Assembly: GCF_018882365.1 (NCBI RefSeq)
Contig: NZ_JACVOP010000001.1
Span: 1,096,449 to 1,160,448, forward strand
Reading direction: 5' to 3'
Length of the DNA stretch: 64,000 nucleotides
Source of the DNA: Polynucleobacter sp. 71A-WALBACH
Lineage (GTDB): Bacteria > Pseudomonadota > Gammaproteobacteria > Burkholderiales > Burkholderiaceae
This document shows, one piece after another, positions 1 through 64,000 of the stretch. Made by a program: the position numbers and the translations under genes. Each line of letters opens with the position of its first letter. Position 1 is the stretch's first letter. The notes below the pieces were generated by a model that did no database searches, was not told the DNA's origin, and saw only the letters and a list, made by a program, of their open reading frames with translations.

Positions 1-3
1 CAA

Positions 4-1629
4 TTACGCTCTAAATTGAGAAGTGATGGGGTATCGCCAGTCACGCCCAAAGGCTCTGGTAGTCACGCGAACACCGGGAGGCGCTTGACGGCGCTTGTAC
101 TCATTAAGCTTAATGAGGCGAGTCACTTTTTCTACGCTTTCGGGATCAAATCCAGCAGCAATAATTTGAGCGATGGATTGGTTTTGCTCCATATAACGCT
201 CTACGATGCCATCCAATACCTCGTAGGATGGCAAGCTATCTTGATCGGTTTGATCAGGGCGCAATTCCGCGGAAGGCGCGCGTGTCAAAATCCGCTCCGG
301 AATAATTGGGGCAATACTATTGCGATAAGCACACAAGCGATAGACCAAGGTCTTAGCAATATCCTTAATGACCGCAAAGCCGCCAGCCATATCTCCATAT
401 AAGGTGCAGTATCCAACCGCCATTTCGCTCTTATTGCCTGTGGTTAAAACTAGGCGACCTGTTTTATTGGAGAGGGCCATGAGTAGGGTGCCACGCACCC
501 GCGCCTGAATATTCTCTTCGGTAGCGTCGAGTTTCAATCCTTTGAATTGCTCGGCTAAGGCATGCTCAAGGGCGTCAACGGGTTCGCTAATTGGAATCTC
601 ATCGTATTGCACGCCAAGATTCTGGGCCATTTCTCTCGCATCAATCCAGGAAATATCAGCGGTGTAACGTGAGGCCATCATGACGGTGCGCACTTTGTCT
701 GCGCCCAAGGCATCCACTGCAATCGCCAGCACTAATGCAGAGTCAACACCTCCAGAGAGGCCAATAATGACACCCGGAAAGCGATTCTTCTGAACGTAGT
801 CGCGCACACCCAAAACAAGCGCTTGGTAAGCTTGAGCCTCTACGCTGGAGGGAACCACCATGACGCCTGGATCTAAATCAGCAGATGGATTGACATTCAC
901 AAAGCCAAGAGCAGTTTCAAACTGGGGCATGGTCATCATTACTTTGCCTGCACTGTTTAAAGCAAAAGATCCACCATCAAAGACAAGCTCATCTTGACCA
1001 CCTACTGCATTGACATACACCAATGGCATCTTACTTAAGGCAATCTGTTTGCGCAGTACATCAATGCGTAAAGATTCTTTTTGGAGGTGATAAGGCGATG
1101 CGTTGAGAACTAGAAGTACTTGAGCGCCAGCAGCATGAGCCTGTTTGGCGGGACCAGCATGCCAGGCATCTTCGCACAGAATCACTCCGTATTGAATGTC
1201 CGCATTTTCAAAGACACAGGCTTCCTTACCGGCCGTGAAATAACGGACCTCATCAAATACTTCATGATTAGGTAACTCTTGCTTGGCGTAACTAGCAATG
1301 ACTTTGCCATCACGAATGACGGAGGCGAAGTTTTGTAAACCAGCGGCAGTCTTCGTGGGGTGTCCAACTATGACTGTTAAACCCGGAAATTTTTGGAGCT
1401 CTTGCATTAAAAGGCTGAGCTCGCGATCAGCAGCCTCTATAAAAGCAGGGCGTAAGAGTAAATCTTCTGGAGGGTAGCCAGTGAGCGAGAGCTCTGGTGT
1501 GAGAAGGATTGTGGCGCCTTGTGCATATGCATCTGCAGCGGCTTGAGAGATGAGCTGCGCGTTGCCAGGCAAATCACCCAGAAGAGGGTTGATTTGCGCT
1601 AAGGCGATTTTTTGCGAGCTCACTCCCAA
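4..1629 (-). CDS. nadE: Glutamine-dependent NAD+ synthetase
   Basis: Makes NAD+ from deamido-NAD+ using ATP and ammonia released from glutamine, in the cytoplasm. The 541 residues hold two domains. The N-terminal nitrilase-type glutaminase shows the Glu46, Lys116, Cys152 triad (Cys in VILCEDAW). The C-terminal synthetase has the PP-loop SGGVDS at about 292-297. The length is usual for two-domain NadE. The first codon of the open frame is TTG at 1629 and a GTG lies two codons later, so the exact start is open. It lies 20 bases downstream of ppa on the same strand and is probably co-transcribed with it. The pairing makes sense because NAD synthesis releases pyrophosphate, but that link is inference. 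Confidence 0.96.
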   Translation of the reverse strand: MGVSSQKIALAQINPLLGDLPGNAQLISQAAADAYAQGATILLTPELSLTGYPPEDLLLRPAFIEAADRELSLLMQELQKFPGLTVIVGHPTKTAAGLQNFASVIRDGKVIASYAKQELPNHEVFDEVRYFTAGKEACVFENADIQYGVILCEDAWHAGPAKQAHAAGAQVLLVLNASPYHLQKESLRIDVLRKQIALSKMPLVYVNAVGGQDELVFDGGSFALNSAGKVMMTMPQFETALGFVNVNPSADLDPGVMVVPSSVEAQAYQALVLGVRDYVQKNRFPGVIIGLSGGVDSALVLAIAVDALGADKVRTVMMASRYTADISWIDAREMAQNLGVQYDEIPISEPVDALEHALAEQFKGLKLDATEENIQARVRGTLLMALSNKTGRLVLTTGNKSEMAVGYCTLYGDMAGGFAVIKDIAKTLVYRLCAYRNSIAPIIPERILTRAPSAELRPDQTDQDSLPSYEVLDGIVERYMEQNQSIAQIIAAGFDPESVEKVTRLIKLNEYKRRQAPPGVRVTTRAFGRDWRYPITSQFRA

Positions 1630-1649
1630 TTTTAAATAAAGTTAAATGG

Positions 1650-2186
1650 TTATGTATTTTCTTTGTTATAGCGCTCGATACCTTCAAGAATCTCTTGATG
1701 TGCTTCAGCTACGCCAGCCCAACCCTTTACTTTTACCCATTTACCTTTTTCGAGATCTTTGTAGTGCTCGAAGAAATGTTGAATTTGGTTTAAGCGCAAT
1801 GGGTTGATGTCTTCTGGCTTTTGCCAGTGTGTATAGATCGGTAAAATTTTATCTTCTGGTACGGCGAGCAACTTCGCATCTTGACCCGCTTCATCTTCCA
1901 TCTGCAAGATACCGATTGCGCGGCAGCTAACTACAACACCTGGGATTAACGGAAAAGGAGTAATGACAAGAACGTCAACTGGGTCGCCATCGCCCGCAAT
2001 GGTTTTATTGATATAACCATAATTGCATGGGTAGTGCATTGCTGTTCCCATAAAGCGATCAACAAAAATAGCGCCGCTTTCTTTATCCACTTCATACTTT
2101 ATCGGATCGGCATTCATGGGGATTTCAATAATGACGTTAAAGCTTTCGGGGATTTTCTTGCCTGGTTTGACCTTGTCGAGACTCAT
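1650..2186 (-). CDS. ppa: Soluble inorganic pyrophosphatase
   Basis: Hydrolyses cytoplasmic pyrophosphate to phosphate and pulls biosynthetic reactions forward. The 178-residue length is typical of family I bacterial PPases. The signature DGDPVDV with its three metal-binding aspartates is near residue 68, and the YNKENT tail is typical of proteobacterial members. The ATG start at 2186 is supported by the family N-terminus. It is transcribed toward nadE with a 20-base gap. It is divergent from the membrane pyrophosphatase hppA, so two different enzymes for the same substrate sit back to back. Confidence 0.97.
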
Positions 2187-2359
2187 ACAAACTCCAAATA
2201 GTGATTAGTAAATACCCTGATCTTGATAAAGACGCAGAGAAGTGATTCTGCTACATACTGATAAAGCGCATATAGCCTCTAGTTTATCGCTTTCAGAAAG
2301 TGGGCTGACATACGTAAGAGATGCAAAACAATTTAAACCAAATTTTAAGGGGTTTAAGC

Positions 2360-4417
2360 ATGGGTAATGTCACTTTAGGCTTATATTTTGCCTTGGCTTG
2401 CGGTGTTCTAGCCGTGATTTATGGTTTTGTAATGCGTAGCTGGATTCTGCGACAAAGCACTGGTAATGCCAAGATGCAAGAAATTGCCGAGGCAATTCAG
2501 CAGGGCGCTGCCGCGTATCTTTCACGTCAATACAAAACCATTGGCATTGTTGGAATCGTTCTCACGATCTTAATAGCTCTATTCTTGGATGTTGCCACCG
2601 CCATGGGCTTTGTTATCGGCTCAGTCCTTTCTGGTGCTTGTGGCTTTATTGGCATGAATGTTTCAGTTCGCGCTAATGTCCGAACTGCTGAAGCAGCCAC
2701 CAAGGGTATGAATGAAGCTCTGAATGTGGCCTTTAAGGGTGGCGCAATTACCGGCATGCTGGTCGTAGGGCTTGGTCTACTAGGTGTAGGTCTTTTCTTT
2801 ATGTTTTTGGTATCAACAGGATCTGGGCAGGATCTCTCATCCGTACTGCATCCCCTCATTGGATTAGCATTTGGCTCCTCATTGATTTCAATCTTCGCTC
2901 GTCTGGGCGGAGGCATCTTTACCAAAGGCGCCGATGTTGGTGCTGATTTAGTGGGTAAGGTAGAGGCAGGCATTCCTGAGGATGACCCTCGCAATCCTGC
3001 GGTTATCGCAGATAACGTCGGTGACAACGTAGGTGACTGCGCAGGTATGGCTGCGGACTTATTTGAAACCTATGCTGTGACATTAATTGCCACGATGGTT
3101 TTAGGGGCACTCATGATTACTAGTGCCCCAGTCTCTGCCATTGTTTACCCCTTAGTGTTGGGAGGTGTCTCAATAATCGCTTCCATTATTGGCTGCTCTT
3201 TTGTAAAGGCCACTCCTGGTATGAAAAACGTTATGCCAGCTTTGTACAAAGGCTTAATTGTGGCTGGCGGCATTTCTTTAGTAGCGTTTTATTTTGTCAC
3301 TAATTTCATCATGCCGGATGATGCCTTGGGTATCCCTGGAAGTCAGTGGCGTTTGTTTGCATCCACAGTAGTTGGCTTGGTACTCACCGCTGGATTAGTT
3401 TGGATTACGGAGTACTACACTGGAACGCAATTTAAGCCGGTGCAACACATTGCCGAAGCTTCAACCAAAGGTCACGGTACTAATATCATTGCTGGCTTAG
3501 GTGTCTCTATGAGATCCACAGCATATCCAGTGTTATTTGTTTGCGCTGCAATTTATGCAGCTTACTGGTTAGCTGGAATTTATGGCATTGCTATTGCAGC
3601 TACTGCCATGTTGTCGATGGCGGGTATTGTGGTTGCTCTAGATGCCTATGGACCCATCACAGATAATGCAGGTGGTATCGCTGAGATGGCCGGTTTGCCA
3701 CAATCTGTCCGTGACATTACTGATCCACTCGATGCTGTAGGTAATACGACCAAGGCAGTGACGAAAGGTTATGCGATTGGTTCGGCAGGTCTTGCTGCTC
3801 TAGTGCTCTTTGCTGATTACACACATGCCCTTGAATCTATTGGCCAGCAAGTATCTTTTGACTTATCAAATCATATGGTGATCATTGGCCTCTTTATTGG
3901 AGGCATGATTCCGTATTTGTTTGGTGCGATGGCCATGGAAGCAGTGGGTCGTTGTGCTGGCGCGGTTGTAGAAGAGGTTCGTCGACAGTTTCGCGATATC
4001 CCTGGAATCATGGAGGGGACGGCAAAACCGGAATATGGCAAAGCCGTGGATATGCTGACTTCTGCAGCAATTAAAGAAATGATTATTCCATCACTCCTAC
4101 CCGTTGTTGCCCCGATTTTGGTCGGCTTATTTTTGGGGCCTGCTGCCTTAGGCGGTTTGCTCATGGGTACTATCGTGACTGGTTTGTTCGTAGCAATTTC
4201 GATGTGTACTGGTGGTGGCGCTTGGGATAATGCCAAGAAATACATTGAAGAAGGCAACTTCGGTGGCAAGGGTTCTGAAGCGCATAAAGCGGCAGTCACT
4301 GGAGATACTGTAGGCGATCCCTATAAGGACACTGCAGGACCTGCTGTGAACCCTTTAATTAAAATTATCAACATCGTCGCATTATTGATCGTGCCATTAT
4401 TGCCTTTGGCTCGTTAA
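2360..4417 (+). CDS. hppA: K+-insensitive H+-translocating membrane pyrophosphatase
   Basis: Couples pyrophosphate hydrolysis to proton pumping across the inner membrane. The protein is highly hydrophobic with about 16 expected helices. The substrate-site motifs are present: [11 protein letters not shown], then DNVGDNVGD, and a C-terminal [11 protein letters not shown]. In the stretch [10 protein letters not shown] the Lys near residue 465 replaces the Ala of potassium-dependent enzymes, which is known to mark the K+-independent H+-pumping class. The frame is open back to an ATG at 2321. I chose ATG 2360 because AAGGGG at 2347-2352 is well placed before it, giving 685 residues. A strong terminator follows the gene. 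Confidence 0.95.
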
Positions 4418-4465
4418 CAATAGTCGGGATGTAAAAGCTCTTCCTTGTTGGTGGTTGTGTTCCAT

Positions 4466-4498
4466 AAAAAAACGCCTAGCAATGCTAGGCGTTTTTAT
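4466..4498. terminator. Bidirectional terminator between hppA and trxB
   Basis: A perfect 10-bp GC-rich stem (AACGCCTAGC and its complement) has a 3-base AAT loop, with an A-run before and a T-run after. It can therefore end transcription from hppA on the + strand and trxB on the - strand. Confidence 0.9.
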
Positions 4499-4517
4499 TG
4501 CTCCATTGTTTAGTGAG

Positions 4518-7826
<3,309 letters not shown>

Positions 7827-7836
7827 GGCGATCCCC

Positions 7837-8520
7837 TTGCGTAGATTTTTCTCGTTACTAGCTCTCGGGCTCACAGTTCTTTTATCTTCAAACGGGGTAT
7901 TTGCAGATGGCGAAAGTGGTGCAGAGCAGTTGCGTCAGTTTGTGCGTAGCTCCAAAACTGCTGAAGGTGAGTTTGTGCAACAACAGTTGCGCGCACCTAA
8001 AGCAAATGAGCCACAAGATAAGGGTTTAAAAGTCATTCGCCAAACTCAGGGTCGTTTTGTATTTCAGCGACCAGGGCGATTTATTTGGGACACCCAAAAG
8101 CCGTATGAACAAAAACTGATTGCTGATGGCAAGCAACTCATTTTGTGGGACAAGGACTTAAATCAGGCAACATTCAGGCCTGCTGGCCAAGCTTTGGCAG
8201 CTACGCCTGCGGCAATCTTGTTTGGAGAGACTTCCCTAGACCAACATTTTGATTTAGTTGAGGCAGAAGATCGCTTGGGTATGAAATGGGTTGCTCTTGT
8301 CCCCAAGAAAAATCCCAATGCAAAAAATGGGAATGACTTACCGTATACCAAGATCTCAGTGGGGATGGCCAATGGACTGCCTAAAGCACTGGAGCTCATA
8401 GATGGGCTAGGAAGCGTGGTGTTGGTTACCTTAGATAAGATTCAATTGAACGTCAATTTGCCCGCCAATCGCTTTACCTTTGTGCCGCCTGCTGGCGCGG
8501 AAGTCTTGCGCTTAAACTAG
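7837..8520 (+). CDS. lolA: Outer-membrane lipoprotein carrier protein
   Basis: Periplasmic chaperone that takes lipoproteins from LolCDE to LolB at the outer membrane. A signal peptide (RRFFSLLALGLTVLLSSNGVFA) is followed by the LolA half-barrel, with the typical QTQGRFVFQRPGRFIWDTQKPYE-type stretch split over residues about 65-90. The frame is open from an ATG at 7786, which overlaps ftsK by 41 bases and lacks a ribosome site. TTG at 7837, just after the ftsK stop and preceded by TAAGG, gives a better signal peptide. I chose it, but the start is not settled. It is likely co-transcribed with ftsK. Confidence 0.92.
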   Translation: MRRFFSLLALGLTVLLSSNGVFADGESGAEQLRQFVRSSKTAEGEFVQQQLRAPKANEPQDKGLKVIRQTQGRFVFQRPGRFIWDTQKPYEQKLIADGKQLILWDKDLNQATFRPAGQALAATPAAILFGETSLDQHFDLVEAEDRLGMKWVALVPKKNPNAKNGNDLPYTKISVGMANGLPKALELIDGLGSVVLVTLDKIQLNVNLPANRFTFVPPAGAEVLRLN

Positions 8521-8567
8521 AACCCATAAGTCTTATTGAGTCACCTTTCAGTAAAAACCAAATATAA

Positions 8568-9905
<1,338 letters not shown>

Positions 9906-9961
9906 ATGATGATCTAAGAAGATCAGGGGATTGCCCGAAAGCTATAATCGCAGTTCGGTTC

Positions 9962-10051
<90 letters not shown>

Positions 10052-10090
10052 ATCAATCTCTGTATTTTTGCCTACAGAGAAAATATTGAA

Positions 10091-10121
10091 AGAGCCCCGC
10101 ATAACGTGGGGCTTTTTATTT
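10091..10121 (+). terminator. Terminator after tRNA-Ser
   Basis: The stem AGCCCCGC/GTGGGGCT (8 pairs, one G-T) with loop ATAAC is followed directly by TTTTTATTT. It ends the serS-tRNA region before recQ. Confidence 0.88.
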
Positions 10122-10172
10122 ATAGGTAGTTTGTAATGCACGGACATTCATTAATACAAGGGAGCATTACTG

Positions 10173-12011
10173 TTGCAATCTAGTCACCAAGTACTTCATG
10201 ATGTTTTTGGCTTTGATCAATTTCGAGGTGCTCAAGAGTCTATTGTTAGACATGTAGTGGCAGGCGGCGATGCTTTGGTCCTTATGCCTACTGGTGCCGG
10301 TAAGTCGCTGTGCTATCAAATTCCCTCGCTTGTTCGCCGCGGTGTAGGGGTAGTAGTTTCACCCCTAATTGCGCTGATGCAAGATCAGGTAGATGCATTA
10401 ACCCAGTTAGGCGTTAAAGCTTCATTTCTGAACTCTAGTCTGGATATAGCTACATCTCAAAAGGTGACTAGTCAATTACTAGCTGGAGATCTTGACCTAA
10501 TCTATGTGGCGCCAGAACGTCTGATGAACCCTGGTTTTCTATCGATACTCGATAGGCTTAATACGGGCCCCGGAATTGCATTATTCGCTATTGATGAGGC
10601 GCACTGCGTTTCGCAATGGGGCCATGATTTTCGTCCAGAATATCGCCAGCTAACCGTTTTACACGAGCGATTTCCAAAAGTTCCTCGTATTGCCTTAACC
10701 GCTACTGCGGATGCGCCAACCCGAGCAGAAATTGTCGAACGTCTGTCCTTAGAATCTGCTGAGCAGTTTGTCTCTAGCTTTGATCGTCCCAATATTAAGT
10801 ATCGAGTTTTGCAAAAACAGAATGCTAAACAACAGTTAGAGCACTTTTTAGATGCTGAACATGCCGATGACTCCGGAATTATTTATTGTCTATCGCGTCG
10901 CAGTGTAGAAGAGACTGCGCAATGGTTGCAAGACCGCGGGTGGGATGCGATGCCGTATCACGCGGGCTTAAGTGTGGAAACACGCAGCGCCAATCAAAAA
11001 CGCTTCTTGCGTGAAGAAGGCGTCATCATGGTTGCAACCGTAGCGTTTGGTATGGGTATTGATAAACCCAACGTTCGCTTTGTAGCGCATCTGGATCTTC
11101 CAAAAAGTATGGAAGGGTATTACCAAGAGACCGGTCGGGCAGGTCGCGATGGCTTGCCTGCAAATGCCTGGATGGCCTACGGATTTGGGGATGTGGTGAG
11201 CTTGCGGCAAATGGTAGATTCTGGTGAAGCTTCTGAAGATCGTAAGCGTGTAGAGCGCCAAAAACTTAATGCCTTGCTGGGTTATTGTGAATCCACAACA
11301 TGTCGCCATCAAACGATCTTGCGCTACTTTGGAGAGATGCATCCTGGTGGCTGTGGCAACTGCGATAACTGTCTAGAGCCAGTGGTTACTTGGGACGCCA
11401 CACACGAAGTGCAAAAAGCATTGTCATGCGTATATCGTACCGGGCAACGTTTTGGAGTGACCCATTTAATTGATGTGCTTATGGGTAAAGTGACTCCTAG
11501 AGTGAAACAATATTTTCATGAGCAAGTGAGCACCTTTGGTATTGGTGCGGAACTCAATCAGGCACAGTGGAATAGCATCTATCGTCAGTTAGTATCTGGC
11601 GGATATTTAGATGCAGACATTGCATTACATGGCGGCTTAAAGTTAGTGGATAACATTGCCTTGCCAGTTCTACGTGGAGAGCAAGAAGTTTGGCTACGAA
11701 AAGAAACGGGCTACTCCAAGAGCAGTGCTATGAAGTCTGGAGCAAAGAAGAGCTCTACGCATCCCTTTAGCAATATTGCAGATGAAAGCCTATGGGAGGC
11801 GCTCAAGGCGAAACGTACTGAGCTGGCACGCGAACAAGGGGTGCCACCCTATGTAATTTTTCATGACAGTAGTTTGCAAGAGATGGTTAAATCCGCGCCA
11901 ACTACCTTAGATCACTTCAGTCAGATTGGTGGGGTCGGACAAACCAAGTTAGAACGCTATGGCGAACACTTTCTTAAAGTCATTCAGGAAAATCTAGAGC
12001 GTTCCAGTTAA
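10173..12011 (+). CDS. recQ: ATP-dependent DNA helicase RecQ
   Basis: 3'-5' helicase for recombination repair and stalled forks. Motifs in order are: Walker [13 protein letters not shown] box [17 protein letters not shown], motif [12 protein letters not shown], a four-cysteine zinc site ([19 protein letters not shown]), a winged helix, and a C-terminal HRDC domain (from about residue 535). The length of 612 matches E. coli RecQ. The start is TTG at 10173, preceded by CAAGGGAG; no better ATG is in frame. It is the last clearly core gene before a looser accessory region. Confidence 0.95.
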
Positions 12012-12229
12012 ACCACTATTTTTAACAGCAGTATGTTGAAAATACTCACGTTGGTTTGGTGCGCTAAAAAGCCTACCATTGGCAGAAAATAGGTTTTCTC
12101 CAGGAGGACGGTGCGCTGTTCGGTCAATGTGAGGCCTTCTAAGATAGATTGCTTTTCGCTATTTAGTCTTTCTCGGACAAGGCAATCGTCGAATCCTGAT
12201 CCATTTAAAGTTTTTACTACCAGATCCAC
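12008..12229 (-). CDS. Doubtful small ORF after recQ
   Basis: A 73-codon frame on the opposite strand overlaps the recQ stop by four bases. I recognise no family. The predicted peptide has a mixed charged first half and a hydrophobic tail ([12 protein letters not shown]). No ribosome site is evident. It could be a remnant or chance reading; it is listed because nothing else explains this stretch. Confidence 0.2.
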
Positions 12230-12257
12230 TTAAAAGATTACTTTTCATTTTCTAATG

Positions 12258-12282
12258 TAATTTTGATATTTCTCAATAATTA
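12258..12282 (+). repeat. Left copy of 25-bp direct repeat
   Basis: The 20-mer TAATTTTGATATTTCTCAAT, plus a further ATTA after one differing base, recurs in the same orientation at 22221-22245 (24 of 25 identical). The copies bracket the exported/sulfatase gene block. It contains TTGATA, which could be a -35 box, so a shared promoter element is an alternative to a recombination scar. Confidence 0.6.
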
Positions 12283-12296
12283 TCTAGATATACCAC

Positions 12297-12413
12297 ATGA
12301 AAATAGGCATTCATCTACCCGTCGAACTGGTTGCGGAATATGCCTCTAATGCGGTCAATTTTCTTATGGCAAAGTTGCGATCTCAACTAAAGGAGCTTCA
12401 GCTTGATCAATAG
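12297..12413 (+). CDS. Possible 38-residue ORF or gene remnant
   Basis: ATG-initiated frame of 38 codons beginning MKIGIHLPVELVAEY and ending LKELQLDQ, with a helical, amphipathic look. It starts 15 bases after the direct repeat. There is no clear ribosome site and no family is recognised. It may be a small protein or the surviving end of a broken gene; coding status is uncertain. Confidence 0.25.
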   Translation: MKIGIHLPVELVAEYASNAVNFLMAKLRSQLKELQLDQ

Positions 12414-12502
12414 ATTTTGCTTGTTTGACGCTCGGACTTACGTGCTGATTGTGCTACTTGGATTCTCCTAACTCTGATTTTTACAACCCAGAAGGAAATA
12501 CT

Positions 12503-13102
12503 ATGAACAAAATTATTCTCCCCATTGCTGTTGCAATCTTTTCTGTCCCAGTGATTGCCATTGCCCAAAATGCACCCCAAGGCGCTGTCATGGCTACAAA
12601 AGGATCCAACGAGGCAGCGGTAGCTGAGGCGGTACAGTTGCAAGGCAAAGTAAAGTCTATCGATAAGCAAAGTCGCACCGTAGTGGTGGTGGGTAAGCAG
12701 GGCAAGGAGGTCACTTTACCCCTTGGACCAGAGGTGAAGAATTTTGACCAAATTAATGTGGGTGATCTCGTCACTCTCACCTATATTCGGGCCTTAGCCC
12801 TGGAATTACACAAATCCGTCAATGAGGGGAAGTTAGGTCAACCTATCACCATCGAACAATCGGTGCGTGCTAAACCTGGGGAAAAGCCGGCGGGAGCAAT
12901 TGAAAAGACGGTTAATGTCACCGCAAATGTCATAGCGGTAAATCAAAAAACTCAAGTGGTAACTCTAAAGGGGCCCAACCGTACTGTTGAACTCAAGGTG
13001 CAAGATTCCGCCATGTTGAAAGATATCAAGGTAGGGGACCAAGTGGATGCCACCTTCACTGAAGCTATTGGCATCAAAGTGACTGCCGCTCCAAAGAAAT
13101 AG
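12503..13102 (+). CDS. Exported protein with two related beta domains, unknown function
   Basis: No named family recognised. An N-terminal signal peptide (MNKIILPIAVAIFSVPVIAIA, then Q) sends it to the periplasm. The mature part holds two similar halves of about 60 residues. Each has a strand pattern of the form V-x-G/A-x-V..V-x-x-Q/K-x-x-V-V..V-x-L followed by F/L-x-x-I-x-V-G-D-x-V-x-x-T (NFDQINVGDLVTLTY and LKDIKVGDQVDATF), suggesting duplicated small barrels. ATG 12503 is chosen over the earlier frame opening because AAGGAA precedes it by a normal distance and it begins the signal peptide. It stands alone, 238 bases before the next gene, and a weak hairpin (13116-13149) follows it. Confidence 0.75.
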   Translation: MNKIILPIAVAIFSVPVIAIAQNAPQGAVMATKGSNEAAVAEAVQLQGKVKSIDKQSRTVVVVGKQGKEVTLPLGPEVKNFDQINVGDLVTLTYIRALALELHKSVNEGKLGQPITIEQSVRAKPGEKPAGAIEKTVNVTANVIAVNQKTQVVTLKGPNRTVELKVQDSAMLKDIKVGDQVDATFTEAIGIKVTAAPKK

Positions 13103-13340
13103 GTTAAGAGTTTTTACATGTTGCAGTTCTTAAAAGGGCTACAACATGTCCCAAGACCCATTCACCGGAAGTCATTAAGCAATATCGCTAACCCATGATC
13201 AATGTCATAAATACAATCGCGATAAAAAATAAAAAGTTACTCTTATTCAATAAGTTATCGTATGTAGTCTCTGGAATGAACCGTAGAAGACGACTTATTC
13301 AGTTATGGAATTTTTGATCTAGGAGGGTTGCCACTCGCAT

Positions 13341-14555
13341 ATGGATGAAAAAAAACCATCCCTAATAAAGGATTTTTTAAGCGAGCCAGAGGGCTTCTCT
13401 CTAGTATTTGGCGGATTCTTATTTCACTTACTTCAGCGCGCGCATCTTGCTGGTAATACAGGACGATCACTATGCATCAGGATCCTTGTAATTACCCTTC
13501 TAGCTTGGCTCCCATTGCTCGTGCTTTCTCTTATTTCTGGTCAAGTTTTTCGGGATAGCGTTCAATTATCATTTCTAGTCGATATTGAAACGCATGTACG
13601 TTTTTTGCTCGCGCTGCCGCTATTGGTTGTCGCCGAATCGGTGGTGCATCAACGTATTCGTCCGTTGATTAGTCTTTTTTTAGAGCGAGACCTCATTCCC
13701 GAAAGTGCAAAAGGGCAATTTAGCGCTGCCATTGAATCGGCAATACGTTTGCGGAACTCAACTAGTATCGAACTTATTTTAATTTCCGCAGTCTATCTGT
13801 TTGGGATTCTTTTTCTTTGGCGAACTCAAATCGCATTAGATGTCTCTAGTTGGTATAGCGTGGAGATCAATGGCCGATCCAAACTTTCTCCAGCAGGCTG
13901 GTGGTTAGCCTTTATCAGTCTGCCCTTGTTTCAATTTCTGTTGTTGCGCTGGTATTTCCGGCTTTTTATTTGGTCCCGTTTTCTATGGCAGGTATCGAAA
14001 ATATCATTAAATCTGATACCCACTAGCCCTGACCGAGCATGTGGCCTGGGATTTTTAGCCAAGGTTAGCTATGTGTTTTCACCATTAGTGTTTGCGCAAG
14101 GTGTCCTTCTTGCTGGTGTTCTGGGCGAACGCATCTTTTTTACTGGTGTATCCCTAACCTCATTCGAGATCGAAATCATCGGTATGGTGACGCTCGTACT
14201 GCTTTCCATATTGGGCCCATTGCTCGTATTTACGCCGCAAATAATGGCTGCAAAACTGAATGGCTTAGATGAATATGGCACGCTTTCCCAAAAGTATGTG
14301 CGCGCATTCGACTTTAAGTGGTTACGTAGACGCGAGACAACTGACGAACCATTCATTGGTAGTGCTGATATTCAATCTTTGGCAGATTTAAGCAATAGCT
14401 TTGAAATCATTAAAAGTACGCGCGCGTTCCCATTTGATATCAAAAATGTCATTCAGCTGATCATCATCACGGTACTGCCTATTGCGCCATTACTTTTGAC
14501 CATGTTCTCTTTAGAGGATCTGTTATTGACAATTTTTAAGATCCTCTTTCGCTAA
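13341..14555 (+). CDS. Polytopic inner-membrane protein, unknown function
   Basis: 404 residues with about seven or eight hydrophobic segments (near 45-65, 85-105, 140-160, 190-210, 240-260, 275-300, 365-395). No enzyme motif seen. The soluble stretch from about 320, carrying SQKYVRAFDFKW and SADIQSLADLSNSFEIIKSTRAFPF, looks conserved and resembles uncharacterised membrane proteins I recall from Burkholderia and rhizobia. AGGAGG at 13321-13326 is a strong ribosome site but lies 14 bases before the ATG, longer than ideal. It is flanked by intergenic gaps on both sides and so probably has its own promoter. Confidence 0.8.
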   Translation: MDEKKPSLIKDFLSEPEGFSLVFGGFLFHLLQRAHLAGNTGRSLCIRILVITLLAWLPLLVLSLISGQVFRDSVQLSFLVDIETHVRFLLALPLLVVAESVVHQRIRPLISLFLERDLIPESAKGQFSAAIESAIRLRNSTSIELILISAVYLFGILFLWRTQIALDVSSWYSVEINGRSKLSPAGWWLAFISLPLFQFLLLRWYFRLFIWSRFLWQVSKISLNLIPTSPDRACGLGFLAKVSYVFSPLVFAQGVLLAGVLGERIFFTGVSLTSFEIEIIGMVTLVLLSILGPLLVFTPQIMAAKLNGLDEYGTLSQKYVRAFDFKWLRRRETTDEPFIGSADIQSLADLSNSFEIIKSTRAFPFDIKNVIQLIIITVLPIAPLLLTMFSLEDLLLTIFKILFR

Positions 14556-14914
14556 CACCAGGCATTCATGTTTAAAAATTAAACTGAAGACATCCACCTG
14601 GGAGTCTACGTTGAATTACAGCTTTTTTTATGTTCTCTATCCACTAGTCAGCCATCAAATTTTATTAATTCACATAAATGGCAAATAAGCCCTGAGCACA
14701 TTAGGATTCAGATTTCCTTTGCTAGCCTTTAGGTATCGAAAAATTTTCACTAGCCCCTGAATTTTAATTGGAGCGGACAATTAATTTACTCATGAGATGC
14801 TTGGTTATCTTGTGAGATGGGTTAAAGAAAAAAGTAATTATTTTTTCTTTCTAACTTGGAATCAAAAGAGCGCCCAAACTCAAGAGTAATGTCGTATCAA
14901 GGTTAAAGTAAAAA
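14556..14914. other. 359-base gap between convergent genes
   Basis: AT-rich, with no convincing ORF. It holds an inverted repeat of ten A/T-rich pairs at 14824-14833 and 14841-14850 with loop GTAATTA. On either strand this could act as a weak terminator between the + strand membrane protein and the - strand channel gene. Confidence 0.5.
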
Positions 14915-15895
14915 TTACCTTTCATTCTTTAGTCGTTTTGCCCCCTCAACTAGAGGATTCCATCCCACTACAAGAGTCAACATGAAACTATCCATGCGTA
15001 GCGCATTAGGTGCTGAGTCGTTAATTGTTGACTTATATCCAAGAGTTAAGGCTGTATTGTCGTTTATCGTATAGCCTAGCGTTAGGCCGACTCCAAGATT
15101 ATTAAGCCGAGTGCCCGGAACGCCATTAATAGTTGCCTGTCCACCCTGGTACCAGGCTCCATCAAGGGAGCCCCAAAAATTTTCAGTAAGATCTCGCGTT
15201 AAGTGCCCATCAAGCTGAAAGAGTGGGTCGGTCTTTAATGTTTGACCGACATAATTATTGTTATTACCAAACATCCAAACCGCTGGTAAGAGCTCAAGAG
15301 TCGTACGTTTACCTGGCACCCAAGGACCTAGTTGGAGTACGGTCGGTAATCCCACGCGTCCATAATTTCGATTTTGGCCGAGATTCAGAAGTTTGCTGGA
15401 GTTATATTCTCCAATCGGAATTGCCAGATCCGCTAGAAAACTCATTGAAACGCCAGGCTCGTATCTCAAAGCATCGGCCAGGGTATTTTGCGCACGAGGC
15501 CCTAAAAAATTAATCGTGTATTCAAGCATTGGATCCCCAAACCCATTGGCAGTCTGGGTTGCTGTACGTCCACCAGCAGTAACATCTCCAGATACTCGAC
15601 CCATCGGCAGAATCACCGCGGCTGTGGCAGCACGATCAAACATTGAGAAGGTGTGAGCATAGCCAACCATTCCCATAGTCGCATTGAAGCTTGCTCCTGG
15701 TGTAACCGTATGTGCCGGGTTGAAAGGATTGGTATTGCCACTGACTGATTGAAAAATGAGCGGCACCGCATTACTGTCAGAGAGGGAATTCCAGTAAAAA
15801 CGACCCGGAACCTGTGCTGTGGTATTTGCCGAAACCAGAGCGCCGCCAACAAATAAGATGGCCATAATAAAACGTAACCAACGATTTGATTTCAT
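14915..15895 (-). CDS. Outer-membrane channel-like protein (phenol-MetA-type transporter family)
   Basis: Predicted outer-membrane beta-barrel of the family often named 'transporter' or MetA-pathway phenol degradation protein (PF13557-like, from memory). The 326 residues start with a signal peptide (MKSNRWLRFIMAILFVGGALVSANTTAQ is the region, cleaved near AQ-VP), followed by alternating-strand sequence with GDPMLEYTINFLG and PIGEYNSSKLLNLGQNR. The last strands end before a charged tail, without the usual terminal Phe. GGAA lies before the ATG. It follows the arylsulfatase by 64 bases on the same strand and is probably its operon partner, perhaps moving substrate or product across the outer membrane (inference). 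Confidence 0.82.
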   Translation of the reverse strand: MKSNRWLRFIMAILFVGGALVSANTTAQVPGRFYWNSLSDSNAVPLIFQSVSGNTNPFNPAHTVTPGASFNATMGMVGYAHTFSMFDRAATAAVILPMGRVSGDVTAGGRTATQTANGFGDPMLEYTINFLGPRAQNTLADALRYEPGVSMSFLADLAIPIGEYNSSKLLNLGQNRNYGRVGLPTVLQLGPWVPGKRTTLELLPAVWMFGNNNNYVGQTLKTDPLFQLDGHLTRDLTENFWGSLDGAWYQGGQATINGVPGTRLNNLGVGLTLGYTINDNTALTLGYKSTINDSAPNALRMDSFMLTLVVGWNPLVEGAKRLKNER

Positions 15896-15959
15896 TTTGT
15901 ATTCCTTTTTTATGCGTGGCTTATAGGATCGGCTTTAGATATATTCCAAGGTCGAACGT

Positions 15960-17789
15960 TTAATTCTTCACACCCTCAATCAAGTTTTTTGGAGGGATAA
16001 ATTGTTTTTTGTAGATCAAGGGCGGGAATCCCGGATCAACTGGAACGCGCATAGGCATGGTGTCGTCCAGGGTTTCAAATGGAGAGCGGCTAGGGAGGAT
16101 GACATGATTTTTAAGTACAAAGTCATCCCATAAAACTAGCATCGACTTAAGTTTTTCAGGATTGTCATTAGCGAGATTTTTTCTCTCTGCCGGGTCTTTT
16201 GTAACCTCAAAGAGCTCCCATTCGCCAGTACCAAAAGGCTTGTATTGCCAACGCAATTTCCAGTCGCCTTGCCTAACAGCGCGATTCCCGAAAATTTCCC
16301 ACGCCAGATAATCTTGTTTGGAGCGTGGCGAATCCACTTTATTTGTTAGTAACGGGTTCCATGACTTACCAATCAGTGGGGGCAGAGCATGACCCTCTTT
16401 ATCCTTACTTGGATACGTTGCGCCTGCTATTTCAAGTAGCGTTGGCATGATGTCTGCCACGTGCATCAACCCATCATTAATACTGCCTTTGGGGCGTGTA
16501 ACCGGTGGCCCGCTGACGATAAGCGCATTCCTAATGCCACCCTCCGCCATCCAACCTTTGTATTGACTAAATGGTGTCATGGAAACTTGAGCCCACATTG
16601 GCCCATAAGCGACATAGGATTGTGGTCCACCCCATGCATTCGGGTGAGTCTGGGACCAATTCATTGCCGCAAATAAAAAATCTCGCGAGCCAGGCGAACC
16701 TGAGATCATTTTGAATAAATCCGATCCCTCGGCACCATTGTCACCAAATACGATAAAAATTGTATTTTCATACTCGCCGATCTGTTTTAAGTGATCAACC
16801 AGCCGACCCACGTGGAAATCTAAGTTTTCCACCATGCCAGCATAAAGCTCCATTTTCTTTCCAAGCAATGCCCGAGAGACTGGAGCTAACGTGATTGGGT
16901 CTGGAAGAAACCACATTCTTTCAGACAGCTCGGTGCCAGCAGGAGTAATTCCAAGCTCAATTTGCCGCTTTAATCTGGACTGCCTGACTGCATCCCAACC
17001 AATGTCGTATTCGCCAACGTGCCGAGATCGCCATTCTTCGGGTAAGTGGTATGGGTCATGCGGCGCCTGTTGCGAAACGTATGCAAAAAAAGGCTTTCCA
17101 TCATCATGATTGCTATCAATAAAATCAATGAGCTTATCGGTATAGGTTTTGGTGGCGTAATAGTCGGTGGGTAATTCCGTTAAATATTTTCCATCCTCTG
17201 TAAAAACACTTTTGGGTGAGGCGCCAGTGAAGTTGGTCATATCCCAATAGCTGCCAGCACCATCTAGAAGTGAAAAGTCTCGTTCAAATCCTCGGGCCGC
17301 TGGAATTTGGTTGGGCGCCTTTCCTAGGTGCCACTTACCAACCATGTAAGTATGGTATCCAGAAGTCTTAAGAATTTCAGGTAGAGTAGTGACCCGATCA
17401 TTGAGGTAGCCTTCGTAGCCTGAAATCCCTTGCTGATTCGGAGCTATCCATTCATCCATGTTGCCCAATCCACTCACGTGAGTATCAACCCCGCTCATCA
17501 GTGCTGCTCTAGTTGGCGAGGAGGTTGGGTGGGTATAGAAATTAGTAAAGCGAACTCCGTTTTTGGCAATCGCATCTAGATTTGGCGTCTTAATCTCACT
17601 ACCAAATGCGCCCATATCAGCAAACCCTAAATCATCCCCAAGGATAATGACGATGTTAGGTCGACGCGGAATATCTGAGGCAAATGACGGAATTGAAGCA
17701 AGTAAAGGCACCGTGAATACCATGGCGCTGAGGGCCGGGAGCCGCCTCTTAAAATCAAAAGAGAATTTAATTGATGAACGTGTAGTCAT
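15960..17789 (-). CDS. Exported arylsulfatase, Ser-type
   Basis: Hydrolyses sulfate esters, probably in the periplasm. A signal peptide covers about residues 1-38 (ends PSFAS). The sulfatase core has metal ligands D52-D53 (LGDDLGFADMG), the active-site motif S90-S-P-T-R94 followed by AALMSG, then VGKWHLGK, and a second metal site FGDNGAEG. Residue 90, the formylglycine position, is Ser (codon at 17520-17522), not Cys. Ser-type sulfatases are matured by the radical SAM enzyme anSME, which is encoded at 20838-22043. At 609 residues it falls in the large AtsA-like group. Substrate is unknown. Upstream is a shared divergent promoter region with the DUF2252 gene. Confidence 0.93.
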   Translation of the reverse strand: MTTRSSIKFSFDFKRRLPALSAMVFTVPLLASIPSFASDIPRRPNIVIILGDDLGFADMGAFGSEIKTPNLDAIAKNGVRFTNFYTHPTSSPTRAALMSGVDTHVSGLGNMDEWIAPNQQGISGYEGYLNDRVTTLPEILKTSGYHTYMVGKWHLGKAPNQIPAARGFERDFSLLDGAGSYWDMTNFTGASPKSVFTEDGKYLTELPTDYYATKTYTDKLIDFIDSNHDDGKPFFAYVSQQAPHDPYHLPEEWRSRHVGEYDIGWDAVRQSRLKRQIELGITPAGTELSERMWFLPDPITLAPVSRALLGKKMELYAGMVENLDFHVGRLVDHLKQIGEYENTIFIVFGDNGAEGSDLFKMISGSPGSRDFLFAAMNWSQTHPNAWGGPQSYVAYGPMWAQVSMTPFSQYKGWMAEGGIRNALIVSGPPVTRPKGSINDGLMHVADIMPTLLEIAGATYPSKDKEGHALPPLIGKSWNPLLTNKVDSPRSKQDYLAWEIFGNRAVRQGDWKLRWQYKPFGTGEWELFEVTKDPAERKNLANDNPEKLKSMLVLWDDFVLKNHVILPSRSPFETLDDTMPMRVPVDPGFPPLIYKKQFIPPKNLIEGVKN

Positions 17790-18125
17790 TGATTGTGGTT
17801 CGCCTTCACACAGACGGTAAACTTATTAGCCCTCAAATATCCGCGTATTACTAAATAGAGATCACCCTGCGGCGATCTAAATATGCTGACCACATAACAA
17901 AAGTAAAAATTACACTGCCCATTGCAATTACTTTGTAAAAGAAGGCCGTTGAAATATTTTGATTAATGTCAAAAAATTCATTCTAAAAAATTTTAGTATT
18001 CACACGTGGGGATCAGATATGCGCATGGAATTAAAGAGTTACCAACCTAAATTAAATTTTCTTATGCGGTGAACTCTCTATTTGATAAAAAGCCAATCTA
18101 AGTATTAATTTTTATGGGGTTTCTG
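17790..18125. promoter_or_regulatory. Divergent promoter region of the sulfatase locus
   Basis: 336 AT-rich bases between the divergent arylsulfatase and DUF2252 genes; promoters for both must lie here. A short inverted repeat GATCACCCTGCGGCGATC lies near 17862-17879. No recognised operator was identified and no ORF is convincing. Confidence 0.5.
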
Positions 18126-19547
18126 ATGTCTAAAACTATAAAGCAGACTAAAACAAAAAATTCCACCTCGTCTGAAACTCCCTACTTGTCCGTTGACGAA
18201 CGCTCTGCAAAAGGTCGCGCCTTGCGTGATGTAGCTCCACGTTCATCGCACGCAGGATGGATACCGGCTAAAAATCGCCGTGACCCAGTGGATTTATTAA
18301 TTGAATCCAATGCCGGTCGCTTGGAAAATTTGGTGCCTATTCGATTCGGCCGAATGTCCGAGTCACCCTTTGCTTTTTATCGCGGATCTGCCGTGCTGAT
18401 GGCTGCTGATCTTGCTAACACTCCCACTAGTGGATTGCGTGTTCAGGCCTGCGGAGATGCGCATTTGATGAACTTTGGTGGCTTTGCTACCCCAGAGCGA
18501 AACATCATCTTTGATATTAATGATCTTGACGAGACTTTGCCCGCCCCATTTGAATGGGACCTCAAACGGCTTGCCGCCAGCGTAATCATCGCGGCAAAAC
18601 ACTTGGATTTCCCTATGAGCAATGCAGCGCGGCTTGTCACCGATCTGGTTCAGGAATATCGTGAACGCATGACTGACTATGCAGGCATGCGCGCCTTGGA
18701 TGTCTGGTACGACAAAATTGATCTACAAAAGTATTCTGATCGAATGGGTGATCCTGAAATAATTAAAGAGCTTAAAAATCGGCTTAAATTAAGAATAGAA
18801 AAAGAACAGCGTAGAACTGCACCTGATTTTTTATACCCCAAACTGGTTACTCACCAAGGCTCAAGGCCTATGATTAAGGACGAGCCGCCCCTGATTTTCC
18901 ATCCAACTGCGGAACAGGCTCCCGGCCTTTTAGACGGGTACTCTAAGGCAATCAAGGAATACCGCGAGAGCTTACCAGATCACATGCGAACACTATTTGA
19001 TCGATTCCACTACTTTGATCTGGCGGAGAAGGTTGTCGGGGTTGGCAGTGTTGGTACAAGATGCGCAGTCATGTTATTGATGGCTGCCGACAATGATTCC
19101 TTGTTCTTGCAGATAAAAGAGGCACGCACCTCGGTGCTTGAACCTTATGCAGGAAAAAGCCTATATAAAAATAATGGTCAGAGAGTCATTGTCGGACAAC
19201 GGCTGATGCAGGCTGCGACTGATGTCTTTTTAGGCTGGACAAGTGGCATTAGCGGACACCATTTTTATGTCCGCCAACTTCGCGATATCAAAATGTCGGC
19301 GATTATTGATGACTGGGATCCGGCGATGATGCGACAGTATGGGCGGATGTGCGCGCACGCCTTAGCCCGTGCTCATGCGCGTACTGGGGATGCCGCCTTG
19401 ATTTCCGGCTATATGGGTACTAGTCGAAGTTTTGATGATGCCATTGGAGAGTTTGCCGTCGAGTATGCCGCTCAGAATCAAGCTGACTATCGAACATTTA
19501 TCAAAGCGATTCGAGAGGGAAAAATTAATGCGGTAATTGGAAGTTAG
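18126..19547 (+). CDS. DUF2252 family protein
   Basis: Belongs to the uncharacterised DUF2252 (COG4320) family, which shows distant likeness to aminoglycoside-phosphotransferase-type kinases. Supporting motifs are RFGRMSESPFAFYRGSA, CGDAHLMNFGGFATPERN, FDINDLDETLPAPFEWDLKRL, and a C-terminal GRMCAHALARAHARTGD. There is no signal peptide, so it is cytoplasmic. The length of 473 is usual. ATG 18126 is preferred over 18114 because GGGG sits six bases before it. It starts the rightward unit opposite the arylsulfatase, 75 bases ahead of a second channel-like gene. Its link to sulfate-ester use is only by position. Confidence 0.88.
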   Translation: MSKTIKQTKTKNSTSSETPYLSVDERSAKGRALRDVAPRSSHAGWIPAKNRRDPVDLLIESNAGRLENLVPIRFGRMSESPFAFYRGSAVLMAADLANTPTSGLRVQACGDAHLMNFGGFATPERNIIFDINDLDETLPAPFEWDLKRLAASVIIAAKHLDFPMSNAARLVTDLVQEYRERMTDYAGMRALDVWYDKIDLQKYSDRMGDPEIIKELKNRLKLRIEKEQRRTAPDFLYPKLVTHQGSRPMIKDEPPLIFHPTAEQAPGLLDGYSKAIKEYRESLPDHMRTLFDRFHYFDLAEKVVGVGSVGTRCAVMLLMAADNDSLFLQIKEARTSVLEPYAGKSLYKNNGQRVIVGQRLMQAATDVFLGWTSGISGHHFYVRQLRDIKMSAIIDDWDPAMMRQYGRMCAHALARAHARTGDAALISGYMGTSRSFDDAIGEFAVEYAAQNQADYRTFIKAIREGKINAVIGS

Positions 19548-19622
19548 CTCATATTGTTTGAGGGGATTCTGATTTCATCACATCTTCAATTGGTTAAGCG
19601 TTAATTTGAAAGCTCAATTCAC

Positions 19623-20552
19623 ATGCGTAGACACTGTTGGCGGTTTGCGTTATGGACCTTTACTTTCGCTTGCATCATTGTCATGTCGTTATCAATAGCG
19701 CAAGCGCAAAACTTGGAGCCACGATCCTATGCCAATACGCCAATTGGACTTAATTTTCTAATTGCTGGTTATGCTTATACAGAAGGTAAAGTAGCATTCA
19801 ATCCAACTCTACCGATTGCCAATGCGCAGTTTCACAGCAATACTGAAGTTCTTGCATATGTGCGCTCAATCGATGCTTTTGGGAACTCAGCCAAGTTTGA
19901 TGTCATATTGCCGTACTCTGCATTTTATGGAGATGCGTTGGCTAATGGGCAACCTGTACAACGTCAAATGTCCGGCATTGGGGATCCTAAATTTCGCTTT
20001 TCGATGAACTTTTATGGCGCTCCCGCTTTATCGCTGAAAGATTTCAGAGGATACAGCCAGGATCTCATCATTGGTGCCAGCATGCAGATTAGTGCGCCGC
20101 TAGGGCAATACGACAATAGCAAGCTCATTAATCTTGGCTATAACCGCTGGTCCTTTAGGCCTGAACTCGGGATTTCCAAAGCCATCGGTTCATGGACTCT
20201 GGAATTTATGCCTAGCGTCACTTTTTATACGGTCAATTCAGATTTTAATTACGGGCAAAGTCTGTCTCAAGCCCCCCAATACGAAGCACAGGCACATATC
20301 ATTTACAGTTTCGTCTCTGGGGTTTGGCTGGCGCTTAATGGCGACTACTTTGTAGGCAATCGGACCACTCTGAACGGCGTCTTAAATAATAATCTTCAGT
20401 CCAATACTAGGGCAGGCATAACCCTTGCTTTACCAGTAGATCGTCATAACTCAGTCAAACTCTATGCTAGTACAGGCACAGCATCTCTAACTGGATCTAA
20501 CTTTAATGCCATTGGCATCGCTTGGCAGTATCGCTGGGGCGATGGTTACTAA
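19623..20552 (+). CDS. Outer-membrane channel-like protein, second copy
   Basis: Same family as the product of 14915-15895, sharing the pattern PLGQYDNSKLINLGYNR and GDPKFRFSMNFYG. A signal peptide covers residues 1 to about 29 (ends SIAQAQ). The remaining 280 residues alternate polar and hydrophobic residues as in a beta-barrel, and the C-terminus is aromatic (WQYRWGDGY), fitting outer-membrane insertion. It follows the DUF2252 gene at 75 bases. Having one family member on each arm of the divergent locus suggests two channels with related cargo or a duplication. Confidence 0.83.
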   Translation: MRRHCWRFALWTFTFACIIVMSLSIAQAQNLEPRSYANTPIGLNFLIAGYAYTEGKVAFNPTLPIANAQFHSNTEVLAYVRSIDAFGNSAKFDVILPYSAFYGDALANGQPVQRQMSGIGDPKFRFSMNFYGAPALSLKDFRGYSQDLIIGASMQISAPLGQYDNSKLINLGYNRWSFRPELGISKAIGSWTLEFMPSVTFYTVNSDFNYGQSLSQAPQYEAQAHIIYSFVSGVWLALNGDYFVGNRTTLNGVLNNNLQSNTRAGITLALPVDRHNSVKLYASTGTASLTGSNFNAIGIAWQYRWGDGY

Positions 20553-20837
20553 GATGAGTCTTTTACTAACCCAAATTCTATATCCGCTATTGCCGAGAAT
20601 GAGGGGTTCAATCAAGAGTAATGCTAAACCAAGTAATTCTCACTGGCTCGGTCAATTGAGGGGAGGCGCCTTGCAAAGTAACGCCACATATACTGTTATT
20701 TCTAGCAAATCGCTGCTGATTGAGTGTGTCGATGATCAGAGGCTTGGCACAGGCAGCGCAAAAGGAGGCGATTTTGAAGAAAACATTGGCAGACTGAGTG
20801 TCGTTTCCTTATCTCCATTTTATTTTCTTTGTTTGCT

Positions 20838-22043
20838 ATGACTACTCAACCAACACTTCAGCTTCCAAAATTGATCAATGGTGATTTCTATCGTTTTCAT
20901 ACGATGGTTAAGCCCAGCGGCGCACACTGCAATCTTGATTGCGCTTACTGTTTTTATCTTCATAAAGAAGATTTGCTGCATCAGCCGCAGGTACCACGAA
21001 TGAGTAATAGCTTGTTAGAGGCTCATATTCGTCAATACATCGAGGCGCAAGGTGGCGACGAGGTAATTTTTACTTGGCAGGGTGGTGAGCCAACGCTGAT
21101 GGGGATTGATTTTTTTAAACGCATCGTAGCGCTTCAGAAGCAGTACAAGAAAACAGGCCAGCGTATTGAGAATGATCTTCAGACCAATGGTATCTTGCTT
21201 AATGATGAGTGGTGTGCTTTCCTTGCCGAGCATCAATTTCTAGTTGGCTTGTCGATTGATGGGCCTGCTGAACTGCATGATCTTTATCGCTATAGCAAAG
21301 GCGGCAAACCAACCTTTACACGAGTGATGGCGGCAGTCGAGTTATTACACAAGCACCGTGTGGTATTTAGCGCTCTGTGCGTTGTGAATCGTAGTAATTC
21401 GCGTCGACCAATCGATGTCTATCGTTTCCTGCGTGATGAGGTAAGACCGTATATCATTCAATTTATTCCCGGATTAGAGCCATCTGATTTTCATTTTGTT
21501 GCACCGGGTCACTGGGATTGGTCAAATCTACCAAGTGTTACTGACTGGTCGGTACTGCCGGATGACTGGGGATATTTTTTGACGCGAGTATGGGATGAAT
21601 GGTTCAAGCATGATTACGGACATGTGTTTGTCGACCAGTTTGAGAACATCATCTCATTAATGTTCGGTCATGGTCCACAGAAATGTGTCAGTGGACGCAT
21701 TTGTGGCAAGGCACTGGCGATCGAACACAACGGTGATGTCTATAGCTGTGATCACTTCGTTTATCCAGGGTACAAATTAGGCAATATCCTCGAAGTACAT
21801 GAAGGCGATCTGGCATTTTCCGACCAGCAGAAAAAATTTGCTTACGCTAAGAGTGATAGCCTGCCTACCTACTGCAAATCCTGCACCTATTTAGAGCTGT
21901 GCTGGGGCGAGTGTCCAAAAAACCGTTTTACCAAAACACCAGAGGGTGAGTCAGGCCTGAATTATCTTTGCTCGGGACTTAAAAAGTTTTATGCGAAGGC
22001 AAGCTCTGATCGTCGCGAACTGGCTAAACGGCTGGGGCGATAA
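20838..22043 (+). CDS. Anaerobic sulfatase-maturating enzyme (radical SAM)
   Basis: Converts the active-site Ser or Cys of sulfatases to C-alpha-formylglycine in the cytoplasm without oxygen as oxidant. The radical SAM cluster is C31-x3-C35-x2-C38 (CNLDCAYC). It is followed by WQGGEPTLMG and LQTNGILLND, and the C-terminal SPASM region with extra cysteines (CVSGRICGKALAIEHNGD is the start; CKSC..CWGECPKNRF..CSG follow). This pattern is diagnostic for anSME. The frame opens with TTG at 20829; I chose ATG 20838. No clear ribosome site precedes either, though AAAGGAGG at 20761-20768 lies further up. Its likely client is the Ser-type sulfatase 3 kb away. Confidence 0.93.
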   Translation: MTTQPTLQLPKLINGDFYRFHTMVKPSGAHCNLDCAYCFYLHKEDLLHQPQVPRMSNSLLEAHIRQYIEAQGGDEVIFTWQGGEPTLMGIDFFKRIVALQKQYKKTGQRIENDLQTNGILLNDEWCAFLAEHQFLVGLSIDGPAELHDLYRYSKGGKPTFTRVMAAVELLHKHRVVFSALCVVNRSNSRRPIDVYRFLRDEVRPYIIQFIPGLEPSDFHFVAPGHWDWSNLPSVTDWSVLPDDWGYFLTRVWDEWFKHDYGHVFVDQFENIISLMFGHGPQKCVSGRICGKALAIEHNGDVYSCDHFVYPGYKLGNILEVHEGDLAFSDQQKKFAYAKSDSLPTYCKSCTYLELCWGECPKNRFTKTPEGESGLNYLCSGLKKFYAKASSDRRELAKRLGR

Positions 22044-22443
22044 ATGGTCTGTTCTACCGCTATCAAGGTAAACACCTTCCCCGTTGGTAGCTGGTACTGC
22101 TATAAGAATCCTTCTTTTTCAATAGTTAGGTTTTTTAGTCAAAATAATTATCTAATTTTTAAGCTTTCAAGCTTGTCATTGTGACCCTTACATTCGGCTA
22201 TCAATTTTTATTTCCTTATTTAATTTTGATATTTCTCAATTATTAAAAAATCATGGCTTTTATAAAGGGAGCATTAGGTGTGGTGTTTACTTTGATTTGT
22301 AGTGGGCTTAATTGAAGAATGCTCATTCAACGAAATACCTTTGCATGGCTTTTGTATAGTAATTAAGTCCAAGAGCTTGTGTCGGTGTATTTATTGAAAT
22401 GGCAAGTTGGTTAATTTGGGAAATGGAAACAGAAATCAGCTCT
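22044..22443. other. 400-base gap ending the sulfatase segment
   Basis: AT-rich, with no convincing gene. It contains the right copy of the direct repeat (22221-22245) and a 20-codon hydrophobic ATG frame just after it (about 22253-22315, MAFIKGALGVVFTLICSGLN) that lacks support. The promoter for the sixA-like gene presumably lies in its last 150 bases. Confidence 0.5.
22221..22245 (+). repeat. Right copy of 25-bp direct repeat
   Basis: Matches 12258-12282 at 24 of 25 positions in direct orientation, about 10 kb apart. Flanking bases differ. See the left copy for the two readings (recombination footprint or shared promoter sequence). Confidence 0.6.
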
Positions 22444-22923
22444 ATGCCTAAATCTTTATATCTTCTCAGACATGCAAAAGCTATTGCAGGAGGGATTTTG
22501 GGTTCTGATCAGGATAGATCTTTATCCAAAAGGGGTGTTAGGGATGCAATTAAGTTAGCCCATAAATTGGCTAAAAAAGAGTTACTTTTGGACCTTATTT
22601 TAATGAGTCCTTCAGTTCGCACAATTAGCACTGGTCAGATTATTTCAAGTGAACTGCACATCCCCCATTCTCATTTAGTTGTTAATGAGAATCTCTATGC
22701 GGCAGAACCCATGGATTTGCTTAAAGTTATTTCCCATGTTTCCAATAAAATTGATAGGCTTATGATTGTTGGACATAATCCTGGGCTAATGAATTTAGCC
22801 TCGCTGCTCGCGGGTAAGTCACTATCCATGACTACATGCTCCCTAATTAAGCTCTCTTTTGACTTTGAAGATTGGCATGCCATCTTTACGGAAAGAGCCT
22901 CAAAATTTAACTTTCTGAACTAG
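22444..22923 (+). CDS. SixA-like histidine phosphatase
   Basis: Small histidine phosphatase of the SixA group, which removes phosphate from phosphohistidine, classically on HPt domains. The catalytic motif is LRHAKA near the N-terminus (RHA where many family members have RHG). SPSVRTISTGQII supplies the second Arg, and IVGHNPGL the second His. The 159 residues are close to E. coli SixA. The frame is open from 22399; I chose the ATG just before the first strand (PKSLYLLRHAK) by homology, as no start has a good ribosome site. It lies 25 bases before the CYTH-CHAD gene, probably one operon. Confidence 0.85.
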   Translation: MPKSLYLLRHAKAIAGGILGSDQDRSLSKRGVRDAIKLAHKLAKKELLLDLILMSPSVRTISTGQIISSELHIPHSHLVVNENLYAAEPMDLLKVISHVSNKIDRLMIVGHNPGLMNLASLLAGKSLSMTTCSLIKLSFDFEDWHAIFTERASKFNFLN

Positions 22924-22948
22924 CTTGTGATATCACTCATTAGAAATA

Positions 22949-24478
22949 ATGCCTGCAAACGGTAGTGAATTTGAAATCAAGCTACGCTTTCCGTTCGGTA
23001 GGCTTGAGTCAATTGAAAAATGGATCATTGCTCGGGGCGGGCTTCGCCGCCAGCATTTACAGTCTGCATACATAGACACGCCAGATTTTTTACTGACTCA
23101 GGCGGGCTTTGCTTTTCGTTTACGGAAGGAGGGGCGCCAGTGGATCCAAACGCTCAAAGTTTCCACGGATAATCCCTTGAAAAGGCTTGAGCACAATGTT
23201 GTATTGGATTTTACTGGGGATGCCATGCCCAATTGGTGCCTTGATCTCCATGATCAACACAACCCTGGAAAGTTATTAACAAAACGGTTTCCAAAATTAA
23301 AAACTGATGATCTGCAAATTCGCTACCAAACTGATATTTGGCGAAGAAAAACAGCAGTAAAGACGCGCCAGGGAATGCTTGAATATGCCTTGGACTTAGG
23401 GTCAATCCACTCCTTATTACCCAATGGGATGGCCTCAATCCCAATTCAGGAGTTAGAAATAGAGTTAAAGGAGGGCGACCCTCGAGATGTTCTTCATCAT
23501 GCACTTAATCTGATTAAGATCCACGGGGCTTACATCGATTCCCGTAGTAAATCTGAACGCGGTTTTTTGCTGGCTAGCGGATTGGAGTTCGGCCCCCCAG
23601 CAAGGGCCAATTTCATTTCACTGAAGAAGGCGGGGGATCGCCATGAAATGATTGGTCGTCTCATCCACTCTTCTCTGCAGCAAATATTGGCCAATCAAAG
23701 CGTGCTTAATGCTGAGTGTAATAATTACTCTGAATATCTTCATCAACTGAGGGTGGGTCTGCGTCGCCTAAAGGTCCTATTTAAATATTTGGCGAGGTAT
23801 GATATTTTCATGAGTGAGCAAGGGGTTGGGGTATTTAAAAGTACGTTTAGTATGCTTGGTGAGTATCGCGACAATGATTACATTGAAATTGTTTTAAACC
23901 CAAGACTGTTATCGCTCGGCAGTTCAGAGATTAAGCTCAGTAATAATGCAGAATTGCCAGACCCTTCACACATAACGAGGGGCAAAGAGTTTCAGTTGCT
24001 CTTGGTAGAGCTCATGTCTATTGGGCTTACTCAAGCCTCCTTTATTGGTGGTCCCACAGATGATGCGAATGTTAAAGATGACGCAGCAATTCTTAAAAAA
24101 ATAGTTTCCCAATTTCTTGATGACGGATTTCGTTTTATATCGAATCGAGCCTTTAAATTCTCAGACTTGCAGGACGAAGAGATTCATTCGATGCGGAAAA
24201 AAATGAAGTTTTTACGCTATTCCCTAGAATTTTTTAGAGACTATTGCATTAAGAAAACATGCCCCAAGTTTTTTAAGGCCCTTACAACCACGCTGGATTT
24301 TTTTGGATTATTTAATGATATTTGCGTCGCCATTAATCGAATTGAGGGGCTAGCGCAGAATGATCCTACCTTGTTATTTGCTCTTGGTTGGCTTAAAGCT
24401 GAGCGTCAACGCGTCCGCGGTTTATGTGGAAAAAGCATAAAAAAGCTCATTCAAATAAAAACTCCTTGGCAGAGCTAG
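22949..24478 (+). CDS. CYTH and CHAD domain protein
   Basis: Two-domain protein linked to polyphosphate. The N-terminal CYTH triphosphate-tunnel domain (about residues 5-205) begins with EFEIKL, the charged signature strand, and has basic residues for the phosphate tunnel (FAFRLRKEG). The C-terminal CHAD domain (about 230-505) is helical and histidine/arginine rich, with HQLRVGLRRLK and MRKKMKFLRY. CHAD domains are known to bind polyphosphate. Length is usual for the fusion. Coupling to a SixA-type phosphatase recurs in bacteria and suggests a phosphate-signalling or polyphosphate role (inference). Confidence 0.9.
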   Translation: MPANGSEFEIKLRFPFGRLESIEKWIIARGGLRRQHLQSAYIDTPDFLLTQAGFAFRLRKEGRQWIQTLKVSTDNPLKRLEHNVVLDFTGDAMPNWCLDLHDQHNPGKLLTKRFPKLKTDDLQIRYQTDIWRRKTAVKTRQGMLEYALDLGSIHSLLPNGMASIPIQELEIELKEGDPRDVLHHALNLIKIHGAYIDSRSKSERGFLLASGLEFGPPARANFISLKKAGDRHEMIGRLIHSSLQQILANQSVLNAECNNYSEYLHQLRVGLRRLKVLFKYLARYDIFMSEQGVGVFKSTFSMLGEYRDNDYIEIVLNPRLLSLGSSEIKLSNNAELPDPSHITRGKEFQLLLVELMSIGLTQASFIGGPTDDANVKDDAAILKKIVSQFLDDGFRFISNRAFKFSDLQDEEIHSMRKKMKFLRYSLEFFRDYCIKKTCPKFFKALTTTLDFFGLFNDICVAINRIEGLAQNDPTLLFALGWLKAERQRVRGLCGKSIKKLIQIKTPWQS

Positions 24479-24577
24479 CTGGACATATAGCATTCCTGTC
24501 TTCCCTGATCCTTATTTGTCAGAATCTAGAGGAGGGCTTTCATCTCTAGACCAGGATAATATGTGTAGCTACTACAC

Positions 24578-25123
24578 CTACTTCAGGTTGTTGACCACAA
24601 TCTGAAGTACTTGCAAAATGAGTAGCAATACTAGGGGCGATAAATCTAATGCGCCAAAATTAGGTATTGCCTTTCTGATTGGCGAGAGTAGGGGGTCAAC
24701 TAGAAGTGAGACTAAATACTGGATCTGAGATCCAGCGCCTACCCACGAGAGAATAATGCTGGCAAAAACTAAGCCAACAAATCCTGAAAGAATGAGGTCG
24801 AGCAGGTCCATAAAAGCCGCTATGAGCCACGACACCGTCGATAAAGAAGCTCCAGATAGCAGAATAAGTATTGCCACCTTTCCGGTAACTAGTATGTAAG
24901 CAGCTAGAAAGCTTGCGACATCAAAGCGACCAATGCTTGGAATCAGTCTGCGTAATGGCAACACAATCCAATTGCTGATCGGAAGAATATAGGCGCCAAT
25001 TGTTCTGCTTTGACCTGTGCCAAGATTAAATGCGAGCCACTGCAAATAGCACCTCAGGAGGCACGCTCCGGCAAGAACGCTGATCAATACTTGTAGGAGA
25101 AGGTTTGTGATTTGTATCAACAT
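24578..25123 (-). CDS. YggT family membrane protein
   Basis: Inner-membrane protein with two YggT repeats of about 90 residues, each made of two helices and a conserved amphipathic stretch (ILPISNWIVLPLRRLIPSIG and LVDPLLSPIRKAIPNFG). Relatives sit near division or secretion genes and have been tied to osmotic or cation tolerance; the biochemical role is unknown. It is convergent with the CYTH-CHAD gene. Its 5' end overlaps the open frame of the glycosyltransferase on the other strand but not the start chosen for that gene. Confidence 0.88.
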   Translation of the reverse strand: MLIQITNLLLQVLISVLAGACLLRCYLQWLAFNLGTGQSRTIGAYILPISNWIVLPLRRLIPSIGRFDVASFLAAYILVTGKVAILILLSGASLSTVSWLIAAFMDLLDLILSGFVGLVFASIILSWVGAGSQIQYLVSLLVDPLLSPIRKAIPNFGALDLSPLVLLLILQVLQIVVNNLK

Positions 25124-25201
25124 GGGGCTATTGTAGGGCGTTTAAGGCTATTAATATGGTTAAAGCAAGATCATTTTATTCATGTTCTAATGCTCAGCAA
25201 T

Positions 25202-25849
25202 ATGATTACTGTCGTTATTGCCTCTTATAAGTACGGACATCTTGCAGCCCATTGCATTGAGTCATTACTTTCTCAAACTCTTGCACCTACAAGAATTCTA
25301 TTTGTTGATGATGGGGCGCATGACTGTAGCCACCTGCCTGGTTTATACCCTGATATCGAATATATTCTCAGGCCTCATAATTTAGGCACTGTCGATAATT
25401 TTCACGATCTCTTGATGAGGGTTGACACTGAGTATGTCCTTTTTATCGGAGCTGATAATTGGCTCAGATCGGACGCGATTGAGCTTTTATCTGGGGCTAG
25501 TGCTGATATCGTTACCTATGACATTGTTGTGACGGGCGAGTTAAAAGAAGAGATTCATGATCGCGTCCCAGGTGAGACTAGGCCCCATCAGGGCGATCTC
25601 TATTGGGATCGCGCAGGAAAGCATCATGGCTCCATGATGTACCGAACATCGCTGGGTCAGAAAGTCGGCTACAAAATGAGATATGTCGATGGGATCCATC
25701 CTCAAGAAGATTGGAATCTCTGGGACAAAATGCGAGAGCAGGGCGCTTCAGTAGCAAGCCTGGATGAGGGCCTTTTATTTTATAGAAGGCATCGTGAAAA
25801 TTTTCTCAAGTACGACCATCTAGTGGATGTGCTTGATGAGCAAATCTAG
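25202..25849 (+). CDS. Family 2 glycosyltransferase
   Basis: GT-A fold glycosyltransferase, cytoplasmic or membrane-associated. The N-terminal ITVVIASYKYGHLAAHCIESLLSQT is the classic GT2 start (shown here in part), then ILFVDDGA, the FIGADNW metal-binding DxD-like site, and a C-terminal QEDWNLWDKM acceptor motif. At 215 residues it is short for the family. The frame is open from 25112, but the extra 30 residues look non-native, so ATG 25202 at the first strand was chosen. It converges with folB, overlapping by four bases. Donor and acceptor are unknown. Confidence 0.85.
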   Translation: MITVVIASYKYGHLAAHCIESLLSQTLAPTRILFVDDGAHDCSHLPGLYPDIEYILRPHNLGTVDNFHDLLMRVDTEYVLFIGADNWLRSDAIELLSGASADIVTYDIVVTGELKEEIHDRVPGETRPHQGDLYWDRAGKHHGSMMYRTSLGQKVGYKMRYVDGIHPQEDWNLWDKMREQGASVASLDEGLLFYRRHRENFLKYDHLVDVLDEQI

Positions 25850-26250
25850 GCTGACGGAGTTAATGGTTTTCTCATTTCAGTGAGGGTGCTCGCATCGACG
25901 TAAAGTCTGATGCCTAAGGTGCCTGAATTCTCCCGTACTGGAGTTTTTCTGAGGTAAAGCTCAAGCAATTCAATTTCAGGATGAAGGGCGCACGCTTCAA
26001 CAATTCTCGTAAGCAATCTCTCTTGAGTTTCGTAATGACCGTCTTCTGATAGCCGATCAATTTCGATTACCAGCGGGTCGTAATCAAATACATAATTCAT
26101 CGCATCCACTGCAATCAATACAAGGCTTGGATCAACCCATAGTGTGATGTCTAAAAGGTGTCGATCCGGAATGCATGCTCCTGGAGCATAAGTTCCAATT
26201 TGAGTATGTAGTTGAAGATCCTTCAATTCTACGCAGGCTCTTAATGACAT
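25846..26250 (-). CDS. folB: Dihydroneopterin aldolase-like protein
   Basis: FolB-fold enzyme that normally cleaves dihydroneopterin to hydroxymethyl-dihydropterin and glycolaldehyde. Supporting features are VELKDLQLHTQIGTY at the N-terminus, NYVFDYDPLVIEIDRL and ETQERLLTRIVEAC in the middle, and the catalytic-type Lys in LYLRKTPVR. Length (134) is slightly above the usual 120. It is 22 bases downstream of a GTP cyclohydrolase I gene on the same strand, so the pair could make reduced pterins from GTP. It may be a paralogue of the folate-pathway enzyme rather than the only copy. Confidence 0.83.
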   Translation of the reverse strand: MSLRACVELKDLQLHTQIGTYAPGACIPDRHLLDITLWVDPSLVLIAVDAMNYVFDYDPLVIEIDRLSEDGHYETQERLLTRIVEACALHPEIELLELYLRKTPVRENSGTLGIRLYVDASTLTEMRKPLTPSA

Positions 26251-26272
26251 TAGATGCTTTCTAGTGCTTGAA

Positions 26273-26956
26273 TTAATTACGATTAATGAGAGATAAAAAT
26301 TCTCGACGTAAATTAGAGTTCTTCAAGAAGGATCCTCTCATCACGCTGTTAATCATCTTTGAGTCTGGATCTTTAACGCCTCTCCACTGCATGCAGAAAT
26401 GATCCGCATCCATCACAATCGCAACCCCCGTAGGCCTTACCTTTTTTTCAATCATATCGGCCAATTCTACAACTGCCTCTTCCTGAATTTGCGGGCGGCA
26501 CATGACCCATTCCGTTAGTCGAGAGTACTTGGAGAGTCCAATCAGGGCTGAATTTTTATCCGGGAGTATCCCAATCCATACCCTTCCCATAATGGGGCAT
26601 AAATGGTGGGAGCAAGCGCTTCTCACCGTAATAGGACCAATAATCATCAGCTCATTGAGGTGGCTCACATTGGGAAATTTTGTTAATGAGGGCTGTTCTA
26701 CATAACGACCATTAAATACTTCATTAACAAACATTTTTGCGACACGCTTACTCGTGTTTTTAGTATTGTGGTCGCTTTGTGTATCGATTACGAGGCTCTC
26801 TAAAACTGCCTGCATTTTTTCAGAGACTTCGTTTACTAAGATATCGAGCTCCCCTGGCTGAATAAAAGCGGAAATATTATCGTTTGCATGAAAGCGCGCT
26901 TTTTTAGCTTTGATGCGCTTTCGAATTACTTCTGAGAGGGGGATTCCAACATTCAT
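26273..26956 (-). CDS. folE: GTP cyclohydrolase I, divergent form
   Basis: Opens the imidazole ring of GTP to give dihydroneopterin triphosphate. Zinc ligands are kept: Cys and His in SACSHHLCPIMG and Cys in FCMQWRGV. Other family motifs are GLSKYSRLTEWV, QIQEEAVVELADMI and SVMRGSF. Compared with classical FolE, SHHL replaces EHHL and the N-terminal extension of about 45 residues is unusual in sequence. This suggests the paralogue group found beside photolyase or accessory pterin genes rather than the folate housekeeping enzyme (inference from memory). It forms an operon with folB. Confidence 0.88.
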   Translation of the reverse strand: MNVGIPLSEVIRKRIKAKKARFHANDNISAFIQPGELDILVNEVSEKMQAVLESLVIDTQSDHNTKNTSKRVAKMFVNEVFNGRYVEQPSLTKFPNVSHLNELMIIGPITVRSACSHHLCPIMGRVWIGILPDKNSALIGLSKYSRLTEWVMCRPQIQEEAVVELADMIEKKVRPTGVAIVMDADHFCMQWRGVKDPDSKMINSVMRGSFLKNSNLRREFLSLINRN

Positions 26957-27228
26957 GTATGAATACTCTTAATTGATTAAAGCAGTTTTTTAATATCCGG
27001 ACTGACTGGCTATATTGACTATCAGTAGAACCTTGCCTGAGTAGTTGGAAGCTTGCTCTTTTTGCCGCTGAGACTCCCTAACTTAATATTAGGCAATCAG
27101 GTTAATTTTCAGAAAAGGGTTTATTGAGGCAAACACATAATTTATCTGAAATCACCATCTTCCGCTGACGGTAAAAGTAAGGGGGTTTTCAAATCTGATG
27201 AAGAATGGTCGCTTTGTGAGCTTGAGGC

Positions 27229-27912
27229 TTAATTCAGTACTACTAATCCTGAAATCATATTGATTGTCATGGCAAGCAGGGTGGCATTAAAAAGAAATGC
27301 AGTAAGACCTTGAACCATGACTAAGTAACGCATCCTGGAACTAGCAATATTGACATCGGCAGTTTGGCAGGTCATTCCAATAACCATCGAGAAGTAAAGA
27401 AAGTCTATATAGACTGGCTTTAATGTGGCCATAAAAACCAATGGCGCCTCTTGAGATTTTGCATACTCTTGGTAGTAGACATACGCATAATGAAGAGAGA
27501 AGGATGTGTGAATTAAAAACCAGGAAGTTGCATAGGTTGCTAGTACGAGCGTAATTCGATAGTGTGCGATTCCTGATGGCGCTGCGTTTACTCCCGCCAG
27601 AATCATGACAATCGCTACTAAACTCGCAATAGATGCAAATACGGTGATGAGCAATATGAGGGCAGCGCCATCATCTTCTTTTTTGGAGAGCCCTATGATA
27701 TTTTCTTGGTTTGAGAAATACATCATGAAATAAGTAAGCAATAGATAGAGGCCGCCTGCAATAATCCATGAAATTGCTAGACGAACCGTGATGGGCATTG
27801 ATTCTGAAAGTAGAAAAAATCCAATCAATCCGGCGATGCTAATAATAAAAAGGCGCAGTGAGGCGCTAATATGGTGCCAGTGTTGTGTCCAGTGGATTGA
27901 TTTCATAGGCAT
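27229..27912 (-). CDS. DUF1345 family membrane protein
   Basis: Inner-membrane protein of the uncharacterised DUF1345 family. 227 residues with five or six hydrophobic helices. The family signature is in the second half: HTSFSLHYAYVYY, then PVYIDFLYFSMVIGMTCQTADVNI, ending NATLLAMTINMISGLV. Function is unknown. It stands alone between 270 bases of gap and a small + strand membrane peptide. Confidence 0.88.
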   Translation of the reverse strand: MPMKSIHWTQHWHHISASLRLFIISIAGLIGFFLLSESMPITVRLAISWIIAGGLYLLLTYFMMYFSNQENIIGLSKKEDDGAALILLITVFASIASLVAIVMILAGVNAAPSGIAHYRITLVLATYATSWFLIHTSFSLHYAYVYYQEYAKSQEAPLVFMATLKPVYIDFLYFSMVIGMTCQTADVNIASSRMRYLVMVQGLTAFLFNATLLAMTINMISGLVVLN

Positions 27913-27947
27913 AAGTATGCACTGAGGAATTATTTAAGGAGATCGTT

Positions 27948-28106
27948 TTGAGAAAAGATGCCCGAACTTGGATTTTATTTGCTGGCGTGCTGTTGATTGT
28001 TGTTACGTGCTTGATAGCTTACCTAGGATCACGACCGGCTGAGGCTAATTTGTCTATGCTCGGAGAGCCCCTTCATTTTCTGGCGACGGGGTTGATAGTA
28101 GCCTAG
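27948..28106 (+). CDS. Small single-pass membrane peptide
   Basis: A TTG-initiated frame of 52 codons with a textbook ribosome site, AAGGAG at 27936-27941, seven bases before the start. The peptide has a basic N-terminus (RKDAR), one hydrophobic helix (WILFAGVLLIVVTCLIAYL) and a short polar tail. The stop overlaps the fbpC stop on the other strand by four bases. It is divergent from the DUF1345 gene. No family recognised. The ribosome site and membrane pattern make it more credible than other short frames here. Confidence 0.55.
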   Translation: MRKDARTWILFAGVLLIVVTCLIAYLGSRPAEANLSMLGEPLHFLATGLIVA

Positions 28107-29173
28107 TCGCTAAATGTCACTACGTGATCGGCTACTAGGTGTATACCAATCTTTTCACCAATCGCGTGATCATGGTGGCTGGGAACAAATGCGAAAATCT
28201 CAATGCCGGATGCTAGCTTAAGCGTATACAGAAAGTCAGCACCCCTAAAGGTCTTGCGTACAACCTCTGCTTGCATAGCGCTGTTGTCATCATGCTGAAT
28301 GTCATCGGCACGTAAGAGGACATCAATTGCTTTTCCAATATCTTTGCTGCGATCTTCTTCCAAATCGAGCTCACCCAACTCAATCTTGACTTTGTTATTG
28401 GCTTGTACGACACCCTTAATGAATACCCCTCGACCAATGAAGTCTGCGATATAGCGATTAACTGGCTTGTGATAAAGCTCATAAGGTGTATCCCACTGCA
28501 GGACTTTGCCATCCGTCATTACACCCACCTTATCGGCAATGGCGAATGCCTCAAACTGATCGTGAGTTACCAGTAAGGCGGTAATGTTGTTTGCCTTGAG
28601 GATTTCTCGCATTTCGCCTGCAAGACGCTCTCTGAGTTCAATGTCTAGGCTGGAGAAGGGTTCATCCAGCAAGATTATTTCAGGCTCTGGGGCCATAGCT
28701 CTGGCTAGTGCCACACGTTGCTGTTGGCCACCACTGAGCTCATGGGGGTAGGCATCAGCCTTATCTGAGAGCGATACTCTCTTAAGCCACTCCATGGCTA
28801 CTATAGCTCTTTGAGTGCTTGGAAGATGTTGTAAGCCAAAAGCAATGTTCTCTAAAACATTCAGATGCGGAAAGAGGGCGAAGTCCTGAAAGACCATCCC
28901 TATTTTTCTTTTGCTTGGTGGGAGATGAGTGGAAGCAGAGCTCACAATCTGGTCTCGCAAGAGGATTTCTCCGGCTTTAACGGGCTCAAACCCGCAAATC
29001 CCCCTCAGAATAGTCGATTTACCGCAGCCAGACGACCCCAATAGACAGCCAATCTCGCCTTGAGCTAGATCTAGGTTGAAGTCTTTAACTGCAGTGACAC
29101 GACCTTGGCCATCTCGACTTAGGTAGTCGATTTCTAGCTGTTTAATCGAAAGCAGTGTGTGAGCGGAGTTCAT
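28103..29173 (-). CDS. fbpC: Fe3+ ABC transporter ATP-binding protein
   Basis: Energises ferric-iron import. ABC domain motifs: Walker A LGSSGCGKST, Q-loop FQDFALFPHLNVLENIAFGL, signature LSGGQQQRVALARAMA, Walker B IILLDEPFSSLD, and H-loop VTHDQ. From about residue 240 there is a C-terminal TOBE-like regulatory domain. The length of 356 is typical of FbpC/FutC. It is divergent from the permease with 68 bases between them, which separates the ATPase from the fbpB-fbpA unit, an arrangement unlike the common fbpABC order. Confidence 0.92.
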   Translation of the reverse strand: MNSAHTLLSIKQLEIDYLSRDGQGRVTAVKDFNLDLAQGEIGCLLGSSGCGKSTILRGICGFEPVKAGEILLRDQIVSSASTHLPPSKRKIGMVFQDFALFPHLNVLENIAFGLQHLPSTQRAIVAMEWLKRVSLSDKADAYPHELSGGQQQRVALARAMAPEPEIILLDEPFSSLDIELRERLAGEMREILKANNITALLVTHDQFEAFAIADKVGVMTDGKVLQWDTPYELYHKPVNRYIADFIGRGVFIKGVVQANNKVKIELGELDLEEDRSKDIGKAIDVLLRADDIQHDDNSAMQAEVVRKTFRGADFLYTLKLASGIEIFAFVPSHHDHAIGEKIGIHLVADHVVTFSD

Positions 29174-29241
29174 CCCTATAATTTTCTCATTAATGCTAAT
29201 GGTTTAATGCATAGCTAGAGTCTAAACGGATTGCCGATTGA

Positions 29242-30798
29242 ATGAATCGTATTGTCGTACCACTTGCCCTGTTCTTATTTTTACCTCTATTTGGCTTGGC
29301 AACGCCATTCCTATTTCCTGGGAATGATCAATTAGCCACCAGCACCCTGAGTCATCTCTGGAATTTTGTACTCGGCGGATACATTGCCTCGACCTTAGTG
29401 CTTATTCTCGGTGTTGGAGTAGGGGTATTTATTCTAGGCGTAGGCAATGCTTGGATCATTGCTAGCTATGATTTTCCAGGTAAGAAAATATTTGAGTGGG
29501 CTTTAATTTTGCCTTTAGCGGTGCCGACCTATGTCATGGCGTATCTGTTTGTGGATCTCCTGCAATTTTCGGGTCCGATACAGAGCACCTTGCGCGATTT
29601 ATTGGGAATGGAGTCGCTCTGGTTCTTTCCTGATCCGCGATCTTTGGGTGGAGCTATCTGGTCTTTTTCGTTCTGCCTCTTTCCTTATGTCTACCTCATT
29701 ACTCGTACTGCGTTTTTAGAGCGTAGCGGTCGTTTGATCGAAGTATCCGAAACGCTTGGCTATAGCCCGCTTCAAGGATTTATCAAGTTGGTATTGCCGA
29801 TGGCAAGGCCAGCCATCTTTGCTGGGATGGCTTTAGCGCTGATGGAGGTCTTGGCGGATTTTGGTGCGGTCTCCTACTTTGGCGTGCAGACTTTTGCAAC
29901 GGGTATCTTTAAGGCTTGGCTTTCATTCGGCGATCGTGTGGCGGCAGTCCAGCTTTCTCTGGGACTTTTGAGTTTTGTCTTATTAATCTTTTTTATTGAG
30001 CAAAGCAGCCGCTCTAAATTGCGTTTTGCTACTGCCTCACGGGGCAGGCCGCTTGCCAAGATTCTGCAAGGTAAGAATGCTCTCTTTGCTTTTACATTTT
30101 GTAGTGCCACACTATTATGCGGATTTTTACTGCCCGCATTTGCGCTATTACAGCTACTGATTAAGCAAGGCCTCACTATCGACATTCGGTATCTAGATTG
30201 GTTGAGTAATTCTTTATCTGTCTCCATTCTGACGGCGGTAATCTCCGTTGCGCTCGCCATACTCTTTGCCTACTCCGTCAGAATTAATTCACGTTTTAGC
30301 TGGGTTAATCGATTGTTGAGTTTTGGTTATGCACTACCTGGTGCAGTCTTAGCAATTGGGATCCTCTCCTTTTTAGAAATCTTTCATCTTGCTTGGTGGA
30401 TGTCTGCCAGCATGTTGGTGCTGGTCTACGCTTATTTGGTCCGCTTCCTTTCCTCTAGCTTACAAAGCGTAGAGGCTGGTCTTGCGCGCATCACGCCCTC
30501 CATGGATGCCTCGGCAGCGCTCCTTGGGCTCTCTAGGGTGCAGATTCTGAAGCGGGTTCATGTCCCACTGCTAAAGCGTAGCCTCATCACTGCGGGCCTC
30601 TTTGTCTTTGTGGATATCATGAAAGAGTTGCCAGCCACTCTCTTGTTGCGACCATTTAACTTTGACACCTTGGCTGTGGCAACTTATCAACTAGCTGCCG
30701 ATGAGCGCCTTGCTGAACTAGCGCTCCCGTCACTAACCATTGTTTTGGTTGGGCTTTTTCCAGTACTGCTGCTTTCTAGGGTAATCTCCAAACCTTAA
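29242..30798 (+). CDS. fbpB: Fe3+ ABC transporter permease (fused two-domain)
   Basis: Inner-membrane channel of the ferric-iron importer. 518 residues form two homologous permease halves of about six helices each. Each half has an EAA loop that docks the ATPase (EVSETLGYSPLQGFIKLVLPMARPA near 165-190, and DASAALLGLSRVQILKRVHVPLLKRS near 415-440, both partly quoted). ATG at 29242 has little ribosome-site support but fits the first helix. It is followed after 62 bases by the binding protein. Confidence 0.92.
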   Translation: MNRIVVPLALFLFLPLFGLATPFLFPGNDQLATSTLSHLWNFVLGGYIASTLVLILGVGVGVFILGVGNAWIIASYDFPGKKIFEWALILPLAVPTYVMAYLFVDLLQFSGPIQSTLRDLLGMESLWFFPDPRSLGGAIWSFSFCLFPYVYLITRTAFLERSGRLIEVSETLGYSPLQGFIKLVLPMARPAIFAGMALALMEVLADFGAVSYFGVQTFATGIFKAWLSFGDRVAAVQLSLGLLSFVLLIFFIEQSSRSKLRFATASRGRPLAKILQGKNALFAFTFCSATLLCGFLLPAFALLQLLIKQGLTIDIRYLDWLSNSLSVSILTAVISVALAILFAYSVRINSRFSWVNRLLSFGYALPGAVLAIGILSFLEIFHLAWWMSASMLVLVYAYLVRFLSSSLQSVEAGLARITPSMDASAALLGLSRVQILKRVHVPLLKRSLITAGLFVFVDIMKELPATLLLRPFNFDTLAVATYQLAADERLAELALPSLTIVLVGLFPVLLLSRVISKP

Positions 30799-30819
30799 TT
30801 GATAATCATTCGTATTTGT
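30797..30819 (+). promoter_or_regulatory. Fur-box-like site before fbpA
   Basis: TTGATAATCATTCGTAT contains the Fur core TGATAATCATT and lies about 50 bases before the fbpA ATG. Iron repression through Fur is the expected control for this transporter; the right half-site is degenerate. Confidence 0.6.
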
Positions 30820-30860
30820 GATAAATTAGATTTATTCTAATTCTGATCATCATTACTGCA

Positions 30861-31922
30861 ATGGCAAATCAATCAATACGAAAATACCTAGGCTTTTGTA
30901 CACTGCTACTCAGTAGCGTTTTGGCGCTGCCACTGCAGTTGCATGCTCAGGAGGCTAAAGAGTTAAATCTCTACTCAGCCCGTCACTACCAGACTGATGA
31001 AGCGCTCTATAGTGACTTCACCAAAAAAACAGGTATCAAGATCAATCGCATTGAGGCTGATGACAATGCTCTGGCCGAGAGACTCAAAAGCGAAGGTGCT
31101 AATAGTCCGGCAGATGTGATTTTGATGGTGGATGCAGCTCGATTGTGGCGCGCGCAAATTGATGGTTTCTTTAAGCCAATTCATTCCAAGTATTTGGAGA
31201 GTCGGATCCCGGCAAATTTGCGATCTAAGCCCGACCCAGAGGGATCAACTTGGTTTGGTTTTTCAACCAGAGCTCGCCTCGTGGTCTACAACAAAGCAAA
31301 AGTGAATCCCGTAGACGTAGACACTTATGAGAAATTAGCGGAGCCAATGAACAAGGGTAAGGTATGCACGCGTTCAGGCGCTCATCCTTATATGCTGTCA
31401 TTGATTGGCGCCATGATTGAGCGTCGTGGCGAGGCTGCTACTGAAGAGTGGGCCAAGGGAATGGTGGGAAATATGGCTCGCCCTCCAAGAGGCGGCGATA
31501 CAGATCAAATCAAAGCAGTTGCCTCAGGTGAATGCGGAGTGGCTCTCACAAATTCCTATTATTTAGTCAGACTCTTGCGTTCAACTAAGCCAGAAGACCA
31601 GGCCATCGTTTCTAAGATTGGATTTGTTTGGCCGAACCAACAGACAACTGGCACACATATCAATATTGCGGGTGGTGGGGTTGCCAAGAATGCGCCACAT
31701 TTACGAGCTGCTATTCAGTTTCTGGAATACCTAGCCAGTGATTCTGCGCAAGAATATTTTGCTAACGGCAACAACGAGTGGCCCGCAGTCAAGTCAGTCA
31801 AGATTGAAAATGAGGGGCTCAAAATGTTGGGACCATTCAAGGCTGAAAATATTTCAATTGCAGCAATTGGTAAGAACCAAATTGCTGCGCAACGATTGCT
31901 TGACCGAGTTGGATATAAGTGA
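30861..31922 (+). CDS. fbpA: Fe3+ ABC transporter substrate-binding protein
   Basis: Periplasmic ferric-iron receptor. A signal peptide is cleaved near residue 30 (LQLHAQ-EAK). The mature protein starts LNLYSARHYQTDEALY, typical of FbpA/FutA1, with the paired-tyrosine iron site (ALTNSYYLVRLL). 353 residues, normal for the family. It has its own Fur-like site 40-60 bases upstream, within the gap after fbpB, so it may be transcribed more strongly than the permease. A hairpin terminator follows within 12 bases of the stop. Confidence 0.93.
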   Translation: MANQSIRKYLGFCTLLLSSVLALPLQLHAQEAKELNLYSARHYQTDEALYSDFTKKTGIKINRIEADDNALAERLKSEGANSPADVILMVDAARLWRAQIDGFFKPIHSKYLESRIPANLRSKPDPEGSTWFGFSTRARLVVYNKAKVNPVDVDTYEKLAEPMNKGKVCTRSGAHPYMLSLIGAMIERRGEAATEEWAKGMVGNMARPPRGGDTDQIKAVASGECGVALTNSYYLVRLLRSTKPEDQAIVSKIGFVWPNQQTTGTHINIAGGGVAKNAPHLRAAIQFLEYLASDSAQEYFANGNNEWPAVKSVKIENEGLKMLGPFKAENISIAAIGKNQIAAQRLLDRVGYK

Positions 31923-31932
31923 AATATATTAG

Positions 31933-31965
31933 GGAAAACCCTTGACTTTTAGAGGGTTTTCCTTT
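31933..31965 (+). terminator. Terminator after fbpA
   Basis: A 10-bp stem GGAAAACCCT/AGGGTTTTCC with a 10-base loop, followed by TTTA. The T-run is short, so read-through into the structured region beyond is possible. Confidence 0.7.
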
Positions 31966-31978
31966 ACATTAGTAACTC

Positions 31979-32125
31979 GCTGAAAGCCGGCTTTCAGCAT
32001 AAGGAGCGTACAGACTAGAGTTTTACCGCAGTTGTGGAGACTGTCAGTACGCTTCTTAGAAATATCTTCAAAAGTAGTAGCCAGGTCGCATCAGCGACAT
32101 CTGAAAATCAGAAGTGAGCTGCTAC
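31979..32125 (+). ncRNA. Possible structured RNA: three consecutive folds
   Basis: Not an annotated family that I recognise. In order: a perfect 20-base palindrome at 31979-31998 (GCTGAAAGCC and its complement). Then a hairpin with a 12-bp stem, 32000-32011 paired to 32047-32058 (one G-T), enclosing a 35-base loop. Then a three-way junction at 32074-32125 with closing stem 32074-32081/32118-32125, and arms 32085-32089/32094-32098 and 32100-32104/32108-32112. No ORF covers it. It could be a small RNA, a long fbpA 3' UTR, or a leader of the lipoprotein gene. Strand is assumed from context. Confidence 0.4.
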
Positions 32126-32260
32126 AAATCAAATACCTATTTAAAAAACGAATTCTATAAAAACAGCAGGGTCTCTGCTCGTCTGCAATTTGTTTCTAAG
32201 GCTGCTGGCTCTCAAAGGTGGCTAGAATGATTGCATTCATCAAAAGATCTGGATTCCCCT

Positions 32261-32530
32261 ATGAAAATCATCTCGAGTGCTTTAGTGCTTGCCGTCTCAA
32301 TGACTATGCTGGCTTGCTCAACGGCGCCAAGTGAGTTTGGGGTATATCGACAGTCTGATGGAACGGTTGGGGTGCATGCCCCAAAATCCGCTAAAGATAC
32401 TGAGGCTCAAGCAGCCGCAGCAGAGGAGTGTAAAAAACTAGGAAAGCGAAGCGCCACGATTGTTGAAACTCGTAAAACAGTGAACGACCGCTTTCCTATG
32501 ACCTACATTTTTGTGTGCAACACCTACTAA
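32261..32530 (+). CDS. Small lipoprotein, unknown function
   Basis: An 89-residue protein with a lipoprotein signal ending MLAC (lipobox, Cys at about residue 20), so probably anchored to a membrane facing the periplasm. The mature part is short and polar with one further Cys near the C-terminus (FVCNTY), resembling small betaproteobacterial lipoproteins of unknown role. ATG 32261 is chosen because it begins the signal peptide; the frame opens ten codons earlier. It converges with the histone-like gene and shares its terminator hairpin. Confidence 0.75.
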   Translation: MKIISSALVLAVSMTMLACSTAPSEFGVYRQSDGTVGVHAPKSAKDTEAQAAAAEECKKLGKRSATIVETRKTVNDRFPMTYIFVCNTY

Positions 32531-32536
32531 GTTAAA

Positions 32537-32556
32537 GCTGCTTAGCTAAGCAGCCA
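32537..32556. terminator. Shared convergent hairpin
   Basis: The perfect palindrome GCTGCTTAGCTAAGCAGC lies at 32537-32554, just after the lipoprotein stop on the + strand and over the stop codon of the - strand histone-like gene. A short T-rich tail follows on the + strand. Confidence 0.65.
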
Positions 32557-33432
32557 TTTCTTAATTGATTTGTTGACGCACATTGCATCTAAAGCCAGCC
32601 CAAAGAACTCTGAACCATTGGTGACCATGCTTTCAATAGCCTCAACCTTGCCAGATTTCACGCCACGCAAGTAGGTAGCCGCACGATAGCGTAAGAAGTG
32701 CTCATTTTCACCTTCTTCGTTATCTGTGGAGCAGATTTCTAGGCTGCCGTAGCGGGTTTCTGGGTTGATATTCAAGATAGAAAGACCCAATGCGCCAATC
32801 AGCTTTTCTGGTACAGGAATAGGAACGTAAGAGTAGAGGGAGACTAACTGCTCTTGTTCGTCGACTTCAATAATGTGGTCAACATCGAACACATCTTTTT
32901 CTGTCAATTCTGTTTCACCAGAATCGCCGCCACCAAAGGTAGACTCAAATTGCAACATTGATGTATTGCTATCTTTGGAGATTTCGATCATGTCAGGGTA
33001 GCCAAGCAAACCTTTCCACCAGTACATCAGTGAGAAGGTGCAGGGTTTTACTTCAACCAAACCTTTATCGGTTGATTTGGCAAAGTACAGGCCGTAAAAC
33101 TCATCATCTTCCTCAAGGCCGTACTGATCGACTTTTAGTTGCTTTGGCGCAGCTGCCTTAGAAGCTTTTTTAGCAGCCTTCTTTGGAGTAGGTTTTTTGG
33201 CTGCCGGCTTCTTAGCCACTACCTTTTTAACCGCCTTCTTAGCTGCTGGTTTTTTGGCAATCGCTTTTTTAGCGACCGGCTTTTTAGTTACTGTTTTTTT
33301 CACTACCTTTTTAACCGCCTTTTTGGCTACCACTTTCTTAGCGGCAACTTTTTTAACGGCTTTCTTTGCAGGGGCTTTTTTTACCACCTTAGTAGCTACT
33401 TTCTTTTTTGCTGGAGACTTCTTTGTAGCCAT
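32542..33432 (-). CDS. Histone-H1-like lysine-rich tail fused to an acidic domain
   Basis: Residues 1 to about 103 are almost only Lys, Ala, Val, Pro and Thr in repeated KK-spaced units (AKKAVKKVVAKKPAAKKPTP and similar), as in bacterial H1-like DNA-binding proteins. Residues about 104-296 form a different, acidic globular part (DQYGLEEDDEFYGLYFAKS at the start; VFDVDHIIEVDEQEQLVSLYSY in the middle). I do not recognise this part; it faintly recalls YbjN/secretion-chaperone folds. The tail probably binds DNA and the acidic part may bind a partner. The repeated AAG/GCC codons make the region 33130-33430 a degenerate DNA repeat that could vary in length between strains. Confidence 0.78.
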   Translation of the reverse strand: MATKKSPAKKKVATKVVKKAPAKKAVKKVAAKKVVAKKAVKKVVKKTVTKKPVAKKAIAKKPAAKKAVKKVVAKKPAAKKPTPKKAAKKASKAAAPKQLKVDQYGLEEDDEFYGLYFAKSTDKGLVEVKPCTFSLMYWWKGLLGYPDMIEISKDSNTSMLQFESTFGGGDSGETELTEKDVFDVDHIIEVDEQEQLVSLYSYVPIPVPEKLIGALGLSILNINPETRYGSLEICSTDNEEGENEHFLRYRAATYLRGVKSGKVEAIESMVTNGSEFFGLALDAMCVNKSIKKWLLS

Positions 33433-33663
33433 GGTCTATTACCCTTCCTATTGGTAGTTAATGTGCTTAATGCACCAGTTGATCTTACTTCAGTTTTATC
33501 AACTTTTGCTGATACCTATATGGGGATATACCTTGCAATATCAAGGGTGAATAGCCAATTGTCTTTTAGTCATCCTGAAGAAGTGTAAGGCGCTTGAATT
33601 TAAGCTCTAACTTGCTACACTGGAGCGGAGTAGTTATGAATAACCTCAACCTAAAGAGAATCT

Positions 33664-33882
33664 ATGTTCCCTGAATATCGCGAGTTAATTACCCAGTTGA
33701 AAATATCCGATCGTCACTTTTCTCATTTATTTGATAAGCATAATAATCTGGATCAGAAGATTCAAAGAATGGAGGCCCATTCCGAGCCCAGCACCCCAGA
33801 AGAAATTGAGGTTTTGAAAAAAGAAAAGCTTTTACTGAAAGACCAGCTCTATGCAGTCCTAAAAAAAGCGAGCGCTGCTTAA
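33664..33882 (+). CDS. YdcH family protein (DUF465)
   Basis: A 72-residue alpha-helical protein of the YdcH/DUF465 family, function unknown. The helical hairpin is visible: YRELITQLKISDRHFSHLFDKHNNLD, in part, then a turn at PSTPEEI and a second Lys-rich helix EVLKKEKLLLKDQLYAVL. Full length for the family. AAAGAGA lies shortly before the ATG. A hairpin terminator follows. Confidence 0.9.
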   Translation: MFPEYRELITQLKISDRHFSHLFDKHNNLDQKIQRMEAHSEPSTPEEIEVLKKEKLLLKDQLYAVLKKASAA

Positions 33883-33889
33883 GAGTTCT

Positions 33890-33930
33890 AGACCATCGGA
33901 GCGCATATTTGGATCTGATGGTCTTTTGTT
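33890..33930 (+). terminator. Probable terminator after ydcH
   Basis: An 8-bp stem AGACCATC/GATGGTCT (33890-33897 and 33917-33924) with a 19-base loop and TTTGTT behind it. The long loop makes it a weaker case. Confidence 0.5.
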
Positions 33931-33935
33931 GAGAA

Positions 33936-34283
33936 TTACGCCTTCTTCAAAAAGCAGGCCTTGAGCAACATATTGCCAGCTTCTGTCTTGCAATCTACCT
34001 CATGATCCCCTGAAACTAGGCGGATACCCTTAATCTTGGTTCCCACCTTAAGGGTTGTCGAGGATCCTTTGACCTTCAGATCTTTAATTAGAGTGACGGT
34101 GTCGCCATCAGCCAGTAGGTTGCCATTAGCGTCTTTTACTATTAAGGAGCCCTCATCCTCTTCAGCTATAGCTGTCATGGGCCACTCATGACCACATTGA
34201 GCACACACAAAATTCTCGCCGTCAGGGTAGGTCATATCTTCCTGGCAGGCAGGACATTTTGGAAGATTGGCTATGGTGTTCAT
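33936..34283 (-). CDS. YjdM (PhnA-type) zinc-ribbon protein
   Basis: Member of the YjdM family, once misnamed PhnA; no proven activity. The N-terminus is a zinc ribbon with two CxxC knuckles (CPACQEDMTY and CAQCGHEW). The C-terminal part is a small beta domain with GDTVTLIKDLKVKGSSTTLK and the ending GNMLLKACFLKK. 115 residues, usual length. It is convergent with ydcH and divergent from asmA. Confidence 0.92.
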   Translation of the reverse strand: MNTIANLPKCPACQEDMTYPDGENFVCAQCGHEWPMTAIAEEDEGSLIVKDANGNLLADGDTVTLIKDLKVKGSSTTLKVGTKIKGIRLVSGDHEVDCKTEAGNMLLKACFLKKA

Positions 34284-34359
34284 GGTTGCGCGCTAGTAAA
34301 AGTAATGTAAGTGGCAATTTTAGTCCACTGCTAGGGTGGTAATTTAGAATCAGCTGACA

Positions 34360-36183
34360 ATGAGTAAAACAGTCAAGATCATCATCGGCACCCTTAGTGC
34401 TGTTATTGCCCTACTTGGTTTAGGGGCGTGGTACGCAGCTTCAACAGTTGATCCGGTGCAGTTAACTAAATTACTCTCCACTTCGGTCAAGGCGGCCACT
34501 GGCAGAGAGTTAACAATCTCTGGGCCAGTAAGCTTAAGTTTTTTCCCGAGGATTTCCGTATCAGCGGAGCGCTTGAGTCTGAGTAATGCGCCTTGGGGAT
34601 CCAATCCTGACATGCTCACCCTAAAGCGTATTAATTTAGATATTAAAACTCTACCCCTAATCAGTCAACGCATTGAGGTCGGTGATGTCAAGCTTGCTGG
34701 TCTGGAGCTGCTTCTCCAAAGAAATGCATCTGGTAAGACAAATTGGGATATGAGAACGCCGACATCCAGTGCCACTGTTGATCCCACCAAGGGCAATAGC
34801 GTTGTAGATGGCACTTCGGCAAGTGACAACTTAATCTCCATGGAGAGTGTTTCCCTTGTGGATGCTCAGATTCGGTTTCAAAATCCCTCTGGCGCAATCT
34901 CAAGTTATCAAATTCAGCGCTTGTCATTGGTGGAGAGTGGCGATAAAACAGCCGTCTCCCTCAATATGCAAGCTCAAGGGCAGATTCTTGAGCTTAGCGG
35001 AAAGACGGGCTCTCTTTCTCGATTGGTAAAGCAATGGGATGTTGCATCGGTGCAATTTCCGCTAGACCTGACCCTCGGTATGAGTGGCAAGTCAATGGTG
35101 ATCAAAGGCGAGGTAAGTAAGTCCCCTAAAAATATACCTACAATCAATTTGGCATTGAGCTCAGCGGCATTTGACTGGCCTAAGCTCGGTGCGATGCCCG
35201 GTCAGCAAGCTCAGGCCTCAAATGGCATCAAGTCAGTTTCGGCATTGCATCAAGCTCCGAAACCACGAGCTAAGTACTTGTTTAGTAGTGAGAGTATTCC
35301 ATTTGATGTGCTACCCCAGGCCAAAGGGCAGGTAGTGATCAATATTGCTGAGTTAGGCCTGCCAAAACGTAAGCCTATCGAAAACCTTCAGGCCACTTTG
35401 CAATTGAATGGCAGCGTTATTGATATCCCAAAGCTGACGTTTCAGATGGGCAAGGGGGTTGCCGATTTACAGATCAAGCTCTCGGGGCTCGATACAGAAA
35501 ATCCCGCGCTCTCAGCCAAAGGTGTGACAAAGGATTTCACACTTGAGAATTTGTTGGCCAGACTCGATCCAAGCTCCAAGGTTAGCGGGGGTGCGATGAA
35601 AATGGCATTTGATATAAAGACATCAGGAAGTAGTCTGCATCAAATGGCGGCTAGCTCAAATGGAAAAATTCAGTTGAGTATTAATCAGGCTCAAATGGGA
35701 ACTAACGTTTTAAATGATGCAGGCGACTTCGTGGTCACGCTTTTGGACTCTATGAACCCGATGCGCAAAAAGAGTAGCGAAACCGTTTTAGAGTGTGCGG
35801 TTGCCTATCTGCCAATTAATAATGGCCAGATCAATATCGCCAATACAGTTGGCGCTGAATCCGATAGATTGGATGTAGTTTTGGCCGGATCTATTAATCT
35901 GAAAACCGAAGCAGTTAACTTGACGATTGATCCACGAGAAAAATCAGGTTTGACTACTGGCTTGGATTTGGCGGGATTAGTAAAAATGGGCGGCACTCTG
36001 ACAAATCCTCAAACAGGTATTAACCAAGCTGGAGTAGTTAATAGTGCCGTCTCGATTGGTTTGGGAATATTGACGGGTGGTGCAACTCTTCTGGCTGAGA
36101 ATGCTAGATCAATGACTTCAAAAGGCCATCCCTGCCGTGATGCACTCCACCCCTGGTCGGATATCTACCCTGGGGCGGAGTAA
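34360..36183 (+). CDS. AsmA family protein
   Basis: Inner-membrane anchored periplasmic protein of the AsmA/TamB-like lipid-transfer superfamily, involved in outer-membrane homeostasis in relatives. One N-terminal helix (IIIGTLSAVIALLGLGAWYA) is followed by the AsmA start: ATGRELTISGPVSLSFFPRISVSAERLSLSNAPWG-type sequence, read at residues about 45-80. The C-terminal AsmA_2 domain runs at about 330-580 with typical DLQIKLSGL and LAGLVKMGGTLTNPQ. The 607-residue length is typical of this subgroup. It is followed convergently by the holin-like gene at four bases. Confidence 0.9.
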   Translation: MSKTVKIIIGTLSAVIALLGLGAWYAASTVDPVQLTKLLSTSVKAATGRELTISGPVSLSFFPRISVSAERLSLSNAPWGSNPDMLTLKRINLDIKTLPLISQRIEVGDVKLAGLELLLQRNASGKTNWDMRTPTSSATVDPTKGNSVVDGTSASDNLISMESVSLVDAQIRFQNPSGAISSYQIQRLSLVESGDKTAVSLNMQAQGQILELSGKTGSLSRLVKQWDVASVQFPLDLTLGMSGKSMVIKGEVSKSPKNIPTINLALSSAAFDWPKLGAMPGQQAQASNGIKSVSALHQAPKPRAKYLFSSESIPFDVLPQAKGQVVINIAELGLPKRKPIENLQATLQLNGSVIDIPKLTFQMGKGVADLQIKLSGLDTENPALSAKGVTKDFTLENLLARLDPSSKVSGGAMKMAFDIKTSGSSLHQMAASSNGKIQLSINQAQMGTNVLNDAGDFVVTLLDSMNPMRKKSSETVLECAVAYLPINNGQINIANTVGAESDRLDVVLAGSINLKTEAVNLTIDPREKSGLTTGLDLAGLVKMGGTLTNPQTGINQAGVVNSAVSIGLGILTGGATLLAENARSMTSKGHPCRDALHPWSDIYPGAE

Positions 36184-36186
36184 GCC

Positions 36187-36534
36187 TTAAAACAGTATTC
36201 CGCTGACAAAGAGGCTGAATAAAGAAATAAAAATACTGGCAAAGAATGCGGTCCAGAAGCTGGAGATCGTAAAGCCGCTAACCACTGCAGAGACCAACAT
36301 CAGCACTAAGGCATTCACTACAAGCAGAAACAAGCCCATGGTGAGAACAGTGAGTGGGAGAGTAAAGAGAATTAATAAAGGCTTTACTACGGCATTAGCA
36401 AACCCAAGTAATAGGGCGGCGATCAGTAGCGAGCCACCATCTGCAAAGCGTAAGCCGCTAAATAGATAGCTAGCCACCCAGAGAGATAAAGAAGTTAAGC
36501 CCCACTGGACTAAAAACGGTACTAAGTTACCCAT
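36187..36534 (-). CDS. Phage-holin-4-like small membrane protein
   Basis: 115 residues with four hydrophobic helices, of the family named 'phage holin family protein' (DUF360 type) although most members are chromosomal with no phage link. The signature is SYLFSGLRFADGGSLLIAALLLGFANAVVKPLLILFTLPLT-type sequence at about residues 20-60. The role is unknown. No phage genes lie nearby, so lysis is not implied. Third gene of a short - strand run after slyX. Confidence 0.88.
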   Translation of the reverse strand: MGNLVPFLVQWGLTSLSLWVASYLFSGLRFADGGSLLIAALLLGFANAVVKPLLILFTLPLTVLTMGLFLLVVNALVLMLVSAVVSGFTISSFWTAFFASIFISLFSLFVSGILF

Positions 36535-36590
36535 GACGAATATCCTTTTTTAAATTATCTGCATCATTAATGCTAAATCTTATCAGGGCT

Positions 36591-36794
36591 TTAATAGTGA
36601 GGTGGAATTTCATCTTTTGGGCTACTATTGCTTGCCCCATCCCCGCTACTAGCTTGCTCTTTAATCGATTTCAGCTCACGATAGAGAAATTCAATCTGTT
36701 GTTGCTGCTTATAGATAGTTTGATTGAGCTGATCAATCAAGTCTTCGGTAAAGCTGAGTTTGATTTCAAGGTTAGTGATGCGATCTTCAGTCAT
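36591..36794 (-). CDS. slyX: SlyX family protein
   Basis: A 67-residue coiled-coil protein of the SlyX family, function not established. A long N-terminal amphipathic helix (RITNLEIKLSFTEDLIDQLN, continuing through QQQQIEFLYREL) is followed by a polar tail ending in DEIPPHY, the typical SlyX C-terminus. It lies 21 bases after the preceding small gene on the same strand. Confidence 0.9.
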   Translation of the reverse strand: MTEDRITNLEIKLSFTEDLIDQLNQTIYKQQQQIEFLYRELKSIKEQASSGDGASNSSPKDEIPPHY

Positions 36795-36815
36795 TTCAAT
36801 TCCTCTATGTTTATC

Positions 36816-37037
36816 TTAAGAATGAACTAATTCAAATCGACCATCTTCCATTTCTGCTTTTGGTCTAATCCAAAAGTCGTGCGACTGAAGCGATTCATAC
36901 ACATACGCTGGCTCTAGGTTGGCTTCAACGTTGGCAAGTAAAACCACCTTATAGAAGCCGCCTGTCTTAATATGCCTTAGCTTACAGCCGGGTTTAAAGA
37001 GGCCGTCATCGGCATCTGCCATTTTTGGTTTACTCAT
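36816..37037 (-). CDS. DUF1653-like small protein
   Basis: 73 residues. The pattern [20 protein letters not shown], then [20 protein letters not shown] and RFEL near the end, matches the layout of DUF1653 proteins (beta-rich, YrhyKGgxYxV and WvRPxxmF in family members). Function unknown. It heads a - strand run with slyX and the holin-like gene and is divergent from the luciferase-like monooxygenase with almost no gap. Confidence 0.72.
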
Positions 37038-37070
37038 GTCAAAAAAGTGCTTTCTCAGTATGATCTATGG

Positions 37071-38087
37071 ATGACAAATAATGTCCCGTACTCCATTCTA
37101 GATATATCTCCCATCCCTCAGGGATTTACTGCTGCGGATGCCTTGCATAACTCTTTGGATGTCGCCCAGCATGCCGAGGCTTGGGGCTACACCCGCTATT
37201 GGGTAGCGGAACATCACAATATGACTGGGAACGCCAGCTCTGCTACCGCAGTCTTACTTGCTTATATTGCTGGAGGCACTAAAACTATTCGCGTGGGGTC
37301 CGGCGGCGTGATGCTGCCAAACCATGCTCCATTAGTCATTGCTGAACAATTTGGTACTCTGGCGTCTCTCTATCCCGGCAGGATTGAATTGGGCTTAGGG
37401 CGTGCGCCAGGTACTGACCAAATGACTGCTAGAGCCTTACGTCGAGATTTACTGGGAGGCGATGATCGCTTTCCGCAGGATGTGCGAGAGCTACAGCATT
37501 ACTTTGGCCCCATTCAGGATGGGCAAGCTGTGAGAGCGATTCCGGGGGCGGATACGGAAGTGCCAATTTGGATCTTAGGTTCTAGCTTATACGGCGCTCA
37601 ATTGGCTGCTCACTTTGGCTTGCCTTATGCGTTTGCCTCACACTTTGCGCCAGAGCAGTTACTGGATGCCATGTCTACTTATCGCGAATTATTCAAACCA
37701 TCCGATAAGTTAGCCAAACCCTATGCAGCATTTGTCATGAATGTAGTTGCCGCAGATACAGACGAAGAAGCTGCTCATCTATTTACTACTTTGCAGCAAA
37801 ACGTGATTCGTATGCGTCGGAATACGCGCGGACAATTGCCGCCACCGATTGATGATTTGGATGATTTTTGTGAGCCACATGAAAAGTCTACTGCTGCACA
37901 TGCTTTGCGGTGCTCTGCTGTTGGATCGTTGCAGACAGTGAGAAAAGAGATGCAGTATTGGCTCGATCAAGCTGGCGCTAATGAAATGATCATTACGGGT
38001 CAAATCTACGATCATCAAGCGCGCTTAAGATCATTTGAGATTGCCGCTGAAGCAGCCCAGGGGTTGCGCTTTAGCTCTAAAGCCTAA
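37071..38087 (+). CDS. Luciferase-like flavin monooxygenase
   Basis: LLM-class FMNH2-dependent oxidoreductase of the single-domain YhbW-type group (alkanal-monooxygenase-like). Visible signatures: [45 protein letters not shown], and [16 protein letters not shown]. Substrate unknown. The frame opens at a GTG (37047); ATG 37071 puts the start just ahead of the first strand as in relatives, though neither has a clear ribosome site. Its 3' end overlaps the convergent PIN gene by 11 bases. Confidence 0.88.
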
Positions 38088-38493
38088 AGGCGTTGTAATC
38101 GCTGGTAATGAGAATATCTTCTTGAGCGGCTCTGCTAGCCAAACGAAGCACGGCATTATCTTTACTAATGAGTATCGCTGGCCTGAATTGATAAGCCAGA
38201 TCCAAGAAGATCTGATCATCGGGATCTTGGCATTGCCAGGGCGCAGGCGCTAAATCGGAGTCATCATGCTGCTGTGCAAGCGATTTCCATTGCGCCAGAA
38301 TGCTGATCTGAATCGCCTCATCAAGCTTAAAGAGGGGGCGGGAGATCACATCAGCCAACTCCAGAAATGTTTTTTCACTCGCAATAGTGGGAATGCCGCC
38401 AGCCAGAATTGCTTGTTTTAAATGGATAGCCCTTTCGTCATTAAAGACAAAAATATCTAACAAGATATTGGTGTCTAAAACTACCGGCTTCAT
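38077..38493 (-). CDS. PIN domain putative ribonuclease
   Basis: PIN-fold nuclease of the 'toxin component, PIN family' (COG1569-like) group. Acidic active-site residues are visible: [12 protein letters not shown] near the N-terminus, [18 protein letters not shown] and the C-terminal [10 protein letters not shown]. 138 residues. No antitoxin-like small gene is adjacent. Instead it follows yaeQ with a four-base overlap, a pairing that suggests a chromosomal housekeeping role rather than a mobile toxin module (inference). Confidence 0.85.
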
Positions 38494-39038
38494 TGTTGTT
38501 GATTGCGCCAGATTTCTGGAGTGATGGTGACTTGACCCATATCTGAAGAAACATAGGCTTCTCCATCTTGAATATTCACATGCAGAACCATGCTGCGCTC
38601 AACGAGTTTATTGAGTTCTTTAGCCTGCTCCGCTGGTATGGAAATCACCTGAAGGTTGCGGGCGCGAGTTAACTTATTCGCAATGCCATCCCACCAGATT
38701 TTGCTAGTGTGTCCACCATAGCAATAGATGATGACTTGATCGGATCGGCCGCAGGCTTTAAGGATGCGTCGTTCATCTGGCTGACCAACTTCAATCCAAA
38801 GCTTAATAGCATCAGTGAGGTCTTTAACCCAAAGGTCGGGCTCATCGGTATCACTCAAGCCTTTGGTAAAGGTCAAATCTTCCTGGGCTTGCAGGGCAAA
38901 GGCGATGATACGTACCATCATCCGCTCTTCAGTTTCAGAGGGGTGCTTTGCGATGGTCAGGGAGTGACTGCCGTAATAGTGGCGGTCAGAGTCTGCGACG
39001 TGAAGGTCGGCTTTGTGGATAGTTGCGCGTAGTGCCAT
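38490..39038 (-). CDS. YaeQ family protein
   Basis: 182 residues matching YaeQ, whose structure is a PD-(D/E)XK nuclease-like fold with unknown activity. Motifs: RATIHKADLHVADSDRHYY at the N-terminus, HPSETEERMMVRIIAFAL, EPDLWVKDLTDAIKLWIEVGQP-type core at about 65-85, and a C-terminal VTITPEIWR. Acidic residues of the nuclease-like core (E in SETEER, D in EPDLW, E in WIEVG) are kept. It is translationally coupled to the PIN gene. Confidence 0.92.
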   Translation of the reverse strand: MALRATIHKADLHVADSDRHYYGSHSLTIAKHPSETEERMMVRIIAFALQAQEDLTFTKGLSDTDEPDLWVKDLTDAIKLWIEVGQPDERRILKACGRSDQVIIYCYGGHTSKIWWDGIANKLTRARNLQVISIPAEQAKELNKLVERSMVLHVNIQDGEAYVSSDMGQVTITPEIWRNQQQ

Positions 39039-39128
39039 GGCGCATTATCGCCTTTAAAAAGGGGGTAACCTGAATCTGCCAGTATTATTTAGAAAATTGC
39101 CCTGATTTACTGTGTATCGTAGAGCCCC

Positions 39129-40739
39129 ATGATCCGTATTACCGAACTTCGTCTGCCTATTAACCATGCCCCCGAGGCATTGGAAGAGGCGATCTTGAAG
39201 CGCTTGAATATCCAAGCTCAAGACTTGATTCGTACTGACGTTTTTAAACGCAGTTACGATGCCAGAAAAAATGTAGCACTTGCATTTATCTATACCGTCG
39301 ATTTATCGGTGAAAGATGAAGAAAAATTGCTTCGGCAGTTTGCGAATGACATTCACATTAGACCGTCACCAGATACAAGTTACCACTTTGTAGCCAATGC
39401 CTCACAAGTCAAGAGTACAAACTTTGAGCGCCCCGTCGTGATTGGATTTGGCCCTTGTGGAATTTTTGCAGCCTTGTTACTGGCGCAGATGGGTTTTAAA
39501 CCTATCGTATTAGAGCGTGGTAAAAAAGTACGTGAGCGCACCCAAGATACTTGGGGTTTATGGCGCAAGAATGTTCTTAATCCAGAATCCAATGTGCAAT
39601 TTGGTGAAGGTGGAGCAGGTACGTTTTCTGATGGCAAGCTCTATAGCCAAATCAAAGATCCTAAGTTCTATGGTCGCAAAGTTATTGGTGAATTCATTAA
39701 AGCGGGTGCTCCAGAAGAGATTCGTTATGTGGCTAAGCCGCATATTGGAACCTTCCGCCTAGTTGGTGTTGTAGAAAAAATGCGTCAAGAAATTATTGAG
39801 CTTGGTGGAGAGATTCGTTTTTCACAAAAGGTGATTGGCTTTGATATTCAGAATGATCAGATCGTAGGCGTCAAGATTGAAGGGCATCCAGATTTGTCAG
39901 CTAACCATGTGGTGCTAGCTTTAGGTCATAGTGCTCGCGATACCTTTGAAGCCTTATATGCAGCAGGTGTCTATATGGAAGCAAAGCCATTTTCAGTAGG
40001 CTTTCGAATCGAGCACCCACAATCTGTGATCGATAAAGCGCGCTTAGGCCCACATGCTGGCAATGAGCTCATCGGTGCGGCCGATTACAAGTTGGTGCAC
40101 CATGCCAAGAATGGCCGTGCGGTCTATAGCTTCTGTATGTGCCCAGGCGGAACGGTAGTTGCCGCTACCTCTGAGCCCAATCGGGTTGTGACTAACGGGA
40201 TGAGTCAATACTCTCGTAATGAGCGTAATGCGAATGCTGGCATCGTCGTTGGCATTACCCCCGAAGATTATCCTGGTGGTCCGCTAGCGGGCATCGAGTT
40301 TCAGAGGGCTCTAGAGTCCAAGGCCTATGAGTTAGGCGGATCTACCTATGAGGCCCCAGGTCAATTAGTGGGAGACTTCTTGGCTGGTAAGGCCTCTACC
40401 GACTTTGGTTCTGTAATGCCATCCTATAAACCCGGCGTTCATCTGACAGACCTCGCTGATGCTTTACCTCCTTATGCAATTGAGGCGATCCGAGAGGCGA
40501 TCCCCGCTTTTGAGAAGCAGATTAAAGGCTTTTCGATGAAGGATGCGGTCTTGACTGGTATTGAAACTCGAACATCCTCTCCATTGCGCATTACCCGTGG
40601 CCCAAACTTGCAGAGCGTGAATATCAAAGGTCTTTATCCTGCGGGCGAGGGTGCCGGCTATGCTGGCGGAATCTTGTCTGCAGGGGTTGATGGGATTAAA
40701 GTAGCGGAAGCAGTCGCTCTCGACTATCTTTCCCAATAA
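39129..40739 (+). CDS. FAD-dependent dehydrogenase (COG2509 family)
   Basis: A 536-residue flavoprotein of the uncharacterised COG2509 group. The N-terminal about 100 residues form a small alpha/beta domain seen only in this group (RITELRLPINHAPEALEEAI). The FAD-binding motif IGFGPCGIFAALLLAQMG is near residue 105, with VQFGEGGAGTFSDGKLYSQI after it. The C-terminus has GEGAGYAGGILSAGVDGIKVAEA. Substrate unknown. It precedes hemN by 19 bases on the same strand, so they are probably co-transcribed; both involve redox chemistry. Confidence 0.88.
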   Translation: MIRITELRLPINHAPEALEEAILKRLNIQAQDLIRTDVFKRSYDARKNVALAFIYTVDLSVKDEEKLLRQFANDIHIRPSPDTSYHFVANASQVKSTNFERPVVIGFGPCGIFAALLLAQMGFKPIVLERGKKVRERTQDTWGLWRKNVLNPESNVQFGEGGAGTFSDGKLYSQIKDPKFYGRKVIGEFIKAGAPEEIRYVAKPHIGTFRLVGVVEKMRQEIIELGGEIRFSQKVIGFDIQNDQIVGVKIEGHPDLSANHVVLALGHSARDTFEALYAAGVYMEAKPFSVGFRIEHPQSVIDKARLGPHAGNELIGAADYKLVHHAKNGRAVYSFCMCPGGTVVAATSEPNRVVTNGMSQYSRNERNANAGIVVGITPEDYPGGPLAGIEFQRALESKAYELGGSTYEAPGQLVGDFLAGKASTDFGSVMPSYKPGVHLTDLADALPPYAIEAIREAIPAFEKQIKGFSMKDAVLTGIETRTSSPLRITRGPNLQSVNIKGLYPAGEGAGYAGGILSAGVDGIKVAEAVALDYLSQ

Positions 40740-40758
40740 TTCAATAAGCTGATTTCTG

Positions 40759-42174
40759 ATGAGTTCTGTAGTGCCAGTGTCCACCCCCAATGAAAAAGAA
40801 GTGCTTTTTCATCCAGAGCTATTGCAGAAGTTTGACATTAATGGGCCACGCTATACGTCTTACCCCAGTGCCGATCGCTTTCATAATAAATTTAATGAGT
40901 ATGACTATCTAGGGGCATTGCAGCGCGTAGCCAAAGCCAATGAGCCACTATCGCTTTATTTTCATTTACCGTTCTGCCCCAATATTTGCTATTACTGTGG
41001 TTGCAACAAAATTATTACCAAAGACCACGGGCGCAGTGCTAAGTACATTAAGTATTTAGCTAAAGAGATGGCGATGGTATGTGCCGCCATGGGTTCAAAT
41101 AAAAAAATACCAGTAACTCAGCTGCATTGGGGTGGCGGTACCCCCACATTTTTATCTCATGAAGAGATGATTGAATTAATGCAGCACACTCGCGAACATT
41201 TTGATTTGCTGCCTGGTGGTGAATACTCGATTGAGATTGATCCAAGACGAGTAACTGAAGCGGATATTGCCTTGCTAGCAAAATTAGGCTTTAACCGTAT
41301 CAGCCTTGGAGTGCAGGACTTTAACCTAGAAGTTCAGCAAGCTGTCCACCGCGTTCAAACTATTGAGGAAACTCAAGCAGTGATGGATTGGTCTAGGAAG
41401 TATGGCTTTAAATCCAGAAGCGTAGATTTAATCTATGGCTTGCCAAAGCAAACGCCCGAGACCTTTAAGGAAACGGTTGAAACTGTGCTCAAGATGAATC
41501 CAGATCGCTTATCTGTTTATAACTATGCCCACCTGCCGCATATTTTCAAACCTCAACGCAGAATTGCTGAGGCGGATTTGCCCGGGGCTGCGGATAAGCT
41601 AGATATTCTGTCGAACACGATAGAACGACTGGGCGAAGCAGCTTATGTGTTTATTGGTATGGACCACTTTGCTAAGCCCGATGATGAGTTGGCAATTGCA
41701 CAAAAAGAAGGCAAGCTTCATCGTAATTTCCAGGGCTACTCCACCCAAGCTGAGTGCGATCTCCTGGCTTTTGGAATTTCCTCTATTGGCAAGGTCGATG
41801 ATTGTTACGCGCAAAATGTCCGCACTTTAGATGAGTACTATGCGGCTATTGATGATGGACATCTTCCGACTCTTAGAGGTTTACAGCTGGACGAGGATGA
41901 TTTATTGCGACGTGAGTTAATTGGCGAGCTAATGTGCCAATTTGCTCTAGATACCGAGTTATTCGCTAAATCACATCAAATTGATTTCCCCAGCTACTTC
42001 AAAATAGAAATTGCAGAGCTTAAACATTTAGAGGAGGCTGGCCTCCTTGAGTGGCAGGGCACCAGGATGGTTGTACCCATCAAAGGTAGGCTTCTAGCTA
42101 GGCGCATAGCCATGACTTTCGACCGTCACCTAAGGGAATCCCAAGCCAAGGGCACTTACTCCAAGGTGCTTTAA
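40759..42174 (+). CDS. hemN: Oxygen-independent coproporphyrinogen III dehydrogenase
   Basis: Radical SAM enzyme that decarboxylates coproporphyrinogen III to protoporphyrinogen IX in heme synthesis without oxygen. The cluster motif FCPNICYYCGC gives CxxxCxxC plus the extra Cys typical of true HemN. It is followed by LHWGGGTPTFL, DPRRVTEADI and the HemN C-terminal domain from about residue 370. The N-terminal YTSYPSADRF substrate-binding region, absent from HemW, is present. The length of 471 supports HemN proper. It is followed by ompW under FNR-type boxes. Confidence 0.95.
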   Translation: MSSVVPVSTPNEKEVLFHPELLQKFDINGPRYTSYPSADRFHNKFNEYDYLGALQRVAKANEPLSLYFHLPFCPNICYYCGCNKIITKDHGRSAKYIKYLAKEMAMVCAAMGSNKKIPVTQLHWGGGTPTFLSHEEMIELMQHTREHFDLLPGGEYSIEIDPRRVTEADIALLAKLGFNRISLGVQDFNLEVQQAVHRVQTIEETQAVMDWSRKYGFKSRSVDLIYGLPKQTPETFKETVETVLKMNPDRLSVYNYAHLPHIFKPQRRIAEADLPGAADKLDILSNTIERLGEAAYVFIGMDHFAKPDDELAIAQKEGKLHRNFQGYSTQAECDLLAFGISSIGKVDDCYAQNVRTLDEYYAAIDDGHLPTLRGLQLDEDDLLRRELIGELMCQFALDTELFAKSHQIDFPSYFKIEIAELKHLEEAGLLEWQGTRMVVPIKGRLLARRIAMTFDRHLRESQAKGTYSKVL

Positions 42175-42202
42175 GCAGAATATAGCTATAACTCAGGATT
42201 AT

Positions 42203-42216
42203 TTGATCTAGATCAA
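42203..42216. promoter_or_regulatory. FNR/ANR box, distal
   Basis: TTGATCTAGATCAA is a perfect match to the FNR consensus TTGAT-N4-ATCAA, centred about 144 bases before the ompW ATG. Confidence 0.75.
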
Positions 42217-42274
42217 AAACTCATCAAAACTGTGTTGGTTTAAAACCAATAAAAAACTTCAGCACCCATTGCAT

Positions 42275-42288
42275 TTGATTTACATCAA
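42275..42288. promoter_or_regulatory. FNR/ANR box, proximal
   Basis: TTGATTTACATCAA is a second perfect FNR consensus, centred about 72 bases before the ompW ATG and 72 bases from the distal box. A place near -40 of an ompW promoter would fit activation under low oxygen. Confidence 0.8.
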
Positions 42289-42353
42289 ATCGCCACCCTA
42301 ACTTCAATTTGAAAATAGATCCATCAAGTTGATAACATAAAAAAGGGTACATC

Positions 42354-42980
42354 ATGCGCATTAAAACTCTAGTAGCGGCTATGGCAGCAGTAGCTTCATT
42401 GGCTCCAATCGCGGCTCAAGCACAAGCAGCCGAAGAAAATCCATGGATGATTCGTGTTCGTGCCGTTGATTTACTTTGGAATAATGGCCAATCTGGGAGC
42501 GTTGTCCAGGGTGCCAATGTAAAAGCAAAGGATCAAGTCATTCCTGAGTTTGACGTTTCTTACTTCTTTACTAAAAATATTGCTGCTGAATTAGTTTTAA
42601 CCTATCCACAATCTATTCAGATTGACGCTGGTGGAAATAAGTTGGGCACCATTAAAGCTCTACCGCCATCATTAGTGCTTCAGTATCACTTCACAGAATT
42701 TGGTGCATTCAAGCCATATGTTGGTGCCGGAGTTAACTATACAATCTTCAGTAGCCGCAATAACTTGGGCAATGGAGCATACTCAGTCGATAACTCCAGC
42801 TTTGGTGCTGTTGGTCAAGTTGGTATGGATTATATGTTTGACAAAAATTGGGGTTTAAACCTTGATGTTAAATATGCCACTATGTCTACTAACGTTACGG
42901 CTACTGCAACTGGTGCAAATGGCGGTAAATTAACGTTAAACCCATGGATGCCAGCTGTTGGTGTGACATACAAGTTCTAA
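42354..42980 (+). CDS. ompW: OmpW family outer-membrane protein
   Basis: Eight-stranded outer-membrane barrel with a hydrophobic lumen, thought to pass small hydrophobic molecules. A signal peptide is cleaved near residue 24-26 (AQAQA). The mature part has WMIRVRAVDLLW, YFFTKNIAAELVLTYP, and LQYHFTEFGAFKPYVGAGVNYT-type family blocks, ending in the terminal Phe strand VGVTYKF. 208 residues. AAAAGGG precedes the ATG by nine bases. Two FNR boxes upstream suggest induction when oxygen is low, as known for E. coli ompW. Confidence 0.94.
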   Translation: MRIKTLVAAMAAVASLAPIAAQAQAAEENPWMIRVRAVDLLWNNGQSGSVVQGANVKAKDQVIPEFDVSYFFTKNIAAELVLTYPQSIQIDAGGNKLGTIKALPPSLVLQYHFTEFGAFKPYVGAGVNYTIFSSRNNLGNGAYSVDNSSFGAVGQVGMDYMFDKNWGLNLDVKYATMSTNVTATATGANGGKLTLNPWMPAVGVTYKF

Positions 42981-43002
42981 GAGCTTAATTCTGAGTTCTT
43001 GA

Positions 43003-43033
43003 GGTAGAGCCCCTAGGGGGCTCTATTTTTTTC
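43003..43033. terminator. Terminator after ompW
   Basis: A 9-bp stem TAGAGCCCC/GGGGCTCTA with loop TAG, then seven T residues. It is a strong rho-independent signal in the gap before the convergent ATPase gene. Confidence 0.92.
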
Positions 43034-43040
43034 CTGTAAT

Positions 43041-43637
43041 TTATTGAATGAGGTGATCTATTAGATTCTCAAATTCAGCTTCATTGAAATGTAAGTTATT
43101 GAAGCGCATTATTGCGATGTGCTCTGGAGGATTAACTCTGCGTTTAGTGTATTGATCCCAGTGCTTGAGTTTGTATTCGTCTCGTGGGTCCGCACGCTTC
43201 TCCATGCGATGCTTTGCTTCATTCTCATCTAAATCAATCCAAGCGATTTTGATACTCGAGACGCTGGGCACTCCCAGCTCTTCTGGATTAAACATTCGAC
43301 CACTTTGAATCTCGCTTGAAAATGGACCTACCAGAATGACATTGACGCCTAGTTGTAGATTTTCTTTAGCAATGGCGATTAGTCCTGCATATTCCCAATC
43401 CCTTAGGTTTTTAAGATAAAAAGGGCTATCGCGATCATTTGAATTATTAGTGGTGAGCTCCATGACATGAGCACTATAGGCACCATAAACTGTATCTTTG
43501 TCTAAAAAGAAAAAGTCTTCGCCTGTCTTTTCAACAATGATGGGTAGCGCTTTTTTGGCTAAAGTAGTTTTACCAGTGCCTGCATGGCCGGCAAAGAGGA
43601 TAAGTCGTGGTGCGCTGGGACTAAGCTTACAGGTCAT
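43041..43637 (-). CDS. P-loop ATPase or kinase of unknown target
   Basis: 198 residues with a Walker A at about 16-23 (FAGHAGTGKTTLAKK) and a kinase-like layout: FLDKDTVYG, then NVILVGPFS and IAWIDLDENEAKHRMEKRADPRDEYK, where the last Arg-rich stretch resembles the lid of small-molecule kinases. It belongs to the AAA_33/zeta-toxin-like kinase class; the substrate cannot be told from sequence. It is convergent with ompW across a terminator and divergent from the ABC-F gene. Confidence 0.78.
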   Translation of the reverse strand: MTCKLSPSAPRLILFAGHAGTGKTTLAKKALPIIVEKTGEDFFFLDKDTVYGAYSAHVMELTTNNSNDRDSPFYLKNLRDWEYAGLIAIAKENLQLGVNVILVGPFSSEIQSGRMFNPEELGVPSVSSIKIAWIDLDENEAKHRMEKRADPRDEYKLKHWDQYTKRRVNPPEHIAIMRFNNLHFNEAEFENLIDHLIQ

Positions 43638-43738
43638 TTATCTCTCTATTTGGAGGTATTACTTCAGTAAATTCTACTTCTCAATCCCATGTTTATTGGA
43701 AATATCACCACTTTGGGTGAAGTGACGATAATGTCGCC

Positions 43739-45670
43739 ATGGCTTTAATCGTACTCACTGATGCAAAACTGGCTTTTGGCCACGTTGACCTCCTCGCAAA
43801 CACTGCTTTCTCATTGGAATCTGGAGAGCGGGTTGGCTTAATTGGCCGCAATGGCACTGGCAAATCCTCTTTATTGAAGATCTTGGCCGGCATAGAAAAA
43901 ATGGATGATGGATTGCTGCAATATCAGCAAGGCCTCCGGATTGCCTATGTTCCTCAGGAGCCTATATTTGAGGCGGAGGAGACTGTATTTGATGCGGTCT
44001 CTAAGGGTGTGGCTCAAGCCAAGGCCCTTCGTGAGGAGTATGAGGCTCTGAGCATTGGGGAGTGGGATGATGCTGCTCACCATCGCCTCGATGAGGTGCA
44101 ATCTCAATTAGAGGCTCTCAGCGGCTGGAATTGGGAGCAACGCGTTCATGAAACGTTGGATCGCCTGCATTTAGAGGCTGAACTGAAGATCAATACTTTG
44201 TCAGGTGGAACTAAGAAGCGCGTTGCTTTGGCTCGTGCTCTTGTAGAAATGCCCGATGTGCTGCTCTTGGATGAGCCGACCAACCATTTGGATTTAGATT
44301 CGATCTCCTGGTTAGAGGATTTGCTCAAAGAGTACAAAGGCTCGGTTATCTTGATTACCCATGATCGCGCCTTCCTAGATAACGTCTGCACACAAATTGT
44401 GGAGCTGGATCGAGGCATCCTACGTACTTATCCAGGCAATTTCTCGGCCTATGAAGTATTAAAAGACCAGGAAATGAATTCTGAATCCTTGGCTAATGCA
44501 CGCGCGGATAAGTTGCTCGCCCAAGAAGAGGTCTGGATTCGTAAAGGGGTTGAGGCACGACGTACTCGTAGTGTGGCGCGTATTGCTCGCCTAGAAAACT
44601 TACGAGCCTCGCGCTCACAAAGACGTGATGCCGTAGGGCAAGTGAAGCTCGCGGTTTCTGCAGGGGATAGAAGTGGCAAGATTGTTGCTGACCTGCAGGA
44701 CGTATCCAAGTCTTATGGCCGTCCAATCGTGAAGGACTTTACGGCAACAATTTTGCGTGGCGATAAAGTTGGCCTGCTTGGACCTAATGGTGCTGGTAAG
44801 ACTACTTTACTCAAATTAATCTTAGGAACGATTGCGCCTGATTCCGGTACAGCAACGATGGGTACTCGGATTGAGGTAGCCTACTTTGACCAGATGCGTG
44901 AAGGTCTAGATCTCAATGCTTCGCTCGAGGATTACATCAGCCCAGGTAGTGAATGGATTGAAATTAATGGCAATAAGAAGCACGTTAAGAGTTACTTAAG
45001 CGATTTCTTATTTGCTCCAGAGCGCACCAATTCGCCAGTAAGCACTTTGTCTGGTGGAGAGCGTAATCGTTTATTGCTGGCGCGTTTATTTGCGCGCCCT
45101 GCAAACGTTTTGGTTTTGGATGAGCCAACCAATGACTTGGACATTGATACTTTAGATTTGCTCGAGCAGTTACTGCAGGACTATAAGGGCACGGTGTTTT
45201 TAGTCAGTCACGATCGTTATTTCTTGGATAACGTAGTTACCAGCATCATCGCTAATGAGGGTGATGGATTCTGGCGTGAGTATGAAGGCGGTTACGAGGA
45301 CTGGAAAATTCAGAAGGCGCGCTCAGACAAAATTCGTGCAGCCAATGGTGGTGCTAAGACTGCTGAGAAGTCTGAATCAAAGCCAGAACCAAAGTCTGAG
45401 GCTAAAACTGAATCCAAGCCTACAGTTGCAAAAAGTGGTGTACAGAAACTGAATGGCAAAGAGCGTCAAGAGCTAGAGGCTCTGCCATTGCAAATCGAAG
45501 TTCTCGAAACACAGCAGGCTGATATTGGCATTGCGATGAGTAATCCAGATCTCTATAAAAACGAGCCTGAACTGGCTGCAAGCATACAAGCACGCTTGTC
45601 AGAAATCACTGCCGATCTAGATATCAAATTGCAACGCTGGGAACTGCTCTTAAGTCGCTCAGAATCTTAA
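43739..45670 (+). CDS. uup: ABC-F ATPase, Uup type
   Basis: Soluble ABC-F protein that acts on the ribosome. Two ATP-binding cassettes: the first with Walker A GRNGTGKSS, signature LSGGTKKRVALARAL and Walker B LLLDEPTNHLD; the second with GPNGAGKTT, LSGGERNRLLLARLF and LVLDEPTNDLD. The linker (about 235-310) is charged and helical. A Lys/Glu/Ser-rich stretch (KSESKPEPKSEAKTESKP) then leads to a C-terminal coiled coil, the Uup hallmark. 643 residues fits Uup. Its 3' end overlaps the convergent permease by four bases. Confidence 0.9.
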   Translation: MALIVLTDAKLAFGHVDLLANTAFSLESGERVGLIGRNGTGKSSLLKILAGIEKMDDGLLQYQQGLRIAYVPQEPIFEAEETVFDAVSKGVAQAKALREEYEALSIGEWDDAAHHRLDEVQSQLEALSGWNWEQRVHETLDRLHLEAELKINTLSGGTKKRVALARALVEMPDVLLLDEPTNHLDLDSISWLEDLLKEYKGSVILITHDRAFLDNVCTQIVELDRGILRTYPGNFSAYEVLKDQEMNSESLANARADKLLAQEEVWIRKGVEARRTRSVARIARLENLRASRSQRRDAVGQVKLAVSAGDRSGKIVADLQDVSKSYGRPIVKDFTATILRGDKVGLLGPNGAGKTTLLKLILGTIAPDSGTATMGTRIEVAYFDQMREGLDLNASLEDYISPGSEWIEINGNKKHVKSYLSDFLFAPERTNSPVSTLSGGERNRLLLARLFARPANVLVLDEPTNDLDIDTLDLLEQLLQDYKGTVFLVSHDRYFLDNVVTSIIANEGDGFWREYEGGYEDWKIQKARSDKIRAANGGAKTAEKSESKPEPKSEAKTESKPTVAKSGVQKLNGKERQELEALPLQIEVLETQQADIGIAMSNPDLYKNEPELAASIQARLSEITADLDIKLQRWELLLSRSES

Positions 45671-46974
45671 TGTAACTTGAGGCGTTTAGATTTGAGTCGT
45701 GAAAATGCCTCAAGTCCAAAAGAGGCGACAAGAGCAATGAGTAAGGCGATCGCACTCGAAGGTGCGGTCTGAATTGTATTGATCAGTAGAGCGGTGAATA
45801 AGCTGAGATTGATTGCAATTGCACACCACAGAATTTTGGGCTTAGCGCCCGTCTGCTTGTGTACTCGAATGTGCCCATAAGTAATCACCGCATAAACCAA
45901 TAGAAATGCCAAGCTAGCCATTTGACCCACTTCGCTCAAGGGGAAAATTAAGGCTAAGACAATCACCCCAATCGATGAGACGGTCAGCGCGTGAAGATTA
46001 TTTTTGAGCACGGTATTACCTAGGGCACTCGAGACTTCCTTCTTCTGTGCCACATCGGCGGCGATATTGGAGGCTGCAAAAATAGTGGCATTCACAGCGG
46101 CTGCGCAGGCCAGTAATGCTGAAATGCTAATGACAACAAAGCCAAGCTTACCCGCTACCAATTTAGCTGCATCAGCTAGTACGTGGCCATTGTCTACCTG
46201 CATTACGTTTAAGGGCATCAGCAACACAACGGCTGTGCTGACGGCTAAGTAAGCAATCGTCACCAAGATCAGTGCAGAAAACATCGCCAGAGGTAATTCT
46301 TTTTGCGGGCTCTTCATAGCTGATGAAGAGTTAGCTACCACACCGAAGCCTTGGAAATTAATATAGAGAATGCCTGCGGCTACTGCAATTCCTTCAATTG
46401 AGCCGCCAGCCATGTGATAACCCTTAAAGTCTGCATGATGTATTCCCATGGCGGAAAAGACTAGCAGACTAATTACAACCAGACCAATTGCAAAGGCCTC
46501 AGCCTTGCCGACTAGACTGGGTCCAAGCAAGTTTAGGAATGTGCAAATCAAAATGATGGCTGCGGTAATGCACTTCAGAAGGATGGGGGAGAGATCTCCA
46601 CCAAAGAGCGTGTTGGTGTATTCAACAAAACCTGCTGCATATAGAGCAGCAGCAATCAGGTAGGCGATATATTGAAATAGATTGATACCGCCAGAAATAA
46701 TCCCCGGTCCAAAACTCATCACTGTGAAGGTGGCTGCCCCACCACTACTTGGAAAAGCTGCGCCGAGTTTCGCGTAAGAGTAGACCGAGAAGGAGGCTGC
46801 AATAGCTCCAATCAGAAAAGCCAGTGGTACGTGGGTGCCAGCATGTGAGCTGGCTAAACCCAGCAAGGAGTACAAGCCTGCGCCCATCATCCCGCCGATG
46901 CCTAGCGCGGTCGCAGAAAAAAGACTAATGTCCTTGGCTTGCTTGGGATTCTGTTTAAGTAAGCCTGAATTCAA
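45667..46974 (-). CDS. APC family amino-acid permease
   Basis: Inner-membrane permease of the amino acid-polyamine-organocation superfamily, with about 12 helices in 435 residues. The first helix carries the unwound GIGGMMGAGLYSLLG motif that binds the substrate amine and carboxylate. Substrate is not identifiable. It is followed by nothing on the - strand and preceded by cbpM at six bases, so it could be transcribed with cbpA-cbpM, an unusual partner. Confidence 0.88.
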   Translation of the reverse strand: MNSGLLKQNPKQAKDISLFSATALGIGGMMGAGLYSLLGLASSHAGTHVPLAFLIGAIAASFSVYSYAKLGAAFPSSGGAATFTVMSFGPGIISGGINLFQYIAYLIAAALYAAGFVEYTNTLFGGDLSPILLKCITAAIILICTFLNLLGPSLVGKAEAFAIGLVVISLLVFSAMGIHHADFKGYHMAGGSIEGIAVAAGILYINFQGFGVVANSSSAMKSPQKELPLAMFSALILVTIAYLAVSTAVVLLMPLNVMQVDNGHVLADAAKLVAGKLGFVVISISALLACAAAVNATIFAASNIAADVAQKKEVSSALGNTVLKNNLHALTVSSIGVIVLALIFPLSEVGQMASLAFLLVYAVITYGHIRVHKQTGAKPKILWCAIAINLSLFTALLINTIQTAPSSAIALLIALVASFGLEAFSRLKSKRLKLH

Positions 46975-46980
46975 TGGGGT

Positions 46981-47307
46981 TTAACCTAAATTCGCACGAA
47001 GCAGTTGGCTTCGTAAGCGTGTGATTTCTTCTAAGAGGTCGAGAGCAAGTGCAACTCCAGGAGTGTTGAGTTCCAAGTCATGAGTAAGATGCGCAGCTGT
47101 TTTTGCGCGCTTCAGTGAATCTCCGCTAAAGCGCCAGTCTTCTGGGGATGAGCCTGCAGGACTCAGAACACCTTCTGATACCCAAGCCATGATGAGATCC
47201 TCTGGTGCACGCGTAGCCTGTGAAATTTCTACAATACTCATATGTACTTCCTCTTCAACAACACTACCTTCGATCCAGGTGACTTGTGTTTGTGTCATGT
47301 TCATCAT
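46981..47307 (-). CDS. cbpM: Chaperone modulator CbpM
   Basis: A small MerR-like winged-helix protein (108 residues) that binds the J-domain of CbpA and limits its activity. Motifs include VHMSIVEISQATRAPEDLIMAWVSEGVLSP-type helices at about 20-50 and a helical C-terminus DLLEEITRLRSQL. It overlaps the end of cbpA by four bases, so translation is coupled. Confidence 0.87.
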   Translation of the reverse strand: MMNMTQTQVTWIEGSVVEEEVHMSIVEISQATRAPEDLIMAWVSEGVLSPAGSSPEDWRFSGDSLKRAKTAAHLTHDLELNTPGVALALDLLEEITRLRSQLLRANLG

Positions 47308-48284
47308 CCCTTCAAGTGAGTTCTGGGGTTGAAATCAAAAGCTTTTCCTAGTGCTTGATAAGCTGCTTTTTGCTCATCAGTTTCGGCGCCAGGTAAAACA
47401 ATATTGGGCACTACATAGAGATCGCCAGCTTCTTTGCTGGGGATACCTTTTTCCTTAAGGCGCATCTTGCGACCCGTTGCGGTACCAGCTGGAATCTTTA
47501 ATTCCAGTGTAGAGCCTGCGGGGGTAGGTATATTGACGGTGGTTCCAAGCGCCGCTTCCCATGGGGCTAGTGGCAAATCAAGATATACATCTTTGCCATC
47601 CACTCGATAAATCGGATTTGGATGGAAATCAATCTCGAGGTAGAGGTCGCCAGCACCACCAGAGCCCATACCCGGACCACCCTGACCGGCTAAGCGTAAA
47701 TTTTGCCCAGCCTTGATACCTTTTGGAATGCTGACGTCTAGTTTGCGCTCTTGAGTACTGACATGTCCGCTGGCATCTTGCGTTGGCATATGCAGCGCAA
47801 TAGTCCGTTTTGCGCCATTGTAGGCATCAGCAAGATCAATCAATATTTTGGCGTGATGATCCTGACCCTTGAAGTCCATGCCTTGACGGGGGTTGCCACC
47901 GCGCCCGCCCTGACGGTGCCGACCTCTACCAAATAAGGATTCAAAGAATTCACTTTGATCACCTTCGTAGCCACCACCAAAGCCTCCATGACCACCGCCA
48001 AAGTTACCGTCGGAGTATTCAAAGCCTTCGTTCCAGTTGGGTGGGGGGGTGAAGTCTTGACCATTCTTCCAGTTGGCACCCATGCGATCGTAGGCAGCAC
48101 GCTTTTCAGTATCTTTGAGAACAGAATAGGCTTCGCCGACAGCCTTGAATTGCTCTTCAGCCCCAGCTTCTTTATTTACGTCTGGATGATATTTGCGAGC
48201 TAACTTACGGTAAGCCGCTTTAATTTCTGCTTCGGTAGCGCCACGTGCCACACCGAGCGTTTCGTAGTAGTCCCTGAATTTCAT
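47304..48284 (-). CDS. cbpA: Curved-DNA-binding protein / DnaJ-class co-chaperone
   Basis: A DnaJ-type co-chaperone without the zinc-finger domain, which partners DnaK and binds curved DNA in E. coli. The J-domain (residues 1-70) has the HPD motif in RKYHPDVNKE. A Gly-rich linker (about 90-130, GGGHGGFGGGYEG) follows, then two C-terminal substrate-binding subdomains (LRLAGQGGPGMG, LDLPLAPWEAALG). 326 residues. The ATG is at 48284 and cbpM is coupled behind it. Confidence 0.92.
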   Translation of the reverse strand: MKFRDYYETLGVARGATEAEIKAAYRKLARKYHPDVNKEAGAEEQFKAVGEAYSVLKDTEKRAAYDRMGANWKNGQDFTPPPNWNEGFEYSDGNFGGGHGGFGGGYEGDQSEFFESLFGRGRHRQGGRGGNPRQGMDFKGQDHHAKILIDLADAYNGAKRTIALHMPTQDASGHVSTQERKLDVSIPKGIKAGQNLRLAGQGGPGMGSGGAGDLYLEIDFHPNPIYRVDGKDVYLDLPLAPWEAALGTTVNIPTPAGSTLELKIPAGTATGRKMRLKEKGIPSKEAGDLYVVPNIVLPGAETDEQKAAYQALGKAFDFNPRTHLKG

Positions 48285-48725
48285 AATCCCAATGAATTCC
48301 TGATTAAATCAATAAGCTTAATTCTACAGTCCCTGGCGTTGATTTCTAGCTTCTTTTAGGCAAAGAAAAGGTGGATATTTAACCCACCGGTTACTAGTCT
48401 TGGTTCAAGGCCGGGATTAGCTTGTTACTCCAATTTGCCGGGTTGCGAATTCTTAGTCCCCTAGACCCAATAATTCACTTTTTGAAGCTCCTTCGAGACT
48501 ATTCTGAGGAGAAGAATTCAAGTGTATGTTGTCCCATCTCTTAAGTCGAAACTGCCCCCTTTAAGATCTCACCACTCATTTCCATCCCATAGCCGATGTC
48601 ATGACTCAAGGCAACGACACCATCAACATTGGAAAAATCTTTTAATCGTTCAGGCGTAAACCATGCAGCAATTGACAGTAGACAGAATGCCAATGAAATT
48701 TCATGTCCCCACTTATGAAAATTAT
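48285..48725. other. 441-base gap with a possible gene remnant
   Basis: No full gene. The promoter of cbpA must lie in the left part, since cbpA begins at 48284 on the - strand. The right part is open on the - strand and may be coding (see 48541-48693). No terminator-like hairpin was found. Confidence 0.5.
48541..48693 (-). pseudogene. Possible remnant or short membrane ORF
   Basis: The - strand frame is open beyond the TTG at 48693 toward the pirin gene and ends at 48541. It reads AFCLLSIAAWFTPERL then VALSHDIGYGMEMSGEIL, a hydrophobic helix followed by a polar part, which looks protein-like rather than random. No ribosome site or ATG supports a start, and no family is recognised. It is best viewed as the end of a broken gene or a non-coding frame. 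Confidence 0.25.
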
Positions 48726-49427
48726 TTAATGACTCAGGTCAAAAATAATCACTTCCGCATTCTTGCCATCACTAATAAGTAGCTCGCTCTCGTTTTCAAC
48801 CAGCAGAGCATCTCCACCAGACAGGGGTTCGCCATTGAGATGGAGGGATCCCTTCACAAGGTGGACATAAGCCTTTCGCGATGGATCGAGTTCCAGCTTA
48901 TGAGATTGGGATCCATCAAATAAGCCCGCATACATTTTGGCATCCGCATGAATTTTGACGGCGTTACCCGCACCATCCGGTGAGGCAACTAAGCAAAGAT
49001 TTCCTTGCTTATCTGAGAGCGGAATGGATTTTTGCTCGTAACTGGGAGTGATTTCCATGACGTTTGGTTCAATCCAAATTTGCAGGAAGTGGGTAGTTTG
49101 GTCTTTAGCATGGTTGAACTCGCTATGGGTAACACCTGTTCCTGCGCTCATACGTTGAATATCGCCAGGTGGAATGCCTTTGACATTCCCCATGCTGTCC
49201 TCGTGAGCCAATTCACCAGATAAAACGTAGCTAATGATTTCCATATTACTGTGGCCATGTTTACCAAAGCCCATGCCTGCAGCTACCCGGTCTTCATTAA
49301 TGACTCTTAAATTACCCCAGCCCATAAATCGGGGGTCGTGATAGCCGGCAAAAGAGAAGGAATAAAAGCTTTTAAGCCATCCATGATCAGCATAGCCGCG
49401 ATCTTGAGCTTTTCGGAGGATTAGCAT
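48726..49427 (-). CDS. Pirin family protein (YhaK/YhhW type)
   Basis: A bicupin of the pirin family; some members are quercetin 2,3-dioxygenases or redox-sensitive regulators. Metal-binding region in the N-terminal cupin: HGHSNMEIISYVLSGELAHEDS. It is preceded by HGWLKSFYSFSFAGYHDPRF, which is diagnostic for the family. 233 residues matches the short YhaK/YhhW group. It is divergent from the TAXI gene with 72 bases between. Confidence 0.9.
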   Translation of the reverse strand: MLILRKAQDRGYADHGWLKSFYSFSFAGYHDPRFMGWGNLRVINEDRVAAGMGFGKHGHSNMEIISYVLSGELAHEDSMGNVKGIPPGDIQRMSAGTGVTHSEFNHAKDQTTHFLQIWIEPNVMEITPSYEQKSIPLSDKQGNLCLVASPDGAGNAVKIHADAKMYAGLFDGSQSHKLELDPSRKAYVHLVKGSLHLNGEPLSGGDALLVENESELLISDGKNAEVIIFDLSH

Positions 49428-49499
49428 GATGAAGGTCTTTTCTGGAGGGGGATAAGCACATTATCATTAGCTTTTGACATATTTGCTGATTGGCCTTCC

Positions 49500-50906
49500 A
49501 TGGGAAGTATCAAACAAGACATTAAAGAGACGTATCTAGGCCTCATTGAGACTACTCAAGAGAAGTGGGGTGACTTTACGCAGTTCTTAAAAGAAGCCTG
49601 GCCTTTGTTGCTGTTTTTATTCCTCACGCTGATAGGGGTTTGGCTATACGCTGATCCACCACCACCCAGACATGTTGTGATAGCAACAGGACAACCCGGC
49701 GGGTCTTATGATGCCTTGGGCAAAAAATACGCTGCCTTCTTTGAGAAAAAAGGAATTACGCTTGAGCTTCTCTCGACTAAAGGTGCCCAAGAGAACATTG
49801 AATTTTTGGCGGATCGTAAAAATCCCGTGCAGGCTGCTTTTGTACAGGCAGGCGTATTTGATCCTCACGGTGTTCATGGGGTCCAATCTTTAGGAACCAT
49901 TTCTTATGATCCGATTTGGTTGTTCTATCGCGGAACCGAGGTAAAGGAAAATGATTTCCAGGAGATTAAAGCGCGGTCTCGTTATTTTCTAAATTCTAGG
50001 ATGTCCGTGGGCCAAAAAGGTAGCGGAACCTACGCTCAAGCTATACAAATTATGAGAGCCAATGGCTTTGAAGAGGGCGCCCATTTTCTTTATCTCTCTG
50101 GCGCAAAGTCCGTTGAAGCTTTGCAAAAAGGGGAGATTGATGCTGCGTTTATTGTCGATGCCTATGAGGCGCCCAACGTACAGACTCTCTTGGCGGATCC
50201 AAAATTGCATTTAGCTGCATTTCCTCGAGCAGAAGCGTATTCTCGCCTGTTGCCTTATATGCAAATTTTGAATGTTCCAACCGGCTCGTTTAGTTTGAAA
50301 CGTAACTTTCCCGCTACGGATATTAAGTTGATGGCCTCAACCACCAATTTACTTATTGATGACAGAATGCATCCGGCACTTCAATTTTTATTTTTAGAGG
50401 CTGCTCGCGAGATTAATGGGAGAGCCACTTTCTTTTCGGCGCATGGTGAGTTCCCTACCTTCAAAAATACTGGCCTTCCTGAAAGTCCAGTAGCGTTGCA
50501 TTATGAAAAAAATGGCTCGCCTTTACTGATGACCTATTTTCCATTCTGGCTGGCTGAGTTAATTAATCGCTTAGTGTTTGTATTCCTGCCATTCTGTGCA
50601 ATCGCCTATCCAGTACTTTTAACTCTGCCTGGCTATCGCAATAAGCGTATGCGTCGAAAGATCAATCAGCTATATGGAGTGTTGAAAACGTATGAGCAAG
50701 AGCTGACCGATAAATTCCAACCAGAAGCTAAAGATGAGTATCTTAAGAAGTTAGATCTACTGGAGTACCAAGCTCTTCAGCTAAAGGTTTCTAAGACGAT
50801 GTCTGGCGATTACTATGCCTTACGCACTAGCATTGACTATGTCCGCAACTGCCTGAATCGCGGAGTACACCCTTACCAATTCGAAGGGGAAAATGGTGGC
50901 GTATAG
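49500..50906 (+). CDS. TAXI family TRAP transporter substrate-binding protein, membrane-anchored
   Basis: Periplasmic receptor of the TAXI class, usually serving TRAP importers for carboxylates. One membrane helix near 35-52 (WPLLLFLFLTLIGVWLYA) leads to the binding domain (VVIATGQPGGSYDALGKKYA, FLADRKNPVQAAFVQAG, GQKGSGTYAQAIQIM). A second hydrophobic segment near 350-375 and a cytoplasmic coiled tail follow. The two anchors make it unlike a free receptor, and no TRAP membrane genes are adjacent. It is followed after 30 bases by a DUF3422 gene, perhaps one operon. Confidence 0.88.
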   Translation: MGSIKQDIKETYLGLIETTQEKWGDFTQFLKEAWPLLLFLFLTLIGVWLYADPPPPRHVVIATGQPGGSYDALGKKYAAFFEKKGITLELLSTKGAQENIEFLADRKNPVQAAFVQAGVFDPHGVHGVQSLGTISYDPIWLFYRGTEVKENDFQEIKARSRYFLNSRMSVGQKGSGTYAQAIQIMRANGFEEGAHFLYLSGAKSVEALQKGEIDAAFIVDAYEAPNVQTLLADPKLHLAAFPRAEAYSRLLPYMQILNVPTGSFSLKRNFPATDIKLMASTTNLLIDDRMHPALQFLFLEAAREINGRATFFSAHGEFPTFKNTGLPESPVALHYEKNGSPLLMTYFPFWLAELINRLVFVFLPFCAIAYPVLLTLPGYRNKRMRRKINQLYGVLKTYEQELTDKFQPEAKDEYLKKLDLLEYQALQLKVSKTMSGDYYALRTSIDYVRNCLNRGVHPYQFEGENGGV

Positions 50907-50936
50907 TTTGTTGATATCAATTAATACGTAACTCTT

Positions 50937-52292
50937 ATGAAACATTACGATCATCCCGCTCGAAAACAGTTGCACGAAGAAGTGCATGCTCGCCCTCCGA
51001 TTGCGCTTTGGCCAAACGAGAGGGTGCTGTCTCAATCCTTTTTGCTTGATGCAAATTCTCGTCAGACTCAGATTGAGTGGATTCAAAAGCTCAGTGCTGC
51101 ATTAGGTGCTACCAATGATCATGAACAAGACCATTCATTCAAAATATTAACCCTGGCGCCTGAGCCAGAGCGAGTTTTGATTAAATGGGAATTACATGGT
51201 GAGTTTGCAACTATTGCCGCGATCACACACAATCCCATCAAAATTACTGGACCATTGTTAGCGTCGCGCCTCGCTCTGGAAAAGAGTTTGGATAATTTAT
51301 TTCAAAGCCTAGGCTGCCCAACCATTGTTGAGGCAGGTGGCGAAAGAATTTCCGCATTAGATCTCGCATTTGAGCATCGTCCTCTTTTCGCAGAGGCTCA
51401 AGAGGTGTCTGCTATTTTTAGTGGAAATACCTTGCTGGGGAGCTATATCCTCTCGAGCAAGCAAGCTCAGCTATGGACGGATTTACGTTTGGATGAAGAT
51501 GGTTATATTTCTTACTTCATCCCACATGATATTTTGGGTTCACGGCAGGCTGGTCGCGTAGCGCGAGCACTTGCTGAGGCGGAAACCTATCGCATGGCCG
51601 CAATGATCGCCTTCCCAGTGGCTAAAAGTCTCTCCATGCCTCTCAGAAGCGCAGAGTCAGAATTAGCGGACCTCTCTAAAAACATTTCTCAACTGCAAAC
51701 TGAGTCAGGGGTACATACTGAAAAAGACGGTCAGTTTTTAGGTGAACTTTCTCATTTAGCCTCAAGAGCTGAGCAATGGATATCGGGCTATGGATTGCGT
51801 TTTACTGCTGCCGAGGCCTATAGTCAATTGCTAAGCAAAAACTTATATGAGTTGGCTGAGTCTCCGATTCCAGGCGTTCAATCCCTTTCCGAGTTTATGG
51901 ATCGTCGTTTTCAGCCCGCCATGGGCACCTGTATTTGGACTCAGCGCAGATTAAAAGAATTGTCTGATCGGATCTCAAGAACAACTCAGACCCTCAGGAC
52001 GCGAATCGAATTTGTGAATGAAGAGCAGACACAAAAATTGTTAGCGAGCATGGATCAGCGGGCGCGTCTGCAGTTGCGTCTGCAGGAAACAGTAGAGAGC
52101 CTTTCGGTTTTGGTGTTAACTTACTATGCGGTGAGCTTATTGGCCTATGTCGCCAAGGGTGGCAAAGAGGCTGGATTTGCTATTCATCCAGAAATCGTTG
52201 CTGCAATAGCCGCTCCAGTTGTGGCGATTATTTTCTTGTGGGTAAGTAAACGAAGGCGCAAGCGAATCGTTGAGATGGGTAAATCTTTGTAG
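50937..52292 (+). CDS. DUF3422 family membrane protein
   Basis: Member of the uncharacterised DUF3422 family. The diagnostic start is HYDHPARKQLHEEVHARPP. A large soluble part (to about residue 385) includes ADLSKNISQLQ coiled stretches and MDRRFQPAMGTCIWTQRRLKELSDRI. Two C-terminal helices follow (SLSVLVLTYYAVSLLAYVA and PEIVAAIAAPVVAIIFLWVS) with a basic tail. The topology resembles CorA-like or sensor-type membrane proteins, but no function is known. Confidence 0.9.
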   Translation: MKHYDHPARKQLHEEVHARPPIALWPNERVLSQSFLLDANSRQTQIEWIQKLSAALGATNDHEQDHSFKILTLAPEPERVLIKWELHGEFATIAAITHNPIKITGPLLASRLALEKSLDNLFQSLGCPTIVEAGGERISALDLAFEHRPLFAEAQEVSAIFSGNTLLGSYILSSKQAQLWTDLRLDEDGYISYFIPHDILGSRQAGRVARALAEAETYRMAAMIAFPVAKSLSMPLRSAESELADLSKNISQLQTESGVHTEKDGQFLGELSHLASRAEQWISGYGLRFTAAEAYSQLLSKNLYELAESPIPGVQSLSEFMDRRFQPAMGTCIWTQRRLKELSDRISRTTQTLRTRIEFVNEEQTQKLLASMDQRARLQLRLQETVESLSVLVLTYYAVSLLAYVAKGGKEAGFAIHPEIVAAIAAPVVAIIFLWVSKRRRKRIVEMGKSL

Positions 52293-52293
52293 G

Positions 52294-52327
52294 CATTAAA
52301 AAAGAGGCCGAGGCCTCTTTTTTAATG
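52294..52327. terminator. Bidirectional terminator between DUF3422 and fccB
   Basis: A 16-bp perfect inverted repeat with a two-base loop: an A-run and GAGGCC on the left, GGCCTC and a T-run on the right. It serves both convergent genes. Confidence 0.93.
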
Positions 52328-52341
52328 AGCTGAAATACTTT

Positions 52342-53619
52342 TTAACCCAAGCTATCGGCCCAGATATTGTGCGCCCAACCCCAAGCATAAACACCCTCAA
52401 GGGTAGATGGTGCAGGGGATAGACCACCAGAACCTGGAACAGTCTTAAAGGTTTTCTCGGCAGCGTTGTACTGATGAACGCTGGCAACGTGAACCACTTC
52501 GCGATCATTCACAAAGCTGTAGCAAGTGTTGGTTAAAACAGGGGCTGGATTCACTTCCCAAGCGCTCAACTCTGCAACGATGGCAGCGGCTGCCACTTTG
52601 GCATGTTGGTTAGCCATATGACCAGATTTTGGCATTGCTGGTGCAATCTGAATAGAGTCACCTAATACATGGATATCTTTGCGAGCAGTCGATTCAAAGT
52701 TCAGGAAGTTGACGTTCACCCATCGACCATTGGAATTGGCTAAACCAGTTTTAATAGCGATTTCGCCAGCAGACATTTGTGGCAGGACATTCAATACATC
52801 AGCCTTAACGTCATCCTCAACCTCGAGTTTGAGTGTTTTGGTTTTTGCATCGACGCCAACAACATTACTCTTTGGTCGATACTCGATAATTCCGGCGTAC
52901 TGTTCAGCCCACACCTTCTTAAATAGCGCCCCCTTAGATGTGACATCTTGGTTGGCATCCAAAATCAATACCTTGCCCTTGGGGTTGTGTTGCTTAAGGT
53001 AGTTTGCCACCTGGCAAGCACGCTCATAAGGCCCAGGAGGGCAGCGATAAGGGGCCTCTGGAATCGTGATGGCAACAGTGCCACCTTCGCGCATCGCCGC
53101 GATTTGCTTGTGCAAGGTAACAGTTTCTGGCCCTGCTTTCCAAGCTTGTAGAGTCACACCATCCTTGTTGGCTTGCGCAAGACCCTCAATGCTTTTGAAG
53201 TTGAGTGAAACGCCAGGAGACACTACTGCCTTGTCGTAACGCAAGGTTTTTCCTGAGGCAAGAGTGACAGTTTTCTTATCCGGATCAATGCTGCTTACGC
53301 TGTCTTGAATAATCTTGATACCATGACGCTTGCTGAGAGTGTCGTAAGGAGAGGTGATTTCGGCTAGAGTACGCGAGCCACCAACGACTAAATTGGACAT
53401 TGGGCAAGAAATAAACGAGGTATTCGGCTCAATGAGAGTCACTCGCGCAGTGTTATTGGAAAACAGGCGTAAATATTTAGCAGCCGTAGCGCCGCCATAT
53501 CCGCCGCCAATCACTAGGATTTCTGCTTTTTGTAAATTAGCTGCTTTTGCTTGAGTTGATAGGCCTGCAAGTAGGCCCACTGCTGCAGCGCTCTGACCTA
53601 TAAAATGTCGACGATCCAT
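52342..53619 (-). CDS. fccB: Flavocytochrome c sulfide dehydrogenase, flavoprotein subunit
   Basis: Periplasmic FAD enzyme that oxidises sulfide and passes electrons to a cytochrome c subunit. A twin-arginine-like signal (MDRRHFIGQSAAAVGLLAGLS) precedes the FAD motif ILVIGGGYGGATAAKYL. The Cys in FISCPMSNLV aligns with the covalent-flavin Cys of Allochromatium FccB. The two redox cysteines are in YRCPPGPYERA and in NTCYS. 425 residues is full length. It follows the cytochrome gene by nine bases. Role: sulfide oxidation or detoxification; the SoxF label is an alternative name for the same family. Confidence 0.92.
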   Translation of the reverse strand: MDRRHFIGQSAAAVGLLAGLSTQAKAANLQKAEILVIGGGYGGATAAKYLRLFSNNTARVTLIEPNTSFISCPMSNLVVGGSRTLAEITSPYDTLSKRHGIKIIQDSVSSIDPDKKTVTLASGKTLRYDKAVVSPGVSLNFKSIEGLAQANKDGVTLQAWKAGPETVTLHKQIAAMREGGTVAITIPEAPYRCPPGPYERACQVANYLKQHNPKGKVLILDANQDVTSKGALFKKVWAEQYAGIIEYRPKSNVVGVDAKTKTLKLEVEDDVKADVLNVLPQMSAGEIAIKTGLANSNGRWVNVNFLNFESTARKDIHVLGDSIQIAPAMPKSGHMANQHAKVAAAAIVAELSAWEVNPAPVLTNTCYSFVNDREVVHVASVHQYNAAEKTFKTVPGSGGLSPAPSTLEGVYAWGWAHNIWADSLG

Positions 53620-53628
53620 GGCGCCTCC

Positions 53629-53958
53629 TTATTGTTTCTTGCCAAGTTGATTGGCAATAGTAGTGAGTTGTTCGTCTGTATAGCCTTTGGCAAGTTGCGG
53701 CATGATGGTGCCTTCGCGTGCGCCAGACTTAAATGCTTTCAACTGAGTGAGCATTTGTTCGCTAGTCAGGGTATTGATCAGTGGCATACCACCATCAACT
53801 ACACCCTTACCATCTGTTCCATGACAATTAGCACAGGTAGCGGCAAGGCTGCGCTTATACAGTTGGTCCGCAGTTTGTGCGGAGCTGAGCCCGCTCCACT
53901 GGCTTAAGCCAATGAGGGTGCTGGCCACCAAAATAGGTTTTAAATACTTCACTTGCAT
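53629..53958 (-). CDS. fccA: Class I cytochrome c, partner of FccB
   Basis: Small periplasmic cytochrome with one heme site, CANCH, followed by GTDGKGV, and the axial Met probably in TIMPQLAKG. The signal peptide ends near SSAQ. It is monoheme (109 residues), unlike the diheme FccA of purple sulfur bacteria but like SoxE-type or other short partners. The frame opens at 53973; ATG 53958 has GGAG eight bases before it, so I chose that start. First gene of the fccAB unit. Confidence 0.88.
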   Translation of the reverse strand: MQVKYLKPILVASTLIGLSQWSGLSSAQTADQLYKRSLAATCANCHGTDGKGVVDGGMPLINTLTSEQMLTQLKAFKSGAREGTIMPQLAKGYTDEQLTTIANQLGKKQ

Positions 53959-54147
53959 AGGGATAATCTCCATCTTACCTACAGCTGTTCTTGGGATGAT
54001 GCTGAATGACTCTATCTTAATCAGATGGGGTCGGGATTGGTGGTTTTACTTAGATTGATTTTCAATAAGCTCAGAAGAAAAAACGAGGTTGAGGATATTG
54101 TCGCTGACAGTTTTTGGCTTTTGCCATAAGACCTATAAACTAGCGGT

Positions 54148-55869
54148 ATGCGAGGCTCTTTTACCTACCGAAATGCAATTTTTATCCTATTTTTAGCGAT
54201 ATTCACATACTTATATGGTTTGGATAGTCGCTTTGCGCCTAAGAATGGGGATGAGTATCCCTATATGCACATCGTCAGGATGACGGCCGATGCCGGAGCT
54301 TGGTTGCCCCTGCAATCCGAGATGGACGGCATTAAAAATACTAAGCCTCCTTTAGTATTTTGGGAGGGTATAGCTAGTACCGCTTGGGGAAGCGACTGGA
54401 CACTCCTAGCACTGCGTTGGCCTAGTGTTTTGTATACCGGCTTAACAGCATTTTTCTTATTTCTGGCGGTATCTCGCTTTAGTGGCAAAAAACAAACTGG
54501 CTTATTGGCATCATTGGTATGGCTTTCTTTTTTTGCGACTTATCGCTATGGCCGCCCATTTCTGACGGACCCTCCTGAAGTATTTTGGTTGAGCTTGCCA
54601 TTTTTCGCACTGCTTTATTGGGGTAGGACTGCGTTTGAATCCAAACTACTCTTTCCCTTATTGGCGGGCGCCTGTTTTGGTATGGCCTTATTGTCAAAGT
54701 CTTTTGCTTATATTGTTCCTGCTGGATTTGCCTTAGGATTGTTTTACTCGCGCTGGCGTGAGTGGAGTATCCCTAAGGTCTTATTGCAAGACTTTTATAA
54801 AGTGGTGTTGACTGCTGTTCTAGCCTTAGGTGTGTTTGCCCTCTGGTTTGTGCTTGATCCATTTCCAGAGGCGGTCTGGAAAGAATTTGTTCTGGGTGAG
54901 AACGCGGGTAAATTCGAGGCACGCAGCTCCAATTACCTTCTAGATTTTGTGCGTGGTGGTGACAGCATCTGGATGTTGACTATCACGACTCTGGCTAACG
55001 CTGGGCTGTTCACCTTTGTATTAATCTCCGCTTTGATTGAATGTTGGCGAGAGCGGCGTTTCATTTCGCTTGAAGAGGGCTTGTTGTTGCTCTTAGTCTT
55101 AGCCTTTTTTATCGTATTTAGTTTGCCAAGTCAGCGCTCTGGTCGATACCTACTGCCAGTGATGCCGGCATTTGCCGCTTTGATCGCAATGTATTGGGAG
55201 CGGCTACCTTTGTGGGGGTTTCGGATTGCGCTGTTACTGCAGTTGATACTACTCTCGGCTCTCGCTTGGGTTGGTGGAAATTTACAGCTATCAAACTTTC
55301 TAGGCCAGTCTGGTATCTGGAATTATTCAGCGTGGCATTGGGGCTTCATGGTATTTGCGATTGCCATGTTATTACTGGGCATATTCAATCGAGAGCGTAG
55401 CAAGGCATTCGCTTTAGCGGGATGCTTTCTTTGTTATTGCGCGCTCACTAGTAGCTTGTCACCTCTTGAGGGTGCTTTAGGTCGATATCCGCAATCCACC
55501 ATTCAGACTGTTGCTGGGCAAGATGTTTGGGTTCCTTGTGACTATCGCGCGAAGGATGAAGAATATCGACTCCTATTACCCGGCGCCTTATTGCATGGTT
55601 ATTTGGCAAAGGATGCGAACCAAATTGATTTGCTAAGTAGTACTTATCCTTTAGTGGCAATACAGTCGCCGATAGGCGTAGAGCCTACACTTTGTGATTC
55701 TTGCAAGATAGTGGGTAAGCGTATGGAGATGCGGGCCCGTCATTCTGATGCTGAGATCCAGGCGATACTCAGAGGCCATATTGGAGAACATCTGTTTGTG
55801 AATGAATATTTAGTTTCTACGCCTGCAACGATTGCCTTGCCATTGTCCGGTAAGGATGCGTGTCGATGA
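54148..55869 (+). CDS. ArnT-like membrane glycosyltransferase
   Basis: Polytopic GT-C fold transferase (GT83, dolichyl-phosphate-mannose mannosyltransferase superfamily) using polyprenyl-phosphate sugars in the periplasm. The first periplasmic loop has the catalytic acid region DSRFAPKNGDEYPYMHIVRMT, in part, and the downstream motif KPPLVFWEGIAS is typical. About 11-12 helices follow, with a C-terminal soluble part (about 440-570). It may decorate lipid A or another envelope glycan; the sugar is unknown. The sialidase-like gene starts within its stop codon (ATGA overlap). Confidence 0.88.
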   Translation: MRGSFTYRNAIFILFLAIFTYLYGLDSRFAPKNGDEYPYMHIVRMTADAGAWLPLQSEMDGIKNTKPPLVFWEGIASTAWGSDWTLLALRWPSVLYTGLTAFFLFLAVSRFSGKKQTGLLASLVWLSFFATYRYGRPFLTDPPEVFWLSLPFFALLYWGRTAFESKLLFPLLAGACFGMALLSKSFAYIVPAGFALGLFYSRWREWSIPKVLLQDFYKVVLTAVLALGVFALWFVLDPFPEAVWKEFVLGENAGKFEARSSNYLLDFVRGGDSIWMLTITTLANAGLFTFVLISALIECWRERRFISLEEGLLLLLVLAFFIVFSLPSQRSGRYLLPVMPAFAALIAMYWERLPLWGFRIALLLQLILLSALAWVGGNLQLSNFLGQSGIWNYSAWHWGFMVFAIAMLLLGIFNRERSKAFALAGCFLCYCALTSSLSPLEGALGRYPQSTIQTVAGQDVWVPCDYRAKDEEYRLLLPGALLHGYLAKDANQIDLLSSTYPLVAIQSPIGVEPTLCDSCKIVGKRMEMRARHSDAEIQAILRGHIGEHLFVNEYLVSTPATIALPLSGKDACR

Positions 55870-57113
55870 GCCGCGTTATTGCCCTGTGTTTTTTATTACT
55901 TGCCTCAGTATTGGGTTATCTACATATCGATAGTCGTCCAGCATGGGTCCCATTTGCAAGCAATTCTTCCGCTGGTAATCCTATTGAACTGGATGCTTCA
56001 ACAGAGTCATCTGAGGGTAGTGCGGCAGCAAAGGCCTTAAAAAGCCCTACGCCAGTAAAACTTATTCAGCCAAGTCTGCGAATGGATTGGCTGCCAGATA
56101 CTGGAGCTCCTTCAGTACATGCGGCCTCTTTAATTGCGCTTAAGGATGGCTCGGTAAGAGCCTTCTGGTTTGCGGGAAGCCGAGAAGGTGCGCCAGACGT
56201 AGTGATCAATACGGCTAGCTTTGATCCGCAGGCGTCCAGGTGGAGCGCCCCGACTGTTGTGATGGATCGGGTCAGTGCGGAAAAAGGTTTATCACGTTAC
56301 ATTGCTAAGTTAGGCAACCCCGTTCCAGCAAGAATGGCTGATGGACGCATACAGTTATTTTTTGTCACTGTTTCTATTGGAGGCTGGGCTGGTAGCTCCA
56401 TCTCAACGGTGATTTCAGATGATGAAGGTTTAACTTGGGGTCAGCCTCAGCGCTTAATTAGCTCGCCCTTAATTAATTTGAGCACCTTAGTGAAATCTCC
56501 AGCGATGTCTTTTGCTGATGGGCGCCTGGGTTTGCCGGCTTACCACGAGTGGATTGGTCGCTTTGGAGAGTTCCTGAGAATCGATGTGAGTCAGGTGATT
56601 GATAAACGACGCATGAGCTCTGGCAGGGGTGCGATTCAGCCCGTAGTCTTTTCTGATGGGCCACAAGAGGCAAGCGCTTTTTTTCGTCAAACTCGATCAA
56701 GCTCTCAGCTAAAGCAAATTCCAGCAAGTGAAACTAAGGACGCTGGGCAGTCTTGGGTGCTTACAAAAGATCTCGAGATACCCAATCCGAATTCCGCTCT
56801 TGCCGCGCTTACTTTAGCGAATGGTACGAGATTGATGGTGCTTAATAATATTGAGGCAGGGCGCTATCGATTGGTGATGGTGGTGCGCGAACCAGACTCC
56901 TCCCAGTGGCAGGTAATCCAAGTTCTTGAAGATGATGAATCCCTGTCCAATAATGAGCGTCGAGAATTTTCTTACCCGTATTTAATTTCTACCAATGGTG
57001 AAGATGCTCACTTAGTCTATACCTGGGATAGAAAAAAGATTAGACATGTTTACTTTCCAGCTGCCTGGTTTAAATATGCCCTAAGCAGCCTTAAAGAAAA
57101 GGAAGTGCAATGA
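55866..57113 (+). CDS. Sialidase-like (BNR repeat) protein
   Basis: Exported or N-anchored beta-propeller of the exo-alpha-sialidase-like family (COG4409/BNR_2). An N-terminal helix (VIALCFLLLASVLGYLHI) precedes Asp-box motifs SDDEGLTWG and TKDAGQSWV. The FWFAGSREGAPDVVI strand is the usual arginine-bearing start of the propeller. 415 residues. ATG 55866 overlaps the ArnT-like stop and has AAGGA nine bases before it; GTG 55860 is less likely. True sialidase activity is doubtful without sialic acid genes; a glycan hydrolase or binding role is a safer reading. Confidence 0.85.
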   Translation: MSRVIALCFLLLASVLGYLHIDSRPAWVPFASNSSAGNPIELDASTESSEGSAAAKALKSPTPVKLIQPSLRMDWLPDTGAPSVHAASLIALKDGSVRAFWFAGSREGAPDVVINTASFDPQASRWSAPTVVMDRVSAEKGLSRYIAKLGNPVPARMADGRIQLFFVTVSIGGWAGSSISTVISDDEGLTWGQPQRLISSPLINLSTLVKSPAMSFADGRLGLPAYHEWIGRFGEFLRIDVSQVIDKRRMSSGRGAIQPVVFSDGPQEASAFFRQTRSSSQLKQIPASETKDAGQSWVLTKDLEIPNPNSALAALTLANGTRLMVLNNIEAGRYRLVMVVREPDSSQWQVIQVLEDDESLSNNERREFSYPYLISTNGEDAHLVYTWDRKKIRHVYFPAAWFKYALSSLKEKEVQ

Positions 57114-57733
57114 TGACCTCGTACCTCCAACTTATTGCTCTTTTAGAAATGTCGCTTACTTGCGCAGTGGTGTTGATTATTCTCTTGCAAAAACTAGCTT
57201 CACTAGAGATTCCTTTTGTAGCGCGAGTGGCTTTAGTTCTGCTATTAACGAATCTGTTTTTCTGGCCGTTGGGGATGTCGCTGGAATTACCCTTGTCTGC
57301 ATATGTGCGCGGCGTGACAGGGGATCTCAGTGTGGTGACTATGCTTTTGTTGTGGAGTGCCATACTTCCTTCCGCCAAAAAGACGCCTCTTGGATTTAAG
57401 GTGCCATTGGCGCTGATCGCGATGGTGTTTTATCCCTTTGCGCTTGGTCTTGGAATGATAGATCCTTATGCATGGGGTTATGGTTCGATTAGTTTCTTGA
57501 TTGCCGTAGTTCTCTTTGCAGTTATCTGTGGTCTAGTTGGTTGGGTGAAGGGTGTCTGGATCCTCTCCTTTGCGATCATTGCTTGGGCGGCGCATTGGCA
57601 TGAATCAGCAAATCTCTGGGACTATCTCTTAGATCCTTTCTTGGCTATTTGGGCTCTATTTGCGATTCCCAATGCAATGTATCTCAAGCGTCGTGAGAAG
57701 GCGCAGTCAGGCTATCTCTTTAGGGCGGGCTGA
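57110..57733 (+). CDS. Polytopic membrane protein of the glycan trio, unknown function
   Basis: 207 residues with six or seven hydrophobic helices and no recognised motif; the basic C-terminus (KRREKAQSGYLF) suggests a cytoplasmic tail. Its ATG overlaps the sialidase-like stop as ATGA, with GGAAG before it. All three genes of this unit are therefore translationally coupled and should be needed in fixed proportion. It might be a flippase-like or partner subunit for the transferase (inference). A strong terminator lies 70 bases beyond. Confidence 0.78.
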   Translation: MMTSYLQLIALLEMSLTCAVVLIILLQKLASLEIPFVARVALVLLLTNLFFWPLGMSLELPLSAYVRGVTGDLSVVTMLLLWSAILPSAKKTPLGFKVPLALIAMVFYPFALGLGMIDPYAWGYGSISFLIAVVLFAVICGLVGWVKGVWILSFAIIAWAAHWHESANLWDYLLDPFLAIWALFAIPNAMYLKRREKAQSGYLFRAG

Positions 57734-57805
57734 TCTTCGGTCGGGCACTGAGTCAATTAATTCAATAGTGCAATTTCAGTAGTGCAACAACAAATCTTTA
57801 GATAA

Positions 57806-57836
57806 CAAAAAAGCCAGCAGAGCGCTGGCTTTTTTG
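57806..57836. terminator. Bidirectional terminator after the glycan trio
   Basis: The stem AAGCCAGC/GCTGGCTT with loop AGAGC is flanked by A- and T-runs. It separates the rightward glycan unit from the leftward tripartite receptor gene. Confidence 0.92.
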
Positions 57837-57854
57837 TTTGCTGCTATTCCGGAA

Positions 57855-58847
57855 TTAATCTGGAATATTGGATTTACGAATCACTGGTCCCCAGACGTTG
57901 ATTTCTTTCTCAAGGTGATCTTTGAGGCCTTTGGCGGATACTTTATCCATCGGCACGATGTCAATGTTGGAATCATTTAAACGCTTTTGAACGTCTGGCG
58001 TGTTCAATGCCTTCTTAAGGGCAGCATTGAGCTTGTCTAGTACTGGCTGTGGAGTGCCTTTTGGAGCATATACACCATGCCATACTTTTACTTCAAAGCC
58101 TTTCAGGCCTTGTTCGTTCAAAGTTGGAACATTCGGAATTGCAGGTAAACGCTTCATGGTTGTTGTGCCAAATGCTTTTACACGGCCATCCTTAATATAG
58201 GGAATCGTCTGTGTAGTTTGATCGCACAAGAGGTCAACTTGACCGCCCAAGAGATCGGTCAAAGCCGGGCCAGTACCTTTGTAAGGGATATTGGTTAACT
58301 TGACGCCTAGACGACTCTGAAATAATAGGCCGCACAATTGTGATACCGCACCAGGACCAGCATTAGCCATTGTTACTTTTGAGCCATTAGCCTTGATATA
58401 CGCTTCGAGTTCTTTGAAGTTATTTGCTGGCAAATCTTTTTTACCAAGCAACACCATTGGCACATCAGCAACCTGACCGATGTAATCAAAGCTAGTCATT
58501 GGGTCATACGGAAGTTTGTCGTACAGCGCGTTTGCCGTAGCCATGCCCATATGGTGAATATAAATTGTGTAGCCATCTGGAGCTGCACGAGCTACCTTAG
58601 TGGAGGCAATAGTACCGCCAGCGCCAGGAACGTTCTCCACGACCACTGTTTGACCTAAGGCTTGACCCATTGGTACGGCTATCAAGCGCGCAATTGTGTC
58701 GGTAGGGCCACCAGCTGCAAAGGGCACAACCAATTGAATGGATTTAGTGGGCCAGTCCTTCTGGGCGGATGCAATATTGCTACCCAATAATGTGCCGGCG
58801 CTGACAACTGCAGCTATTCCAGCGAAAAGGGTATTCTTTAATTTCAT
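57855..58847 (-). CDS. Tripartite tricarboxylate transporter receptor (Bug family)
   Basis: Periplasmic solute receptor of the Bug/TctC family, abundant in Burkholderiales and binding carboxylates. A signal peptide ends near residue 29 (SNIASAQ). Then KDWPTKSIQLVVPFAAGGPTDTIARLI-type family start, the two-loop ligand site near VVVENVPGAGG, and a C-terminal KLNAALKKALNTPDVQKRL. No membrane genes tctA/tctB adjoin it. It lies last in a run of - strand genes for CoA-ester and dicarboxylate chemistry, which suggests a related organic acid as ligand (inference). Confidence 0.92.
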   Translation of the reverse strand: MKLKNTLFAGIAAVVSAGTLLGSNIASAQKDWPTKSIQLVVPFAAGGPTDTIARLIAVPMGQALGQTVVVENVPGAGGTIASTKVARAAPDGYTIYIHHMGMATANALYDKLPYDPMTSFDYIGQVADVPMVLLGKKDLPANNFKELEAYIKANGSKVTMANAGPGAVSQLCGLLFQSRLGVKLTNIPYKGTGPALTDLLGGQVDLLCDQTTQTIPYIKDGRVKAFGTTTMKRLPAIPNVPTLNEQGLKGFEVKVWHGVYAPKGTPQPVLDKLNAALKKALNTPDVQKRLNDSNIDIVPMDKVSAKGLKDHLEKEINVWGPVIRKSNIPD

Positions 58848-58906
58848 TTAAGTCTCCGTTAATGTGTAATGCATGCTAATTTTGCCACCTTTAAATGCTA
58901 TCGGTT

Positions 58907-59752
58907 TTAGGGTTTACCAGCAACAGCCAGTGTTCTTTGGGCTAGCAAAACTACTGGCCGATCAATCATGCGGCCATCTAATTTGACTGCACCACCTTTA
59001 GACGCCTTATCGGCCTCTATAACACGGTGCGCCCAAGAGACCTCTGCAGCAGTTGGCATAAAGGAATCCTGAACCAGGGCAAGTTGTTTTGGATGAATGC
59101 ATAGCTTGCCTCCAAACCCCATTCTTTTAGCGCGCTCTGCATCATCTGTGATGCGCTCGATGTTATCGGTAGAAGGAGTAACCCCGTCAATTGGAGGGGC
59201 AATTTGTGCCAAACGCGAGGCCAACACAATCTGAAAGCGCGCAGTTTGCAGTTCAGTTTCTTGAGCATCACACACCATGCCTAAGTCTGCCTGTAAATCA
59301 ATATTGCCCAAAGCTAAACGCAGGACTTGTTCAGAGTTGGCAATGTCATTGAGGCGATCAAGACCCATGGCAGTCTCAATCATCGGAATGATGGCGGTAT
59401 TTGGCAAAATCTGTGCGGCACCATTAATTTGATCGAGGGATTCACTCTTCGGAATTAACAGGCATGCTACATCAAGCTCTTCGACCAAGATGAGGTCAGC
59501 CGCATAAAAATGACTGCCAGGAGAATTTGAGCGAATAATCAAACGCTTTTTTTGTTCCGCAGTAAATGTGGGCCATGCAGCGCGTATAGCTTCTCGGGCA
59601 GAGTCTTTGTCTTCCTCGGCAACCGCATCTTCTAGATCAATGATGACAGCATCAGCACCACTATCCAGCGCCTTAATAAAGCGCTCTGGGCGAGTACCCG
59701 GCACAAATAAGAAAGTGCTGCTAAAGCCGATGGGAGTATCAAGTGGATTCAT
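58907..59752 (-). CDS. HpcH/HpaI-type CoA-ester lyase (CitE-like)
   Basis: TIM-barrel lyase of the citrate-lyase-beta family that cleaves beta-hydroxyacyl-CoA such as malyl-CoA or citramalyl-CoA. Motifs: FLFVPGTRPERFIKALDSGAD, the metal-site VIIDLEDAV, PMIETAMGLD, and KLCIHPKQL. 281 residues, normal for stand-alone lyases. It is downstream of MmgE/PrpD and MaoC-like genes, fitting the last step of a C5 acid route that gives pyruvate and acetyl-CoA (inference). Confidence 0.9.
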   Translation of the reverse strand: MNPLDTPIGFSSTFLFVPGTRPERFIKALDSGADAVIIDLEDAVAEEDKDSAREAIRAAWPTFTAEQKKRLIIRSNSPGSHFYAADLILVEELDVACLLIPKSESLDQINGAAQILPNTAIIPMIETAMGLDRLNDIANSEQVLRLALGNIDLQADLGMVCDAQETELQTARFQIVLASRLAQIAPPIDGVTPSTDNIERITDDAERAKRMGFGGKLCIHPKQLALVQDSFMPTAAEVSWAHRVIEADKASKGGAVKLDGRMIDRPVVLLAQRTLAVAGKP

Positions 59753-59804
59753 GTGTGAGGCTTTATTGAATGTGTGTTGTTGGAGAAAAATAAATCACTG
59801 GGGG

Positions 59805-61175
59805 CTAGGAGATGAATAGTCCTACCTTGGACTGCTTGCGGATATTCCACAAGCGTTCAATGGCAGTGCTCATTTCAGTTGGCGTAGCACCACCGCTAAA
59901 TGCGGCCAGACGCATGGCTTTATCCGTAATCTCAGCGCGGCTTAAGGTGTTACCGGGATCACCCTTAGGTTCATCAACACGACCCTCCAAAATTTCACCG
60001 TTCTGCAAATACACTTTGACTTTACCGATCCACCTTTGTGGATAAGCGCCATCCACTTCGGGGTCTAGAATCATGGTGACGCGATCGCGAAAGGTGCAAA
60101 TTTCTTGATCATGAAAGTGTTGATCAAATTCTTGCAAGCCTGCAAATTGATAGTGGGCAATCAGTGCGAGCACGGTACCCATGGAGAATTTAGATTGGTG
60201 AACTGTTGCTGGATCAGTTACTGGGCCCAGCACATCGATTGCGCCTTGATGAACCAAGGTCTCTACTTTGGCGATATCGCTAGGTTTCAAGTGATGCGCC
60301 AGCATGACCTGCAATAGGGCGTCTGCAGCAGGGTGAGTATGACGACAGGAGGCGTGATACTTGAAACTGGTCTCGGCAATAGTCCAGCGGCTACCCAAGC
60401 GATCAATCAACTTGCTGGGATCCGCATCACTTGACATGCCCGCAGCTAAACCTTGCTTGCCTTCTAAGATGTGTTCAGCTCCAGTAAATCCCGATTGCGC
60501 GAGATAGGCGGACATCAAGCCAGTAGAGGCGGCATGCGCAGTATGTAACTGCTTGGAGTCGGCGGCATCGCGCAGAAATTCCCAAAGGCCCGCAGATTGT
60601 GTTCCAGCAGAACCAAAGGCATGCAGCATTTGGGTGGGATTCAGCTTAAGCAGATGACCCACGGCAGCGGCCGCGGCTAAGGTACCCGCAGTACCCGTAG
60701 TGTGAAATATTTTGTAGTGTGATCGACCTAAAAATTCACCAACTCGAATACCGACTTCATAGCCAGCAACTGCAGCTACGAGAAGTTCTTCGCCTGAGGC
60801 ACCGATGGTTTGCGCCGTCGCTAGTGCCGCAGGAAATACCACGGTAGCTGGATGAAAGACGGAGCCGTTGTGAACGTCGTCCTGTTCTGCTACGTGGGAA
60901 GCTGCTGCATTAGCTAGTGCGGCTAGGAAAGGACTGGAAGTCGTGCGGCTAATGAGAATTTCAGCGGAACCAGGATTGGAAGCATTAAAGCCACCCATGC
61001 TTTGCGCAAACTGCGTAATAGTTTCAACTGGGCGCGAACCTTTACCAGCGATTGCAGAGCCAAACCAATCCACCAATAAGTCTTCGGTACGCGCAATCAC
61101 TTCTGCGGGAATGTCGCCTATCTTTAGTTCAGAGGCAAAGGTGGCTAATGCTTTAGATAAATGTGGAGTAGTCAT
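59805..61175 (-). CDS. MmgE/PrpD family protein
   Basis: Family includes 2-methylcitrate dehydratase (PrpD) and cis-aconitate decarboxylase. The 456-residue protein shows LLVDWFGSAIAGKGSRPVE, then AASHVAEQDDVHNGSVFHPATVV (in part), the family AALATAQTIG core, and KYHASCRHTHPAADALL. The frame opens at 61226 inside the next gene; ATG 61175 starting MTTPHLSKAL avoids that overlap and has AGGAAA ahead. Dehydratase or decarboxylase activity cannot be told by eye. No prpB/prpC neighbours are present, so a methylcitrate-cycle role is unlikely. Confidence 0.88.
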   Translation of the reverse strand: MTTPHLSKALATFASELKIGDIPAEVIARTEDLLVDWFGSAIAGKGSRPVETITQFAQSMGGFNASNPGSAEILISRTTSSPFLAALANAAASHVAEQDDVHNGSVFHPATVVFPAALATAQTIGASGEELLVAAVAGYEVGIRVGEFLGRSHYKIFHTTGTAGTLAAAAAVGHLLKLNPTQMLHAFGSAGTQSAGLWEFLRDAADSKQLHTAHAASTGLMSAYLAQSGFTGAEHILEGKQGLAAGMSSDADPSKLIDRLGSRWTIAETSFKYHASCRHTHPAADALLQVMLAHHLKPSDIAKVETLVHQGAIDVLGPVTDPATVHQSKFSMGTVLALIAHYQFAGLQEFDQHFHDQEICTFRDRVTMILDPEVDGAYPQRWIGKVKVYLQNGEILEGRVDEPKGDPGNTLSRAEITDKAMRLAAFSGGATPTEMSTAIERLWNIRKQSKVGLFIS

Positions 61176-61189
61176 AGTGAAATCATTTC

Positions 61190-62074
61190 CTAAGCTAAAA
61201 CTGCAGTGGCCTGCATGGTGAGCCAACCTTCATGATCTTCAGCCCAAATAGAAATGGTTTTTCCGGAAGGGTCTTTCTCGAGATCGGGCTTAGCGTTCAC
61301 CTTAAATGGATTGATATCAAAGGTAGGGCGAATGGCGCGGAACTCAAAGCTCTTTAGTGTGCAACCTAGAATACTTTGACGCACCAGATCTACTAACAGG
61401 GTTGCAATTAAGGGGCCATGGACAATTAGGCCGGGATAGCCCTCTACTTCAGTAACGTACTGACGATCGTAATGAATGCGATGTCCATTAAAGGTGAGTG
61501 CTGAGTAACGGAACAACAAAACATCGTCAGGCGTAATCGTCTTAGACCACTTAGCTCCAGTTGGCGCTGGCGTGGGTTCAACCGGCTTATCGTCTGGACC
61601 AGGCGCATCGCGATACACAATGTCGTGCTCTTCAATCAAGGCTAAACCATGTTGATTGGAGACTGTATGTTTAACCAAGACAAAGATAAGGTCACCAGTA
61701 CGCCCTGCTTTGTGTGTGACAGATTCAATCTTAGAGACGCGTTCGATTTCGTCACCTACGGAAAGTGGAGTCAACCATTGAACTCGGCTACCGGCCCACA
61801 TCCGACGTGGCAGTGGTACAGGAGGCAAAAAGCCACCGCGTTTGGGATGGCCATCGGGACCGATTTCTGATTGAGGGGCGCATGGTAAAAAATAGAGCCA
61901 ATGCCATAACTCCGGAAGAAAGCTTCCCTGATTTGGCGCTGGATCTGCTCGATCAAGTGTTGCCGATAAGGCTCTGACGGGTGCTGCCGTGACGATGTCG
62001 TGAAGGGTCTCGGTTTTGCCGAGCCATTCTTGGAGATGGGTGATGGTTTGGGGTTCGATTCGCATAACTTCCAT
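61190..62074 (-). CDS. MaoC/HTD2-type acyl-CoA hydratase
   Basis: Double hot-dog hydratase resembling mesaconyl-C4-CoA/3-methylfumaryl-CoA hydratase and itaconyl-CoA hydratase. The N-terminal half holds PRRMWAGSRVQWLTPLSVGDEI. The second half holds the catalytic region LFRYSALTFNGHRIHYDRQYVTE, in which Asn and His match the hydratase dyad area, then GLIVHGPLIATLL. 294 residues. ATG at 62074 or three codons on. Together with the CoA lyase two genes downstream this suggests hydration of an unsaturated C5-CoA ester (inference). Confidence 0.87.
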   Translation of the reverse strand: MEVMRIEPQTITHLQEWLGKTETLHDIVTAAPVRALSATLDRADPAPNQGSFLPELWHWLYFLPCAPQSEIGPDGHPKRGGFLPPVPLPRRMWAGSRVQWLTPLSVGDEIERVSKIESVTHKAGRTGDLIFVLVKHTVSNQHGLALIEEHDIVYRDAPGPDDKPVEPTPAPTGAKWSKTITPDDVLLFRYSALTFNGHRIHYDRQYVTEVEGYPGLIVHGPLIATLLVDLVRQSILGCTLKSFEFRAIRPTFDINPFKVNAKPDLEKDPSGKTISIWAEDHEGWLTMQATAVLA

Positions 62075-62105
62075 TATGCCAATTTCAGCCCCAAGTCCAG
62101 TGGTG

Positions 62106-63431
62106 TTAGATCAATAAAGTAGCTACAAAATAACTGAGCAATCCAGCTAGGGCTGAACCAGTTAAGACGCTAATGACCCCCTTCTGATACTTAAAGAGCG
62201 CTAAGCCTGCAAGTAGGGTAATGGCAATAGAAACCCAGGAAATCGAGCCACCAAGCCCATGCGGAAAAAAGACGTGATACGCAAAGAACAGGCCTAGGTT
62301 GGCAATGACACCCACTACTGCAGCGGAGATTGCGGTAAGGGGTGCGGTGAAGCTGAGTTTGCCATGTGTAGATTCAATGATTGGACCACCGACGAGCACT
62401 AAGAAAAAAGAAGGTAGAAAGGTAAACCAGGTGGCAACACTGGCACCCAACACCCCAAACCAAAATGGATTGCTATTTCCAATGAGGTGTTGAATATGAC
62501 CAGCTAGATAGCCAACAAAAGCGACGACCATGATGAGGGGTCCAGGGGTAGTTTCTCCAAGTGCTAAACCATCCATCATTTGGCCGGCACTAAGCCAATG
62601 AAATTGATCCACTGCACCTTGGTAAACGTAGGGCAGTACTGCATAAGCGCCGCCAAAGGTGAGGAAGGCAGCTTTAGTAAAAAACCAAGCAATTTGTGGG
62701 TAAAGTGTTTTCCACCCAAATATCAGCGCCAGAGTAAAAAACGGCATTAACCAGAGCATCAAAACAACTGAGCTTTGCATCATCAGTTTCTTTTTGGAAA
62801 ACTTAGCATGGTCGGGGGTTGGGGTGTGATCATCAATCAACGCCGCAGCATGCGTCCCATTCGTCTTATTGTGAGAGGCGATGTGCTGAAAATATTCTGG
62901 ATAGCGTTTGCCACCCCAAATACCAATTAAGGCGGCAAAGATGACAATGATGGGAAAAGCCAAGTTGAAAATAAAGATCGCCAGAAAGGATCCCAGTGCA
63001 ATCCAGCGTAGCGCTTGATTGTGAATCGTGCGCTTACCAATGCGGACTGCGGCATGCAGGACGATAGCAGTGACTGCGGGTTTGATGCCAAAGAAGATGG
63101 CGGCAATCCAAGGCACTTGGCCAAAGGTGAGATAGACCCAAGATAAGCCGATCAAAATAAACAGAGAAGGCAGTACAAAAAGTGTGCCGGCTAAGATGCC
63201 ACCCCAGGTGCGGTGCATGAGCCAGCCGATATAGGTCACCAGCTGTTGCGCTTCGGGTCCCGGTAGGAGCATGCAATAGTTAAGTGCATGCAAAAAGCGC
63301 CGCTCAGAAATCCAGCGACGCTTCTCAACAAGCTCTTGGTGAAGGACTGCGATTTGTCCTGCGGGCCCACCAAAACTAATAAAGCCCAGCTTGGCCCAAA
63401 ACTTCAGGGCCTCGCCTAGTGGAATACTCAA
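62106..63431 (-). CDS. chrA: Chromate transporter, long-chain ChrA
   Basis: Inner-membrane CHR family protein of 441 residues with two homologous halves, each starting with the CHR signature ([20 protein letters not shown], and [21 protein letters not shown]). [18 protein letters not shown] and [21 protein letters not shown] follow in the respective halves. Exports chromate in characterised members; natural anion not known here. The start overlaps the fabI stop by four bases, so it may be read from the fabI transcript. Confidence 0.92.
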
Positions 63432-64000
63432 ACTTCTTCCATTCCGCCAACAACTTGGCTAAAGCCGTTATCTACATAAATGATTTCAGCAGTAATGCCG
63501 TTTGCTAAATCAGATAAAAGAAAGGCGGCGGTATTGCCAACGTCATCAATCGTGACATTGCGGCGCAGAGGGGCTGTCTTTTCTACTGCTTCCAAAATCT
63601 TGCCAAAGCCTTTAATACCAGCCGCAGCCAAGGTTTTGATTGGGCCAGCGGAAATGCCGTTGGCGCGAATGCCTTTAGGCCCCACGGAGCCAGCTATATA
63701 GCGTACTGAGGCTTCTAGCGAAGCCTTAGCAAGACCCATGGTGTTGTAGTTAGGTACGTTACGCATGCTGCCAAGATAAGTTAGTGTCAATAAAGAGGAT
63801 TTATCACGCAACATTGGCAAGGCCTCTTTTGCCATGGCTGGGAAGCTGTAGGCAGAGATATCGTGGGCAATTTTGAAGCCTTCACGAGAAAGGCCTTCTA
63901 AAAAGTCGCCAGCAATGGCTTCGCGTGGTGCAAAGCCAATCGCGTGAACAAAACCATCGAACTGTGGCCAAGTCTTCGCTAAATCCTTAAATAGGGCGGA
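63428..64000 (-). CDS. fabI: Enoyl-[ACP] reductase FabI, C-terminal part
   Basis: NADH-dependent reductase of fatty-acid elongation. It runs past the right edge, so only the last about 190 residues are visible: [31 protein letters not shown], the catalytic Tyr-x6-Lys in [36 protein letters not shown], and the nucleotide-end [11 protein letters not shown]. The frame is open through position 64000, so it is a window truncation, not a broken gene. It overlaps the chrA start by four bases. Confidence 0.95.

Follow-up and report, generated by a model that had tools for sequence, protein, structure and literature searches.

An exported Ser-type arylsulfatase with a linked anSME in Polynucleobacter, and its relatives in a clade where cysteine looks to have been replaced by serine repeatedly

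The locus described here lies in a 64,000-nucleotide stretch of the 2.33-Mb genome of Polynucleobacter sp. 71A-WALBACH (the window, by which we mean that whole stretch) and has two divergent arms. The minus-strand arm encodes a 609-residue arylsulfatase resembling that of Pseudomonas aeruginosa, PAS (15960..17789), and barrel A (14915..15895), a proposed outer-membrane channel and the core partner of the sulfatase. The plus-strand arm encodes a DUF2252 protein (18114..19547; PF10009, E = 3e-144), a second channel-like protein, barrel B (19623..20552), and an anSME, a radical SAM/SPASM sulfatase maturase (20829..22043), whose start lies 3.0 kb from that of the sulfatase and is likelier to be the ATG at 20838 than the TTG at 20829. 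By gene coordinates, an intergenic stretch (17790..18113) in which both promoters are predicted separates the arms. Both barrels scored above the cut-off for PF13557, the family criterion for an outer-membrane channel (E = 4e-20 for A and 4e-17 for B), and aligned with each other at 30% identity over 235 residues (E = 2e-30). The preliminary description, which had placed two related channel-like barrels one on each arm and included a DUF2252 protein, was right on both points.

A 404-residue membrane protein encoded at 13341..14555 on the plus strand, without a match in Pfam or NCBIfam, may be an additional member of the locus; relatives (45% and 47% identical) occur near two other loci with a Ser-type sulfatase and an anSME (L095 and L110), whereas a search of the other 80 loci gave none nearby, among the matches listed. 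On the 3' side of the anSME, the window encodes a SixA-like phosphatase followed by a CYTH-CHAD protein (22399-24478); no match to this pair near a sulfatase was found in the flanks of the compared loci, among the matches listed.

The sulfatase matched PF00884 (E = 3e-57), and its best solved relative was the P. aeruginosa arylsulfatase 1hdh (E = 5e-129, residues 42-571). Ser90 (codon TCC, 17520..17522, minus strand) aligned with the formylglycine cysteine, in the motif SSPTR, in agreement with the initial reading of serine at this position. The PF00884 fold and a (C/S)-x-(P/A)-x-R motif, which together mark a type I formylglycine sulfatase, are thus both present. All nine of the other catalytic positions checked were retained (Asp52, Asp53, Arg94, Lys152, His154, His244, Asp350, Asn351, and Lys411), which we take to be metal- or sulfate-binding positions of PAS. 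PAS is a cytosolic, Cys-type enzyme. The window sulfatase belongs to the same sequence family and has the catalytic residues in common but differs in having serine and an export-type N-terminus, visible in the sequence as a hydrophobic segment. Ser90 is the residue expected to become formylglycine; among the matches listed, relatives from 31 genomes have cysteine in its place. Other PF00884 matches in the genome were L002, L003, L004, and L005, of which L002 and L003, on another contig, are Cys-type sulfatases without an export signal.

The maturase scored 474 bits against TIGR03942 (curated cut-off 349) and contains a CX3CX2C motif (Cys34, Cys38, Cys41) as well as eight C-terminal cysteines (Cys286, 292, 307, 349, 352, 358, 362, and 381) that align with those of 4k37, corresponding to the two auxiliary clusters of a SPASM domain. 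These results bear out the earlier claim of an anSME with a full set of SPASM cysteines about 3 kb from the sulfatase. No second anSME in the genome exceeded the cut-off, the next match falling far below it, and neither a canonical FGE (protein search, E up to 1e-20) nor an octahaem-TPR cytochrome of the kind discussed below (E up to 1e-40) was found there. The atsA/atsB pair of Klebsiella, a Ser-type arylsulfatase and a radical SAM maturase, is a known counterpart. That system likewise combines serine at the formylglycine position, an exported sulfatase, and a nearby maturase gene. Unlike it, the window sulfatase is PAS-like, with close orthologues that are mostly Cys-type, and its locus is a divergent, two-armed one with PF13557 barrels and a DUF2252 protein.

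Close relatives of the window sulfatase were sought in three sets of genomes. In 151 genomes of the genus, a sample of a larger group that includes the source genome itself, no other match exceeded 37% identity over most of the protein. Two relatives stood out in 399 genomes of the order (77% and 74% identity), both Cys-type and both with a barrel A orthologue adjoining the sulfatase gene. A scan of the genome_contigs collection gave at least 80 loci, at least 37 of them close relatives (67-79% identity over the best stretch), for a total with the two from the order of at least 39 loci; residue 90 was readable in 38, and L150, in which it is not covered, was left out of all residue counts. Many of these records are MAGs labeled anywhere from Betaproteobacteria to Acidobacteria and Bacteroidetes, and some may be misbinned.

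Among the matches listed, 34 of the 35 relatives with a continuing contig have a barrel A orthologue downstream of the sulfatase gene (the exception being L121). By the same measure, DUF2252 was present in the flanks of only 3 of 39 relatives, with a fragment in a fourth, and barrel B orthologues (51-54% identical) occurred near just two relatives, both Cys-type and one of them about 10 kb away. The conserved core is therefore the sulfatase and barrel A, and DUF2252 and barrel B are accessory. A conserved set of five genes, one candidate that we considered, was rejected on account of the rarity of DUF2252 and barrel B near relatives, among the matches listed. The check for conservation across genomes that the preliminary description had proposed thus went against the full set, also with respect to the anSME, which was found within the flanks of 0 of 31 Cys-type loci among the matches listed. 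Parts of the self-contained system envisaged there are supported, namely the pairing of a Ser-type sulfatase with an anSME of its own and a working core of sulfatase and barrel; the five-gene set is not.

Across 39 genomes, including that of the window, residue 90 was cysteine in 31 and serine in 8, among the matches listed. We constructed a tree of 43 sulfatases (the window sulfatase, 35 relatives, and 7 outgroup sequences, with L122, L132, L149, and L150 left out) from an alignment lacking the residue-90 column. All seven outgroup sequences were Cys-type. The best tree implied at least seven state changes for the eight Ser-type sequences, a count that belongs to that tree, as the interior of the clade is poorly resolved (17 of 40 branches open); well supported branches alone gave three independent Ser/Cys pairs, too few for independent-pairs tests to reach significance. 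The window and L095 sulfatases are sisters (support 100/99), and L111 and L112 nest with Cys-type sequences on well supported branches. The serine codons are TCN in five cases and AGY in three, and even the sisters differ, with TCC in the window and AGT in L095. Judged from these sequences, the Ser state looks derived and appears to have arisen repeatedly in the clade, although the number of times is uncertain.

The residue at position 90 goes with the maturase. First, genome-wide searches (TIGR03942, E up to 1e-40) found an anSME in 8/8 Ser-type and 9/31 Cys-type genomes (p = 4e-4, among the matches listed), which is consistent with the earlier statement that Ser-type enzymes need anSME; in one of the nine Cys-type genomes (G562), the anSME consists only of two pieces that fall under the cut-off. 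Second, within flanks of up to 10 kb, an anSME was linked to the sulfatase at 6/8 Ser-type and 0/31 Cys-type loci (p = 9e-6, among the matches listed). The flanks are uneven in length, and for loci whose flanks each extend for 3 kb or more the corresponding fractions were 5/5 and 0/16, again among the matches listed. The Ser-type loci L108 and L112 lie on short contigs without an anSME, and both genomes have one elsewhere. Third, a single clade for the six linked anSMEs was rejected (AU test, p = 1.7e-5): one lineage comprises those of the window, L095, and L110 and, with less certainty, that of L102, and another comprises those of L104 and L111. With two or more lineages among the linked anSMEs, and with residue state tracking linkage, the residue and the linked maturase change together.

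Other observations show that the association is not absolute. For two Cys-type loci (L109 and L125), the contig carries an anSME at a greater distance, about 11 and 14 kb away, and at L109 this distant anSME is flanked on both sides by Ser-type sulfatases of another subfamily. At L095 there is a second anSME that adjoins a Cys-type paralogue, and several anSMEs on other contigs of Cys-type genomes also adjoin Cys-type sulfatases; the neighbors of an anSME are thus not always Ser-type. A second sulfatase-barrel-anSME set (L235) occurs in genome G559, with a sulfatase that matches only from residue 343 onward.

We consider it likely that the exported PAS-like sulfatase and its dedicated barrel serve to cut a sulfate ester and that cysteine gave way to serine several times among these relatives, always where the genome has an anSME and usually with that anSME beside the sulfatase. 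Barrel A would take up a small sulfate ester, probably an aromatic one or one that is hydrophobic in some other way, across the outer membrane, and the sulfatase would cut it and release sulfate. Before export, the anSME of the locus, on which the window sulfatase would depend, would oxidize Ser90 in the cytoplasm. In PMC3920027, anSMEs are described as taking both cysteine and serine and FGE as working on cysteine. The likely order of events would begin with arrival of an anSME that accepts both residues, after which serine at position 90 would become tolerable; the Ser form would then be locked to the anSME because FGE acts on cysteine only.

A different history, in which a single old cassette of Ser-type sulfatase and anSME spread horizontally and serine arose only once or twice, would fit several observations: the window, L095, and L110 have anSMEs of a single clade, the 404-residue membrane protein accompanies these same three loci, and no other close match to the sulfatase was found in the 151 genus genomes searched. 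We nevertheless regard it as unlikely, as L111 and L112 nest among Cys-type sequences on well supported branches, the anSMEs of L104 and L111 belong to another lineage, and the two kinds of serine codon are not joined by any single base change. The formylglycine hydrolase superfamily is promiscuous, and the enzyme could in principle be a phosphonate or phosphate-diester hydrolase and not a sulfatase in the cell; this seems quite improbable given that its best sequence match is the P. aeruginosa arylsulfatase and that all ten positions checked are kept, except for the change of cysteine to serine. Least probable is that the anSME mainly serves other sulfatases of the genome and lies near the Ser-type gene incidentally, for although the two Cys-type sulfatases without an export signal on another contig may need the anSME too, the genome having yielded no canonical FGE, it is Ser-type and not Cys-type orthologues to which anSMEs are linked across genomes, among the matches listed.

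Other maturases were sought in the genomes of the Cys-type members. A protein search of 40 genomes with an FGE from G555 as query (E up to 1e-20) found a canonical FGE in only two, and these are Cys-type genomes. We relied on this search because a scan of the loci for the strict FGE cysteine motif was too narrow, the FGEs of the genus reading YCQSYR; PF03781, tried as a marker of FGE, was too broad, matching 35 of the 40 genomes. Among the matches listed, neither FGE nor anSME was found in 20 of the 31 Cys-type genomes.

Several Cys-type loci carry a gene for a large exported cytochrome of one family, an octahaem c-type protein with a HEAT/TPR tail (L071:5797-8121 and members at L100, L103, L109, L120, L125, L133, L139, L140, L145, L159, and L160). 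Among 61 rows whose open frame reaches 400 amino acids or more, two of which repeat others, 59 have eight CXXCH motifs, the two exceptions being broken copies; HEAT and TPR repeats follow the motifs in this family. The family thus has conserved redox centers and a protein-binding domain, as a candidate maturase should. Apart from generic TPR-type domains, no whole-protein NCBIfam model scored over its cut-off for the query and two relatives, among the models listed. In an AlphaFold model, the HEAT/TPR part was confident and the haem part was not (mean pLDDT 68).

Cytochrome homologues (E up to 1e-40) were found in 26/31 Cys-type and 0/8 Ser-type genomes (p = 2e-5) and, at 40% identity or more, in 18/31 and 0/8, respectively (p = 0.004), in both cases among the matches listed. 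With the same limit, 17 of the 20 Cys-type genomes in which neither FGE nor anSME was found had the cytochrome, as did all nine Cys-type genomes with an anSME, so that cytochrome and anSME are not mutually exclusive within a genome. Of the five Cys-type genomes lacking the cytochrome, two are the FGE genomes, and those of L113, L123, and L130 show none of the three proteins. A different neighbor of Cys-type sulfatases, an MBL-fold hydrolase (L071:13413-14393, L097, L098, L099, L106, and L149), is 88-90% identical to the L071 protein in the other five loci, has SoxH-related models as its nearest matches, under their cut-offs, and often lies near an AraC-type regulator. As a Cys-specific partner it was dropped (8/31 Cys-type vs 0/8 Ser-type, p = 0.17, among the matches listed).

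Beyond the clade, the cytochrome was present in 19 of 399 genomes of the order. Among the 38 order genomes that encode a PAS-like sulfatase (E up to 1e-60), 7 had the cytochrome, against 12 of the 361 others (p = 9e-4, or p = 0.013 once the two clade genomes are removed), a comparison that assumes that both searches used the same draw of 399 genomes, as the handles suggest. We took one cytochrome region per genome, choosing in G395 the copy that is not near the clade sulfatase; a sulfatase is present in 12 of these 19 regions, in every case Cys-type and on the same strand as the cytochrome and from several subfamilies, most with a hydrophobic N-terminus (a raw count of nearness). In the Cys-type genomes of the clade, where several contigs are short, 7 of 20 cytochrome regions hold a sulfatase, always Cys-type, two being the clade's own locus and four of the seven lying on the strand opposite the cytochrome (also a raw count). 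An 18-kb stretch (L225) has a Cys-type sulfatase beside the cytochrome and, about 11 kb on, an anSME between two Ser-type sulfatases.

On plasmids, cytochrome matches were found in 146 records. Eleven plasmid regions were hand-picked to be diverse, and in 10 of them a Cys-type sulfatase lies near the cytochrome, namely in Rhizobium (three), Sinorhizobium (two), Methylocystis, Methylosinus, Pseudoalteromonas, Alisedimentitalea, and Vibrio (with a broken cytochrome); in the Qingshengfaniella region, no sulfatase was found near it. The cytochrome and sulfatase genes of Methylosinus trichosporium OB3b overlap by 4 bases. Sinorhizobium meliloti 1021 carries the cytochrome on pSymA, next to a sulfatase with the motif CTPGR, and PMC6189696 reports a putative FGE in S. 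meliloti. In open-licence PMC papers, we found no mention of a link between sulfatases and multihaem cytochromes.

Other sulfatase clusters of the genus are organized in a similar way around a different maturase. We chose eight stretches around sulfatases of other genus genomes, and six of them (L310-L314 and L316) have an exported Cys-type sulfatase near a membrane-anchored FGE in which both catalytic cysteines are present, in the motif YCQSYR. A barrel lies between sulfatase and FGE in five of the six, and matched PF13557 in L310 and L313; L316, the third cluster covered by the Pfam scan, has sulfatase and FGE without a recognized barrel. Like the window locus, L310-L314 place an exported sulfatase, a PF13557 barrel, and a maturase side by side. 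Unlike it, they have a Cys-type sulfatase of another subfamily, a membrane-anchored FGE as maturase, and a barrel that gave no significant match to A or B in BLAST. In the at least 80 genome_contigs loci, seven have an FGE and eleven the cytochrome, always with a Cys-type matched sulfatase, and five have an anSME, always with a Ser-type one, among the matches listed. None of the 80 loci in the matches listed shows two of the three proteins, which is our reason for treating the cytochrome as a candidate maturase rather than a component of a substrate pathway.

We therefore raise, tentatively and with the balance of our own judgment against it, the possibility that the octahaem cytochrome with its HEAT/TPR tail provides a third route to formylglycine, independent of FGE and SAM, and that the maturase slot of these loci is interchangeable among FGE, anSME, and cytochrome, the window slot having changed to anSME as cysteine changed to serine. 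By this putative route, the periplasmic cytochrome would take two electrons from the cysteine of the exported sulfatase, giving a thioaldehyde that would hydrolyze to formylglycine, and its TPR part would hold the substrate protein.

Multihaem cytochromes usually carry electrons in respiration. The cytochrome may accordingly be linked to sulfatases in some other way, through electron transfer in breakdown of the desulfated product or through the shared ecology of multihaem-rich organisms, and on this we are evenly divided. Its maturase activity is putative; no sulfatase is near in 7 of 19 order regions and 13 of 20 regions of Cys-type clade genomes; four of the seven sulfatases in the latter regions are on the other strand; and all nine Cys-type genomes with an anSME also have the cytochrome, among the matches listed. 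Against such a role, orthologous sulfatases with the same barrel lack the cytochrome exactly where serine and anSME enter (0/8 vs 26/31, among the matches listed), and a Ser-type genome labeled Geobacter (G559) is without it. Moreover, the neighboring sulfatases span several subfamilies, so that no single product explains the linkage.

A candidate maturase bears on an older question. As cited in PMC6189696 and PMC6315715, a third sulfatase maturation system was reported for E. coli (Benjdia 2007), and the search for the missing maturase dates from that report. The situation here is like that of E. coli in that Cys-type sulfatases occur in genomes that yielded neither an FGE nor an anSME; what differs is that a candidate agent, the cytochrome, is proposed here. 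Most Cys-type members of the clade (20/31, among the matches listed) are in genomes where no known maturase was found, and one protein family has now been singled out. If the proposed third route were true, the cytochrome would also give a new means of aldehyde-tagging exported proteins.

Ser-type sulfatases with an anSME were known before. What is new is a clade whose orthologues look to have gone from cysteine to serine repeatedly, with a linked maturase, and which thereby offers a natural experiment on how an enzyme becomes bound to its activator.
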